Below, one piece after another: positions 1-64,000 of a stretch of 64,000 nt of DNA. Every line of letters starts with the position of its first letter. Position 1 is the stretch's first letter. Position numbers and translations under genes: made by a program. This stretch comes from Flavobacteriales bacterium. Lineage in GTDB: Bacteria > Bacteroidota > Bacteroidia > Flavobacteriales > Flavobacteriaceae. The notes beneath the pieces are model-generated. The model had not been told where the DNA came from. It was given only the letters and a program-made list of their open reading frames with translations, and did not search any database. The stretch covers positions 1 through 64,000 of the forward strand of contig JABMNH010000014.1 in assembly GCA_013205245.1 (NCBI GenBank), read 5' to 3'.

Positions 1-198
1 ATTTAAAACAAGAATACTATCCAAATTAACTTCGTTAACGGTTATTCAATACATCAATAAGTTTATCTTTGATAGAAATATAAATAATTTAAAAATTAGC
101 ATTATTTAAATGCACAACGGGTAAATATACTATTAATTTAGAGCTTTAAATTAAGTGAGATTCTATAACTTTGAATCGCTATAAATGTTAAAAAATTT

Positions 199-540
199 AT
201 GATGAAAATATACCATAATCCACGTTGTTCTAAGAGCCGTCAAGGGCTTGAAATTTTAACCGATTTACACGCAAATTTTGAAGTAATTGACTACTTGAAA
301 AATCCGCCAACTAAATCTGAATTGCAAAATATCTTAAAATTATTGGGTTATAAACCGCTTGATTTGGTGCGCAAAAATGAGGCTATTTGGAAAGAAAACT
401 TTAAAGGAAAAGAACTGTCAGATGACGCTATACTTAAAGCTATGATTGACTTTCCTAAATTAATTGAACGCCCAATTGTAATCAATAATGGCAAGGCTGT
501 TGTGGGCCGCCCTCCCGAAATAATTAAGACTATTTTATAA
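199..540 (+). CDS. ArsC/Spx-family arsenate reductase-like protein (glutaredoxin type)
   Basis: ORF 113 aa; N-terminal YHNPRCSKSRQGLEIL and C-terminal RPIVINNGKAVVGRPPE match the ArsC family. Confidence 0.88.
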   Translation: MMKIYHNPRCSKSRQGLEILTDLHANFEVIDYLKNPPTKSELQNILKLLGYKPLDLVRKNEAIWKENFKGKELSDDAILKAMIDFPKLIERPIVINNGKAVVGRPPEIIKTIL

Positions 541-647
541 GTTTTAATGCCTTTTTCTGGCTTTTTAGAAAGGGTGAAAAATCATTATTTTCAGGTATTT
601 TTTATTTGAATAAATTTTAGTATTTTGGAGCAAACTAGACAACCCCA

Positions 648-3073
648 ATGAAATACCGATTTTTATGCGTTTATTTTTTAATGTTTTTTTCTTTTATAAA
701 CGCTCAAAACAAGCCACAAGATAAACTAACAATTACCGGAAAAATTATCGAGAAATCAACTGACAAAGCTCTTGAATTTGCCAGCATTTATTTTGAAAAT
801 GAAAATGGTAAAATAAAAACTGGAACGACATCTGACAAGCGTGGAAAATTTAAATTAGACATCCCAGAAGGGATTTATAAAATTACTGTCAGCTTTTTAT
901 CCTATAAAAGTTATGTTGTCAATTCTAAATTCTTTTCAAAAGATACCGATTTGGGTATCATAACCTTGAGTTATAAGTCAGACCAACTTAAAGAAGTTTC
1001 TCTTAATTACACCAAAGGTTTGGTTGAGTTTAAACTCGATAAAAAGATTTACAATGTCTCTAAAGATATTGCCAATGCAGGTGGCACAGCATTAAGCGTG
1101 CTTGAAAATGCGCCTTATGTTAATGTTGATGGTAGTAATAATGTGAGCATTAGAAATAATAGTAACATTCAAATTCTAATCAATGGCAAACCCTCTGGTA
1201 TTGTTGATGGCGATATGAGTAATTTGAATGCCATTCCTGCCAATTCTATTTCTAAAGTTGAGATTATTACGAGTAAATCGGCTAAATATGACGCCGAAGG
1301 AAGTGGTGGTATCATTAATATTGTTCTTAAAAAGGGCAAAGGTTTGGGCTTAAATACATCTATAGAAACCCATATGGGTATGCCTGATGACGATGGGCTT
1401 TCTGCCAATATAAATTACAAATCTAAATCGGTTAATTTCTTTTCTACTACGGGTTATAATCACAGTAGTAATCCAGAAAGAGAACGTGTTAAACAAGAAT
1501 TTTTAAATACAAATTTACTCACAACTGGCTTTTTTGATCAAATAAGTAAAGCCACTAAACAAGCCAATTCTTTTCTAACAAATTTTGGGGCCGACTTCTA
1601 CATTAACGACAAAACCACATTAACGGCTTCTGTTTTATTTAAAACACGTGATAAAATTATAATACAGGAAGTATTCTAAACGACTTTGCCGCTTCTAAAA
1701 CTAATATTAAAACGTCAAACAGATTAGAAGATAATGACAATAATGTTGACCGCTATGAATACCTAATCGGCTTTGTTAGAAATCTTAAAAAAGAAGGCGA
1801 AAGTTTTTCACTAGATTTTAAATACAACCATGCCAAAGCCAATTCTTTCGGTTCAATTTTAGAACAAACAACTTTGCCAATTTCATCCGATAAGGAACAA
1901 AAATCGGTTAAAGACCAAAAATTAGACAGCTATCTAATTCAGGCTGATTATGTTTTACCTGTTGGGAAATATGGTCAGTTAGAGACAGGTCTTAAAAGTG
2001 CTGTTAGAAATTACGCTAACAATTATAATGTAGGCGAATTTGACATCGCAACAAGCACTTATAAAACAATTGGTGGATTTGATGATACCATAGAATACGA
2101 TGAAACTATAAATGCAGGATATCTTCAATTTGCGAGTTATAACACATGGTCTTATTCTTTTGGATTAAGAGTAGAAAACTCAGATATTTCAATTGGTTTG
2201 GGAAACTCAATTTCAAAAGCTAACAAAAATTATACTAATGTTTTCCCTACGGCTAAATTGAGTTATAAATTTAAAGATGAAAGTGTTTTAAACACAAGTT
2301 ACAGCAGAAGTATAGACCGCCCAACTCTTAGAAATATCAATCCGTTTATTACCTTTTCAAACGAGCGTTTTCAAACTGTTGGTAATTTAGATTTAGATCC
2401 TTTCTACACAGACTATTTTGAGTTAGATTATTATAAAAGTTATGAAAAAGTAACCTTGGCTACATCTTTATTCTATGTTATTTCTACCGATTTGCTTACC
2501 TATATTTTAGAAGAAACACCACTTACAACCAGCGATAATTTTACAATTTATAAACGTAAGCCCATTAATAACGGTACCTATTCTACTTTTGGTGGCGATT
2601 TAGATCTTTCATATAACCCCACAAAAAAAATCAATTTAAAAGCCTATTCCTCTTTTTATAATGTTGATATTTCTAAAACCCTTAACGGATTATACAATGG
2701 TTCAGATTTTAGATGGTACTCACAAATATCATCTTTAATAACATTTAATAATGGGCTAAAATTTCAAATAAAATACGATTACCAATCTGAGTTTAATACA
2801 GGACTTATAAAATTAAAACCCCAACAATACACATCAGTAGCTTTTAGCAAAGAGATACTACAAAAACAGGCAACACTCACTTTTAGGATAAGTGATGTTT
2901 TTGAAACTAGACGCGATAATTTATTATCAACCGAAGCAAATACCATTAGCCAACGCATTGGTCAAAATAATGACAGACAATTCTTATTATCTTTTACTTA
3001 TCGGATAAAACAAAAGAAAAGAAAAGACAAACACAACCGTTTGAATGATATTGATGCAGATGATTTTAAATAA
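648..3073 (+). pseudogene. Outer-membrane receptor (TonB-dependent receptor / OMP_b-brl family with carboxypeptidase-regulatory-like N-terminus), split by a frameshift near 1655-1664
   Basis: ORF 648..1679 (frame 0) and ORF 1874..3073 (frame 2) align end to end with the intact paralog at 3476..5929. Frame 2 upstream of 1874 reads TGSILNDFAASKTNIKTSNRLEDNDNNVDRYEYLIGFVRNLKKEGESFSLDFKYNHAKANSFG with no stop. Confidence 0.85.
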
Positions 3074-3122
3074 AAAAAGGCCATTTAAAAACTAGCCTTG
3101 AATATTTTGTGTAAATAAATTA

Positions 3123-3287
3123 TTATTTAGAAGCTTTTTTAGCGGCTTTATTTTCTTTCCACCTCTCAATTAAATTCCCAGTTAACCAATAAGGCACTAC
3201 AAAAGTTAGTAAGAATAACATTAGCCAAAAGCCTGCAGTAAAAATGAAAAGAAAAGTTAATAATCCTAAAAATTGTTGAATTTCCAT
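3123..3287 (-). CDS. Small hypothetical membrane protein
   Basis: ORF track gives 3123..3347; internal Met (MEIQQFLGLLTFLFIFTAGFW...) is the more plausible start. Hydrophobic segment plus basic tail. Confidence 0.5.
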   Translation of the reverse strand: MEIQQFLGLLTFLFIFTAGFWLMLFLLTFVVPYWLTGNLIERWKENKAAKKASK

Positions 3288-3475
3288 ACCAATACTTTGT
3301 TTATTAAAACTTTCGTCAAAAATATATTTAAATTTTAGTTTACACAATATTTTAAGGGATAATTATCATAAATAAAACCTAAATTTTTATGTTTTATTTA
3401 ACAAAGCTTTAACTACTCGCAATTTAAACCATATTATTTTTACGCAGTCAAAAACACCTAACTAATAAATAGAAA

Positions 3476-5929
3476 ATGAGAAACTTATTTGTCACTGTAC
3501 TTGTACTTTCATGTATAAATATTTTTAGCCAACAGCGCAGTCCCAATCAAAATTTAGTATCTGCTAAAATAACGATGAAAGGGAAAATAATTGAAAAACA
3601 GACAAAGCAAAATTTAGAATATGCCACAATAGTTTTACAACATGTTAAAACTAAAATACTCTCTGGCGGAATTACAGATCAAAATGGAGATTTTTCTTTT
3701 GAAGCAAATACAGGAACATATAATATAAGCTTTGAATTTATCGGTTTTAAAAAAATAATTTTAAAAAATCAACAAATAACGACAGATCGTGATTTTGGCA
3801 CAATTACCCTAGAAACTGACTCAGAAAATTTGGATGAAGTTGAAATTATAGCCGATAAAAGTACTGTTGAAATCAAACTAGATAAAAAAATATATAATGT
3901 TGGTAAAGATATGACTGTAAAGGGTGGTACTGTTACTGATGTTCTAGAAAATGTACCATCTGTAACTGTAGATCAAGATGGTGCTATTAGCTTACGTGGA
4001 AATGATAACGTTACCATTTTAATAAACGGAAAACCATCTGGAATGGTAGGTATGAATGGCACAAACGCCTTAAAACAATTACCTGCCGAAGCTATCGAAA
4101 AAGTTGAAGTTATTACAAGTCCATCTGCCAGATACGACGCAGAAGGTACCGGAGGTATTATCAATATTATCTTACGTCGTAGCAAAATAACAGGTTTTAA
4201 TGGTTCCATCCAACTAAATTTGGGAAATCCTAGCAGAACTGGCTTAAATGCCAATTTAAATTACCGAACCAAAAAAATTAATTTATTTACCAACTCAAGT
4301 TTTGACAAAAGACAATCACCTGGCACATCTACTGTTCAACAAGAAAATTTTGCCAATTTTGGTGGTGAGCACTTTTTAGATGAAAACAGATTTAGCAAAC
4401 GTGACAGAAATAATGTTAATTCATTAATCGGCTTAGAACTCTATCTTCCTAAAAATAGTTCATTAATTGGTACCGTATTATTTAGTGGATCTGATGATAA
4501 AAACAACACATTTAACACTTCAGATAAATTTTTCGAGAACCACACATTATCGGCCAGTTCTATCAGAAACAATGACTCAAAACAAGATGAAAATAGCACC
4601 GAATACGCTTTAAGTTATACTAAAAACTTTAAAAAAGCCGATCATAAATTAACACTAGATATCAAACTTGAAAATAGCAACGAATTATCTGATGGTACCG
4701 TTATTGAAACCAATACATTCCCTTTAATAAACATTACAGCTCGTGAATTTGAATTAACCGATAAATACCAACGGAACTTGTTATTGAAAGGTGATTATGT
4801 TTTACCTATTAAAGATGATGGCAGATTTGAATTTGGTTTTAGAAGTACATTTGACAAAAACATAACCGATTATCAAGTTGATACATTAAACACCTCTGGT
4901 GTCCGCGTAAGCGATCCAAATTTTAGCAATATTTTAAAATATAACGAAAATATCAATGCTATTTATTCTCAATTCGGGACAAAATTTAGCAAACTGTCAT
5001 TTTTAATGGGTTTAAGGATGGAAATATCTGACATTAAAATAAATTTAATTACAAACAATCAAAACTTCGACAAAAACTACACAAAGTTATTCCCTACGCT
5101 AAACTTTAATTACGAATTAAGTGATAAAGAAAATTTTACATTAGGTTATAACAGACGTATTCGCCGTCCACGCTCACGATTTATCAATCCTTTTCCATCG
5201 CGTACCAGCGCAACAAATTTATTTTCGGGCAACCCAGATATCAATCCAACTTATACCAGTGCTTATGAATTAGGATATTTAAACAGAATGAATAAATTGA
5301 CCGTAAGTAGTTCTATTTATTACAACCATTCAACTGGAAATTTCACTTTTGTAGTTCAAGAAACCGGAGATTTTACTTCTGATGGCATTCCAATTCTTAT
5401 TAGAATGCCCATCAATTTAGCAACTGAAAATCGTTACGGATTTGAATTAGGGTTAAATTATACTCCAATAAAAAAATGGAGAATAAATACAAGCTTCAAT
5501 TTGTTCAAATCAGAAACCAGAGGCGATTTTAACGGTCGTAATTATGATGCGGATAATACAAGTTGGTTTACGAGATTTAGTTCAAAATTAACTTTACCTT
5601 CTGCTATTGATTTTCAGACAACATTCTTTTATATGGGGCCATCAAATACAGCTCAAGGAACCAGAGATGCTATGTTTATGGCAAACTTAGCTTTTAGCAA
5701 GGATATACTTAAAGAAAAAGGAACTTTAACATTAAATGTTTCCGATTTGTTTAATTCAAGTAAGTATTCTGGCACGAGTTATACAGCAACAACATTTTCA
5801 AAAACGGAATTCCGATGGAGACAACGCAATGTTAATTTAGCATTTAGCTACAGATTCAATCAAAAGAAGAAATTCCAGCGCCCACAACAAGGTGGTCAAG
5901 ATGATGGTGGTGAAGATTTTGGTGGATAA
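3476..5929 (+). CDS. Outer-membrane receptor, TonB-dependent receptor / OMP_b-brl family
   Basis: 817 aa; signal peptide, carboxypeptidase-regulatory-like domain (KGKIIEKQTKQNLEYATIVL), plug domain (LRGNDNVTILINGKPSGM), long beta-barrel. Confidence 0.9.
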   Translation: MRNLFVTVLVLSCINIFSQQRSPNQNLVSAKITMKGKIIEKQTKQNLEYATIVLQHVKTKILSGGITDQNGDFSFEANTGTYNISFEFIGFKKIILKNQQITTDRDFGTITLETDSENLDEVEIIADKSTVEIKLDKKIYNVGKDMTVKGGTVTDVLENVPSVTVDQDGAISLRGNDNVTILINGKPSGMVGMNGTNALKQLPAEAIEKVEVITSPSARYDAEGTGGIINIILRRSKITGFNGSIQLNLGNPSRTGLNANLNYRTKKINLFTNSSFDKRQSPGTSTVQQENFANFGGEHFLDENRFSKRDRNNVNSLIGLELYLPKNSSLIGTVLFSGSDDKNNTFNTSDKFFENHTLSASSIRNNDSKQDENSTEYALSYTKNFKKADHKLTLDIKLENSNELSDGTVIETNTFPLINITAREFELTDKYQRNLLLKGDYVLPIKDDGRFEFGFRSTFDKNITDYQVDTLNTSGVRVSDPNFSNILKYNENINAIYSQFGTKFSKLSFLMGLRMEISDIKINLITNNQNFDKNYTKLFPTLNFNYELSDKENFTLGYNRRIRRPRSRFINPFPSRTSATNLFSGNPDINPTYTSAYELGYLNRMNKLTVSSSIYYNHSTGNFTFVVQETGDFTSDGIPILIRMPINLATENRYGFELGLNYTPIKKWRINTSFNLFKSETRGDFNGRNYDADNTSWFTRFSSKLTLPSAIDFQTTFFYMGPSNTAQGTRDAMFMANLAFSKDILKEKGTLTLNVSDLFNSSKYSGTSYTATTFSKTEFRWRQRNVNLAFSYRFNQKKKFQRPQQGGQDDGGEDFGG

Positions 5930-5966
5930 AAGTGATATTTCTCATCTTTGCGTAACTGCTATTTCG

Positions 5967-5974
5967 TAACTTTG
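5967..5974 (+). promoter_or_regulatory. Bacteroidetes-type -7 element (TAACTTTG) upstream of fumC
   Basis: TAACTTTG with an upstream TTTG at 5947-5950; fits the TAnnTTTG consensus. Confidence 0.55.
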
Positions 5975-6001
5975 CTTGTTATTCATTAAAATTTATTAGC
6001 C

Positions 6002-7399
6002 ATGACATATAGAATAGAACACGACACTATTGGAGAAGTTCAAGTTCCCGAAAATAGATTTTGGGGCGCACAAACAGAACGCTCACGCAACAATTTTAAA
6101 ATTGGCACACCTGCGTCAATGCCTAAAGAAATAATTATAGGTTTTGCTTATTTAAAAAAAGCAGCTGCCTATGCCAATTGCGAACTAGGTGTGTTACCAC
6201 AAGACAAAAGAGATGCCATTGCTACAGTTTGTGATGAAATTTTAGCCGAAAAATTATTTGATGAATTTCCGTTGGTTATTTGGCAAACCGGTTCGGGTAC
6301 GCAAAGCAATATGAATTGCAATGAAGTCATCGCCAATAAGGCACACTTTAACAGTGGTGGTAAATTAACCGATACGCAAAAAATTATTCATCCCAATGAT
6401 GATGTCAATAAATCGCAATCGTCTAACGATACTTTTCCTACTGGCATGCACATTGCTGCCTACAAAAAAGTAATTGAAGTGACCATTCCGGGCGTTACTA
6501 CTTTGCGTGATGCGCTTTTGCAAAAAAGTAAAGCATTTGCCAATGTTGTAAAAATTGGACGTACCCATTTAATGGATGCCACACCACTTACTTTAGGTCA
6601 AGAATTCTCTGGTTATGCCTCACAATTAACGCATGGTTTAAAAGCTTTAAACAATACTTTAGATCATTTATCAGAGCTAGCGCTGGGCGGAACCGCAGTT
6701 GGTACTGGCATAAACACACCTAAAGGTTATGATGTTGTGGTTGCAAAATACATTGCAGAATTTACAGGCATGCCTTTTAAAACAGCCGAAAATAAATTTG
6801 AAGCTTTGGCTGCACATGATGCTATTGTAGAAACACATGGCGCATTAAAACAATTAGCTGTTTCGCTTATGAAAATTGCAAACGATATTCGTATGCTAGC
6901 TTCTGGCCCACGTTCTGGGATTGGCGAAATAAATATTCCTGCAAACGAACCTGGCTCTTCTATCATGCCAGGAAAAGTGAACCCAACACAGTCTGAAGCT
7001 TTAACTATGGTTGCCGTTCAAGTAATGGGTAACGATGTAGCTATTACTTTTGGTGGTGCTACTGGTCATTTTGAACTGAATGTCTTTAAACCTGTTATGG
7101 CAGCTAATTTCTTACAATCTGCACAATTAATTGGTGATGCTTGTCAATCATTCACCGAACATTGTGTTGTAGGTATCGAACCAAATTACGAACGCATCAA
7201 AGAATTGCTAAATAATTCATTAATGTTGGTGACTGCTTTAAACCCAAAAATTGGTTACGAAAAAGCGGCAAAAATTGCCAAAACAGCACACAAAAACGGC
7301 ACAACTTTAAAACAAGAAGCTGTAAACTTAGGTTTCTTAACTGCCGATGAATTTGATGCTTGGGTTAAACCCGAAGACATGGTAGGCGGTTTAAAATAA
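6002..7399 (+). CDS. fumC: Class II fumarate hydratase
   Basis: 465 aa; [16 protein letters not shown] signature and the [19 protein letters not shown] block. Confidence 0.97.
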
Positions 7400-7403
7400 T
7401 AAT

Positions 7404-7877
7404 ATGGAAGATCATAAAAAATATATCAAGGCTGCTGTTGAAGTTGCCTTAAAAGGCATGCAAAACAAAGAAGGCGGTCCGTTTGGCTGTGTCATTGTAA
7501 AGGATGGAAAAATAATTGGTCGTGGTAATAACAAAGTCACTTCTACCAACGACCCAACTGCTCATGCCGAAGTTACAGCTATTAGAGAAGCTTGTAAATA
7601 TTTAAACTCTTTTCAATTAACAGGCTGTGTACTTTACACCTCTTGCGAGCCTTGCCCAATGTGTTTGGGTGCCATTTATTGGGCCAGACCAGATAAAGTG
7701 TTTTATGGCAGCACAAAAACCGATGCTGCTAATATTGGTTTTGATGATGACTTTATTTACAAAGAAATTGCCTTGCCTTATGACGAACGCAGTATTCCGT
7801 TTGAACAATGCGAAAGAGAAATCGCCTTAGAGCCCTTTAAATATTGGGAATCTTTAGAGGGTAAGATTGAATATTAG
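7404..7877 (+). CDS. Nucleoside deaminase, guanine deaminase (GuaD)-like
   Basis: HAEVTAIREA and PCPMCLGAIYWA zinc-binding motifs; GFDDDFIYKEI tail as in CDA-type guanine deaminase. Confidence 0.85.
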   Translation: MEDHKKYIKAAVEVALKGMQNKEGGPFGCVIVKDGKIIGRGNNKVTSTNDPTAHAEVTAIREACKYLNSFQLTGCVLYTSCEPCPMCLGAIYWARPDKVFYGSTKTDAANIGFDDDFIYKEIALPYDERSIPFEQCEREIALEPFKYWESLEGKIEY

Positions 7878-7910
7878 TTTTCTGTGTTCAGTAGCAGTAA
7901 ACAGTTGTGA

Positions 7911-8395
7911 ATTGTCATTCTGACGAAGCGTAGCAAGGAAGAATCTCAAACAAGACACGAGATTCCTCACTTTGTTCGGAATGACAGCATCTTTTCTCGG
8001 ATGGTGCGGATTTGTAATCCGTGTTTTTTTACTTACAATCCGAATTCCGAAGCCAACGGCTCGGCTATTCAATATAATTATTTAAATTTACCATTATAAG
8101 TTTAACTGTAAATACTACACGATAGGATTCCCCCCGCTGGTGCGAGCGTCACGCTCGTACCTCATAAAAATACATCTCCATGATGGCGCGGATTTGCAAT
8201 CCGTGCTTTAACTTTCCAATCTGGAGTTGATTTAAAAAAAAATCAATAGCTTTATAAATATATGTATTTCGGGCACGAGCAAAAGATGCTCGCGCCAGCA
8301 TCGTGTGTGAAAGCCAAAAATAGACAAGTGTTTAAATCAAAACATTTCGACTGCGCCTGCCTACTGCAGGCAAGCTCAATGTGACATTGTTCCTA
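7911..8395. repeat. Cluster of palindromic REP-like intergenic elements
   Basis: Inverted repeat GTCATTCTGACGAAGCG...CTTTGTTCGGAATGACA (about 7914-7985); two copies of a (T/C)GCGGATTTGyAATCCGTG palindrome (about 8003-8023 and 8185-8206); TGCGAGCGTCACGCTCGTAC (8141-8160); GGCACGAGCAAAAGATGCTCGCGCC (about 8272-8296); GCCTGCCTACTGCAGGC (about 8355-8372). Confidence 0.75.
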
Positions 8396-8415
8396 TCACT
8401 AAGTTTTTACAAATG

Positions 8416-8931
8416 CTACAAATACCGTTCTTTTATCACATTTAAATGATGTAATTGATGCCCAGAAATAACATAAGCAATAGCTCTTACACTCATATTA
8501 TTGCCATTTGCCAAACCATGATTTTTTAAAATATCTACATTGAAACTTTTAAATAACATTTTAGAACATGTGCGAACAACTTTAAACTCTTCTAATAAAT
8601 CATCAAAATTTTTATCATCACAAAAAGAGTTTTCTACATAACTATTTTCTTCAAATCCTGCTAAGTCTGTTTTATCAAATCTTGCAAAACGCAAGGCACG
8701 GTATGCAAAAATACGTTCGGCATCTATTAAATGTTGTAGGATTTCTTTAATAGACCATTTACTTTCAGCATAACGAAATTCCTGTTGTGCTTTTGTTAAA
8801 GATTGAAGTAAAATAACAGCTTTGTTTTCAGAATAGTCTAACATTTCTAAAAGATTTTTGTTCTTTGATAGAACTGCCGTAATATAAGGTTGGTAAAAAG
8901 GGTCATATTCGTTTTGGTTTAGTGTTTCCAT
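8416..8931 (-). CDS. DinB family protein (DinB_2-like)
   Basis: SKWSIKEILQHLIDAERIFAYRALRFAR and HQLHHLNVIKERYL, the metal-binding helix pattern of DinB-superfamily proteins. Confidence 0.8.
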   Translation of the reverse strand: METLNQNEYDPFYQPYITAVLSKNKNLLEMLDYSENKAVILLQSLTKAQQEFRYAESKWSIKEILQHLIDAERIFAYRALRFARFDKTDLAGFEENSYVENSFCDDKNFDDLLEEFKVVRTCSKMLFKSFNVDILKNHGLANGNNMSVRAIAYVISGHQLHHLNVIKERYL

Positions 8932-8960
8932 TTTATTTTTTGATTAAATATAGGAATAAA

Positions 8961-10151
8961 TTACAAATCTTTAATCAAAAAAAATGACTGTTGTGCTATT
9001 TCAATTTCTTCGTTTGTGGGTACAATTAATATTTTGACTTTGGATTCAGCCAACTGAATTTCTTCAATACCGCCTTTGTAAGCCTTGTTTTTATCTTGAT
9101 TTAAATCAATACCCAAACCTTCCATCTCGTTACAAATCAAATGACGCATCACGTCTGAATGTTCACCAATGCCGGCAGTAAAAATTAAGGCATCAACACC
9201 ATTTAAAGCGGCAACATAGGCCCCAATATATTTTTTAATATGGTAGGCATTCATATCTAAAGCCAACTGACATGCCTTATTCCCTTTTTCTGCTTCAGAC
9301 TCAATATCGCGTAAATCGCTAAAACCAGTCAAGCCATACATACCGCTTTGTTTTTGTAAAAGTGTATTCACCTCTGCTAGAGTATAGCCTAAAGAATTCA
9401 CCAAATAAAAGATAACTGATTGGTCAATATCGCCACTACGCGTTCCCATTATTAAACCATTCATCGGGCCAAAACCCAAGGAATGATCAACGCTTTTCCC
9501 ATCTTTTATAGCCGTCATACTACAGCCATTTCCTAAGTGAATGCTGATGAGTTTTGAATGTTTTAATCCCAAATAAGCAATGGCTTTTTCTGATACATAT
9601 TTATGACTCGTGCCGTGAAATCCGTAAAGGCGAATCTGATTATCATCTAAAAATTTAGTAGGAATAGCATATTGATATGCTTTTTGTGGAATGCTTTGAT
9701 GAAAAGCGGTGTCAAAAACCGCGACTTGTTTGGCCTTGGGAAACAGTTGTTCGGCTACGATAATCCCCTCTAAATTTGGCGGATTGTGCAAAGGTGCCAA
9801 CGCCGCTAAATCGTTAATTTTCTTTTTAACTTTTTCATCAATTAAAGTTGTTTTTGCAAAAGTGCTGCCACCATGAACAACACGATGTCCAACAACATCA
9901 ATAACATCGGCATTTTTTAAAACACCAATTTTAGAATCTAAAAGCAATTTAACAATCGTTTGTAAACCTTCTTTATGAGTAGGAACAGCTTCCGTTAAGG
10001 TAATTTTAGTCGTATTCGTTTTATAATGAATTTGGGCGTTTTCTAATCCAATGCGTTCAACCATGCCACTGCTGATGACTTCTTCTTGTGGCATTAAGAT
10101 GAGCTGGTATTTTATGGATGAACTCCCTGAATTGATGATGAGTATGTGCAT
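8961..10151 (-). CDS. ackA: Acetate kinase
   Basis: MHILIINSGSSSIKYQL, VGHRVVHGG, FHGTSHKYV, FTAGIGEHS. Confidence 0.97.
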   Translation of the reverse strand: MHILIINSGSSSIKYQLILMPQEEVISSGMVERIGLENAQIHYKTNTTKITLTEAVPTHKEGLQTIVKLLLDSKIGVLKNADVIDVVGHRVVHGGSTFAKTTLIDEKVKKKINDLAALAPLHNPPNLEGIIVAEQLFPKAKQVAVFDTAFHQSIPQKAYQYAIPTKFLDDNQIRLYGFHGTSHKYVSEKAIAYLGLKHSKLISIHLGNGCSMTAIKDGKSVDHSLGFGPMNGLIMGTRSGDIDQSVIFYLVNSLGYTLAEVNTLLQKQSGMYGLTGFSDLRDIESEAEKGNKACQLALDMNAYHIKKYIGAYVAALNGVDALIFTAGIGEHSDVMRHLICNEMEGLGIDLNQDKNKAYKGGIEEIQLAESKVKILIVPTNEEIEIAQQSFFLIKDL

Positions 10152-10152
10152 A

Positions 10153-12246
10153 TTATAAATCTTGTGCTTGAATGGCGGTAATAATTACGGTATTTAGAAT
10201 ATCCTCAACGGTACAACCGCGACTCAAATCGTTTATGGGTTTGTTCAAACCTTGCAACATCGGCCCAATGGCCAAAGCACCCGTTTCGCGTTGTACAGCT
10301 TTATACGTGTTATTTCCAGTATTTAAATCAGGGAAAATAAGAACATTGGCTTGACCTGCCACTTTAGACTCTGGTAGTTTACTTAGACCAACACGTTTAT
10401 CCACAGCAGCATCGTATTGAATGGGGCCTTCAATTTCTAAATCAGGACGTAATTTTTTGACAATTTCTGTGGCTTCTCTTACTTTATCAACATCTTCGCC
10501 TTTACCACTTTTACCAGATGAATAGGATAACATCGCGATTTTTGGTTCGATACCAAAAGCTTTTGATGAAATGGCTGATGAAATGGCAATTTCGGCTAAC
10601 TGAACTGCATTTGGATTCGGATTAATGGCGCAATCGCCAAAAACTGAGACCCTATCGTCTAAACACATAAAAAATACAGATGAGACTACCGATACGCCAG
10701 GTTTGGTTTTGATAAATTGTAAAGCTGGACGAATGGTATGCTGTGTGGTATGTGCTGCGCCAGAAACCATGCCATCGGCATGACCTTTATAAACCATCAT
10801 TGTACCGAAATATGAGACATCTGTCATTAAATCCTCAGCTACAGCGTAATTAATACCTTTCTCTTTTCTTAAATTATAAAATGTATTGACATAGTCTTCG
10901 TAAAACTCAGACGCTACTGGATTTATAATTTCTAGCTGTTTTAATTTTAAATGAATCCCCTTTCTAATAAGTAAATTTTTTATTTTTTCTTTATCTCCCA
11001 AAAGGGTAATATCAACAATATCTAAGGCTTGTAAACGTGACACAGCATTTAAAACACGCTCGTCTAAACTCTCTGGCAATACAATACGTTTGCGATGCAG
11101 CTTGGCGCGTTGTTGTAAATTGTATTGAAACATTCTGGGTGTAATACCTTCGGGTGTAAAAGAAATAAGTCTTTTATTTAAAGCTTCTGTATCAACATAT
11201 TTTTCAAAAGCATTGATAGACGTTCTTATCTTAGCTTTATTTCCTGAATAAATTTGTGGTTTTATAGCACCTACTTTGGTAATTGCCGCAAAAGTACCAT
11301 CGGCTACAGAAACAATTGGCACAACAGACGATAAACCTTTTATCAATTTTAAAACTGATTTTTCTGGTATTAAATTACCTGTCAAAACAATGCCTGAGAT
11401 TTTAGGATAATTTGAAGATCTATTGGCTTGTAAAGTTGCCAGAAGTAAATCGGCACGATCGCCGGGCATTATCACAAAACAATTATCGGTTAAATGGGTT
11501 AAAAAATTACGCAATTGCATAGCGCCTGCTACAAAAGTGCTGGTTTGATTGTGAAGAAATTCTTCGCCGAATAAAACCTTAGCATCAAGACTCTCCACAA
11601 TTTCTTTAATAGTAGGATTTGCTAACAAAGAGATATTTGGAATAACATCAATTAAAACATCTTTATGAAGATTTTTCTTTAATCCGTTTTTAATAATATT
11701 CAAAAGGCGTTTATCAACTTTATTGGCAACCAAACCTAAAACTTCAACTTCTTTGTCTTTAAAAGAATCGTAAGCCATATGCAATGAGCCAATCAATTCT
11801 TCGGTAGATTTACCTTCGCCTTGACCTACAATTATGGCAGGAATTCCTAAATTTTTAGCAATTAATACATTGGCATCTAATTCAAAAGCATAATTATCTC
11901 CAGAAAAATCTGTGCCTTCAACTAAAACAAAATCGTTTTTTGCTTCAATGGCTTTATATTTTGTGATAATTGTATTTAAAATTTCATCAATTTTCCCTTC
12001 GTTTCGTAAAATTGTTACCTCGTTTCTAGTAAAAGCATAAGCTGATTTTGGGGTGATGTCTAAATTAAAATAGGAACGAATTGTATCAATATGATTGTCG
12101 GTTTTTTTGTTGTGAGAATCACCTATAATTGGTCTAAAATAACCCACCTTAGCACCTTTACCTAACAGCATTTGGAACAATCCCAAAGCTATAATCGATT
12201 TGCCACTACCAGGTTCTGTTGTGGCAATATAAACGGCTTTATTCAT
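10153..12246 (-). CDS. pta: Phosphate acetyltransferase (long form with N-terminal BioD-like/DRTGG domains)
   Basis: 697 aa; N-terminal TEPGSGKS, C-terminal PTA domain (RKRIVLPESLDERVL..., GLNKPINDLSRGCTVEDI). Adjacent to ackA. Confidence 0.97.
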   Translation of the reverse strand: MNKAVYIATTEPGSGKSIIALGLFQMLLGKGAKVGYFRPIIGDSHNKKTDNHIDTIRSYFNLDITPKSAYAFTRNEVTILRNEGKIDEILNTIITKYKAIEAKNDFVLVEGTDFSGDNYAFELDANVLIAKNLGIPAIIVGQGEGKSTEELIGSLHMAYDSFKDKEVEVLGLVANKVDKRLLNIIKNGLKKNLHKDVLIDVIPNISLLANPTIKEIVESLDAKVLFGEEFLHNQTSTFVAGAMQLRNFLTHLTDNCFVIMPGDRADLLLATLQANRSSNYPKISGIVLTGNLIPEKSVLKLIKGLSSVVPIVSVADGTFAAITKVGAIKPQIYSGNKAKIRTSINAFEKYVDTEALNKRLISFTPEGITPRMFQYNLQQRAKLHRKRIVLPESLDERVLNAVSRLQALDIVDITLLGDKEKIKNLLIRKGIHLKLKQLEIINPVASEFYEDYVNTFYNLRKEKGINYAVAEDLMTDVSYFGTMMVYKGHADGMVSGAAHTTQHTIRPALQFIKTKPGVSVVSSVFFMCLDDRVSVFGDCAINPNPNAVQLAEIAISSAISSKAFGIEPKIAMLSYSSGKSGKGEDVDKVREATEIVKKLRPDLEIEGPIQYDAAVDKRVGLSKLPESKVAGQANVLIFPDLNTGNNTYKAVQRETGALAIGPMLQGLNKPINDLSRGCTVEDILNTVIITAIQAQDL

Positions 12247-12263
12247 TACTTATTAATTTTATG

Positions 12264-12271
12264 CAAAGTTA
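12264..12271 (-). promoter_or_regulatory. Bacteroidetes-type -7 element (TAACTTTG) upstream of pta
   Basis: + strand CAAAGTTA, 18 bp upstream of the pta start codon. Confidence 0.55.
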
Positions 12272-12332
12272 CGTAATTAAAGACTTTCCATTCTTTTTAA
12301 CATGGTCTTTTTAATGTTAAATCAAGAATAAT

Positions 12333-12348
12333 TACGATATCGTTTTCG
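12333..12348. promoter_or_regulatory. Putative LacI-family-like operator in the pta/hutI divergent gap
   Basis: TACGATATCGTTTTCG; 15/16 identical to the site at 34036-34051 upstream of pfkA. Confidence 0.45.
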
Positions 12349-12390
12349 TTTTAAATGTATTTAAATATCTTTACAAATCAATCTTACAAA

Positions 12391-13629
12391 ATGGCCACTC
12401 TTATATATAACATTAAGGAATTATTACAAATTCGCACCAATGGCGAAACAAAAATTTGCGGTGCTGATATGCGCTATTTACCCAGTATTAATAACGCATA
12501 TCTTATAATTGAAGAAGGACTCATTGCCGATTTTGGCGCGATGGATGCAATGCCACAATCTGAATTTGACACTCAAATTGATGCCAGCGGAAAAATTGTT
12601 TTACCTGCTTGGTGCGATAGTCATACGCATCTGGTTTATGCAGGAAATCGTGAAGGAGAATTCGTTGACCGAATCAATGGGCTTTCTTACGAAGATATCG
12701 CCAAAAAAGGTGGGGGTATTTTAAATTCGGCTAAAAAATTACAAGATACTTCAGAAGATGAAATCTTTGAGCAATCTAAAATGCGGGTCGAAGAAATTAT
12801 GTCTTTAGGTACAGGAGCTGTCGAAATTAAATCGGGTTACGGATTAAATCCAGAAGCCGAATTAAAAATGTTGCGTGTTATTAAGCGTTTAAAAGAAACT
12901 TATCCCATCGCAATTAAAGCCACTTTTCTAGGGGCGCACGCCATTCCATTAAAGTACAAACAAAATCCCGATACTTATATTGATGAAATTATCAATGTCA
13001 TGCTTCCAAAAATAGCTGAAGAAAACTTAGCCAATTTTATCGATGTCTTTTGCGAAACGGGTTATTTTAATCCGGCGCAGACCGAACGTATCATTTTGGC
13101 AGGAGAAAAATTTGGTTTAAAAGCTAAAATCCATGTCAATCAATTTACAAGTATTGGTGGTGTTCAGATTGGTGTAAAACACAAGGCTTTATCGGTTGAT
13201 CATTTAGAAATAATGACCGATACCGATATGGCATCTTTAAAGGAAAGTGATACCATGCCTGTTGCGTTACCAGCTTGCTCCTACTTTTTGAGTATTCCAT
13301 ACACGCCTGCCCGAAAATTGATAGATGCTGGTTTGCCTTTGGCTTTGGCAACCGATTTTAACCCGGGTTCTACGCCAAGTGGCAATATGAATTTTGTAGT
13401 TTCTACCGCATGTATCAAAATGAAAATGACACCAGAAGAGGCCATAAATGCAGCTACTTTGAATGCCGCTTTCGCGATGAATTTAGAAAAAACACATGGC
13501 AGTATTACTATAGGTAAAAAGGCAAATATCATCCTCACAAAAAGAATTCCATCTTTAAATTTTATCCCTTATGCTTTTGGAAGCAACTTAATTGACACCG
13601 TTTTTATTAATGGAAAACCTATAAATTAA
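12391..13629 (+). CDS. hutI: Imidazolonepropionase
   Basis: CDSHTHLVYAGNRE, GTGAVEIKSGYGL, ATDFNPGSTPSGNM. Start moved from 12355 to MATLIYNI, because the upstream extension overlaps promoter-like sequence. Confidence 0.95.
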   Translation: MATLIYNIKELLQIRTNGETKICGADMRYLPSINNAYLIIEEGLIADFGAMDAMPQSEFDTQIDASGKIVLPAWCDSHTHLVYAGNREGEFVDRINGLSYEDIAKKGGGILNSAKKLQDTSEDEIFEQSKMRVEEIMSLGTGAVEIKSGYGLNPEAELKMLRVIKRLKETYPIAIKATFLGAHAIPLKYKQNPDTYIDEIINVMLPKIAEENLANFIDVFCETGYFNPAQTERIILAGEKFGLKAKIHVNQFTSIGGVQIGVKHKALSVDHLEIMTDTDMASLKESDTMPVALPACSYFLSIPYTPARKLIDAGLPLALATDFNPGSTPSGNMNFVVSTACIKMKMTPEEAINAATLNAAFAMNLEKTHGSITIGKKANIILTKRIPSLNFIPYAFGSNLIDTVFINGKPIN

Positions 13630-13630
13630 T

Positions 13631-14035
13631 TTACAGCAGTGCTCTTATTTTTGATTCCATCATGTAAACATCATCATCTTTAGTGAGCTTTTGAAGCACT
13701 TTTTTAGTTTTAGCATCTATTACGAGTACAAACCCCGTACGTCTTTGATTTGCTTTTAAAACAGCACCAATGCCAAGGCCATCACCCAACATATTAGCCT
13801 GATGCTTTGTTTGATTATTTGTGAAATCAAGTTTTACAAACAGCACATTACTACCGTCCATTTTGTTTTTTAAATCTTCAAAAACAGGTCCCATGGCACG
13901 GCAATTTCTACACCAATCGGCATGAAATTTTACGAGGAATAATTTTGGAGATTCAATGGTCGTTGATTTTTGAGAAAAGCCATCATTTGAAACTGTTAGC
14001 ATTAATACTATTATCAATAATTTTAAGTTTTTCAT
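13631..14035 (-). CDS. Secreted thioredoxin-family protein
   Basis: Signal peptide plus HADWCRNCRAMGPVFEDL (CxxC active site). Confidence 0.85.
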   Translation of the reverse strand: MKNLKLLIIVLMLTVSNDGFSQKSTTIESPKLFLVKFHADWCRNCRAMGPVFEDLKNKMDGSNVLFVKLDFTNNQTKHQANMLGDGLGIGAVLKANQRRTGFVLVIDAKTKKVLQKLTKDDDVYMMESKIRALL

Positions 14036-14161
14036 TTTTTATAATTTTTAAAGAACAATTTTGTAGTCGTGTAGTCTATAGAAAACTTTCAAAATATTCT
14101 AAGTTTATTATCATTAAAATGAATATTTACTTTTAAATTTGGACATCAAATTGATGATCTT

Positions 14162-15841
14162 ATGCAAAAACAACTCATAGAATGTGTGCCTAATATTAGT
14201 GAAGGCTGCGATTTAGAAAAGATAAATATTATAGCTCATAGTATTGAGCAAATTGAAGGTGTTAAACTCTTAGATATTGATCCCGGAAAAGCCACAAACA
14301 GAACAGTTATAACCTTTGTAGGAGAGCCTCAAAAAGTGATTGATGCCGCTTTTATTTTGATTAAAAAAGCAGCTGAACTTATTGATATGAGCAAACATCA
14401 TGGCGAACACCCGCGTTTTGGTGCAACTGATGTTTGCCCCTTAGTCCCTATTTCTGGTATTACAATAGAAGAAACTTCAAAATATGCAAAACTATTAGGC
14501 GAACGCGTGGGAATTGAGTTGGGTATCCCTGTGTATCTTTACGAAAATGCCGCCCAAGAAAGCAAACGTAAAAATTTAGCCAATTGCCGTTCTGGCGAAT
14601 ACGAAGGTCTTAAAGAAAAATTATCAAATCCCAATTGGAAACCAGATTTTGGTCCTTCAGAATTTAACAATTCTGTTGCTAAAACTGGCGCCACCGCCAT
14701 TTCTGCCCGTGATTTTTTAATTGCCTATAATGTTAATTTAAACACAACTTCTACACGTCGTGCCAATGCTGTTGCTTTTGACATTAGAGAAGCTGGCCGT
14801 GTGAAACTTGAGAATGGGAAAAAAGTTTTAGACCCTAATGGAGATCCCATCAGAATCCCCGGAAAACTTAAAGCTGTAAAAGGCATTGGCTGGTATATTG
14901 AAGAATATGGCATTGCTCAAATTTCGTACAATCTCACCAACATTAGCATCACTTCTATGCACAGGGCTTTTGACGAGAGTTGCAAAGCGGCACAAGAACG
15001 CGGTTTACGTGTTACAGGCTCAGAATTAATTGGCTTAATTCCGCTCAAAGCAATGCTTGATGCAGCCGATTTTTATCTTCTTAAACAAGAACGTTCTTTG
15101 GGGATTTGTGAAAGTGAAAAAATAAAAATTGCTGTTAAATCACTCGGTTTAGACGATTTAAAATCTTTTCATCCGAATGAAAAAATCATAGAATACGTTC
15201 TAAAAGGTAAGACCAATAATTTAATAGATATGAGTCTTACTGCTTTCGCGGATGAAACCGCAGGCGAATCTATGGCGCCCGGAGGTGGCTCAATTTCGGC
15301 TTATGTTGGCGCTTTAGGTGTATCGTTAGGTACAATGGTTGCCAATTTGTCGGCTCACAAACCGGGTTGGGATAACCGATGGTCAGAATTTTCTGATTGG
15401 GCTGTAAAAGGCCAATCTTATAAAGAAACTTTAATGGCTTTGGTAGACGAAGATACCCATGCCTTTAATAAAATTATAGACGCTTTTAGATTGCCAAAAT
15501 CGTCATTAGAAGAAAAATCCATCCACTCACAAGCGGTAGAATTAGCTACAAAATACGGCACTGAGATTCCGTTTAAAGTGATGGAAACTGCTTGCAATTC
15601 AATGGAAGTTATGTTAGCCATGGTAAAAGATGGTTTGCAAAACTCACTTTCTGACGCTGGTGTTGGGGCACTTTGTGCCAGAACGGCTGTAACTGGGGCT
15701 TATTTTAATGTGCGCATCAATGCAAAAGACATCAAAGACCGCACTTATGCAGAGGCTTTGTTAAAAAAAGCAGCAAGTGTTTATAAAGATGCTTTGCAAA
15801 AAGAAGCGGAAATTATTGCTTTTATTGATGCTAAAATATAA
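14162..15841 (+). CDS. ftcD: Bifunctional glutamate formimidoyltransferase / formimidotetrahydrofolate cyclodeaminase
   Basis: N-terminal ECVPNISEGCDLEKI, MSKHHGEHPRFGATDVCP; C-terminal cyclodeaminase MAPGGGSISAYVGALGVSLGTMVANLS; 559 aa covers both domains. Confidence 0.95.
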   Translation: MQKQLIECVPNISEGCDLEKINIIAHSIEQIEGVKLLDIDPGKATNRTVITFVGEPQKVIDAAFILIKKAAELIDMSKHHGEHPRFGATDVCPLVPISGITIEETSKYAKLLGERVGIELGIPVYLYENAAQESKRKNLANCRSGEYEGLKEKLSNPNWKPDFGPSEFNNSVAKTGATAISARDFLIAYNVNLNTTSTRRANAVAFDIREAGRVKLENGKKVLDPNGDPIRIPGKLKAVKGIGWYIEEYGIAQISYNLTNISITSMHRAFDESCKAAQERGLRVTGSELIGLIPLKAMLDAADFYLLKQERSLGICESEKIKIAVKSLGLDDLKSFHPNEKIIEYVLKGKTNNLIDMSLTAFADETAGESMAPGGGSISAYVGALGVSLGTMVANLSAHKPGWDNRWSEFSDWAVKGQSYKETLMALVDEDTHAFNKIIDAFRLPKSSLEEKSIHSQAVELATKYGTEIPFKVMETACNSMEVMLAMVKDGLQNSLSDAGVGALCARTAVTGAYFNVRINAKDIKDRTYAEALLKKAASVYKDALQKEAEIIAFIDAKI

Positions 15842-15869
15842 GAAATAGCTTCTTGTTTTTGGATGACAA

Positions 15870-16070
15870 TCGCTTTGTCATTCTGAAAGTAGCAAAGCGT
15901 AGTGAAGAATCTCTAGTTTTATTTATTAGAGACTCATCATCTCCTTAAAAAAGGTTTGTCGGAACGACTTTGATAAAAACCCTTCGACTCCGCTCAGGGT
16001 GACATTTGGAAAGTTTGCCACGTCACTCATTTTTCTCCCGAAGTGTCGGGACTGTCTGAATGACAAAACG
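15870..16070. repeat. Palindromic intergenic repeat cluster (same family as 7911-8395)
   Basis: TTGTCATTCTGA (about 15875) is inverted against TCTGAATGACAA (about 16054); CCTTCGACTCCGCTCAGGGTGACATT; CCCGAAGTGTCGGG hairpin. Confidence 0.65.
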
Positions 16071-16484
16071 TTATGAAAACGAAGCAATAGCCAAATCATA
16101 ACTTTGCAAACCAAAACCGGCAATAACACCTTTGGCATTTGGCGCTATAAAAGATTGATGTCTAAATTCTTCGCGTGCATGAACATTCGAAATATGGACT
16201 TCAATAACAGGTGTTTCTATAGCTTTAACAGCATCGCCTAAACCCACAGAAGTATGTGTGTAAGCCGCAGCGTTAAAAATAATACCATCGTAAGTAAAAC
16301 CAACTTCGTGTAATTTATCAATAAGCGCTCCTTCAATATTAGATTGATAGTAGCTCAATTCGTGTTGCGGAAAATTCTTTTGCAAGATTTTAAAATAATC
16401 TTCAAAAGAAGCCGTGCCGTATATTTTAGGCTCACGCTTACCAAGTAAGTTTAAATTAGGCCCATTAATTATTATCAGTTTCAT
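16071..16484 (-). CDS. aroQ: Type II 3-dehydroquinate dehydratase
   Basis: IINGPNLNLLGKREPKIYG, NAAAYTHTSVGLGDAV, EVHISNVHAREEFRHQS. Confidence 0.96.
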   Translation of the reverse strand: MKLIIINGPNLNLLGKREPKIYGTASFEDYFKILQKNFPQHELSYYQSNIEGALIDKLHEVGFTYDGIIFNAAAYTHTSVGLGDAVKAIETPVIEVHISNVHAREEFRHQSFIAPNAKGVIAGFGLQSYDLAIASFS

Positions 16485-16514
16485 TTTGTAAATATATTAC
16501 TTTATTTTTACAGA

Positions 16515-17411
16515 ATGAAATGGCAAGACGCTTTACACGATTATCAATTATATCTTAAAATAGAGCGTGGCTTGGCGCAAAATTCTAGTGACAGTTATGC
16601 CAGAGATGTTAAGAAACTTATTCTTTTTTTGGAAGATAATGATATGGCTTTATCGCCGCTTCAAATTAACGAAGATCATATCCAGCAATTTATTTATCAC
16701 AGTGCTAAATTGATAAATGCACGTTCGCAAGCACGCCTTATTTCGGGATTGCGTAATTTTTTTGATTACTTAGTTTTCGAAAATTACCGAGAAAGCAATC
16801 CCACACAACTCATTGAATCGCCTAAAATTGGTCGGAAATTACCCGATACTTTATCTACACAAGAAATAGATCTCATTATATTTCAGATTGATTTAAGCAC
16901 ACCCGAAGGTGAACGCAACCGCGCACTTTTAGAAACATTGTACAGCTGTGGACTTAGGGTAACCGAATTAATTACCCTTAAAATCTCTGATTTGTTTTTT
17001 GACGAAGGTTTTATCCGTGTTTTGGGTAAAGGCAACAAGCAACGTTTTGTGCCTATAAATTCTAGAAATCAAGTTTATATTACGACTTACATAAATCAGA
17101 TTAGAAATCATATCGACATCAAAAAAGGATTTGAGGACACTGTTTTTTTAAATCGCCGCGGGCAACAGCTTTCGCGCAATATGATTTTTATGATTCTTAA
17201 AAAACTGACTGAGTTGGCGGGTATTAAAAAACGTATAAGTCCGCATACGTTTAGACATTCTTTCGCCACGCATTTACTTGAAAATGGTGCCGATTTACGT
17301 GCCATTCAACAAATGCTAGGACATGAAAGCATCACAACTACCGAAATTTATATGCATGTAGATAAAAGCCATTTAAGAAAAGTGGTTGATCGGTTTCATC
17401 CTAGAAAATAG
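16515..17411 (+). CDS. xerD: Tyrosine recombinase XerC/XerD
   Basis: LYSCGLRVTELITLK, HTFRHSFATHLLENGADLRAIQQMLGHESITTTEIYMHV (R..HxxR..H..Y catalytic set). Confidence 0.92.
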   Translation: MKWQDALHDYQLYLKIERGLAQNSSDSYARDVKKLILFLEDNDMALSPLQINEDHIQQFIYHSAKLINARSQARLISGLRNFFDYLVFENYRESNPTQLIESPKIGRKLPDTLSTQEIDLIIFQIDLSTPEGERNRALLETLYSCGLRVTELITLKISDLFFDEGFIRVLGKGNKQRFVPINSRNQVYITTYINQIRNHIDIKKGFEDTVFLNRRGQQLSRNMIFMILKKLTELAGIKKRISPHTFRHSFATHLLENGADLRAIQQMLGHESITTTEIYMHVDKSHLRKVVDRFHPRK

Positions 17412-17424
17412 TGTCATTTATTTG

Positions 17425-17628
17425 TCAATCTGAGCGCCTACCTTCCGGTAGGCAGGAAGTCGAAGATTTTGTATGTTTATTAAACAATGCGTTTCGACTA
17501 CGCTCAACGTGACATTTCTTAATCACAAAAAAACTCAAACGATATAACGCTTGAGTTTTGAAATTTTAAAAGTATCTCTTTATTGAGATTACTTCGTCGC
17601 TTTGCTTCTCGTAATGACGAACAATAGA
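17425..17628. repeat. Palindromic intergenic repeat cluster and terminator-like hairpins (same family as 7911-8395)
   Basis: GCCTACCTTCCGGTAGGC hairpin (17437-17454), TTTCGACTACGCTCAACGTGACATTT (17491-17516), hairpin AAAACTCAAACGATATAACGCTTGAGTTTT, inverted GAGATTACTTCGTCGCTTTGCTTCTCGTAATGAC. Confidence 0.65.
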
Positions 17629-19197
17629 TTATCTGGCAATATTTACAGCGCGGGTTTCTCTAATAACGGTTACCCTAACTTGACCCGGATAAGTCATGTC
17701 ATTTTGAATTTTCTGAGAGATGTTAAATGATAATTCGGCGGCTTTGGTATCGTCCACTTTTTCGCTTTCAACAATCACACGCAATTCTCTACCTGCCTGA
17801 ATGGCATAAGCTTTTTGCACGCCACCAAAACTAAAGGCAACCTCTTCTAAATCTTTTAACCGTTGAATATATGAGTCTAGTACTTGACGTCTTGCGCCAG
17901 GTCTTGCGCCCGAAATGGCATCGCAAACTTGAACAATTGGTGCGTATAAAGACTTCATTTCTATTTCGTCATGATGGGCGCCAATGGCATTAATAACATC
18001 TGGTTTTTCGCCATATTTTTCAGCCCATTGCATACCTAAAATGGCATGTGGCAATTCGCTTTCTGTATCGGGTACTTTTCCAATATCATGCAACAATCCA
18101 GCGCGTTTAGCGACCTTAGGATTTAAGCCCAATTCGGCAGCCATTAAGGCACAAAGATTAGCCACTTCGCGTGAGTGTTGCAACAAATTTTGACCGTAAG
18201 ACGAGCGGTATTTCATGCGCCCAACGACTTTAATTAATTCGGGATGCAAGCCGTGAATACCTAAATCTATAACCGTACGTTTACCAACTTCTATAATTTC
18301 GTTTGTAATTTCTTTTTCGGTTTTTTCAACTACTTCTTCAATTCTGGCAGGGTGAATACGCCCATCGGTAACCAACTTATGTAAAGACAATCGTGCAATC
18401 TCACGTCTGATAGGATCAAAACAAGATAAAATAATAGCTTCTGGCGTATCATCTACAATAATTTCAACACCTGTAGCAGCCTCAATAGCACGAATATTAC
18501 GCCCTTCTCTACCAATGATACGTCCTTTCACATCATCAGACTCAAGGTTAAAAACACTTACACAATTCTCTATAGATTGTTCTACACCTACACGCTGAAT
18601 GGTGTTTAAAATTATTTTTTTAGCATCTTGTTGCGCTGTAAATTTAGCTTCTTCAAGCGTTTCTTGAATAAACACCATAGCATCTGCTTTGGCTTCTTCT
18701 TTTAAAGATTCATTAAGTTCTTTTTTGGCATCTTCGGCAGAAAGACCAGAAATAACCTCTAACTGTTCTACTTGTCTTCTGTGTAGTTTATCTACTTCGG
18801 TATTTTTTTTCTCGAAATATTCAACTTTTTTAGCATAGTCTTCAATCTTTTCTTCGATTTCAAGATTTACTTTTTTGCTCTTATCTAACTGTTGTGAAAT
18901 TTGAGATTCTTTGTCTCTCACACGCTTTTCTGCTTCAGAAATCTTTTGATCACGCGATAAAATTAATTTTTCATGCTCGCTTTTAAGTTCTAAAAAACGC
19001 TCTTTAGCCTGAAGCATCTTATCTTTTTTAAGAGCTTCAGCATTAAAATTAGCTTCTTTTAATATTGATGTAGCTTGTTTTTTGGCTTGTTTTAAAAACT
19101 TAGAAGCCGATTTTCTTTCTACTATTTTTGCAATTACATATCCTATTGCTAATCCTATTGCGACCCCAATTAAAATGGGTAATGTCATTTGTTCCAT
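17629..19197 (-). CDS. rny: Ribonuclease Y
   Basis: N-terminal TM segment, long coiled coil, KH domain ([18 protein letters not shown]), HD domain ([11 protein letters not shown]). Confidence 0.97.
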
Positions 19198-19216
19198 AGT
19201 GTTATATATATAAAAA

Positions 19217-19370
19217 GCCTACATTAGTTGGTTTATAAACTCCGATTAAACAGGATTAGAACTAACAAGTTGATCGAGTATCTAGTCAAGCTAGCGCGCT
19301 CTTACAAACTTAGACTCATTCTTTTTAAATGAATAGTGTTGAGTTTACCAAACAATTTACTAATGTAGGC
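19217..19370 (-). ncRNA. ssrS: Probable 6S RNA (6S-Flavo type)
   Basis: Perfect 12-bp closing stem GCCTACATTAGT (19217-19228) / ACTAATGTAGGC (19359-19370), inner TAAACTC/GAGTTTA pairing, central unpaired regions, apical hairpin around CTAGTCAAGCTAG. On the - strand the stem is followed by TTTTTATATAT. Located between zapA and rny. Confidence 0.68.
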
Positions 19371-19396
19371 AGTATTGTAAATTTATTTTAAAGAAC

Positions 19397-19687
19397 TTAT
19401 TTTAAATGGGCGTCTAACAAAGCATGTAATTTATCAAGCTTATTTTCGGCATCCATTATTTCCTTTTCATTATAAAGGTTTTTTACTTCTAACTTAGATG
19501 CAAATTGCAAAGCACTCATGGCTAAAACATCTTGCTTATCTTTTACAGCGTAATTTTGCTCAAATTTTTTAATCAGCTCATTTATCTTTTTAACCGCTAT
19601 CCTAATACCCTCTTCTTCTTCTGTCTTTACTGTTAACGGATAAATCCTATCGGCAATACTAACTTTTATTTTAAGCATTTCCTTCAT
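19397..19687 (-). CDS. zapA: Cell division protein ZapA
   Basis: MKEMLKIKVSIADRIYPLTVKTEEEEGIRIAVKKINELIKKFEQNY typical of ZapA; start moved from 19717. Confidence 0.85.
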   Translation of the reverse strand: MKEMLKIKVSIADRIYPLTVKTEEEEGIRIAVKKINELIKKFEQNYAVKDKQDVLAMSALQFASKLEVKNLYNEKEIMDAENKLDKLHALLDAHLK

Positions 19688-19692
19688 TATTC

Positions 19693-19986
19693 TTATGCGT
19701 TGATAAGTTCTACACACCTATCAATATCACGAATAAGTGAATTAATTTTTTGTTTTGTTTTAAGTCTATCGTCTTTGCTGCCTCCTATGGTGTTTGCAAT
19801 TTTTAGGGCTTGAAATTTTTCTTCTAAATCAATATATTTTTGATTCTGATAAGATAATTCCTCAAGCAAACGCTTGTTTTCTTCGTTAAGATTGGTGTTG
19901 TTTTCTTGTAATTTTTGGTGTATTTTTAACAAGCTCAACAACTTACCTTCCAACAAATCAATCGTTTTCAAAAATCCTTCCATCAA
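19693..19986 (-). CDS. Coiled-coil hypothetical protein encoded with zapA (possible division-associated factor)
   Basis: 97 aa, predominantly heptad-like coiled coil; a few bp upstream of zapA on the same strand. Confidence 0.65.
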   Translation of the reverse strand: MMEGFLKTIDLLEGKLLSLLKIHQKLQENNTNLNEENKRLLEELSYQNQKYIDLEEKFQALKIANTIGGSKDDRLKTKQKINSLIRDIDRCVELINA

Positions 19987-20157
19987 TTCAAAGACTGTAA
20001 ACTTATTCTTACAAATCTAGCAACTGTTTTACACTTTAACAAGGTATTTGATATCTATTTTTTGAATTAGCTAATTTTTTAGAAATAAAGCTTCTAAACA
20101 TCCTAATTATTTCTATTTTTACTTTGATTAATGATTTAATATTTCATTTTAAACTTA

Positions 20158-21855
20158 ATGTATAAAAAAGGCCTCTTTATATTACTTCTCATTGTTATTT
20201 GCAATGCATATTCACAACAAGAATATCCAAAAAATTATTTTGAAAAACCATTAAATATCCCTTTTATTCTTGCTGGCACTTTTGGCGAATTGCGCAGCAA
20301 TCATTTTCATTCTGGCATAGATATAAAAACAAAAAACCATGAAGGGCTTCCTGTTAAAGCTATAGCCGACGGCTATATTTCTAGAATTAAAATTGGCTGG
20401 TGGGGTTATGGAAAAGCTATTTATATAACACACCCAAATGGCTTTACAAGTGTGTATGCCCATTTAAAAAAATTCGCTCCAAAAATTGAAGCGTACGTCA
20501 AAAAAAATCAATATAAAAAACAGTCTTTTGAGATTCAGTTGTTTCCTAAAAAAGAAGATTTTCTTTTAAAAAAAGGCAATCTTATTGCTTATTCTGGAAA
20601 CACTGGCGGCTCAACTGGACCTCATTTACATTTTGAAATTAGAAATACTCAAACCGAGGAACCCATCAACCCGATGTTATTTAGCTATAACATTCCTGAT
20701 ACTAAAAAACCAGTTATTTCAAAACTTATGGCCTATCCGTTAAACGATACTTCACAAGTTAACCAGTCAAATTTACCTGTCGAAATTCAATTTAAACGCT
20801 TGAATAATGGCAATTATATGGCTGATAATATAACTGCTTATGGCAACATTGGTTTCGGCATAAAAACCTTCGACCGACAAGATGCTGCTTTTAACAGAAA
20901 TGGCATTTACGATTTATCGCTTAAGCAAAACGGCCATTTAAAATACCATCATACATTAGAAAAATTTTCTTTCGACAATACGAAGTACATAAATCTATTT
21001 ATGGATTATAAAGCTTATTTTTCTGATCAACAAGCCATTCAAAAATGTTTTATAGAAGAAAAAAATAAACTCAATATTTACAATAAATCATTGGGTGATG
21101 GGCAACTTGAAATTTTGGATAGTTTGAATTATAGCATCACCATTTTATCTAAAGACTTTAAAAATAATACAGCTCAAATTTTAATCCCCGTTGGAGGCCA
21201 AAAGGACAGCATTTTAGTAAAAAAACAAGCTATTAAAACTGATTATTTTATAGATAACAATTTGTCTAATAAATTTGATTTGAATAACGTAAATGTTACC
21301 TTCCCTAAAAACACATTTTACACCGATTTTTATTTAGACTTTAAAGTTAATCAAGACACTGCTTTTGTAGGATCAAATACACGCCCTTTAGATAAAAATT
21401 ATACCTTGACTTTTATTACAGATTCTCTAAAAATTGCAGATAAATCGAAATTATATATCGCCCAAATTGTCAAAAATAAATACACAAATTATCAAGCTAC
21501 GCGTTATAAAGAAAATGAAATATACACTTCAATAAATACTTTAGGTACTTATGCCCTTAAACAAGATACCATAAAACCGACCATAGAACTTGTCAATTTT
21601 AAAAACAAACAATGGCTCACAAAATATAGTTTTTTAAAAATTAAAATTACCGATAAAGATTCTGGTATTAAAAATTACAAAGCAACCATAGATGGCGTTT
21701 GGGTTTTGTTTGAATACGATGCTAAAAAAGATCTTTTAACATATAATTTTTCTGATAAAAAATTCAAATCCGCAAAACATCAACTTAAATTAAGCGTTAC
21801 CGATAATGTAGATAATACTAAAGTGTATATTGCAACGTTTTTTAGAAAAAAATAA
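20158..21855 (+). CDS. M23 family metallopeptidase
   Basis: RSNHFHSGIDIKT, VYAHLKKF, GGSTGPHLHFEIRNT (LytM/M23 motifs); signal peptide. Confidence 0.92.
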   Translation: MYKKGLFILLLIVICNAYSQQEYPKNYFEKPLNIPFILAGTFGELRSNHFHSGIDIKTKNHEGLPVKAIADGYISRIKIGWWGYGKAIYITHPNGFTSVYAHLKKFAPKIEAYVKKNQYKKQSFEIQLFPKKEDFLLKKGNLIAYSGNTGGSTGPHLHFEIRNTQTEEPINPMLFSYNIPDTKKPVISKLMAYPLNDTSQVNQSNLPVEIQFKRLNNGNYMADNITAYGNIGFGIKTFDRQDAAFNRNGIYDLSLKQNGHLKYHHTLEKFSFDNTKYINLFMDYKAYFSDQQAIQKCFIEEKNKLNIYNKSLGDGQLEILDSLNYSITILSKDFKNNTAQILIPVGGQKDSILVKKQAIKTDYFIDNNLSNKFDLNNVNVTFPKNTFYTDFYLDFKVNQDTAFVGSNTRPLDKNYTLTFITDSLKIADKSKLYIAQIVKNKYTNYQATRYKENEIYTSINTLGTYALKQDTIKPTIELVNFKNKQWLTKYSFLKIKITDKDSGIKNYKATIDGVWVLFEYDAKKDLLTYNFSDKKFKSAKHQLKLSVTDNVDNTKVYIATFFRKK

Positions 21856-21864
21856 ACCCATAAT

Positions 21865-24321
21865 TTGAAATCACTCTTTTTCACACTCTTCCTATTTTCT
21901 ATTTCAATCTTTATTGGCAATGCACAAACAGCATCCGTTAAGGGGAAAGTAACCGATAATAATGGCGTTGCTATTGAAGGCGTCGCCGTTAGCTACGGAA
22001 AGAGGGGCACAATAACAGATAGAATTGGTTTTTACAATATAAAAATTCCAGAAAACACCCTATTTACTTTAACATTTAGCCATGTTGCTTATGTAAGTGT
22101 AAAAAAACGCGTCAAAGTACTACACAATAGAACAGTTGTATTTTCTCCAAAAATGCAGTTAAAAACAGAGAAAATTGATGCCATCACTATAAAAAATAAC
22201 AAAAAAGAAGCCCAAGGCATTACCAAAATAAAAAGTAAAAATGTACGTATTATTCCTGGTGCAAATGCTGGTGTAGAAAATATTTTAAAAACACTGCCAG
22301 GTGTAAATTCAAGCAACGAATTAAGCACACAATACAATGTGCGTGGCGGTAATTTTGACGAAAATCTGGTTTATGTTAACGGCATTGAAGTTTATCGCCC
22401 ATTTTTAATCAGGTCAGGAAAACAAGAAGGACTTAGTTTTGTAAATCCGTTTTTAACACAAAATATCAACTTTTCTGCGGGTGGTTTTCAGGCCAAATAT
22501 GGCGATAAAATGTCGTCTGTTTTAGATATAACGTATAAAATTCCTAAACGATTTGGCTTAAACGTAAACGGTAGTTTTTTAGGAGCCAACCTTACCTACG
22601 AAGACATTCTCTACAATAATAGAATAAGTGCCTTAGTGGGTTTGCGTTACAGAAATAACAGTTTATTGGTTAATAGTGGTGAAAGCAATGGCAATTTTAA
22701 ACCCAATTTTACCGATTTGCAATCGTATTTTAGTTTCTTAGCTACTAATAAATTGACGATTGATTTTCTTGGTAATTTAAGCCTTAACAATTATATAGAC
22801 GAACCCGTTACACGAATTTCTAACTTTGGCACTATAGCAAATCCTGTGGCGTTAATTGTAAATTACGAAGGCAAAGAAAAAGACAAGTATCTTACAGTTT
22901 TTGGCGCTTTAAAAAGCACATATAAATATAATGATGATTTAACTTTTAATTTAACAGCATCTGCTTACAACACACAAGAAGAAGAACATTTCGACACTTT
23001 TGCTTTTTATAGCTTAGGCGATGTGAATGCCGATTTTGGTTCAGATAATTTTGGTGATGTAGAAAATTCTGTGGCAATAGGCTCTCAATTAAATCATGCC
23101 AGAAACGATTTAGACGCCTTAATTAGCACAGCAGAAATTAAAGGCAGTTACTTAAAGGACAACACCCATATTGAAGCGGGAATTAAATACCAACACGAAG
23201 ATATTAAAGACCGCCTTATTGAATGGGAAGTTATAGATTCGGCAGGTTTTTCTATAAGACCGCCTCATTTTGTACCAAGAAATGACCAACCTTATTTACC
23301 TTACACAGGACCTATTGTACCATTTAACGGTGTTAGAGCTACCAATAAAATTCAGATTAACCGATTTATGGGTTTTGCCCAATACAGCAAAATTGATTAT
23401 ATAAACGATACTAAAGTATGGTATAACTTTGGTGTGAGAGCGCAACACTGGCAGGTTAATGGCACTGGCATCGATTCAAAAAGCCACACCATTATTAGTC
23501 CGAGAGCCCAATTTGCAATAAAACCAAACTGGGATAAAGACATGCTCTTTAGAATTGCGGCAGGCGTCTATCAACAACCGCCATTTTACAGAGAATTACG
23601 TGATTCTTTAGGTGCTGTTCATCCAGAATTGGAAGCTCAAAAATCTTTTCATATTGTTTTAGGAAACGAGTACAGTTATAAAATGTGGGGCAGACCGTTT
23701 AAACTTGTAACCGAACTTTATTATAAAAATCTGACCAATGTTAATCCGTTTACGGTAGAAAATGTGCGCATCCGCTACAGCGCAAAAAATAACGCTACAG
23801 CTTATGCAACGGGTCTAGACATCAGATTAAATGGCGAATTTGTACCCGGAACAGAATCTTGGGTAAGTTTTGGTTATTTGAGTACAAAAGAAAATATTGA
23901 CGGCCGCGGATTTATTGCCAGACCAACCGACCAGCGCTTAAAATTTGCGGTGCTTTTTCAAGATTATGTCCCTAATTACCCAAATCTTAAAATGTATATG
24001 AATTTGGTTTATAATACAGGTGTTCCGGGTGGTTCTCCTGCTTTTGCCGATCCTTATCTTTTTCAAAATCGTTTGCCGGATTACAAACGTGCCGATATTG
24101 GTATTTCGTATATTTTGGTTGATGGAACAAAACCATCGCGTAGTTTTAGAAATTTACGTGCCAAACAATTTTCAGTTGGATTCGAAATTTTTAATCTCTT
24201 TGATGTTCAGAACACCATTTCTAATACTTGGGTAAGAGATGCCTCTTCAAAATTATCTTTTGCAGTACCCAATCGACTAACTGGACGTGTGTTTAATATA
24301 AAAATGGATATTACATTTTAA
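21865..24321 (+). CDS. TonB-dependent receptor with carboxypeptidase-regulatory-like domain
   Basis: SVKGKVTDNNGVAIEGVAV, YNVRGGNFDENLVYVNGIEVYRP plug motif, C-terminal barrel ending NIKMDITF; TTG start. Confidence 0.9.
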   Translation: MKSLFFTLFLFSISIFIGNAQTASVKGKVTDNNGVAIEGVAVSYGKRGTITDRIGFYNIKIPENTLFTLTFSHVAYVSVKKRVKVLHNRTVVFSPKMQLKTEKIDAITIKNNKKEAQGITKIKSKNVRIIPGANAGVENILKTLPGVNSSNELSTQYNVRGGNFDENLVYVNGIEVYRPFLIRSGKQEGLSFVNPFLTQNINFSAGGFQAKYGDKMSSVLDITYKIPKRFGLNVNGSFLGANLTYEDILYNNRISALVGLRYRNNSLLVNSGESNGNFKPNFTDLQSYFSFLATNKLTIDFLGNLSLNNYIDEPVTRISNFGTIANPVALIVNYEGKEKDKYLTVFGALKSTYKYNDDLTFNLTASAYNTQEEEHFDTFAFYSLGDVNADFGSDNFGDVENSVAIGSQLNHARNDLDALISTAEIKGSYLKDNTHIEAGIKYQHEDIKDRLIEWEVIDSAGFSIRPPHFVPRNDQPYLPYTGPIVPFNGVRATNKIQINRFMGFAQYSKIDYINDTKVWYNFGVRAQHWQVNGTGIDSKSHTIISPRAQFAIKPNWDKDMLFRIAAGVYQQPPFYRELRDSLGAVHPELEAQKSFHIVLGNEYSYKMWGRPFKLVTELYYKNLTNVNPFTVENVRIRYSAKNNATAYATGLDIRLNGEFVPGTESWVSFGYLSTKENIDGRGFIARPTDQRLKFAVLFQDYVPNYPNLKMYMNLVYNTGVPGGSPAFADPYLFQNRLPDYKRADIGISYILVDGTKPSRSFRNLRAKQFSVGFEIFNLFDVQNTISNTWVRDASSKLSFAVPNRLTGRVFNIKMDITF

Positions 24322-24367
24322 ACCTTTTTGTACTTTAGTGGTCTAATACCAAACTAGAATCAAAATA

Positions 24368-24910
24368 GTGGATAGCGAAAAGCAGCTTATAACACAATTA
24401 CAAAATACCCAAACACAAGATAAAGCCTTTAGAACTTTAATGGGTTTATATAAAGAACGCTTGTATTGGCATATTCGTAATATCGTAAAATCGCATAATG
24501 ATGCTGATGATGTGTTGCAAAATGCCTTTATAAAAGTTTATAGAAATATCAGTAATTTTAAGGGAGATAGCAAGTTATATTCTTGGATGTATCGCATTGC
24601 GACAAACGAATCGATTACACATTTAAACAAAAAAGCAAAACAGCAACAAGTAAGTGTAGAAGATGTACAGATTCAGTTGGCTGCCAGTTTGCACGCCGAT
24701 AATTATTTTAGTGGCGATGAAATACAAGAAAAATTACAAAAAGCCTTGGTTTTATTACCAACAAAACAGCAATTGGTTTTTAATATGAAGTATTTTGATA
24801 ACATGAAATATGATGATATTTCGGATGTTTTAGGCACTTCGGTAGGTGCTTTAAAAGCCTCTTATCACCATGCTGTGAAAAAAATAGAACATTATTTAAC
24901 AAACTCTTAA
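24368..24910 (+). CDS. ECF-type RNA polymerase sigma factor
   Basis: SHNDADDVLQNAFIKVYRNISNFKGDSKLYSWMYRIATNESITHLNKK (region 2), KYDDISDVLGTSVGALKASYHHAVKKIE (region 4); GTG start. Confidence 0.92.
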   Translation: MDSEKQLITQLQNTQTQDKAFRTLMGLYKERLYWHIRNIVKSHNDADDVLQNAFIKVYRNISNFKGDSKLYSWMYRIATNESITHLNKKAKQQQVSVEDVQIQLAASLHADNYFSGDEIQEKLQKALVLLPTKQQLVFNMKYFDNMKYDDISDVLGTSVGALKASYHHAVKKIEHYLTNS

Positions 24911-24944
24911 ACCTTTTTGAATAAAAAATGTCTAAAAAGATAGA

Positions 24945-25448
24945 ATGAAAAACGCTAAAAAACATATTGATATAGAAGCCTTAAATTATAAGAATGCTGG
25001 CTTTAGTACTCCCAAAAATTATTTTGAGGGCATTGAAACAAAGGTTTTTGCTAAAATTAATTCGGATATTCCAGATAATTATTTTGATTCTATTGAAGAC
25101 AAAGTCTTTGCAAAATTAGCATCTGAAAAACAGACCGTAAAAGTCATTTCTTTCAAATCACGCATTGTAAAACGTTTTATACCGATACTTGCCGCAGCAT
25201 CTTTAGTCTTATTTATCGGATTAAATTTTTTAAACAAATCTGAAACAACAACTTTCGATTCTCTTGAAATAAGTGATATCAGTACGTGGCTAGATTCAGA
25301 AAATAATATAACTCACACTTATGCTTTAGGTGCTTTATTAGATACAGATGACATCACAACACTATCAAATACAAGCACTTTAGAAGATATACAGCTTTTA
25401 AACTATTTAGATAACATCAATTTAGAAGACCTCAATTTAAACAATTAA
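24945..25448 (+). CDS. Putative membrane anti-sigma-like protein with a duplicated N-terminal motif
   Basis: Directly downstream of the ECF sigma; one TM segment (FIPILAAASLVLFIGLNFL); motif repeat TPKNYFEGIETKVFAKI / IPDNYFDSIEDKVFAKL. Confidence 0.6.
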   Translation: MKNAKKHIDIEALNYKNAGFSTPKNYFEGIETKVFAKINSDIPDNYFDSIEDKVFAKLASEKQTVKVISFKSRIVKRFIPILAAASLVLFIGLNFLNKSETTTFDSLEISDISTWLDSENNITHTYALGALLDTDDITTLSNTSTLEDIQLLNYLDNINLEDLNLNN

Positions 25449-25451
25449 GTC

Positions 25452-25946
25452 ATGAAAAAAACACTACTCTTATTAATCACTTTAGTACTTGTGGCATCAA
25501 GTATTAAAGCACAGCACAGACCTCCTGGATTTAAAAATAATGATAAAATTAAAGCCTTAAAAACGGGCTATATTACCGATGCTTTAAATTTAACATCAAA
25601 AGAAGCAGAAAAATTTTGGCCCATTTATAACGTTTACGACAAAAAAATTATGGATTTGCGTTTTGAAAAATCTCGCGAACTAAGAGATAAAATTAAAACC
25701 CGTGAAGATTTTGATGCCTTAAAAGAAAAAGAGGCCGAACAGCTTTTAAATGATTTTATAAATATTGAAAAAGATATTCTTGCCGCCAAAAACGATTTAA
25801 ACAAACAGTTACTAAAGGTTATTTCTGCTAAAAAAATATTAAAACTCTATAAAGCAGAAGACGATTTTAACAGACGTTTATTACAACGCTTGCAAGGCAG
25901 GAAAGGCCCAAATCAACGACAAGGACAAGGCCCTGGCAGAAATTAA
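25452..25946 (+). CDS. Secreted Spy/CpxP-like hypothetical protein
   Basis: Signal peptide; helical LTSKEAEKFWPIYNVYDKKIMDLR...; basic Gln/Gly tail; third gene of the sigma operon. Confidence 0.6.
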   Translation: MKKTLLLLITLVLVASSIKAQHRPPGFKNNDKIKALKTGYITDALNLTSKEAEKFWPIYNVYDKKIMDLRFEKSRELRDKIKTREDFDALKEKEAEQLLNDFINIEKDILAAKNDLNKQLLKVISAKKILKLYKAEDDFNRRLLQRLQGRKGPNQRQGQGPGRN

Positions 25947-25973
25947 TCTTTTCCAGATTATCCTATAAAAATA

Positions 25974-26001
25974 AACCACGCTTTAAGGCGTGGCTTTATT
26001 T

Positions 26002-26004
<3 letters not shown>
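25974..26004. terminator. Bidirectional rho-independent terminator
   Basis: AATAAACCACGCTTTAAGGCGTGGCTTTATTTTTATT between convergent genes. Confidence 0.75.
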
Positions 26005-27681
<1,677 letters not shown>

Positions 27682-27789
27682 CTAATTATTTTTATGTTAC
27701 ATAATTTAACAGCACGTTAACAATTAAAACGGGCTATAAGCTTAATTTTGTAGCTAGTCAAGTTTTTAAACGCTTGCTAAAAATATTTA

Positions 27790-29205
27790 ATGACAAATTA
27801 TTTAAAAATATTGTTTCTTGGCACCATTGTGGGTCTGATTTCTTTTGGATGTGATCATTCAAGGGCTGATGATACCCTCTCTTATTTTGGTGGTCAGATT
27901 GTAAATCCTAAATCTACAAAGGTCTATTTTTTAAAAAATGATAAATATTTAGATTCTTGCATCTTAAATAAGCACAATAACTTTTCATTCGAATTTAAAA
28001 ACTTAGCCTCTGGTTTATATACCTTTAGCCATGGTAATGAATATCAATATGTCTTTTTTAAAAAAAGTGATAGTATAATTATTCGCTTAAATACGTGGGA
28101 TTTTGACGAATCTCTTGTTTTTAGTGGCAAAGGTGCCGAACGTAATAATTTTTTAATTAATTTATTATTGACGAATGAAAAAGAAGAAATTTTATTCAAT
28201 CCTTATTATAAACTTCAGTCTAAAGAATTTGAAGTCAAAATAGATTCTGTACTTCAATTAAAAACAACTTTGTTTAAACAATTTGAAACAAATACAAAAG
28301 AAACATCTGCCTATTTTAATAAATTAGTCAATGTTGCCATTAGCTACCCTCTTTACAGAAAAAAAGAAAATTATACGCATTATCACAAACGCCTATTAAA
28401 ATCTGATAACTTTCCCGAAACCAATGCTTCTTTTTACGCTTATAGAAAGAATTTAAATTTAAACGATAGCAGTTTGGTGTATTTTTTCCCCTATAGAAAT
28501 TATATCAATAGTTTTCTTCATCACAATGCCTACGAAAAAAAATACGCGAACCCTGAAACCAATATTGCTTTAAATATTATTGAAAATACAGTTGAAACTA
28601 TTCACGAGAAAGAACTTAAAAATTTCTTTTTATATACAATTATTTCTGAAAGTTTTTTCAAGCACAATATCACCTATAATCTTTCTGATAATCAAAGACA
28701 ACAAGCGCTCGATTTATTTTACAAAAACTGTACTGATGCAGAAATGCTTACCGAAGTAAAACAATTGGCCTTTGATTTTGGAAATATAAAAAAAGGGACA
28801 AAATTATTTGATTTTAATGTTATTAATACTGGTGGTGAAATTTTAGAATCCTCAACTATTTTAAATAATAAGAAAACCGTCTTGTATTTTTGGTCAAAAA
28901 AATTAATCAATGTCAACAACCTTTCAAGAAGGGTTTTGTATTTACATAGAAAATATCCTGGTTTAAATTTTGTGGGTATTAATATTGATGACTCAAAAGA
29001 GACCTGGTTAAAATCTGTCATTTTTAAAAATTCAACTTCAAAAAATCAGTTTCAACTAGCAGAGAAATGTGTGATGCGTAATTTTATTACAGCTAAGACA
29101 CCCCGCATCATATTATTAAACAATAATTCTATTGTAAAAAATGGCTTTACTGTCTTTTGGGCAGAAGATTTTAACAAGCAATTAGAGGCATTACAAAAAA
29201 ACTGA
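27790..29205 (+). CDS. Lipoprotein with C-terminal thioredoxin-like fold, apparently lacking CxxC
   Basis: Lipobox-like GLISFGC; C-terminal KKTVLYFWSKKLINVNNLSRR...GLNFVGINIDD resembles TlpA/ResA folds without the catalytic cysteines. Confidence 0.6.
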   Translation: MTNYLKILFLGTIVGLISFGCDHSRADDTLSYFGGQIVNPKSTKVYFLKNDKYLDSCILNKHNNFSFEFKNLASGLYTFSHGNEYQYVFFKKSDSIIIRLNTWDFDESLVFSGKGAERNNFLINLLLTNEKEEILFNPYYKLQSKEFEVKIDSVLQLKTTLFKQFETNTKETSAYFNKLVNVAISYPLYRKKENYTHYHKRLLKSDNFPETNASFYAYRKNLNLNDSSLVYFFPYRNYINSFLHHNAYEKKYANPETNIALNIIENTVETIHEKELKNFFLYTIISESFFKHNITYNLSDNQRQQALDLFYKNCTDAEMLTEVKQLAFDFGNIKKGTKLFDFNVINTGGEILESSTILNNKKTVLYFWSKKLINVNNLSRRVLYLHRKYPGLNFVGINIDDSKETWLKSVIFKNSTSKNQFQLAEKCVMRNFITAKTPRIILLNNNSIVKNGFTVFWAEDFNKQLEALQKN

Positions 29206-29234
29206 TTTTAACCTCTTTAACAAAAAATTAAACC

Positions 29235-29242
29235 TACCTTTG
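29235..29242 (+). promoter_or_regulatory. Bacteroidetes-type -7 element (TACCTTTG) upstream of the DEAD-box helicase gene
   Basis: TACCTTTGC 38 bp before the ATG. Confidence 0.55.
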
Positions 29243-29279
29243 CAACCTTTTAAAAAAGAGGTTAAATACATATTATATA

Positions 29280-31013
29280 ATGACTACATTTTCTGATCTT
29301 GGCTTACAAGACGACGTATTAAAAGCACTAACAGACTTAGGCTTTACTACACCAACACCAATCCAATTAAAAGCAATTCCGCATTTATTATCTTCAAAAC
29401 AAGATTTAAAAGCTTTTGCACAAACTGGTACTGGTAAAACAGCTGCATTTAGTTTGCCAATTATTAATCAAGTTGATATAAAACTGACAAAAACACAGGC
29501 CATAATTTTATCGCCTACAAGAGAATTAGCCATTCAGATTGCAAATAACATCAATGAATTTACAAAATACTTACCGAATTTAAAAACAGTTGCTGTTTAT
29601 GGTGGGGCTAATATTGACCTTCAAGTTAGAGGTTTAAGAAAAGGTGCACAAATAGTTGTAGGAACGCCTGGGCGTACTGTAGATTTAATTAAAAGACGTG
29701 TATTAAATTTAGAAACCATTAAATGGGTTGTTTTAGATGAAGCCGATGAAATGCTAAACATGGGCTTTAAAGATGAATTAGACCGCATCTTAGAAGCAAC
29801 ACCATCCGATAAGCAAACCCTTTTATTTTCGGCTACTTTCCCTAAAGAAGTAGATGCCATTGCCAGAAATTACATGAATAATTCCTTCGAAATTTCGGCT
29901 GGCAATAAAAATATAAGTACCGTAAATGTAAAACATCATGCTTACATTGTAGAAGAAAAAAACAGATATTCTGCGCTTAAAAGGATAACGGATTTTAATC
30001 CAGATATTTATGGTATTGTTTTTTGCAGAACGCGCGAAGAAACTAAAACTGTAGCCGAAAAACTTATTGCTGATGGTTATAGTGCCGATGCTTTACATGG
30101 CGATTTATCGCAACAACAACGCGATATGGTGATGCAAAAATTTAGAACAAAGCATTTACAATTGCTTATCGCTACAGATGTTGCCGCTAGAGGTTTAGAT
30201 GTTACTGATTTAACGCATGTAATTAACTATAAAATTCCAGATCAATACGAAGCTTATACACACAGAAGTGGACGTACAGGACGTGCCGGAAAAGAAGGTA
30301 TTTCTATAGTTATAGTTAACGGTAGAGAACGCAGTAAATTAAAATCTATAGAGCGCTTAATTTCAAAAACTTTTGAAGTTAAGACAATACCTAGCAGTAA
30401 AGATATTTGTGGAAACCAATTAATTAATCTTATAAATAAGGTTAAAGATGTTGATGTTAACGAAAGTGAAATTGAATCTTTCTTACCTAATATTTACAGC
30501 GAATTAGAATATTTAAGTCGCGAGGAACTTATTAAACGTTTTGTTTCTGTAGAGTTTAACCGCTTTTTATCTTATTACGAAAATGCTAAAGATATTAATG
30601 GAGATGCAAGTAAATCTGTTAAGAGAAAAGACGATGATAGTTATTCTCGTTACTACATAAACATTGGCCAGTTAGACGATTTAAACCCTGGTTCACTTAT
30701 TGGCATTATCAATAAAAATTTAAAACAAAGCAATTTTGGTATCGGACAAATTGAAATTTTAAAAAGTTTCTCTTTCTTTGAAATTGAAAAAAGTATTAGT
30801 GATTCTGATGTTGTTGAAGCTTTAAATAATAAAGATTTTAATAACAGAAAAATTAGCGTAGAGCTCACAACCAAACCAAAACAAAATTCTACCAGAGACA
30901 GAGGTGATAGACGCTCTAAATTTAAAGGTTCTAAACCCGATAAATCATCAGGTTTTAAACATGATCGATCTTCAGGGTTTAACAAACGAAAAAGTTCTTC
31001 TTCTAGAAGGTAA
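29280..31013 (+). CDS. DEAD/DEAH-box RNA helicase (DeaD/DbpA-like with C-terminal RNA-binding domain)
   Basis: AQTGTGKTAAF, PTRELAIQI, DEADEML, SATFP, HRSGRTGRAG; basic Ser/Arg-rich tail. Confidence 0.95.
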   Translation: MTTFSDLGLQDDVLKALTDLGFTTPTPIQLKAIPHLLSSKQDLKAFAQTGTGKTAAFSLPIINQVDIKLTKTQAIILSPTRELAIQIANNINEFTKYLPNLKTVAVYGGANIDLQVRGLRKGAQIVVGTPGRTVDLIKRRVLNLETIKWVVLDEADEMLNMGFKDELDRILEATPSDKQTLLFSATFPKEVDAIARNYMNNSFEISAGNKNISTVNVKHHAYIVEEKNRYSALKRITDFNPDIYGIVFCRTREETKTVAEKLIADGYSADALHGDLSQQQRDMVMQKFRTKHLQLLIATDVAARGLDVTDLTHVINYKIPDQYEAYTHRSGRTGRAGKEGISIVIVNGRERSKLKSIERLISKTFEVKTIPSSKDICGNQLINLINKVKDVDVNESEIESFLPNIYSELEYLSREELIKRFVSVEFNRFLSYYENAKDINGDASKSVKRKDDDSYSRYYINIGQLDDLNPGSLIGIINKNLKQSNFGIGQIEILKSFSFFEIEKSISDSDVVEALNNKDFNNRKISVELTTKPKQNSTRDRGDRRSKFKGSKPDKSSGFKHDRSSGFNKRKSSSSRR

Positions 31014-31021
31014 TTACACTT

Positions 31022-31882
31022 TTAATAGTTTAGAAAAACTTTTTGTGCCTCATTATAAACAGCTTCAAACTTAGTCTGATTTATATTGGTAGCTATCTTT
31101 TGTTGGCCAAAATAATTTACCATTTGTTCGGTTGGCATATTGCCTGTAAGTTCATCTGTTGCCATAGGGCAACCACCAAAACCTAATAGCGCACCATCAA
31201 ATCGGCGGCAGCCAGATGTGTAAGCCGCCTCAATTTTATCTTGCCATGTTGTTGGTGTGGTGTGCAAATGTGCCCCAAATTCAATTTTAGGATACAACGG
31301 AATTAAATTTTTAAAAAGATATGAAATAGTCTTAGCATCTGAAGTGCCTATAGTATCAGACAGAGATAATATTTTAACACCCATATTGGCGAGTTTATCT
31401 GTCCATTTAGCAACAATATCAACATTCCACGGATCACCATAAGGATTTCCAAATCCCATAGAAAGATACGCCACAACTTCTTTATTTGTTTTTGTTGCAA
31501 TAGATAAGATGCTTTCCAAAATTTTCAAAGACTCAATTCTTGTTTTACTAGTATTCCGCATTTGAAAATTTTCTGAAATAGAAAAAGGATAGCCTAAAAA
31601 ATCAATTTCATCAAAACAAGAAGCTTCTTGAGCCCCACGCACATTGGCCACAATGGCTAATAATTTACTTGAAGTTTTTGTTAAATCTAATTTAGATAGT
31701 ACAGCCGCCGTATCTCGCATTTGCGGAATCGCTTTAGGCGATACAAAACTGCCAAAATCTATGGTATCAAAACCAATTTGTAAAAGCTTGTTAATATAGT
31801 TTGCCTTTACAGATGTATCTATAAAGGACTTTATGCCTTGCATGGCATCTCTAGGACATTCTATTAACTTAACGGATTTCAT
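31022..31882 (-). CDS. Hydroxymethylglutaryl-CoA lyase-like protein
   Basis: ECPRDAMQGIKSFI, LSLSDTIGTSDAKTI, GCRRFDGALLGFGGCPMATDELTGNMPTEQMV, the HMG-CoA lyase signature. Confidence 0.9.
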   Translation of the reverse strand: MKSVKLIECPRDAMQGIKSFIDTSVKANYINKLLQIGFDTIDFGSFVSPKAIPQMRDTAAVLSKLDLTKTSSKLLAIVANVRGAQEASCFDEIDFLGYPFSISENFQMRNTSKTRIESLKILESILSIATKTNKEVVAYLSMGFGNPYGDPWNVDIVAKWTDKLANMGVKILSLSDTIGTSDAKTISYLFKNLIPLYPKIEFGAHLHTTPTTWQDKIEAAYTSGCRRFDGALLGFGGCPMATDELTGNMPTEQMVNYFGQQKIATNINQTKFEAVYNEAQKVFLNY

Positions 31883-31924
31883 AAAAGCAGTTCAAATATA
31901 CAAAGAACCACGTTCATATAAGGC

Positions 31925-31958
31925 AAAAAAAAAATCCTGCAAAAGCAGGATTTTTTTC
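31925..31958. terminator. Rho-independent terminator downstream of gap
   Basis: AAAAAAAAATCCTGCAAAAGCAGGATTTTTTT. Confidence 0.85.
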
Positions 31959-31973
31959 TTTAACTAACAAATA

Positions 31974-32981
<1,008 letters not shown>

Positions 32982-32988
32982 TTAAATT

Positions 32989-33972
32989 TTAAACAGACAT
33001 GATGTCTGACACTCTTATTAATTCTTTATTTATTTCATGATGTCCTTTTAAAGCTTCTTCAATAGGACAACTTTCTATTTTTGTATTTACAATACCTACC
33101 ATTAGATTTGAATGGCCATCTAATAATAATTCTACAGCTTTCACACCCAATCTGCTTGCTAAAACGCGGTCAAAACAAGAAGGCGCACCACCGCGTTGCA
33201 TATGTCCTAAAACAGAAACACGCACATCGTATTCTGGTAAATGCTCTTCTACATAATCACGTAATTCGAAAACATTTTTCCCCAGTTTATCGCCTTCGGC
33301 AATAACAACTATACTCGAAGATTTACCAGCACGTTTACTTCTTTTTAACGAATCTAATAATCGTTCTAAACCTAAATTTTCTTCGGGTATTAAAATTTCT
33401 TCAGCTCCAGCGCCAATACCTGCATTTAGAGCAATAAATCCAGCATCTCTGCCCATTACTTCTACAAAAAACAAACGGTTATGCGAACTGGCTGTATCTC
33501 TAATTTTATCTATAACTTCTACAACGGTATTTAATGCTGTATCGTAACCAATGGTATAATCTGTGCCAAAAATATCGTTATCGATAGTGCCTGGAATACC
33601 AATTAAAGGGAAATTATATTCTTTGTTAAAAATAAGCCCTCCTGTAAAAGAACCATCTCCACCAATAAGGATAAGACCATCTATTTCTGCTGCAATAAGG
33701 TTATCATAGGCCTTTTTTCTACCAGCCTCTGTTCTAAACTCATTAGAACGTGCCGATTTAAGCATGGTGCCGCCTTTGTTAATAATACTGCTCACACTTC
33801 TGGCACTCATAGGTACAAAATCGCCTTCAATAAGACCTTGGTAACCTCTAAAAACGCCAATACAGTCTATTCTGTAATACGCACAAGTTCTAACAACTGA
33901 GCGAATGGCAGCATTCATACCGGGGGCATCGCCTCCAGATGTTAAAACAGCTATTTTTTTAATTTTTTTCAT
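32989..33972 (-). CDS. pfkA: 6-phosphofructokinase
   Basis: LTSGGDAPGMNAAIRSVVR, GIPGTIDNDIFGTDYTIGYDTA, VLGHMQRGGAPSCFDRVLASRLG. Start moved to MKKIKKIAVL. Confidence 0.96.
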   Translation of the reverse strand: MKKIKKIAVLTSGGDAPGMNAAIRSVVRTCAYYRIDCIGVFRGYQGLIEGDFVPMSARSVSSIINKGGTMLKSARSNEFRTEAGRKKAYDNLIAAEIDGLILIGGDGSFTGGLIFNKEYNFPLIGIPGTIDNDIFGTDYTIGYDTALNTVVEVIDKIRDTASSHNRLFFVEVMGRDAGFIALNAGIGAGAEEILIPEENLGLERLLDSLKRSKRAGKSSSIVVIAEGDKLGKNVFELRDYVEEHLPEYDVRVSVLGHMQRGGAPSCFDRVLASRLGVKAVELLLDGHSNLMVGIVNTKIESCPIEEALKGHHEINKELIRVSDIMSV

Positions 33973-34035
33973 TTTAAATTGAGTTTTCAAATTTACAAAT
34001 AAACTTCATCTATACTACGTGATGTAAACGATTTA

Positions 34036-34051
34036 TACGAAATCGTTTTCG
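34036..34051. promoter_or_regulatory. Putative LacI-family-like operator upstream of pfkA-gap
   Basis: TACGAAATCGTTTTCG; core CGAAATCGTTTTCG is palindromic at 12 of 14 positions with a central CG. 15/16 match to 12333-12348. Confidence 0.5.
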
Positions 34052-34152
34052 CATACATTACAACTTCTAACAACTTGATTTTATTTTTATTACAGTCGTA
34101 AAATCAAAAGTTACTTTACTTGACAAATCAAGATAAATCTGAAGTGAATTTT

Positions 34153-37100
34153 TTAAAGGCTCATTTTTTTGGGAATTGAGTCTTTTTGTTTGGTGTTAAA
34201 ATTTAAGAGCTTATTTTTTAGCTTAAGACTGTCTTTTTTAATTTGTTTTTCCTTCTTTTTTAATTTTTTAAATAAATCTTTCGCATTGTTAAATTCTATT
34301 TTATAAGACAAGCCTAAGCCTTGTGTGTATCCCTCTTCATCGGCAACAGCAAACTGAATTTCGTTTTGACGATTAAAAATACGGCCTTGCAGACTTTCTG
34401 ATTTATTTAAAGGCATGGCAATTTCTACTTCGCCAACCACGTTTGATTGTGTTTTTGAACCAACAGGTACACCTACTTTTCCGTTAATTGTGAATTTTTT
34501 ACTGATTTTTAAAGAGCCTGAAACCTCAAGCTGATCATCAGTTTTTAAATTGTTTAATTTATTGCCAACATCGTAATTTACGCCTATCTGAAATCTGTTG
34601 CCTTCTTTATTTAAAATATCAGATAAAATACTAGAAATACGCTCAGAGAGTGTACCAGTTAAAGCTGCGTTACTGTCGAAATTATAATTGTCTTGATTAA
34701 AAAACATCCCTGTAGCTAACAACGAGAAAAACTGTGTCATTTTTTTATCATTATCACTCAATTTAAACTGTAATTCTCCATTAACTGTAGAACTTGCATT
34801 TGGTATTTTAACGTCAAAATCTATATTAGATTCATACAATTTTCCTTTTATTTTGGTAATTAAGTCAACATCTACATTACGTGTGCCTCTAACATTTTCA
34901 AGAAGAACCGAAGGGTTGGCTTTGGTGTGATAAATGGCCTCTATATCTAGATCGGCGTTATAAGGATTCCCTGTCCAATTTATAGTTCCTCCTTTGTTTA
35001 CATCAAACGATTTATTGATAACATTTTTGAATTGATAAATGCCATTATCTACTATAAAATTACCAAACATGGTAAAATTACCGTTGGTATTTATATTGAT
35101 TTGTAAGTTTCCGTCGCCACTACCTTTTAAAATACTGCCTGTCTTTTTATCAATAACAATTTGGGCTACAGCATCTTTGGTAACATCTAAATTAAATTTT
35201 ATATTTAAACCCTGTAATTCGCCTAAAATAACGTCTTCTAAAGCACGGTTTTTATTTGGATTTGTCTCTTTATTTACAAAATGAATAAGGCTTGAATTGT
35301 CTATAGATCTTACATCGCTTAGCGGAATAATAAATTTTGTACCAGCATTAGTTTTGCCATTAACATCAATTAATAAATTGTCTGTAATACCCGTAATTGT
35401 AGCGACTCCATTTATAAAACCAGTGCCATAATACAAGGTCTCATCATCTTCTAAAGTATTTAACACCAGTAAATTATCGGTTGTTAATTTTAAATCTAAA
35501 AACCATTTCTTAAAATACTCATGAGATATGGTTCCTGTTAAATTAGCTTCGGTGTTATATGTTTCATCAACTAAAGTTGTTGGTAAAAACTCAAAAGTGT
35601 GTTTGTATAACTTCACTTTTGGTTCTCCCTTGAAATGATAATCTACATTAATATAAGGGAATTTTAATCCTGCTTTTTGCAATACCAAATCACCATCAAT
35701 ATACGGATTTTCAAGATTGCCTGTAACTTTGGCTTGACCAGTTGCAAAACCACGAATATTTGATAAAACATTTTCGCCTAACGGACTAAAAGCATTTAAT
35801 TTAAATTTATTTAAAATGATGTCCATATCTAATGTTGGTTTATCTAGTGATAAATCAACTTGACCTTTTGCGTATAAACTTCGCACATCATTCCGATTTA
35901 TAAGAAGATTTAGCTCATATTTTTTAAAGGTATTAAAACCTTGAGCGTTAAAAATAACATTGCCTTGATAAGAATTATTTACCACAAAATCGTCTATAGT
36001 AACATCGGTAATTGGCATCAATAGTCCTTTTATCTGCTTATAATTTAGGTTTCCGTTTATAACCCCTTTTAAAGACAAACTATCAATTTTTGGGGTAATA
36101 TTTTCTAAAGCTACATTCTTTAAATTGAGCTGAATGTCTTTTGTGTCTTTTCCAGAAATAAAACCAGCAACATCTGCTTTTTGAATGCCAGACTGTAAAT
36201 CTATTTTCACAATTTCGAAAGCTTTAAAATCATCATCAAAGATTATTTTATTGGCTTTATTATTTGTTGGGTTTAATTGCCAATTAATATTCTTAATATT
36301 TACCGAAGATTTTTTAACACCAAAAACAGATTTGCCATTTGCCATTTTAGTATTATACATACTCAAACTGTATTTTTCTGACAAAGAATCGCCTCCATAA
36401 AAATCGGTTCTTAAAAACAATGTGTCTTTTAACTTTACATTTACCAAGTTTATTTTAGACACATTATAATAAGTCGAATTTATTTTAGAAACTGTAAGTA
36501 ATGTGTTGAATAAAGGGTTTTTATTATCTACTTGCAGATTAATATCTTCTATTGTGTTTTTAAATAAATCTAATTGTGGTGATTTAAAATTGAGCGAAAA
36601 ACTGTTATTACTTGTGGCTAAACTTCCTTTTAAAAATGTATTTGGTGCTACTTTTATCTCAGGATAAAAAACCTCAATAATTTTATTATAAATTTTAAAA
36701 TTATAGCTCAAATCCTGATTAGGTGTCACTGCTTTAAAATTGTATTTTGACAATAAGCTCCCCAATCCGTTCTTAACCAAATCTGGCAGTTCTCTAAGTT
36801 TAAAATCGCCCTTGAGTTTGCCACTAATAATATCGGTAGAATTGATATCAATTGTTCTAATTTTATCTTCAAAATTTGATCCTATAACAAAATCTTTGAA
36901 AAAATAAATGTTCTCTAAATTTGTATAAGATGCATCATTAAATTTAATCTGTCCTTCTAATTCATCAAGTGTATTGCCTTTAAAATCAAAAGAAATACCG
37001 CCTTTTAAAATAGAAACAGCATCCTTTTTAAATAAGTTGAGCTCGTTAAAATTGGCATAATTAACATCCGTTTTAAAATTATATACATTTTGTTTTTTAG

Positions 37101-38655
37101 AAAAATCGGCTATGCCATTTAAAGTTAGCTTTAAATTAGGGTCGGCAGCAATAAGATTCCCTTGAAATTTATTGTATTTATAAACGCCATCAACCGAAAT
37201 GTCTTTATAAGTATAAGCTTTATATTGATGTTTAGAAATTTTAGCCTTAAAAGCTGTGTTTAATTTATCTCTTGTAAAACCCTGCCCATTTATATAAGAC
37301 TGCATGCTAAAATCACCCACCAAAGAATCTTTAACTATTTTACCTAAGTTAAAATTTTTAAGTCCAAGTGTGCCTTTATATTTTATAAAATCAACATTTT
37401 CAATATCATCAAAATCCATATTAAGATTTATAAAACCAATATCTGAACTAATTTGACTTTGGGTTTTAATACTTGTTCTGGTAATATCTGTTTTACCTTT
37501 TACAGAAAAATTACCCAGCTCCTCTGAAGCATCAGGTAAATTTGATCCTAACAAACCCGGTAGTAATTTTTTTAGCTGATTGGCATTGGCAGACAACTTC
37601 TTAATATCGGTTTCTAATTTAAAAGGCGCAACATCCTTAAAAGAATTTATAAGATGCATATGCCCTTCTATCTCAACATCTGTACTTGTAGAAGCTTGTA
37701 AATTATTTAATTTAAAATCGTTTAAAGTGCCTTGCATATCCGAGGTCAAAATAATATGTTCTTTGCCATCTAAACCATCGTAAAAATGTTTTAAATCTTG
37801 AACTGATAATGATGATTTTCTAAAAACTGCTTTAATCTGAACACTGTCATAAAAATATTTTAAATTTTCTCGCTTGTAAGAAAAATCCATATCCATTGAC
37901 ACTGTAGAAGTTTTTGTTTTAATCTTTGAATTATGGAATTGCATACCGTTTAAGGCATAATCAAAGTCAGTGTCAAACTGAATAACATTTAATCCATGGT
38001 CTTCTAAAAATTGTAAATGGCGGATTTTAGCAGAGACATTCGGCCCTTGAATTTTAAAAGCATTTAAATCGCCTTTTAAATCTTTGTAAAATGCCAATGG
38101 TTTTTCACTAAAATTAAAATCGTATAAATAAAAATTACCACTAGTTAAATTGATTTTATTAGCTATCAATAAAAACTCCGAGGGCTTTCCTGTAGGTACT
38201 TCATCATCAAACTTTTCTACAAAAATGCTGATATTATCATTGGTTTCTCCTTTATACGTCACCATTTTAGAGTTGACGCCGCTCATCTTTACATCATCAA
38301 AAAGAATCTTATTATTATAAGCTTTTTTATAACTAAAAATAGATGTGCTAAAATTCTCAACATCAATCATTGGTTCTTGATGGTGGTCTTTTATATGAAT
38401 TCCTTTTAACTGAATTTTACCCAAATAAGATAAATCTACTTTATCAATTAAAATATTGGTTTTGTAAGATGTGTTTAAATCCTTTGTTACAATTAAGGCC
38501 AAATAGGTTTGTACAGCTGAAATTGAAAATAATATAACAGCTAAGACAAAACTAATCATAAGTCCTAACAACAACCTAAACCCTATTTTTTTTATACGTT
38601 TAATACGCTTAAATATTTTACATTTGTAAGCGTAAAAGTACATTTTTCGTGCCAC
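34153..38655 (-). CDS. tamB: Translocation and assembly module protein TamB (DUF490 family)
   Basis: 1500 aa; N-terminal TM, AsmA-like start, repetitive beta-rich middle, C-terminal DUF490-like region (TGSILKGSGDGNLQININTNGNFTMFGNFIVDNGIYQFKNV). Confidence 0.88.
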   Translation of the reverse strand: MARKMYFYAYKCKIFKRIKRIKKIGFRLLLGLMISFVLAVILFSISAVQTYLALIVTKDLNTSYKTNILIDKVDLSYLGKIQLKGIHIKDHHQEPMIDVENFSTSIFSYKKAYNNKILFDDVKMSGVNSKMVTYKGETNDNISIFVEKFDDEVPTGKPSEFLLIANKINLTSGNFYLYDFNFSEKPLAFYKDLKGDLNAFKIQGPNVSAKIRHLQFLEDHGLNVIQFDTDFDYALNGMQFHNSKIKTKTSTVSMDMDFSYKRENLKYFYDSVQIKAVFRKSSLSVQDLKHFYDGLDGKEHIILTSDMQGTLNDFKLNNLQASTSTDVEIEGHMHLINSFKDVAPFKLETDIKKLSANANQLKKLLPGLLGSNLPDASEELGNFSVKGKTDITRTSIKTQSQISSDIGFINLNMDFDDIENVDFIKYKGTLGLKNFNLGKIVKDSLVGDFSMQSYINGQGFTRDKLNTAFKAKISKHQYKAYTYKDISVDGVYKYNKFQGNLIAADPNLKLTLNGIADFSKKQNVYNFKTDVNYANFNELNLFKKDAVSILKGGISFDFKGNTLDELEGQIKFNDASYTNLENIYFFKDFVIGSNFEDKIRTIDINSTDIISGKLKGDFKLRELPDLVKNGLGSLLSKYNFKAVTPNQDLSYNFKIYNKIIEVFYPEIKVAPNTFLKGSLATSNNSFSLNFKSPQLDLFKNTIEDINLQVDNKNPLFNTLLTVSKINSTYYNVSKINLVNVKLKDTLFLRTDFYGGDSLSEKYSLSMYNTKMANGKSVFGVKKSSVNIKNINWQLNPTNNKANKIIFDDDFKAFEIVKIDLQSGIQKADVAGFISGKDTKDIQLNLKNVALENITPKIDSLSLKGVINGNLNYKQIKGLLMPITDVTIDDFVVNNSYQGNVIFNAQGFNTFKKYELNLLINRNDVRSLYAKGQVDLSLDKPTLDMDIILNKFKLNAFSPLGENVLSNIRGFATGQAKVTGNLENPYIDGDLVLQKAGLKFPYINVDYHFKGEPKVKLYKHTFEFLPTTLVDETYNTEANLTGTISHEYFKKWFLDLKLTTDNLLVLNTLEDDETLYYGTGFINGVATITGITDNLLIDVNGKTNAGTKFIIPLSDVRSIDNSSLIHFVNKETNPNKNRALEDVILGELQGLNIKFNLDVTKDAVAQIVIDKKTGSILKGSGDGNLQININTNGNFTMFGNFIVDNGIYQFKNVINKSFDVNKGGTINWTGNPYNADLDIEAIYHTKANPSVLLENVRGTRNVDVDLITKIKGKLYESNIDFDVKIPNASSTVNGELQFKLSDNDKKMTQFFSLLATGMFFNQDNYNFDSNAALTGTLSERISSILSDILNKEGNRFQIGVNYDVGNKLNNLKTDDQLEVSGSLKISKKFTINGKVGVPVGSKTQSNVVGEVEIAMPLNKSESLQGRIFNRQNEIQFAVADEEGYTQGLGLSYKIEFNNAKDLFKKLKKKEKQIKKDSLKLKNKLLNFNTKQKDSIPKKMSL

Positions 38656-38705
38656 ATTCTCAAAAAAGAAATTGGCCTTTCAAAATGCCTTTAACCAACT
38701 ATAAA

Positions 38706-39731
38706 ATGCAAGAAAAACCTGTTTACATATTGGCTATAGAATCTTCTTGCGATGATACTGGTGCTGCTGTTTTATGCAATAACAAGGTATTATCTAATGT
38801 TATAGCTGGTCAAGAAATTCACGCAAAATATGGTGGTGTTGTTCCAGAACTGGCCTCAAGAGCGCACCAACAAAACATCGTTCCAGTAGTTGCCCAAGCT
38901 ATAAAAGAATCGGGTATTTCTAAAAATCAGCTTGACGCGATAGCTTTTACCCAAGGTCCAGGTTTAATGGGCTCTCTTTTGGTAGGCGTTTCATTTGCAA
39001 AAAGTTTGGCTATGGCATTAAACATTCCGTTGCTTGCCATAAACCACATGCAAGCACATGTATTGGCACATTTTATTGAATATGAAAATTCTAAAATTCC
39101 CACTTTCTCTTTTTTATGTTTAACCATCAGTGGTGGGCATACACAAATTGTTAAACTAACAGACTATTTTAGTTTTGAAATTTTAGGACAAACTATTGAT
39201 GATGCCGTAGGTGAAGCCTTTGATAAATCGGCAAAAATTTTGGGTTTAGATTATCCTGGCGGCCCATTTGTAGATAAATACGCCCAATTTGGAAACCCAT
39301 TATCTTTTAAATTCCCATATCCTAAAACTAAAAATCCTTTAGATTTTAGCTTTAGTGGATTAAAAACGGCTGTTTTATATTTTATTCAGAAAAAAGTAAA
39401 AGAAAACCCCGATTTTATCACACAAAATCGTGATGATATTTGTGCTTCAATTCAGCATACCATTATTAATATTTTAATGACAAAACTGGAATTGGCAGTA
39501 ACACAAACAGGTATAAAGCAAGTAGCCATTGCAGGAGGTGTGTCGGCAAATTCGGGCATAAGAAAAGCTTTACAACAAGCCGAAACTGATTTAGGCTGGC
39601 AGTGTTTTGTGCCAAAATTTGAATATACCACAGACAATGCAGCTATGATTGGTATTGCTGGTTATTATGCGTATTTACAAAATAATTTTGCCGCGAATGA
39701 CAGTGTTGCAAAAGCACGCATGACATTATAA
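38706..39731 (+). CDS. tsaD: tRNA N6-adenosine threonylcarbamoyltransferase
   Basis: ILAIESSCDDTGAAVL, INHMQAHVLAHF, SGGHTQIV, KTAVLYF, AIAGGVSANSGIR. Start moved from 38649 to MQEKPVYIL. Confidence 0.97.
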   Translation: MQEKPVYILAIESSCDDTGAAVLCNNKVLSNVIAGQEIHAKYGGVVPELASRAHQQNIVPVVAQAIKESGISKNQLDAIAFTQGPGLMGSLLVGVSFAKSLAMALNIPLLAINHMQAHVLAHFIEYENSKIPTFSFLCLTISGGHTQIVKLTDYFSFEILGQTIDDAVGEAFDKSAKILGLDYPGGPFVDKYAQFGNPLSFKFPYPKTKNPLDFSFSGLKTAVLYFIQKKVKENPDFITQNRDDICASIQHTIINILMTKLELAVTQTGIKQVAIAGGVSANSGIRKALQQAETDLGWQCFVPKFEYTTDNAAMIGIAGYYAYLQNNFAANDSVAKARMTL

Positions 39732-39754
39732 TTAACACTTAACTTTCTTACAAC

Positions 39755-41365
39755 ATGAAACTTATAAAGTCATTAATCATAATTTTAATAATTTCTTTTG
39801 GATATATAAACACCTATTCTCAAGAAATAATTGCGCCTTTAACAAATATTGATGTGCAACATTATCACTTTTATATTGCTGTTAACGACAGCACAAATGC
39901 AATTGAAGCCACAGCTAAAATTGAGATTAAATTTTTAAAAGAAACACCCAATATTTCATTGAATCTTATCAAAAAAAGTGAAGATAACAAAGGAATGCTT
40001 GTTTCTAAAGTTTTACAAAATGACAAACCAGTTATATTTGAACAAACCGAAGAGCTCTTAAATATAACTGTAGAAAAATCAAAACAAAATAAAAATGCCA
40101 CTTTTACAATCAGCTATTCTGGCATACCAAAAGACGGTTTAATAATTTCGAAAAACATGTTTGGCGACAGAACTTTCTTTGGCGATAATTGGCCAAACAG
40201 GGCTCAAAATTGGCTGCCTTGTATAGATTATTTATCCGATAAGGCTTTTGTCGATTTTTATATTACCGCCCCCGTACATTATCAAGTAATAGCAAATGGA
40301 TCTTTGAAAGAGCAAAGCAATCTCAATCAGAATTATACCTATCATCATTGGCAATCTAGTGTCCCTTTACCCACCGATGTAATGGTTATTGGTATTGCAA
40401 AATTTGCCGTTCAACATCTTGGCAAAGTCAACAATATTCCTATTTCAAGTTGGGTTTATCCACAAAATAAAGAGGATGGATTTTACGATTACGCTGTCGC
40501 GGATAAAATCTTGACTTATTTTATCAAAACCATAGGCAATTATCCTTATAAAAAATTGGCAAATGTGCAATCTAAAACACGTTTTGGTGGGATGGAAAAT
40601 GCCAGTAACATTTTTTATTATGAAAAGTCGGTTACGGGCAAACAAGATCACGAAGATTTATTGGCGCACGAAATTGCCCACCAATGGTTTGGCGATTCGG
40701 CCACAGAATCAGATTGGCCCCATCTGTGGTTAAGCGAAGGTTTTGCAACCTACCTTACCAATTTATACCTAGAAAATAACTCCAATAAAGAAACTTTAGA
40801 CACGCGCTTAAAAAAGCAACGTCAAAAAATTATTGCCTTTTCTAAAAAATGGCAAAAGCCTGTAGTAGATTTTAATACCACAAACTTAATGCGCCTTTTA
40901 AATGCCAATTCTTACGAAAAAGGCGGCTGGTTTTTACACATGCTTCGCCGTAAATTAGGTGATAACTTATTTAACAAAGCGCTCAGAACTTACTACGATA
41001 CCTACAAACTTAAAAATGCCGATACTGAAGATTTTCAGAAAATTGTGCAGCAAGTTTCGGAAAAAGATTTGGAAGTTTTTTTCAATCAGTGGCTGTATAA
41101 AGTTGGGCAACCAAAGCTAGATGTGCAGTGGTCTTTCAATCATAAAAAAATAAAAATTACCATCGCTCAAGTTCAAGGTTTTGACACTGTTTTTAATTTT
41201 CCGCTAAGCATAAAATTCATTTTTAAAGACAACTCGAGTATTATAAAAACCTTTAACATCAGTCAAAAAACAGAAGCATTTAAATTTCAATCCGATAAGG
41301 AAATTATCAAAATTGAATTAGATCCCAATACCGATTTACTTTTTGAAGAAGGTATTGTTAAATAA
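39755..41365 (+). CDS. M1 family metallopeptidase (secreted)
   Basis: GGMENASNIFYYE, HEIAHQWFGDSATESDWPHLWLSEGFATY; signal peptide. Confidence 0.93.
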   Translation: MKLIKSLIIILIISFGYINTYSQEIIAPLTNIDVQHYHFYIAVNDSTNAIEATAKIEIKFLKETPNISLNLIKKSEDNKGMLVSKVLQNDKPVIFEQTEELLNITVEKSKQNKNATFTISYSGIPKDGLIISKNMFGDRTFFGDNWPNRAQNWLPCIDYLSDKAFVDFYITAPVHYQVIANGSLKEQSNLNQNYTYHHWQSSVPLPTDVMVIGIAKFAVQHLGKVNNIPISSWVYPQNKEDGFYDYAVADKILTYFIKTIGNYPYKKLANVQSKTRFGGMENASNIFYYEKSVTGKQDHEDLLAHEIAHQWFGDSATESDWPHLWLSEGFATYLTNLYLENNSNKETLDTRLKKQRQKIIAFSKKWQKPVVDFNTTNLMRLLNANSYEKGGWFLHMLRRKLGDNLFNKALRTYYDTYKLKNADTEDFQKIVQQVSEKDLEVFFNQWLYKVGQPKLDVQWSFNHKKIKITIAQVQGFDTVFNFPLSIKFIFKDNSSIIKTFNISQKTEAFKFQSDKEIIKIELDPNTDLLFEEGIVK

Positions 41366-41389
41366 AGACTTTATAGCCATAACTTTGGT

Positions 41390-41397
41390 TATCTTTG
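41390..41397 (+). promoter_or_regulatory. Bacteroidetes-type -7 element (TATCTTTG) upstream of the RsmB-like gene
   Basis: TATCTTTGCAA; the TTG start at 41395 in the ORF track lies inside this motif. Confidence 0.6.
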
Positions 41398-41415
41398 CAA
41401 ACTGAAAAAAATATT

Positions 41416-42621
41416 ATGCGCTTACATAGAAATTTGGTTTTAGCTGTTTTAGAAGCTTTAAATTACATATTTAACGATGGTTTAATGGCCAGTAAAGTCG
41501 TTGAAAAAACCTTAAAAAAAGACAAACGTTGGGGTTCTAACGACCGTAAATTTATAGCCGAGACTATTTACGAAATTGTTAGATGGCGCCGTTTATACAA
41601 CGAAATTGCTGGTACAAAAGACCACTATACCAAAGATAATTTGTGGAAAATATTTGCCGTTTGGGCCATACTAAAAGGCATCAAATTACCAGAATGGGGA
41701 CATTTTATTGGTACGCCAGAGCGTCGTATAAAAGGAAAATTTGATGAAATTCAGAGTGTTAGAAAAATAAGAGAATCTATTCCAGATTGGTTAGACGCAT
41801 TAGGCGAAAAAGAATTGGGCAAATTGTGGGACAAAGAACTCCACGCTTTAAACCAACCTGCCGAAGTTATTTTAAGAGTAAACACGCTTAGAACCACAAA
41901 AATTGCACTTAAAAAGAAATTAGAATCAGAAGGTGTGGCTGTAAAAATTCACGCCAAATATCCAGATGCTTTAATATTAGTAGAACGCAAAAATGTATTT
42001 ATTACCGAAGCTTTTAAAAATGGTTTTTTTGAAGTGCAAGACGCCTCATCGCAATTGGTTTCTGCCTTTTTAGATGTACAACCTGGCTTTAGAGTTATTG
42101 ACGCCTGTGCGGGTGCAGGTGGAAAAACCCTTCATTTAGCGAGTTTAATGCAAAATAAAGGTCAGATTATTGCTTTAGATATTTATAAAAACAAACTAAA
42201 CGAATTAAAGCGTCGTGCCAAACGCAATGGTGCACATAATATTGAACAACGACATATTGAATCTAGTAAAACTATTAAAAAACTGCACAATTCGGCAGAC
42301 CGTCTTTTAATAGATGCGCCTTGTAGCGGTTTGGGTGTTTTAAAACGCAATCCAGATGCCAAGTGGAAATTAAAACCCGAGTTTATTGATCAAATTAAAG
42401 TTACCCAACAAGAAATTCTTAATAATTACTGTAAAATGCTTAAGGTGAAAGGTCAAATGGTTTATGCCACATGTTCTATATTGCCTTCGGAAAATAAAGC
42501 TCAGATAACTGAATTTTTAAAAAATAATGCTAATTTTAAACTCTTAAAAGAACAAAAAGTAAGTCCGGTACAATCTGGTTTCGACGGATTTTACATGGCA
42601 TTACTAGAAAGAACCGCATAA
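41416..42621 (+). CDS. RsmB/NOP family class I SAM-dependent RNA methyltransferase
   Basis: DACAGAGGKTLHLASLM, LLIDAPCSGLGVLKRNPDAKWKL, YATCSILPSEN (two catalytic Cys). Confidence 0.93.
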   Translation: MRLHRNLVLAVLEALNYIFNDGLMASKVVEKTLKKDKRWGSNDRKFIAETIYEIVRWRRLYNEIAGTKDHYTKDNLWKIFAVWAILKGIKLPEWGHFIGTPERRIKGKFDEIQSVRKIRESIPDWLDALGEKELGKLWDKELHALNQPAEVILRVNTLRTTKIALKKKLESEGVAVKIHAKYPDALILVERKNVFITEAFKNGFFEVQDASSQLVSAFLDVQPGFRVIDACAGAGGKTLHLASLMQNKGQIIALDIYKNKLNELKRRAKRNGAHNIEQRHIESSKTIKKLHNSADRLLIDAPCSGLGVLKRNPDAKWKLKPEFIDQIKVTQQEILNNYCKMLKVKGQMVYATCSILPSENKAQITEFLKNNANFKLLKEQKVSPVQSGFDGFYMALLERTA

Positions 42622-42626
42622 GGCTT

Positions 42627-43685
42627 ATGAAAAAAACACTACTCCTATTATTACTTGTTACAAGTCAGTTTATAATTGCTCAAATGCCAGCATATTATAA
42701 CGATGTTACTATCAACTTAACTGGGATGGATCTTTTCTCTGAACTCAATCAAAAAGTAACTATAACTCATACCACACTAATACCTTATGGATGGACTGCG
42801 CAGCAACAAGCTGATGTAAACCCACAAAATAATACCAAAGTTTTATTAATATATGGATGGGAAAACGGTACCGATGGAAATGTGCAAAATGATCGCGAAC
42901 GTGGTATAAACAGCAATAGTGGTGATAATGGCGATTGGAACCGCGAACATGTTTTTGCAAAAGCACTGGCCAATCCTAAATTAGAAACATCTCCTGCTGG
43001 CCCTGGAACCGATTTACACAATTTACGCCCATCGGATGTGCAATGGAATGCCGCACGAGGCAGTTTAAAATTTGCTGCCGGAAGTGGTAATTCAGGCACC
43101 AGCAATGGTGGTTGGTATCCGGGAGACGAGTGGAAAGGAGATGTGGCACGTATTATAATGTATATGTATATCCGCTACGACGGTAATGGCAGTTCTCTTA
43201 CAGAAACACAATGTTATCCTATAAATGTGGGTATTGGAACTGTTAAAAGTATCGATAACAAAATGGTAGATTTATTTTTACAATGGAATGCAGAAGACCC
43301 AGTATCTGATGTTGAATTACAACGCAATCCTGTTAGTGTTACAATGCAAGGTAATCGCAATCCGTTTATAGATAATCCTGCTTTTGCAACCCGTATTTGG
43401 GGCGGTACACAAGCCGAAGATACTTGGGGTACTTTGGCTGTATCCGATTTTACATTTACCGATTTTAAAGTGTATCCAAATCCATCAAATACACATAGCA
43501 TTAACATAAGTTTGCCCAATCAGCAAGAAGCTACAATAAGTTTGTACAACATTAGTGGCCAATTGATACGCCAACAAAAAATGACGGCAACCTCAACAGA
43601 ATTAACAAACCTACCTACTGGTTTTTACATGTTAAAAATGACCTCTAATACCCAAACAATTGTTAAAAAAGTGATTGTTAATTAG
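42627..43685 (+). CDS. Secreted endonuclease I family nuclease with T9SS type A sorting domain
   Basis: NREHVFAKALANPKLETSPAGPGTDLHNLRPSDVQWNAARGSLKF; C-terminal FKVYPNPSNTHSINISL...GFYMLKMTSNTQTIVKKVIVN. Confidence 0.92.
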   Translation: MKKTLLLLLLVTSQFIIAQMPAYYNDVTINLTGMDLFSELNQKVTITHTTLIPYGWTAQQQADVNPQNNTKVLLIYGWENGTDGNVQNDRERGINSNSGDNGDWNREHVFAKALANPKLETSPAGPGTDLHNLRPSDVQWNAARGSLKFAAGSGNSGTSNGGWYPGDEWKGDVARIIMYMYIRYDGNGSSLTETQCYPINVGIGTVKSIDNKMVDLFLQWNAEDPVSDVELQRNPVSVTMQGNRNPFIDNPAFATRIWGGTQAEDTWGTLAVSDFTFTDFKVYPNPSNTHSINISLPNQQEATISLYNISGQLIRQQKMTATSTELTNLPTGFYMLKMTSNTQTIVKKVIVN

Positions 43686-43790
43686 GTCTTTTATCTATTG
43701 CTTTTTTCTTATTTTTTTTAATCTGATAAATGTTATATTTGTTGGGCTATAACAAATTGCCACCAAAGAACTAAGTAAGAAAATTCCCCT

Positions 43791-44333
43791 ATGAACCGAC
43801 TTATAAAAATAGATAAAACTTCAGATATTTTACCAGCATACAGACAGACACCTATCGCACTTTTGTTGGAATATCACAATCTTAACAAGCCTTTTGATGA
43901 TTATAATGATGCCCAACTTTTAGTAGGCATGTGTATGGATAACAGAAACCATCTTAACATTCCCGACAATTTTTCATTTATAATTCGTTCTGGCGGCGCC
44001 AATTTAAAATACAGCGAGTTTAAAGTGTCGTATGCCATTTCTATTGGCGGCATAAAACATATTGCTTTAATAGGTCACAATAATTGTGGCATGAGCAATC
44101 TTAAAGCACGTAAAGATGAATTTATAAAAGGTATGATAAATAATGCTGGTTGGTCAAAACAAAAAGCGACATCTCATTTTGTGAAATATGAAGTGAAATT
44201 CGAAATAGGAAATGAAATAGATTTTATTTTGAGTGAGACAAAAAGACTTCGCTTAAAATATCCAAAAATTTGCATTGCACCAATGCTCTATAAAGTAGAA
44301 GATAGGCGTTTGTATTTAATAAATGAAAACTAA
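43791..44333 (+). CDS. Beta-class carbonic anhydrase-like protein
   Basis: CMDNR (CxDxR) and HNNCGM (HxxC) zinc-site motifs, SGGAN; 180 aa. Confidence 0.78.
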   Translation: MNRLIKIDKTSDILPAYRQTPIALLLEYHNLNKPFDDYNDAQLLVGMCMDNRNHLNIPDNFSFIIRSGGANLKYSEFKVSYAISIGGIKHIALIGHNNCGMSNLKARKDEFIKGMINNAGWSKQKATSHFVKYEVKFEIGNEIDFILSETKRLRLKYPKICIAPMLYKVEDRRLYLINEN

Positions 44334-45192
44334 CATAAATACCACTTTAAAAAGAAGCCTTGTCTTATTAATAATTGTTCTTTTACATGTTAGTTTAGCA
44401 AAGGCGCAGAGTTTTACTGTTATGTCCTACAACATTCGTTACGACAATGATTGGGATACAAAAAATGCATGGAACGACAGAAAAGATAATATTGTAAAAC
44501 TGCTAACGGCCCAAAATCCAGATATTTTTGGCATACAAGAAGGCTTGGTAAATCAGGTAAAATTTATAGCCTATGCGCTTAAAAATCATAAATATATAGG
44601 CGTTGGTAGGGATGGTGGGAATAGTGGTGAGTTCTCTGCCATTTTTTATGACACCTCAAAATTTAAAGTTTTAAAAAGTGGCACCTTTTGGTTGTCAGAA
44701 ACGCCAGATAAAATCTCTAAAGGTTGGGATGCAGTTTTAAACAGAATCTGTACTTATGGCCTTTTTAAAAACTTAAAAACCCATAAAAAAGTGTGGGTTT
44801 TTAACACGCATTTTGATCATAAAGGATCTTTATCTAGAGAAAAATCGGCTGCATTAATCTTAAATAAAATACGTCAGATAAATACAAAAAAATATCCTGT
44901 TGTACTTACCGGCGATTTAAATACAAACCCTTCAGAAAAACCTGTCACACTTCTAAAAACTGAACTTGAAGACGCTTTAGATAAATCTGACAAACCTTTT
45001 ATCGGGCAAACCGGTACCTTTAACGGCTTTAATAATGAAGCGCCTGTGCTTATAAAAATTGATTATATTTTTATTAAAAACTTAAACGTAAGCAACTATA
45101 TACATATAGATGATAGGGTAAATAAAAAACATATCTCAGATCATTTACCCATTATGGCTATTTTAAACTTTAAAGAAGTGTCAAAAAACTGA
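44323..45192 (+). CDS. Secreted endonuclease/exonuclease/phosphatase family protein
   Basis: SYNIRYDNDWDTKNAWNDRKDNIV, GIQEGL, FNTHFDHKG, TGDLNTNPSE, ISDHLPIMA. Confidence 0.92.
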   Translation: MKTNINTTLKRSLVLLIIVLLHVSLAKAQSFTVMSYNIRYDNDWDTKNAWNDRKDNIVKLLTAQNPDIFGIQEGLVNQVKFIAYALKNHKYIGVGRDGGNSGEFSAIFYDTSKFKVLKSGTFWLSETPDKISKGWDAVLNRICTYGLFKNLKTHKKVWVFNTHFDHKGSLSREKSAALILNKIRQINTKKYPVVLTGDLNTNPSEKPVTLLKTELEDALDKSDKPFIGQTGTFNGFNNEAPVLIKIDYIFIKNLNVSNYIHIDDRVNKKHISDHLPIMAILNFKEVSKN

Positions 45193-45272
45193 AGCAAATC
45201 AGTTTATTAAACACTTTAATTGTAATATGTTAAATAATTTTATAAAAATTACCCTTTGTGTTTTATAAATAT

Positions 45273-45280
45273 TATCTTTG
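45273..45280 (+). promoter_or_regulatory. Bacteroidetes-type -7 element (TATCTTTG) upstream of the cold-shock gene
   Basis: TATCTTTG 30 bp before the ATG. Confidence 0.5.
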
Positions 45281-45310
45281 TTACTTTAACAACTTATTTA
45301 TAATCACATA

Positions 45311-45502
45311 ATGAAAAAAGGTACAGTAAAATTCTTTAATGAATCTAAAGGTTTTGGATTTATTACAGATGACGAAACAAACAAAGAATACTTTGTACAC
45401 GTTTCTGGATTAATTGATTCAGTTAATGAAGGTGATACAGTAGAATTCGAATTGGCAGAAGGTAGAAAAGGTTTAAACGCTGTAAATGTTAAAGCAATTT
45501 AA
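45311..45502 (+). CDS. Cold-shock domain protein (CspA family)
   Basis: MKKGTVKFFNESKGFGFITDD...KEYFVHVSGL (RNP-1/RNP-2). Confidence 0.97.
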   Translation: MKKGTVKFFNESKGFGFITDDETNKEYFVHVSGLIDSVNEGDTVEFELAEGRKGLNAVNVKAI

Positions 45503-45529
45503 TATTTAATTTTTAACTTTTTAAAATCT

Positions 45530-45557
45530 AAAAGTCCACACAATGTGTGGACTTTTT
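45530..45557. terminator. Rho-independent terminator
   Basis: AAAAGTCCACACAATGTGTGGACTTTTTTT. Confidence 0.88.
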
Positions 45558-45569
45558 TTATGCTCTTTT

Positions 45570-46214
45570 TTAACTCTTCTCTTTAAGCATAGGCACAAAT
45601 TTAAAATCGCCAAAAACGTGCTTTTCAAAATCCTTTTCACCTTTTCTAATAACCAATGTCATAATTTGTACATCTTTACCAACAGGAATAACCAAACGTC
45701 CACCTATTTTAAGCTGACTTAACAAAGCTTTCGGAATTACAGGTGCGCCTGCCGTTACAATAATACCATCAAAAGGGGCGAAATCTGGCAAACCTAAATA
45801 GCCGTCACCAAAACGCATTGCCTTAGGTCTGAATCCTAATTTGGGTAAAAATAGAGATGTTTTTTTATACAACTCTTGTTGGCGTTCTATGGTATATACT
45901 TTCGCTTTTAAAGAAATTAAAACAGCCGTTTGAAAGCCCGATCCTGTTCCTATTTCTAAAATACTTTGATTGGGTTTTACTTCTAATTTTTGTGTCTGAA
46001 AAGCAACTGTATAAGGTTGTGAAATGGTCTGATTGGCAGCTATAGGAAAAGCTTTGTCTTGATAAGCAAAGTTTTCGAAACTAGAATCCATAAATAAATG
46101 CCGTGGAATTTTCGCAATAGCCTTTAATACATTTGTATCGACTATTCCCTTATCCGATAAGGTTTTTACCAACTGATTTCTAAGCCCTTGATGTTTGAGT
46201 GTGTCTTTTAGCAA
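45570..46214 (-). CDS. pcm: Protein-L-isoaspartate O-methyltransferase
   Basis: IPRHLFMD, ISQPYTVAFQTQ, ILEIGTGSGFQTAVL, IIVTAGAPVIPKALLSQLKIGGRLVIPVG. Confidence 0.95.
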   Translation of the reverse strand: MLKDTLKHQGLRNQLVKTLSDKGIVDTNVLKAIAKIPRHLFMDSSFENFAYQDKAFPIAANQTISQPYTVAFQTQKLEVKPNQSILEIGTGSGFQTAVLISLKAKVYTIERQQELYKKTSLFLPKLGFRPKAMRFGDGYLGLPDFAPFDGIIVTAGAPVIPKALLSQLKIGGRLVIPVGKDVQIMTLVIRKGEKDFEKHVFGDFKFVPMLKEKS

Positions 46215-46286
46215 TCTCTTAAATTTGAGGACTTAAAAGTAGCGTTTTCTCCCTAAAGATTATTATTTTTGTTCAAAACAAAATTT

Positions 46287-47246
46287 ATGCTAAAAGTAGG
46301 TGTACTTGGCGCTGGCCATCTCGGTAAAATTCATTTAAAGTTACTACAACAATCTTCTAAATACCAATTAATTGGATTCTACGATCCAAATAAAAAAAAT
46401 GCAGCTCTGGTTGCAAAAGAGTTTGGTTATACAAAGTTTGACAACATTTTAGAACTTATAAAAGCCGTAGATGTTATTGATATTGTAACGCCTACCCTAT
46501 CTCATTACGATTGCGCCGTAGAAGCTATTAAAAATGGGAAACATATTTTTGTTGAAAAACCTATTACTACTACTGTTGCAGAAGCACATTCTTTACAAAA
46601 CTTACTTAAAGAGAAAAACATAAAAGGACAAGTGGGTCATGTAGAACGTTTTAATCCCGCTTTTTTAGCAGCCAAAGAAGCCATCAATAATCCTATGTTT
46701 ATAGAATCGCACCGGTTGGCAGAATTTAACCCACGTGGTACAGATGTGCCTGTGGTTTTAGATTTAATGATTCACGATATCGACATTATTTTAAGTGTGG
46801 TTCACAGCCCTATTAAACACATCAGCGCAAGCGGTGTATCAGTTATTAGCGATACGCCAGATATTGCCAATGCACGTATTGAATTCGAAAATGGCTGTGT
46901 GGCCAATCTTACGGCCAGTCGTATTTCTTTAAAAAATATGCGTAAAACGCGATTTTTTCAAAAAGACGCCTACATTTCAGTTGATTTTTTTGAAAAGAAA
47001 AGCGAAGTAGTACGCATGAAAGATGTGCCAGAAAATCCAGATGAATTTGCCATGATTTTACAAAATGCCGAAGGCGTTAAAAAGCAAATCTATTTTGAGA
47101 ATCCAAATGTGACAGAAAACAATGCCATTCTTGAAGAATTAGAAACTTTTGCCGATGCCATAAATAACAATACAACGCCAATTGTACCTTTTAAAGATGG
47201 TGCAAAAGCCTTAGAAGTAGCACAACAAATAATAGATAATTATTAA
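46287..47246 (+). CDS. Gfo/Idh/MocA family oxidoreductase
   Basis: VGVLGAGHLGKIHLK, GKHIFVEKPITTTVAEA, VGHVERFNPAF. Start moved from TTG 46269 to ATG 46287. Confidence 0.93.
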   Translation: MLKVGVLGAGHLGKIHLKLLQQSSKYQLIGFYDPNKKNAALVAKEFGYTKFDNILELIKAVDVIDIVTPTLSHYDCAVEAIKNGKHIFVEKPITTTVAEAHSLQNLLKEKNIKGQVGHVERFNPAFLAAKEAINNPMFIESHRLAEFNPRGTDVPVVLDLMIHDIDIILSVVHSPIKHISASGVSVISDTPDIANARIEFENGCVANLTASRISLKNMRKTRFFQKDAYISVDFFEKKSEVVRMKDVPENPDEFAMILQNAEGVKKQIYFENPNVTENNAILEELETFADAINNNTTPIVPFKDGAKALEVAQQIIDNY

Positions 47247-47256
47247 AATATTTACA

Positions 47257-48144
47257 ATGAAAAATGTAGCAGTTATTGGTGCAGGTACTATGGGAAATGG
47301 TATTGCACACACATTTGCACAATTTGGATATAATGTTCACTTAATTGATATCAGCCAAGAAGCTCTAGATAAAGGCATGGCTGCTATTGTCAAAAATTTG
47401 GACAGAATGCTTGCTAAAGATAAAATTACCGAAGCCGAAAAAAAAGCAACTATAGCTAATATTACAAGCTTTACGGATATTAAAACAGGGGTTCAAAAAA
47501 CAGATTTGGTTGTAGAAGCAGCTACAGAAAATAGCGATTTAAAATTGCGCATTTTTAAAGAATTAGATGCCGTTTGCCCAAAGGATACCATTTTGGCAAG
47601 CAATACTTCATCAATTTCTATTACCAAAATTGCATCGGTAACAAACAGACCAGATAAAGTTATTGGCATGCACTTTATGAATCCGGTACCAGTAATGAAA
47701 TTGGTAGAAATAATTCGTGGTTATTCTACTTCTAATGCCGTTACCGAATTAATAATGGACATCTCAAAAAAGTTGAATAAAGTTCCTGTAGAAGTCAATG
47801 ATTACCCTGGCTTTATCGCCAACCGAATTTTGATGCCAATGCTAAACGAAGCTATTTACGCACTTTACGAAGGTGTGGCAGGTGTTTACGAAATTGATAC
47901 TGTTATGAAACTAGGTATGGCGCATCCGATGGGTCCTTTACAACTAGCTGATTTTATTGGTTTAGATGTGTGTCTGTCAATTTTAAATGTGCTTTACGAT
48001 GGTTTTGGAAATCCAAAATACGCACCGTGTCCGCTATTGGTAAATATGGTTACCGCAGGTAAAACTGGCGTAAAATCTGGTGAAGGTTTTTATGATTATA
48101 CTGCGTCTAGAAAAGCTGAAAAAATTGCAAAACAATTTGTTTAG
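47257..48144 (+). CDS. 3-hydroxyacyl-CoA / 3-hydroxybutyryl-CoA dehydrogenase
   Basis: VAVIGAGTMGNGIAHTFAQFGY, ASNTSSISITKIAS, GMHFMNPVPVMKLVEIIRG, GFIANRILMPMLNEA. Confidence 0.95.
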   Translation: MKNVAVIGAGTMGNGIAHTFAQFGYNVHLIDISQEALDKGMAAIVKNLDRMLAKDKITEAEKKATIANITSFTDIKTGVQKTDLVVEAATENSDLKLRIFKELDAVCPKDTILASNTSSISITKIASVTNRPDKVIGMHFMNPVPVMKLVEIIRGYSTSNAVTELIMDISKKLNKVPVEVNDYPGFIANRILMPMLNEAIYALYEGVAGVYEIDTVMKLGMAHPMGPLQLADFIGLDVCLSILNVLYDGFGNPKYAPCPLLVNMVTAGKTGVKSGEGFYDYTASRKAEKIAKQFV

Positions 48145-48769
48145 ACTTGTACTTCTCTGTTCAGTACTCTACTTGTGCTCTTTAACTTTGAGTGCACAAA
48201 ATAGAGTGTGGTACGCTCCTACCAAAATCGGTTTTATGTATGGATATGGCGACCAGAGAGGCGCCTTTTTAAAGGATAAAGATTATAGTTATAGCTCTAA
48301 TACTATTAGAGCCCAGTTATACTATCCGATAAGGAAAGGTAAATTGAGTTTAGACTTAGTTGTAGAACCAACCATTGGTTTTGCCAAACATCAGCTTTTA
48401 AATTTCTACTTTATAGAACCAGATCAACCCGACTATTTGGCTAAACGAGAAGAATTTACACAAAGTAAACTATTGACAGAATATATTTTAACTGCCAGTT
48501 TGATTTTACGCCATAAAATATACAAATCAAATAGTTTTTATATAATTGTAGGTTTTGGCCCCATGATAATTAGCAAACGTACAGAACGTTTGGCTAAAGG
48601 TTTTGCTTTTTCTGACACTATAGGTCTGGGTATTACTACCAAGATTGCAAAAAAAACTTATTTTGATATAAGAGCACGTCTAAGACATTTATCTAATGCC
48701 GAATTACAACACCCAAATAGTGGTATTAATATAGCTACTCTAGAAGCTGGTTTTAGTTTTGATTTATAA
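48080..48769 (+). CDS. Acyloxyacyl hydrolase / PagL-like outer-membrane protein
   Basis: Signal-like LVLLCSVLYLCSLTLSAQ, C-terminal RLRHLSNAELQHPNSGIN (PagL-type His/Ser motif), beta-rich. The true start may be downstream of 48080. Confidence 0.75.
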   Translation: MKVFMIILRLEKLKKLQNNLFRLVLLCSVLYLCSLTLSAQNRVWYAPTKIGFMYGYGDQRGAFLKDKDYSYSSNTIRAQLYYPIRKGKLSLDLVVEPTIGFAKHQLLNFYFIEPDQPDYLAKREEFTQSKLLTEYILTASLILRHKIYKSNSFYIIVGFGPMIISKRTERLAKGFAFSDTIGLGITTKIAKKTYFDIRARLRHLSNAELQHPNSGINIATLEAGFSFDL

Positions 48770-49144
48770 CCAGCGTAAAAAATAATTCATCATTTTTGCT
48801 TTAAGCTCTACATTTAATTTATTAAATGTGGCCATTTCTTCGCTTAACAATACCTGATTTGAACGATGTGAATTATCTACTTTATCTAAATCGGTTAATT
48901 TATCAAGTAAATTCATTTTAAACTTAATACGGTGCTTTAACTTATTTAAAGCATCTTTTTCATTTGCTATTTTGTTTTGAAACTTTTCTAAAGGCACCAT
49001 GGCCTCTTGACCTAAGTTTCTGATAGACAATTCTCCTAATTTTTTTTCAAAAAAACCTAACTCTTCTTTATGAAATTTAAGTTCTCTTAACCACACATCT
49101 AAATTAAATTTTAAATCACCCAAATGTAGCAATTGTGTCTCCAT
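48764..49144 (-). CDS. Hypothetical helical protein
   Basis: 126 aa, charged helical composition; own ATG; convergent and slightly overlapping with 48080..48769. Confidence 0.5.
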   Translation of the reverse strand: METQLLHLGDLKFNLDVWLRELKFHKEELGFFEKKLGELSIRNLGQEAMVPLEKFQNKIANEKDALNKLKHRIKFKMNLLDKLTDLDKVDNSHRSNQVLLSEEMATFNKLNVELKAKMMNYFLRWL

Positions 49145-49266
49145 AGTTCTTAAGTTTTAAATTAACCCCATAAAGTTAAATAAAAAACAGAAACTAAACT
49201 CTGATTTATGTCATAATTTTAACAGTAAAATTTAGCCTTAATCCCTTATAAAAAAAGCACTAAAAA

Positions 49267-49296
49267 AGACGCTTAAAAATAAGCGCCTTTTTTATC
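49267..49296. terminator. Rho-independent terminator at the end of the MacAB-like operon
   Basis: AAAAAAGACGCTTAAAAATAAGCGCCTTTTTT. Confidence 0.75.
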
Positions 49297-49315
49297 AATT
49301 ATATTTGTTATCTAT

Positions 49316-50440
49316 TTAATTATTATTATCCTTTTTCTCATCATCTTTCTTGGCTTTATTCCATACTTTAATTTCATCTTCTGGACCTACTCCTTTTAAA
49401 ACTTCAACGTTTATACCATCAGATAAGCCTAATTCAACATCACGCTTTTCAAACTCTTGGTCTCCCTTTTTAATTTCAACATAAGGTTTTTCCGTTTTTT
49501 TATCAAACTTTAAAAGCGATTCTTTAATTGACAACACACTATCTCTTCTGTCTAAAATTATTGAAGCATTGGCACTATAACCAGCTCTTATAAAATAATC
49601 TTTATCTAATTTAACATCGGCTTTAATTTTAAATTGAACAGCGCCATTTTCTTCAGTTCCTTTTGGGGCAATAAAATTTAATTTTGCTTTAAATTCTTTT
49701 TTACCAATAGCGCCAAGTGTTACATTTAAGATTGTTCCTTTTTTAAGTTTTCCAACTTCGGCTTCGTCTACCCTACCTTCAAAAATCATTTTACTTAAAT
49801 CGGCTATAGAAGCAATTGTAGTTCCTGCATTAAAACTGTTACTTTGTATCACTTGATCGCCTTCCTTTACAGGGATTTCTAATATAATACCAGTCATAGT
49901 GGCTCTAATATTGGTATTAGCCACGCCGCCAAGACCAGAAGTTGATCCTTTTTTGATGATATCATAATCGCCAAGAGCATTTTTTAAATCTTGCTGTGAC
50001 TGAAAATAAGGAAGTTCAACTTTTTCAAAATCAGATTTAGAAATAACACCTTTATCAAATAAGGCTTTGTTACGTAAGTAGTTAATTTCGGCGTTTTTAA
50101 GCTGAATTTTCACAGTTTCAACACGACCTTTAGCACTATTTAATGATTGCACATTTGGCACAACTCTAACGGTAGCAATTAAATCGCCTTTATTAACTTT
50201 AGCACCTTCTTCTAAGAAAATAGTTTCAATAATACCTGCAATTTGAGGTTTCACTAGAATTTCTTCTAAAGGAACTACTTTTCCTGTGGCTACGGCTTTA
50301 TTAATAATAGTTGCTTTAAAAGCCTTTTCTGTAGTATATTCTATGGGTGATTTTGCGTTTTTCTTAGCAAACCATATCATGATGGCTAAAAATAATATAC
50401 CGAATACGCTAAATAAAATAATTTTTACTGTTTTGTTCAT
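49316..50440 (-). CDS. Efflux periplasmic adaptor subunit (HlyD/MacA-like)
   Basis: VPLEEILVKPQIAGIIETIFLEEGAKVNKGDLIATV lipoyl/barrel-sandwich motif, N-terminal TM. Confidence 0.92.
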   Translation of the reverse strand: MNKTVKIILFSVFGILFLAIMIWFAKKNAKSPIEYTTEKAFKATIINKAVATGKVVPLEEILVKPQIAGIIETIFLEEGAKVNKGDLIATVRVVPNVQSLNSAKGRVETVKIQLKNAEINYLRNKALFDKGVISKSDFEKVELPYFQSQQDLKNALGDYDIIKKGSTSGLGGVANTNIRATMTGIILEIPVKEGDQVIQSNSFNAGTTIASIADLSKMIFEGRVDEAEVGKLKKGTILNVTLGAIGKKEFKAKLNFIAPKGTEENGAVQFKIKADVKLDKDYFIRAGYSANASIILDRRDSVLSIKESLLKFDKKTEKPYVEIKKGDQEFEKRDVELGLSDGINVEVLKGVGPEDEIKVWNKAKKDDEKKDNNN

Positions 50441-50452
50441 GATTTTAAATTT

Positions 50453-51697
50453 TTATTCTTCTCTTAATGCTTCTATTGGTTTTATGCTTACAGCGCGTTG
50501 CGCTGGTATTAATCCTATTAAAGTTCCTAAAATGACCAGAGTTCCAAAGGCTATTAAAATGACTGGAATATCTACTGTAGGGTTTGTTAATGCGGCATCT
50601 GGACCTTTACCCATTGTGGCATCAATGAGCATCAAAACTAATCCGCCTGCAATGATTCCTAAAGCACCTGCAATACTAGTTAAAAATACAGATTCTAGTA
50701 TTATTTGCCTTTTAATTTCCCAAGGTGTAGCGCCTAATGCACGCCTAACGCCAATTTCTTTGGTGCGTTCTTTAACTGTTATTAACAATATATTTCCGAT
50801 GGCAAATACACCAGCAATTAAAGTTGCAATACCTACAAACCAAGTTAAAAATTGCATACCTGTTAAAAATCCTGTTACTTTAGCTATTTCTTTTCCTAAA
50901 TTAAAGCTTCCAAAAGCCCTGCTGTCTTCTGGATTTACTTTATGAAGATTTTTTAATAATAATTTTACATCAATTTCTATTTGCGAAATATCAAATTCTG
51001 GTTTTCCTGTTATCATCAACCAGCCAATGGTGTTGCCTCTATTGTAAACTTGTTGAAATGTTGTAAACGGAATATGAATATTACCTTGAGGCCCTCCTGT
51101 TCTAACAGAACCCTCTTTATACATGCCAACCAGTTTATAATTAATATTGTTAATTTTAATGTATTGACCAATTGGATACTCGTCTTTATCAAACAATTGT
51201 TTGTAAATTTCTTCTTCTATAACACAGACTTTTTTATTTTCGTGGATATCATTATCATTGATAAACCTTCCCCAAACCATGTCCTTTTTTTGAACCTTAT
51301 CTAATTCAGGATAATCACCATAAATACCAAAAGTTCCAGATTTAAAATTATTAGTTGCTACAGCTTGTGTTTGATGTCTTGGCACTACAAAATCAAGTCC
51401 TTTAATCTCTCTCCTAATATTGTCTAAATCAGTCATTTTTAATGTGAGTCTTCTGCCTTCTTGAAATCCTTTAAAAGGTTCGCTTGTGGCTTGTGCCCAT
51501 ACAAAAACACTATTGGTAGCAAAGCTTCCAAATAATTTATTAAAATTATTTTCAACACCTTTTGCTGCTCCTAGTAAAACAACCAATAAAAATATGCCCC
51601 ACATAACACCAATTATGGTAATACCCGTACGTATTTTATTTTTACGAATACTGCTGTAAATTTCTTGCCATGTATCTATGTCAAATAAAAACTTCAT
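50453..51697 (-). CDS. ABC transporter permease (MacB/FtsX family)
   Basis: KIRTGITIIGVMWGIFLLVVLLG, ITVKERTKEIGVRRALGATPWEIKRQII, IPAQRAVSIKPIEALREE. Confidence 0.94.
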   Translation of the reverse strand: MKFLFDIDTWQEIYSSIRKNKIRTGITIIGVMWGIFLLVVLLGAAKGVENNFNKLFGSFATNSVFVWAQATSEPFKGFQEGRRLTLKMTDLDNIRREIKGLDFVVPRHQTQAVATNNFKSGTFGIYGDYPELDKVQKKDMVWGRFINDNDIHENKKVCVIEEEIYKQLFDKDEYPIGQYIKINNINYKLVGMYKEGSVRTGGPQGNIHIPFTTFQQVYNRGNTIGWLMITGKPEFDISQIEIDVKLLLKNLHKVNPEDSRAFGSFNLGKEIAKVTGFLTGMQFLTWFVGIATLIAGVFAIGNILLITVKERTKEIGVRRALGATPWEIKRQIILESVFLTSIAGALGIIAGGLVLMLIDATMGKGPDAALTNPTVDIPVILIAFGTLVILGTLIGLIPAQRAVSIKPIEALREE

Positions 51698-51700
51698 AAA

Positions 51701-52933
51701 TTATTCGTCGTTTAGTGCTACTATTGGTTTTATACTTGCCGCTCTTTTTGCAGGAATATAACCCGCAATTGTGCCAGAGATTATTAAAATTATTGTGGCG
51801 CCAACAACAACATAATTTTCAACACTCGGATTTAAAATAAAATATTTTTCGAGACTACTACCTAATGCTTTTAGGGCAAATACCCCCAGCATTAATCCGG
51901 CATAACCGGCAATAGCAGTCACAAAAATAGATTCCATCATTATCATACCTATAATAGATTTTGGTGTGGCTCCCAAAGCTTTTCTAATACCTAATTCTTT
52001 GGTACGTTCTTTTACTATAAAAACCATAATATTACTAATGCCTATAACGCCGGCAATGAGTGTGCCTATACCAATAAAAAGTATGATTATATTCAATACC
52101 ATCATAAATGACTGGACATTTTTTGTGCCTTCGGCATAATTACGAACGCGAATGCCTGCCTGATCTCTAGGATCTACTTTGTGTTTTTCTTTTAAAACTT
52201 TTGTCAATAAATTGGTAAATTTCAAAGCTTTGTCTACACTTAAACTTGGATTATAGGTAAAGCCAAAATTATCTATATCTTCATTATTGCGATACATGCC
52301 TTGGGCTGTTGTGAAAGGTGTGTATATATACCTCTCATCATTATCGCCTCCAGGATCATTAAATACACCTATTACTTGATAAGAGATACCATCTAAAATG
52401 ATGTTTTTACCTAAGGCATATCTATTTCCAAACAAATCTTTTTCTACCAATCTGCCAATGGCAACAACTTTTGATCTTCTTTTTAAATCTAAAACACTTA
52501 TAAAGCGTCCGTCTTGCATAACAGCCGACTCTAATGGTAAATAATCTGGATAAACACCTCTTACCGTATATCTGTTTTGTTCACCCTTATATATTGCTTG
52601 TACATTATTCCTTTGAATATTTGGGCTAAAAAACTGAATATCATCTTCAAATTTCTCATTAATGAACTTAATGTCTTCGTTTTTAAACTGAATTCTTCTA
52701 CCACTTTGTAAACCTTTATAAGGCTTTGTAGTCTTACCTGGATTTATATAAACCGAGTTTTGCGCATCGCCAGCAAATTGTTTTTCGAATGTGTGTTTTA
52801 GACCATTTCCGACGCCAAACAATAGGGTGAAAAGCAAAATAGCAAAAGCAATTGTAAAACCAGACAACGCTGTTCTTAGCTTATTTTTGCCAAGCGTTTG
52901 AAAAATTTCTATCCAACGATCTAAATCAAACAT
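51701..52933 (-). CDS. ABC transporter permease (MacB/FtsX family)
   Basis: KLRTALSGFTIAFAILLFTLLFG, IVKERTKELGIRKALGATPKSII, IPAKRAASIKPIVALNDE. Confidence 0.94.
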   Translation of the reverse strand: MFDLDRWIEIFQTLGKNKLRTALSGFTIAFAILLFTLLFGVGNGLKHTFEKQFAGDAQNSVYINPGKTTKPYKGLQSGRRIQFKNEDIKFINEKFEDDIQFFSPNIQRNNVQAIYKGEQNRYTVRGVYPDYLPLESAVMQDGRFISVLDLKRRSKVVAIGRLVEKDLFGNRYALGKNIILDGISYQVIGVFNDPGGDNDERYIYTPFTTAQGMYRNNEDIDNFGFTYNPSLSVDKALKFTNLLTKVLKEKHKVDPRDQAGIRVRNYAEGTKNVQSFMMVLNIIILFIGIGTLIAGVIGISNIMVFIVKERTKELGIRKALGATPKSIIGMIMMESIFVTAIAGYAGLMLGVFALKALGSSLEKYFILNPSVENYVVVGATIILIISGTIAGYIPAKRAASIKPIVALNDE

Positions 52934-52936
52934 AAT

Positions 52937-53629
52937 TTATACTGTAGCTTTTTTAATTACGCGTTCATCACTAATAATAACGCCATCTTTTAAACGCACT
53001 ATTCTATCTGTTTCTGCGGCAATATCTTCTTCGTGTGTTATTACAAATACTGTCATCCCTTCACGGTTAATTCCTTTAAGCAATTCCATAACGGCATGAG
53101 AAGTGGTTGAGTCTAATGCTCCTGTTGGCTCATCGGCTAAAACCACTTTAGGATTTGTAACCAAAGCACGTGCTATAGCCACACGTTGTTTTTCGCCACC
53201 AGAAAGTTCGCTTGGCAAATGGTTTGCCCTATCTTTTAAACCAACTTTGTCTAAATATTGTAAGGCTATTTCTTGACGTTCTTTTCTACCAATACCTTGA
53301 TAATATAATGGTAATGATACATTTTCTAAGGCCGTTTTATAGTTTATTAAATTAAATGACTGAAATACGAACCCTAAAAATTTATTTCTAAGAATAGCTG
53401 CTTTTTTCTCGTTTAGGTTTTCTATACGCTGGCCGTTAAGAATATAATCTCCTGAGTCATGAGTATCTAATAAACCCACAATGTTTAAAAGTGTTGATTT
53501 ACCAGAGCCCGAAGAGCCCATAATAGATACAAACTCGCCTTCTTTAATATGTAAATCTAGACCTTTTAAAACGTGTAAAGATTCTTTACCAATGGGATAA
53601 GATTTGTGTAAATTATGTAGTTTAATCAT
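52937..53629 (-). CDS. ABC transporter ATP-binding protein (MacB/LolD type)
   Basis: [42 protein letters not shown]. Confidence 0.96.
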
Positions 53630-53728
53630 TAATTGATATTTTTATAGCGAAATTAATTATTGTGTGTGTTTTTAGCTCCTAATTATTTGTTAAAAACTTA
53701 ACTTATTTACAGTAATTAAACTCTAAAT

Positions 53729-54139
53729 ATGATACCCTTAAAAAACACATCTATCATTTTGTTTGACGGTGTTTGCAACCTTTGCAATGCATCGGTGCAA
53801 TTTGTCATAAAACATGATAAAAAAAAACGTTTGTTATTTGCATCACTCCAATCAGACGCTGCAACAAAAATTTTGTTACAGTTAAATCAAAAATCTTTTA
53901 AAAATTTTGACAGTATTGTATTAATAGAAAACGAAGTGGTTTATTTTAAATCGGATGCGGCTTTGAGAATTGCCAAAAATTTAAATGGTCTCATCAAATT
54001 ATGCTACATTTTTATAATTATACCCAAACCTTTACGGGATGGCATTTATAATTATATAGCTAAAAACCGCTATAAGTGGTACGGAAAAAAGGAATCGTGT
54101 AGATTACCTAGTCCAGCTGAAGCAGATAGATTTTTGTAA
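53729..54139 (+). CDS. DCC-family thiol-disulfide oxidoreductase-like protein (DUF393)
   Basis: ILFDGVCNLCNASVQFVIKHDKKKRLLFASLQS, RYKWYGKKESCRLPS. Confidence 0.9.
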   Translation: MIPLKNTSIILFDGVCNLCNASVQFVIKHDKKKRLLFASLQSDAATKILLQLNQKSFKNFDSIVLIENEVVYFKSDAALRIAKNLNGLIKLCYIFIIIPKPLRDGIYNYIAKNRYKWYGKKESCRLPSPAEADRFL

Positions 54140-54212
54140 TTACTTTAGATATTTTAAACTAAAGTTAACCTCTTTGTTCTTGTTTATATTTATAGTTTAA
54201 AATCTATAATTA

Positions 54213-55517
54213 TTATTTAGTTGGATAATTATCATCCCAATCTTTAACTTTTGGTTTATGCAATTTACCTAGAGATTTTGCTACTAACATAGAAACAGTG
54301 GCGTCTCCAGTAACATTAACTGTCGTCCTACACATATCTAAAGGTCTGTCTACTGCAAAAATTAATGCCAATCCAGCTTCTGGTATTCCGGCTTGCGCCA
54401 ACACAATTACCAACATTACCATACCTGCGCCAGGCACTGCTGCAGAACCTATAGATGCTAAAGTTGCTGTGACAATAATGCCTAATTGGGCACCTAAAGT
54501 TAGATCCATACCAAAGGCTTGCGCAATAAATACTGCGGCTACGGCTTGGTATAAACTTGTACCATCCATATTAATGGTAGCGCCAATAGGCAATACAAAA
54601 CTTGATACCTCTTCATCAACACCTAAATGTTCTGTCACACGCTCCATAGTTACCGGTAAGGTGGCTGCGCTTGAACTTGTAGAAAATGCCAATAATTGTG
54701 CTGGCGAAATACCTTTCATAAAAAAGCTCGGTTTCTTTTTAGTAAAAATAAACACCATACTGTTATAAAGCACAATCATAATGGCAAGGCCTAAAACAAC
54801 AGTAAAAGCATACCATCCTAAAGCTTTAAATAAATCTAAACTAGGCGATTCGACCACCAGTGCTGCTAATAATGCAAAAACACCCACAGGTGCTGCCATC
54901 ATAATTAAATCTATGAGTTTTAAAATAACTTCATTAAATCCATCAAAAAAATCTTTAACAGGTTTGGCTTGCTTCTCTTTAATTAAAATCAAACCCACAC
55001 CAAAAAATATCGCAAAAAAGATAACTTGAAGCATATTTTTATTATCCCCCGCGGCGTTTATAAAATTACTAGGAACTAAATCTACCAATGCTTGAAGCGG
55101 ACCACTTTCTTTTTGCTTAGCCGCTTGTGCTTTATATTTAGCTGTATTACCACTATAATTTTCTACCAATTCTTGACGCGTTGTGTCAGAAATTGAATTG
55201 CCTGGTTTAATTACATTAACTAAAACCAAGCCTATAGACACAGCCATAACAGTAGTTAAAATATAAATACCTATGGTGCGTCCGCCCATTTTTGAGAGTT
55301 TAGAAATATCTTTTAAATCGGATACGCCTTTTATTAAAGAAGCTAAAATAAGTGGGACTGCTATAAGTTTTAAGGAATTTATAAATATGGTTCCAAATGG
55401 TTTAACCCAATCGGTTACAATCATTTTTCCCCAAGAGAATTGTGTCATTAATAGTGCAAATAAAACACCGGCAACCATACCGATAACTATTTGCCAATGC
55501 AAGGCTAATTTTTTCAT
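54213..55517 (-). CDS. Dicarboxylate/amino acid:cation symporter (DAACS family)
   Basis: FSTSSSAATLPVTMERVTEHLGVDEEVSSFVLPIGATINMDGTSLYQAVAAVFIAQ, VDRPLDMCRTTVNVTGDATVS. Confidence 0.95.
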   Translation of the reverse strand: MKKLALHWQIVIGMVAGVLFALLMTQFSWGKMIVTDWVKPFGTIFINSLKLIAVPLILASLIKGVSDLKDISKLSKMGGRTIGIYILTTVMAVSIGLVLVNVIKPGNSISDTTRQELVENYSGNTAKYKAQAAKQKESGPLQALVDLVPSNFINAAGDNKNMLQVIFFAIFFGVGLILIKEKQAKPVKDFFDGFNEVILKLIDLIMMAAPVGVFALLAALVVESPSLDLFKALGWYAFTVVLGLAIMIVLYNSMVFIFTKKKPSFFMKGISPAQLLAFSTSSSAATLPVTMERVTEHLGVDEEVSSFVLPIGATINMDGTSLYQAVAAVFIAQAFGMDLTLGAQLGIIVTATLASIGSAAVPGAGMVMLVIVLAQAGIPEAGLALIFAVDRPLDMCRTTVNVTGDATVSMLVAKSLGKLHKPKVKDWDDNYPTK

Positions 55518-55649
55518 ATAATTTTAAGATTTGGGTTGAAAGATACTAATAAATCTCATTTATATAATTTATATCCACTTTTTTAATTTTGAACTAAAAC
55601 ACCCTATTAAAAATTTTCTGTTAAATTTGCATCCTAAAAATAAACTCTT

Positions 55650-55955
55650 TTGGAAAAGCTAAAACAACGCTGGGGCATTACCTCAAATTTTCAACTTATT
55701 ATAATTTTTATCGTATTTTCCGTTAATGGTTCAATTGCTGTAAAGTTAGCACAACCTGTTACTCATTTTTTTGGATTGTATCAAGGTGTTACAAATCCAT
55801 GGCTATTTTGGCCTGTACGAATAATGCTTATTTTTCCTATCTATCAAATACTTTTAGTTGTGGTAGGCACCTTATTCGGTCAACATAAATTCTTTTGGAA
55901 TATGGAAAAGAAAATGTTACGAAGAATGGGATTAGGTCGTTTTTTAAAGGACTGA
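55650..55955 (+). CDS. Small conserved membrane protein of unknown function (Bacteroidetes DUF-type)
   Basis: 101 aa; RWGITSNFQLIIIFIVFSVNGS, two TM segments; TTG start after a TAAATTTGC promoter-like motif. Confidence 0.65.
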   Translation: MEKLKQRWGITSNFQLIIIFIVFSVNGSIAVKLAQPVTHFFGLYQGVTNPWLFWPVRIMLIFPIYQILLVVVGTLFGQHKFFWNMEKKMLRRMGLGRFLKD

Positions 55956-55959
55956 TATA

Positions 55960-56003
55960 AAAAGAAGGAAGGCTACAGAACAAGCGCTCCGTAACCTTCC
56001 AAA
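55960..56003 (-). terminator. Terminator-like hairpin for msrA
   Basis: GGAAGGCTAC / GTAACCTTCC inverted repeat (one mismatch), followed by TTCTTTTTATAT on the - strand. Confidence 0.6.
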
Positions 56004-56040
56004 ACCAAAAATCAACCAAATTTTTACGTTAATATTTTAA

Positions 56041-56676
56041 TTATTCTTTTAACTTAGTCGCATAGTTTTTTAAAAACTTACGCAACTTTGGATTAATTAC
56101 ATTTTCGCAATAAGGTTGGTTTTTATTGTTTGTATAATAATCTTGATGGTATTCTTCTGCCATATAAAAATCAGTAAAAGCAACAACTTCCGTTACAATT
56201 TTAGCATCGTAAACTTGTGTTTTGGTTAAATTTTTAATCATCTTTTCGGCAGCTTCTTTTTGCGCATCATTATGATAAAATACAACGGATCGATATTGTG
56301 TTCCTACATCATAGCCTTGTTGGTTTAATGTTGTGGGATTATGAGTCGAAAAAAACACATCTAAAAGATCTATAAAAGAAATTTCTTTAGGATTAAAAGT
56401 AATTTGAATAGCTTCGGCATGTCCTGTACTTCCTGTAACTACTTCTCTGTAAGCTGGGTTTTTTACAATACCACCTGAATATCCTGAAACAACAGACTTT
56501 ACACCTTTAAGTTCCTGAAAAATAGCTTCGGTACACCAAAAACAACCGCCTGCAAAAGTAGCTGTTTCAATTGAATTATTTTTTTGTGTTTTGATTGTCA
56601 TTATTTTTGTTTTTTGAGCATTAATAGCTGTAAATATTAATATAAAAACAACAACTATGCCTAAAGAATTTTTCAT
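56041..56676 (-). CDS. msrA: Peptide-methionine (S)-S-oxide reductase, exported
   Basis: ATFAGGCFWCTEAIFQELKGV catalytic motif, GYSGG, GTQYRSVVFYH; N-terminal signal peptide. Confidence 0.95.
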   Translation of the reverse strand: MKNSLGIVVVFILIFTAINAQKTKIMTIKTQKNNSIETATFAGGCFWCTEAIFQELKGVKSVVSGYSGGIVKNPAYREVVTGSTGHAEAIQITFNPKEISFIDLLDVFFSTHNPTTLNQQGYDVGTQYRSVVFYHNDAQKEAAEKMIKNLTKTQVYDAKIVTEVVAFTDFYMAEEYHQDYYTNNKNQPYCENVINPKLRKFLKNYATKLKE

Positions 56677-56731
56677 TCATTAATTGATTTGCTGTTAAGT
56701 CGTAATGATAAATTTTTTCTTACAATATATT

Positions 56732-58099
56732 TTATTTTTGAATTAAGCCTTGTGGAAATTGTATCAAACTTTCTGCGCCATTTTCACCTACGCTTGCCAC
56801 ACCAAAAAAATAATTATCTATCACAATGTTTTTTAGAGTATAATTGTTAAGTTTTCCTACAAAACGGCTGTATTGCCATTGTAGTGATGTGGTATCTCGC
56901 CAATAAACTTTATACCCTAAAAGATTTTCATCAGCAACAGCATCCCATTTTAATTTTGTAGAAGGCTGTACGGCGCCGCCAATTAAAACATTGGTTGGCG
57001 TGGCTGGTGCAGCCGCTATAGAAGCCAATGTCAAACAATTTACAGCCGTTAATTTAGCGGCATAATCAAAATTTACACCTTCTAAAACATCACCATATTT
57101 AATACCATTCTCTACATGAATATCTTGATGCTGACGGTTGTAATTTTCGTGTGTTTCCATAATTCTAACGCCAGTAAATCCGGCATCATTTAAAGGTTTG
57201 TGATGACCACCCCTACCAAAACGATCTAGTCTGTAAATCATTAAAGCCCGCAAATTAGTCATATAAGTGGCCGTAACTTTTTCTACACGACGTGCCAATT
57301 GTCTTGAAGGCCCATCTACTTCTCCTCCATAAAAACGCATTCTTCTGATATCCTTTTCGGATGTTACTGGGGAAATAGCTTCAGAAAAAACACGAAAAGT
57401 GCTGTTATCAATAACACCATCAATCCCGTGAATATTCCCAATCATATCATTATTTAATACGCCTATAATATCCCAACCTTTTTCTTTAGCAACCTTAGCC
57501 ATTTGTGTACCGCCGTAAAGACCTTGCTCTTCGCCAGATAAGCCTACATAAATAATAGAAACCGGAAAACTGTATTTACTTAACACACGAGCAGCCTCTA
57601 GTGTACCAGCTAAACCTGAAGCATTATCGTTTGCACCAGGCGCATCAGATATAGCATTATTAGGGTCGGATACACGAGAATCTATATCTCCAGACATAAT
57701 AAGATAACTATTAGGGAATGTTGTACCTCTCTGAATGGCTAAAACATTTACTATTTCTACATCTTTAAAAATGCGTCGTTTGTCTTGTTTTACCAAGTTT
57801 CTTTGGTAACTCACTTCCAAACAATTGTTACAAGATTTAGAAATAACGTCAAATTCGCTTTTTATCCAGCGTCTCGCTGCACCAATACCTCTTGTTTTTG
57901 AAATGGTATCCGATAAGGTATGACGTGTACCAAAACCAACAAGTGTGGTAATGTCATTTTTTATTCGCTCTGCGGATGTTGCTGTGGCAATATCAGATAA
58001 AATTGTTTCTATCTGTGTAGGAGAAACATTTGTTTGTGCAAAGCTAATATTGCTAACGAGCACAAAAGTTAATGCTAATTTGAAAATTGGTGATTTCAT
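56732..58099 (-). CDS. M28 family metallopeptidase with C-terminal Fn3-like domain
   Basis: MSGDIDSRVSD, GANDNASGLAGTLEAARVLSK, GLSGEEQGLYGG; C-terminal Fn3-like segment. Confidence 0.88.
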   Translation of the reverse strand: MKSPIFKLALTFVLVSNISFAQTNVSPTQIETILSDIATATSAERIKNDITTLVGFGTRHTLSDTISKTRGIGAARRWIKSEFDVISKSCNNCLEVSYQRNLVKQDKRRIFKDVEIVNVLAIQRGTTFPNSYLIMSGDIDSRVSDPNNAISDAPGANDNASGLAGTLEAARVLSKYSFPVSIIYVGLSGEEQGLYGGTQMAKVAKEKGWDIIGVLNNDMIGNIHGIDGVIDNSTFRVFSEAISPVTSEKDIRRMRFYGGEVDGPSRQLARRVEKVTATYMTNLRALMIYRLDRFGRGGHHKPLNDAGFTGVRIMETHENYNRQHQDIHVENGIKYGDVLEGVNFDYAAKLTAVNCLTLASIAAAPATPTNVLIGGAVQPSTKLKWDAVADENLLGYKVYWRDTTSLQWQYSRFVGKLNNYTLKNIVIDNYFFGVASVGENGAESLIQFPQGLIQK

Positions 58100-58103
58100 A
58101 TGT

Positions 58104-59129
58104 TTATATGTTTAAATTTTTTAATACGGTTACAACCTCTTCTGTCATTGCATTTGTAACAGCCAAATGTGTAACCATTCTAAGTTTGCCACCACCCATA
58201 GAACTGATTAAAATCTGCTGTTTTTTTAAAGCATTAACAAAGTCATCATCAGAAATAACATCGGTCACATTAAAAATAATGATATTGGTTTCAATAGGTT
58301 CTACATTACTTATATAAGGTGATTTACCTAAGGCTTCACCTATTTGCTTGGCGTGTTTATGATCTTCGGCAAGTCTTTCTACGTGATTGTCTAAAGCATA
58401 AATTCCCGCGGCAGCCAAATAACCAACTTGACGCATCGCACCACCAAATAATTTACGGATGCGATAAGCCTTTTTTATATGTGCTTTAGTCCCCAATAAA
58501 AGCGACCCAATTGGTGCTCCCAATCCTTTTGACAAACAAATAGAAATGGTATCAAACAAATCGCCATATTGTTTTGGTGTTTCATTTTTGGCTACTAAAG
58601 CGTTAAATAATCGGGCGCCATCAAGATGAAAAGCCAAATTGTTTTCTACACACACTTGCTTTATTTTTTTAATTTCTTCAATATCCCAACAGGCGCCACC
58701 GCCTTTATTTGTTGTGTTTTCTACAGCTACCAAACTGGTTGTTGGTATGTGAATATTGTCGGGACTATTAATAGCGTCTCTTACTTGTTCTGCCGTAAAC
58801 ATGCCGCGATCACCATCTAAAAGACAGCAAGAAATACCCGAATTAAAAGCCGCACCACCGCCTTCAAAATTATAGACATGTGCCCACTTATCGCAAATCA
58901 TTTGCTCGCTAGGTTGTGTATGAATTTTAATAGCTGTTTGATTTGCCATTGTGCCCGACGGAAAATACAAAGCTGCTTCTTTACCAAACATTTTGGCAAT
59001 TTTATCCTGTAAAGCTAGCGCCGTAGGATCGGCATTAAAAACATCGTCACCTACCTTGGCTTGCATCATCGCGTTAAGCATTTCGGGTGTGGGAACTGTT
59101 ACCGTATCACTAATTAAATTTATGTCCAT
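58104..59129 (-). CDS. ltaE: Low-specificity L-threonine aldolase (GntG-type PLP enzyme)
   Basis: DTVTVPTPEMLNAM, GDDVFNADPTALALQDKIA, HLDGARLFNA, ICLSKGLGAPIGSLL. Confidence 0.93.
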   Translation of the reverse strand: MDINLISDTVTVPTPEMLNAMMQAKVGDDVFNADPTALALQDKIAKMFGKEAALYFPSGTMANQTAIKIHTQPSEQMICDKWAHVYNFEGGGAAFNSGISCCLLDGDRGMFTAEQVRDAINSPDNIHIPTTSLVAVENTTNKGGGACWDIEEIKKIKQVCVENNLAFHLDGARLFNALVAKNETPKQYGDLFDTISICLSKGLGAPIGSLLLGTKAHIKKAYRIRKLFGGAMRQVGYLAAAGIYALDNHVERLAEDHKHAKQIGEALGKSPYISNVEPIETNIIIFNVTDVISDDDFVNALKKQQILISSMGGGKLRMVTHLAVTNAMTEEVVTVLKNLNI

Positions 59130-59238
59130 TTTATTTTATATATTGTTTAAACTAAATTGTAAAAGAATTAAAGCACTAATTTATATAAATTGATTTAATC
59201 TCAACTTAAAAAACAACCAAACAATTAAAGAATAAGCT

Positions 59239-59246
59239 TATTTTTG
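59239..59246 (+). promoter_or_regulatory. Bacteroidetes-type -7 element (TATTTTTG) upstream of prfB
   Basis: TATTTTTGC shortly before the ATG. Confidence 0.5.
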
Positions 59247-59254
59247 CAAGACTT

Positions 59255-60343
59255 ATGATTTCACAAGAACAAATTAAAGATATTGTCAATAGGATTGAGA
59301 ATTTAAAATCTTATTTAGATATAGAAGCCAAACAAATTGCTATTAGCAACGACGAAGAAAAAGCTTCGGCTCCCGATTTTTGGAATGATAATAAAGTTGC
59401 CGAGGCGCTGATGAAAACAATTCGTGCCACAAAAAAGTGGGTAGAAGATTACGAAGAAGTGCAAACTTTATCCGAAGATTTATCTGTTTTTTACGACTTT
59501 TTTAAAGCTGGCGAAGCCACCGAAAATGAATTAGAGTTCCAATATAAAAAGACTCTAGATTTTTTAGAAAATCTAGAATTTAAAAATATGCTTTCTGAAG
59601 AAGGCGATAGTTTAAGTGCTGTTTTACAAATTACCGCCGGAGCTGGTGGTACCGAGAGTTGCGATTGGGCACAAATGCTTTTGCGGATGTATTTAATGTG
59701 GTGCGAAAAACAAGGTTTTAAAGTTAAAGAACTCAACTATCAAGAAGGCGATACAGCCGGTATTAAAACGGTTACTATTGAGGTTGAAGGCGATTATGCT
59801 TTCGGTTATTTAAAAGGCGAAAATGGCGTGCACCGTTTGGTGCGCATTTCTCCTTTTGACAGCAATGCCAAACGTCATACAAGTTTTGCTTCGGTTTATG
59901 TGTACCCATTAGTTGATGATAGTATTGAAATTAATATAAGTCCGGCAGATATTACTTGGGATTTTGCGCGCTCTGGAGGTGCTGGTGGTCAAAATGTAAA
60001 TAAGGTAGAAACCAAAGCTATTTTGCGTCACAAACCATCGGGCATTATGGTGGTAAATTCCGAAACACGTTCTCAGTTAGAAAATCGTGAAAAGGCCATG
60101 CAAATGTTAAAGTCGCAGTTATACGAAATCGAATTGCAAAAACAACGCGAAAAACGGAACAGTATTGAGGCCAATAAAATGAATATCGAATTCGGCTCTC
60201 AAATCCGTAATTACGTAATGCATCCTTATAAATTGGTTAAAGATGTCCGTACAGGATGTGAAACTGCTCAGGTTGATGATGTGATGAATGGCGATTTAGA
60301 TGCCTTTATAAAAGCCTATTTAATGATGAATAGCAAACAATAA
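59255..60343 (+). CDS. prfB: Peptide chain release factor 2, continuous frame
   Basis: [15 protein letters not shown] (GGQ), [23 protein letters not shown]; uninterrupted ORF. Confidence 0.96.
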
Positions 60344-60352
60344 TTAAAATTT

Positions 60353-60967
60353 ATGACACAAAAAATAGAAACCATCATCTTCGATTTGGGCGGTGTTTTG
60401 GTAGACTGGAATCCAAAATATGTTTATAACGAAGTCTTTGAAGGTGATACCGAAAAAGTAGATTGGTTTTTAAACAACATCTGCACATCAGACTGGAATA
60501 TCCAACAAGATGCTGGTAAATTAATGTCGGTTGCCACAGAAGAATTGGTGGCAAAATATCCCGAATACGAAGATTGGATTCGCCTCTTTTATGACCGTTG
60601 GGAAGATATGCTTAAAGGCGACATTCCAGAAACGGTTGCCATTTTAAAAAATTTAAAAGCTTCTAACAAATACCGCATTTATGCTTTGACTAATTGGTCT
60701 GCCGAAACTTTTCATATAGCCTTAGAACGTTTTGATTTTTTACAACTATTTGAAGGTATTTTGGTTTCGGGAGCCGAAAAAATGATAAAACCCAATAAAG
60801 ATATTTACGAACTATGCCTCAATCGGTTTAACATAAATCCTCAAAAAGCCATTTTTATTGATGATAATGAAGCCAATGTTTTGGGTGCTGAATCTGTGGG
60901 TTTAAAAGCCATTCGTTTTACATCGGCAGCGCAATTAAAAACGGATTTAGAAAAATTAAGTTTGTAA
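60353..60967 (+). CDS. HAD family hydrolase
   Basis: IIFDLGGVLVDWNP, ALTNWS, KPNKDIYELCL, FIDDNEANV. Confidence 0.93.
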   Translation: MTQKIETIIFDLGGVLVDWNPKYVYNEVFEGDTEKVDWFLNNICTSDWNIQQDAGKLMSVATEELVAKYPEYEDWIRLFYDRWEDMLKGDIPETVAILKNLKASNKYRIYALTNWSAETFHIALERFDFLQLFEGILVSGAEKMIKPNKDIYELCLNRFNINPQKAIFIDDNEANVLGAESVGLKAIRFTSAAQLKTDLEKLSL

Positions 60968-61035
60968 ATATTGTAACAAAAGCCTAATTTTATTATCTAA
61001 TAAATAGAATTTATTAAACCTTAAAATCAAAACAA

Positions 61036-61644
61036 ATGAAAAAGTGGTTAGTACCTGTATTAATTATTGGCGTCATAATCTTTGCTGGTTACAGATGGGC
61101 TGTAGGATTTAACAATACAGCAGTAAAATTAAATGAAAACATATCAGAAAGTTGGGGAAATGTGCAAACAGCCTATCAACGTAGAGGCGATTTAATTGGT
61201 AATTTGGTTAACACCGTTAAAGGAGCTTCCGATTTCGAAAAATCGACTTTAACTGCTGTTATAAATGCCAGAGCTAAAGCAACGTCGGTTACTATTGACC
61301 CAACTAATATTACACCACAACAATTGGCTAATTTTAATAAAGCTCAAGGCGGATTAAGTGGGGCACTAAAAAGTTTGTTGGTAACTGTAGAACGTTATCC
61401 TGAATTAAAAGCCAATCAGAATTTCTTGAAATTACAAGACGAATTGGCCAGTACAGAAAATCAGATTTTAACAGCACGCACACGTTTTAACGAAGCAACT
61501 AAGCCTTATAATACTCATGTAAAAACATTTCCTAATTCCATTTTGGCAGGACTTTTCAACTTTGAAGGCAAAGCTTATTTTGATGCCGAACCTGGTTCGG
61601 ATAAAGCCCCTGAAGTTAAATTTGATTTTGATAAAAAAGACTAA
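61036..61644 (+). CDS. lemA: LemA family protein
   Basis: YRWAVGFNNTAVKLNENISESWGNVQTAYQRRGDLIGNLVNTVKG. Confidence 0.95.
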   Translation: MKKWLVPVLIIGVIIFAGYRWAVGFNNTAVKLNENISESWGNVQTAYQRRGDLIGNLVNTVKGASDFEKSTLTAVINARAKATSVTIDPTNITPQQLANFNKAQGGLSGALKSLLVTVERYPELKANQNFLKLQDELASTENQILTARTRFNEATKPYNTHVKTFPNSILAGLFNFEGKAYFDAEPGSDKAPEVKFDFDKKD

Positions 61645-62081
61645 TGCTAAAAGTTGAAGATTTTTTAACAAAAGACCAAGAGCAATTAATTATCAATGCG
61701 ATAAAAATTGCAGAAAAAAATACGTCTGGAGAAATCCGCATTCATATAGAAAAATCATCAGACAAAGAACCTATGGATAGGGCTTTAGATGTCTTTTATG
61801 ATTTAAAGATGAACGAAACTGCCCTTAAAAATGGGGTCTTATTATATGTGGCTGTAGAAACCCAGCAATTTGCCATAATTGGCGATGTAGGCATTCATAC
61901 CAAAGTTACAGATAGCTTTTGGAATTCTACCAAAGACATTGTGTTTACACATTTTGCTAAAAAAGAGTATGCCAAAGGACTCGAATTGGCCATATTGGAA
62001 GTGGGCGAAAAATTAAAAACCTTTTTTCCTTACCAATCTAACGACACCAACGAATTATCAGACGAAATTTCAAAAGGATAA
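61644..62081 (+). CDS. TPM domain protein
   Basis: KIAEKNTSGEIRIHIEKS..., GVLLYVAVETQQFAIIGDVGIH. Confidence 0.88.
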   Translation: MLKVEDFLTKDQEQLIINAIKIAEKNTSGEIRIHIEKSSDKEPMDRALDVFYDLKMNETALKNGVLLYVAVETQQFAIIGDVGIHTKVTDSFWNSTKDIVFTHFAKKEYAKGLELAILEVGEKLKTFFPYQSNDTNELSDEISKG

Positions 62082-62891
62082 ATGATTATATCTCAAAAAT
62101 TATTTAAAAAATACGCATTTATTTTAATCGCATTTTTATGTGTTCAGGTAGCATTTGGCCAGTTTACCATACCAAAAAAGCCAGACTTACAAACCAGTGT
62201 TTACGATTATGCCAATATATTATCTGCTTCGCAAAAAGCGACTTTAGAAAATAAATTAATAAAATATTCCGATTCTACCTCAACACAAATAGTGATTGCA
62301 ACTGTGGCATCCATAAAAGGCGAATCTATTGGTATTTTAACACCCAAATGGGCGCAAGAATGGGGCATTGGTCAAGCCAATGAAGATAATGGCGTTTTTG
62401 TTTTATTGGCAGAAAAAGAACATGAAATCTGGATTTCTCCCGGTTATGGTGTAGAATACAAACTCACAGCAGGTATCAATGGGACTATCATAAGAAATAT
62501 TATTATTCCAGAATTTAAAAAAGGTGATTATTACGCTGGCTTAGACAAAGGCGCCGATGCTATTTTCGACGTTTTAAATGGCACTTTTAAAAACACACAA
62601 AAGCTCAAAAAGAAAAACAAAAAATCTGGCATACTATATAATTTTATTATCATGGTTATTGTTATTGTATTATTTATTGCGCTCTCTAATAAGAACAAAG
62701 GTGGTGGTAATGGCAGAAACGGCAGAAATTCTACAGCAGCTAATATTTTAACAGCTATTCTTTTAAGCGGTGCAGGCAGAGGTAACTACGGCGGTGGTTC
62801 AAGCGGCGGTAGTTTTGGTGGTGGCCGTGGCTTTGGAGGCGGATTTGGCGGTGGTGGCTTTTCTGGTGGTGGCGCTGGTGGCAGTTGGTAA
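62082..62891 (+). CDS. TPM domain membrane protein with Gly-rich C-terminus (YgcG-like)
   Basis: VYDYANILSASQKATLENKL, GVFVLLAEKEHEIWISPGYGVE, TM segment, GGSSGGSFGGGRGFGGGFGGGGFSGGGAGGSW. Confidence 0.93.
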   Translation: MIISQKLFKKYAFILIAFLCVQVAFGQFTIPKKPDLQTSVYDYANILSASQKATLENKLIKYSDSTSTQIVIATVASIKGESIGILTPKWAQEWGIGQANEDNGVFVLLAEKEHEIWISPGYGVEYKLTAGINGTIIRNIIIPEFKKGDYYAGLDKGADAIFDVLNGTFKNTQKLKKKNKKSGILYNFIIMVIVIVLFIALSNKNKGGGNGRNGRNSTAANILTAILLSGAGRGNYGGGSSGGSFGGGRGFGGGFGGGGFSGGGAGGSW

Positions 62892-62933
62892 AGAGAGTTT
62901 TCTAGACAAAATTTACAAATTTGGTCTTGCCAA

Positions 62934-63371
62934 TTATGCAGCTTTCTTAGACTTTCTGTAAAGGAAAGAATTGTACAATTTTCTTTTGGCAAAATTAGAA
63001 CGCTGACCACTATTCACAAATTTGGTAAAAAGGGTTTTATTCACACCAAAATATTCATAGGCGGTACCACAAGCAAAGGTAATTTCTAAGAGCAAACTTT
63101 TGTGTTGGAAGTTTTCGATTTTTGATTCAGAAGTTATGCTAGCGTATTCTTTTAGATTAGAGGCTTTAGTTTCGGGCGCTATGCTTACCAAAAAATGATA
63201 GCCATCAATAATTTTCAAACTTATAATACCTGCCTCATTCTTTTTTTCTTCGTCCTGAAATTTATCTGGATGCCACTCCTTTACCAATCCTCTGTACGTC
63301 GTTTTTAGGTCTTTCAGATTAATGGCGCCTTCTACTTTAAATATTTTTTTGTACTCATTGATACGCTTCAT
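62934..63371 (-). CDS. J-domain-like protein fused to a KTSC-type domain
   Basis: TYRGLVKEWHPDKFQD (HPD motif) and C-terminal GTAYEYFGVNKTLFTKFVNSGQRSNFAKRKLYNSF. Confidence 0.82.
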   Translation of the reverse strand: MKRINEYKKIFKVEGAINLKDLKTTYRGLVKEWHPDKFQDEEKKNEAGIISLKIIDGYHFLVSIAPETKASNLKEYASITSESKIENFQHKSLLLEITFACGTAYEYFGVNKTLFTKFVNSGQRSNFAKRKLYNSFLYRKSKKAA

Positions 63372-63569
63372 AGCTAGTCATTCAAATTTCGCGCAAATGT
63401 ATTCATATTATCTGAACTAAAACTTTTATTTTTGAAATTGAGTAGAATTTGTAATATCCAAAAAATGAATAAAAAAATTAACGCTTAATAGTCTGGTTAA
63501 TAGGGCTATTTTTAATGTTTAGCCTTTCGTCTTCACTCAAAACGAAACTCGCAGTAAGGTTTTTCAATA

Positions 63570-64000
63570 TTACAAACTACCCAAACTCTCTTCTATCGTT
63601 TTAATTTTAGCCAAAGCATCTGCTTCTTTTTGACGTTCAATAGCAATAACTTGTTCTGGCGCATTATTCACAAAACGCTCGTTTGACAATTTGCCTTGAA
63701 CCGATTTTAAAAAACCTTTTATATATTTTAATTCATCGGTTAACTTGGCCTTTTCTTCTTCTGAGTTTACAGCATTTTCCACCGGGATAAAATATTCAAC
63801 AGATTGTACTCTAAACGACAAAGCTTTATCTACCTTTTCTAAAACCGTGCTAAAAGTTTCAATATTACCCAACTTTTTAATGACAGACGTAAACGTATCC
63901 GCAGCAGCGTCATTTTTTAAAACAGATATGTTTATGGTTTCTTTAAAGGAAATTTGTTTTTCTTTTCGGATGGAACGAATATTTGTAATCACCTCACTTG
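63570..64000 (-). CDS. valS: Valyl-tRNA synthetase, C-terminal part (cut by window edge)
   Basis: ITNIRSIRKEKQISFKE..., C-terminal coiled-coil arm KLSNERFVNNAPEQVIAIERQKEADALAKIKTIEESLGSL; frame stays open to position 64000. Confidence 0.9.
   Translation of the reverse strand, partial: SEVITNIRSIRKEKQISFKETINISVLKNDAAADTFTSVIKKLGNIETFSTVLEKVDKALSFRVQSVEYFIPVENAVNSEEEKAKLTDELKYIKGFLKSVQGKLSNERFVNNAPEQVIAIERQKEADALAKIKTIEESLGSL

Follow-up and report, generated by a model that had tools for sequence, protein, structure and literature searches.

The 199-nt gap between zapA and rny in a draft Flavobacteriaceae genome (2.38 Mb, 79 contigs) is, as judged from comparative sequence analysis, the site of the Flavobacteriaceae 6S RNA gene. 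The best explanation of its arrangement, to which we give a probability of roughly 0.7, is that zapA and this RNA share one transcript, in which a boxA element protects the RNA and from which processing and termination free it. 6S RNA is a small RNA that restrains RNA polymerase by imitating a promoter, and it serves as a global brake on transcription. The window, i.e., the whole stretch of 64,000 nt analyzed here, carries on its minus strand a coiled-coil gene, zapA, the gap and rny in this order. The distance from the zapA stop (19397) to the rny start codon (19197) agrees with the non-coding gap of about 200 bp described in an earlier note on this DNA. The following features are referred to below, and R1 denotes a full-length covariance model built in the present study.

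19693 to 19986, minus strand: first operon gene, an ORF for a 97-aa coiled-coil protein, with an ORF at the same position in relatives
19397 to 19687, minus strand: zapA (Pfam ZapA, PF05164, E 1.2e-15)
17629 to 19197, minus strand: rny, RNase Y (Pfam RNase_Y_N, 2.3e-34, and KH and HD domains)
19217 to 19370, minus strand: 6S RNA gene, full length, 154 nt (R1, 141.1 bits, E 2.4e-29)
19359 to 19370, minus strand: 5' arm of the closing stem, pairing with 19217 to 19228
19217 to 19228, minus strand: 3' arm of the closing stem, pairing with 19359 to 19370
19209 to 19216, minus strand: T-run adjoining the stem (5 or more T among 8 nt), probable terminator tail
19386 to 19396, minus strand: GTTCTTTAAAA, boxA-like antiterminator directly after the zapA stop codon, matching a known boxA
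20012 to 20019, minus strand: TAGATTTG, sigma-A -7 box of the operon promoter, an exact and conserved TAnnTTTG
20040 to 20042, minus strand: TTG, -33 element of the operon promoter, conserved in relatives

The zapA translation used for the Pfam search begins at an internal ATG (MKEMLKIK), and the encoded RNase Y shares 81-83% identity with its Aureibaculum and Lutibacter counterparts. For the 97-aa coiled-coil protein, the Pfam scan gave nothing above the cut-off; a ZapB-like role is possible for this gene heading the operon.

When the whole window was compared with Rfam 15, the sole above-threshold match was 6S-Flavo (RF01685) at 19237-19344 on the minus strand, with 100.4 bits against a gathering score of 85 bits (E 2e-16). 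The match covers all 108 model positions (1-108), so that the core sequence and structure are those of the family described by Weinberg et al. (2010; PMC2864571), and the genome contains one copy. This was the covariance search suggested in the earlier note, whose identification of a 6S RNA is borne out by the match together with strong covariation over the full rod. The Rfam model represents only the 108-nt core and is without the closing stem, T-run, boxA and operon context found here.

The RNA has the layout of the 6S class, namely a closing stem, a large central bubble and an apical stem-loop. The closing arms GCCTACATTAGT (19217-19228) and ACTAATGTAGGC (19359-19370) pair perfectly over 12 bp and span 154 nt; they are followed inward by an AAACUC/GAGUUU helix, an open central bubble with AAACUCAAC on one side, and an apical hairpin arm. 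The unpaired stretch separating helices 2 and 3 has about 19 nt on the 5' side and about 16 nt on the 3' side. Folding of the minus strand gave -39.1 kcal/mol against a mean of -27.1 (z -3.4), which was better than 200/200 dinucleotide shuffles, and showed the inner helix and apical hairpin. TTTTTATATATA adjoins the stem end on the minus strand, and a T-run, with 5 or more T among the 8 nt past the stem, is present at 57/57 and 80/80 loci in two sets of relatives. The perfect 154-nt repeat, inner helix, loose centre, apical hairpin and T-run noticed earlier are thus all found.

The bare repeat is unremarkable, since the window contains 40 inverted pairs of at least 12 nt within 250 nt, many being AT-rich palindromes. 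We have therefore rejected it as evidence, and the structure is held to be real because of its conservation. Among 28 full-length relatives, 96.8% of cells are paired over the 42 pairs of the rod, and 24 pairs have changed on both sides, which gives the compensatory changes expected of a member of RF01685. In the 12-bp closing helix, which lies outside the Rfam model, 97.3% of cells are paired and 9/12 pairs have changes on both sides, for example GCCTACATT/AATGTAGGC, GCCCACATT/AATGTGGGC and GCCTGTATT/AATACAGGC; from this comparative evidence the stem is judged to be real. Covariation as high was found in 0/500 shuffles. Sliding the partner by 1-3 columns lowered pairing to 30-48%, a control that somewhat favours the helices because they were derived from the same sequences and Rfam; the double changes are independent of that derivation. 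The raw alignment folded poorly in RNAalifold, and the helices were therefore defined by the Rfam structure with the closing stem added. Since a stem with a T-run resembles a terminator, the rod might be regarded as a mere zapA terminator or 3' untranslated structure without 6S function. However, the 6S-Flavo match exceeds the gathering score and covariation runs through the whole rod, beyond the end stem, which makes such a reading extremely improbable. On the 3' side of the bubble, a sigma-A -7 mimic, UAAACYUG, is visible in Flavobacteriaceae; it is not kept across other families, and therefore no claim is made for it.

The full-length model R1 scores the window at 141 bits compared with 100.4 bits by Rfam. 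The order zapA-6S-rny was found at 57/57 Flavobacteriaceae loci, and a 6S match lies just before rny at 80/80 named loci, including those of Tenacibaculum, Polaribacter, Lutibacter and Maribacter; since the two sets, both drawn from Flavobacteriaceae genomes, overlap in part, their sum of 137 is a count of loci and not of independent genomes. The same order occurs in all 11 further Flavobacteriales families with a match that was read out. In an order-level scan, R1 detected the RNA in 51/60 genomes versus 45/60 by Rfam; a phylum-wide scan with fast filters showed no gain (50/396 versus 51/396 genomes). The gain of R1 came from the order-level scan and from reading zapA-rny gaps directly.

For the rest of the class, we used the region upstream of rny in 40 genomes from orders other than Flavobacteriales. 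R1 matched between zapA and rny at 10 loci from six families (E 1.5e-12 to 4e-3); L138, L139 and L143 gave the three lowest-ranking matches and are less secure. Rfam at E<=0.1 found nothing in 14 loci of this sample, including all 10. R1 also detected 5/5 tested loci of Bacteroidales-1 (RF01693; Rfam label "6S-Bacteroidales RNA suggested"; E 2e-6 to 4e-3), and the two Rfam families therefore share one architecture. The window RNA has the same rod as Bacteroidales-1 and aligns to that model end to end with 29.7 bits, below its threshold of 60, and is thus related to the family without being a member under the rule set by the curators.

Several individual loci may be recorded here. L118 (f19) has a 47.6-bit 6S RNA match at 776-976 (minus strand) outside the zapA-rny setting. 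The zapA-rny gap of L167 (f90) holds only CCCGCATCCCGG-TTAT-CCGGGATTGCGGGTTTTTT, as if the closing stem had stayed as a plain terminator after loss of the 6S RNA there. In L152 (f96), the gap has a boxA, GTTCTTTAATA, after zapA and a stretch starting with CCCGCA without an R1 match, which we read as a decayed or very divergent 6S RNA.

The sigma-A -7 box in this phylum is TAnnTTTG (PMC9723704, PMC7366714). The operon promoter, composed of TTG, 18 nt and TAnnTTTG, precedes the coiled-coil gene and zapA. An exact TAnnTTTG is found 636-671 nt upstream of the 6S RNA at 57/57 loci and within 600-720 nt upstream at 80/80, compared with a background of 70/937 windows of 120 nt, and at most of the 57 loci a TTG precedes the -7 box by 21-23 nt, counted to its first T. 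In other orders, TAnnTTTG before the coiled-coil gene is kept at 8/10 loci. A second TAnnTTTG in the 600 nt between the operon promoter and the 6S RNA occurs at 6/57 loci. In the 80 nt after the 6S RNA it occurs at 4/57, and none is conserved for rny in the gap; since rny is without a conserved TAnnTTTG of its own, some read-through is implied.

Transcription of the 6S RNA from its own promoter, either TAAATTTA by the stem or an alternative-sigma-factor promoter inside zapA, appears quite unlikely. TAAATTTA, at about 19379-19386 on the minus strand, differs from TAnnTTTG by one letter, the earlier note having described it as near this consensus; before the stem ACT is invariant and TACT nearly so, and 6S RNAs elsewhere, those of Bacteroidales included, have their own promoters. 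Against this, TAAATTTA recurs in one congeneric genome (L111) and in no other relative that was read, and its confinement to these two therefore gives no promoter evidence; we have rejected it as a local promoter since it is not conserved. Within 60 nt of the 6S RNA, 0/57 and 0/80 loci (0/137) have an exact TAnnTTTG, and a scan with the sigma-70 consensus gave one weak site, fewer than shuffles yield. Furthermore, the sole well-conserved element nearby lies at a variable distance of 22-32 nt from the stem and is therefore a poor fit to a promoter of fixed spacing. The idea of a start at the first stem base from an adjacent promoter is accordingly not supported, the conserved promoter being about 650 nt upstream; what stands from the earlier interpretation is the RNA identity and the association with zapA.

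The well-conserved element is boxA-like. GTTCTTTAAAA is identical in 11/11 letters to the CRISPR-leader boxA of L. pneumophila Lens, for which PMC7862264 gives an approximately tenfold increase of precursor RNA when tested. GTTC(A/T)T follows zapA at 54/57 and 74/80 loci (128/137), 22-38 nt before the 6S RNA, and is found in 8/11 other Flavobacteriales families, including as GTTCTTTAACATA. A matrix derived from the rRNA boxA sequences in these genomes, which are mostly GTTCATTGACATA, placed the element beyond the 99% null at 40/57 6S loci, as against 5/285 control windows. In other orders, the motif follows zapA at 7/10 loci with a 6S RNA (L138, L139, L142, L153, L154, L159 and L169) and at 2/28 without (L152 and L156). 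A one-sided Fisher test by hand gave about 3e-4 with L154 placed in the 6S group on its R1 match, and 0.002 under the first classification. A second GTTCTTTAAAA lies at 14046-14056 (minus strand), 0.42 being expected by chance in the window.

The element is missing in some lineages that share the operon (families f2, f5 and f12; L021, L022, L029 and L113) and is therefore not essential everywhere. The 6S loci of f5 (L116 and L117) have no GTTCTTT, and the rRNA leaders of this family (L120 and L123) have AGATCATTGACATA in place of GTTC; therefore boxA itself may have changed there. It is rather unlikely that GTTCTTTAAAA is a processing site or the binding site of another factor, the 6S RNA still being part of the operon. 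It sits just ahead of where the mature RNA begins, a position that would suit cleavage, and its fifth letter differs from the Flavobacteriaceae rRNA boxA, mostly GTTCATTGACATA. On the other hand, its letters equal those of a tested boxA and resemble the rRNA boxA elements of the same genomes, the rRNA operons of f14 and f7 carry GTTCTTTGA(A/C)A, and the spacing to the 6S RNA is loose.

In the co-transcription model that we prefer, the 6S RNA would be the third unit of a coiled-coil gene-zapA-6S-rny operon, probably without its own promoter, and a single transcript would start from the sigma-A promoter at 20012-20042 (minus strand). When the ribosome departs at the zapA stop, boxA GUUCUUUAAAA would load the NusB/S10 complex, which would safeguard transcription through the structured RNA that is not translated. 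The 3' end would be set by the closing stem and the U-run, processing would yield the 5' end, and some read-through, which boxA may also serve, would reach rny. By homology to the family, the RNA would mimic a promoter, bind sigma-A RNA polymerase in this way and be released by synthesis of short product RNAs. Product RNAs have been reported for the B. thetaiotaomicron 6S RNA (PMC7366714), and 6S expression for F. psychrophilum and B. thetaiotaomicron (PMC9723704, PMC7366714).

The tested Bacteroidales-1 loci differ from the window RNA in lying outside zapA-rny; all five have their own TAnnTTTG 22-28 nt ahead, and boxA was found at 0/5. A broader statement, on which we are evenly divided, is that Nus/boxA drives synthesis of zapA-operon 6S RNAs across Bacteroidia and that relocated 6S RNAs have a sigma-A promoter and no boxA. 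In E. coli, ssrS is transcribed from promoters of its own, and no boxA is known for it. A link of zapA and ssrS, mentioned in the earlier note as known from other phyla, is documented in beta- and gamma-proteobacteria (PMC7641849), and in that unit, E. coli included, the 6S RNA directly follows zapA as it does here; ygfA/EVE genes come next there, whereas rny comes next in the window. Like the boxA elements known from CRISPR leaders and rRNA operons (Stringer et al., cited by PMC7862264), the element precedes a long untranslated RNA; unlike those, GTTCTTTAAAA precedes a 6S RNA and directly follows the stop codon of a coding gene. A link between boxA and 6S RNA was not found in the literature searched, where co-mentions, in two papers, were incidental as judged by title and word counts, and the operon and boxA arrangement of this known RNA family appears to be unreported.

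The production of 6S RNA in Bacteroidota has been largely undescribed, and the full-length model recovers 6S RNAs missed by Rfam. The arrangement predicts that 6S synthesis depends on Nus antitermination and on zapA expression. If this is true, 6S RNA would join rRNA and CRISPR arrays as an untranslated RNA controlled by boxA, and its supply would be tied to a cell-division gene and RNase Y.
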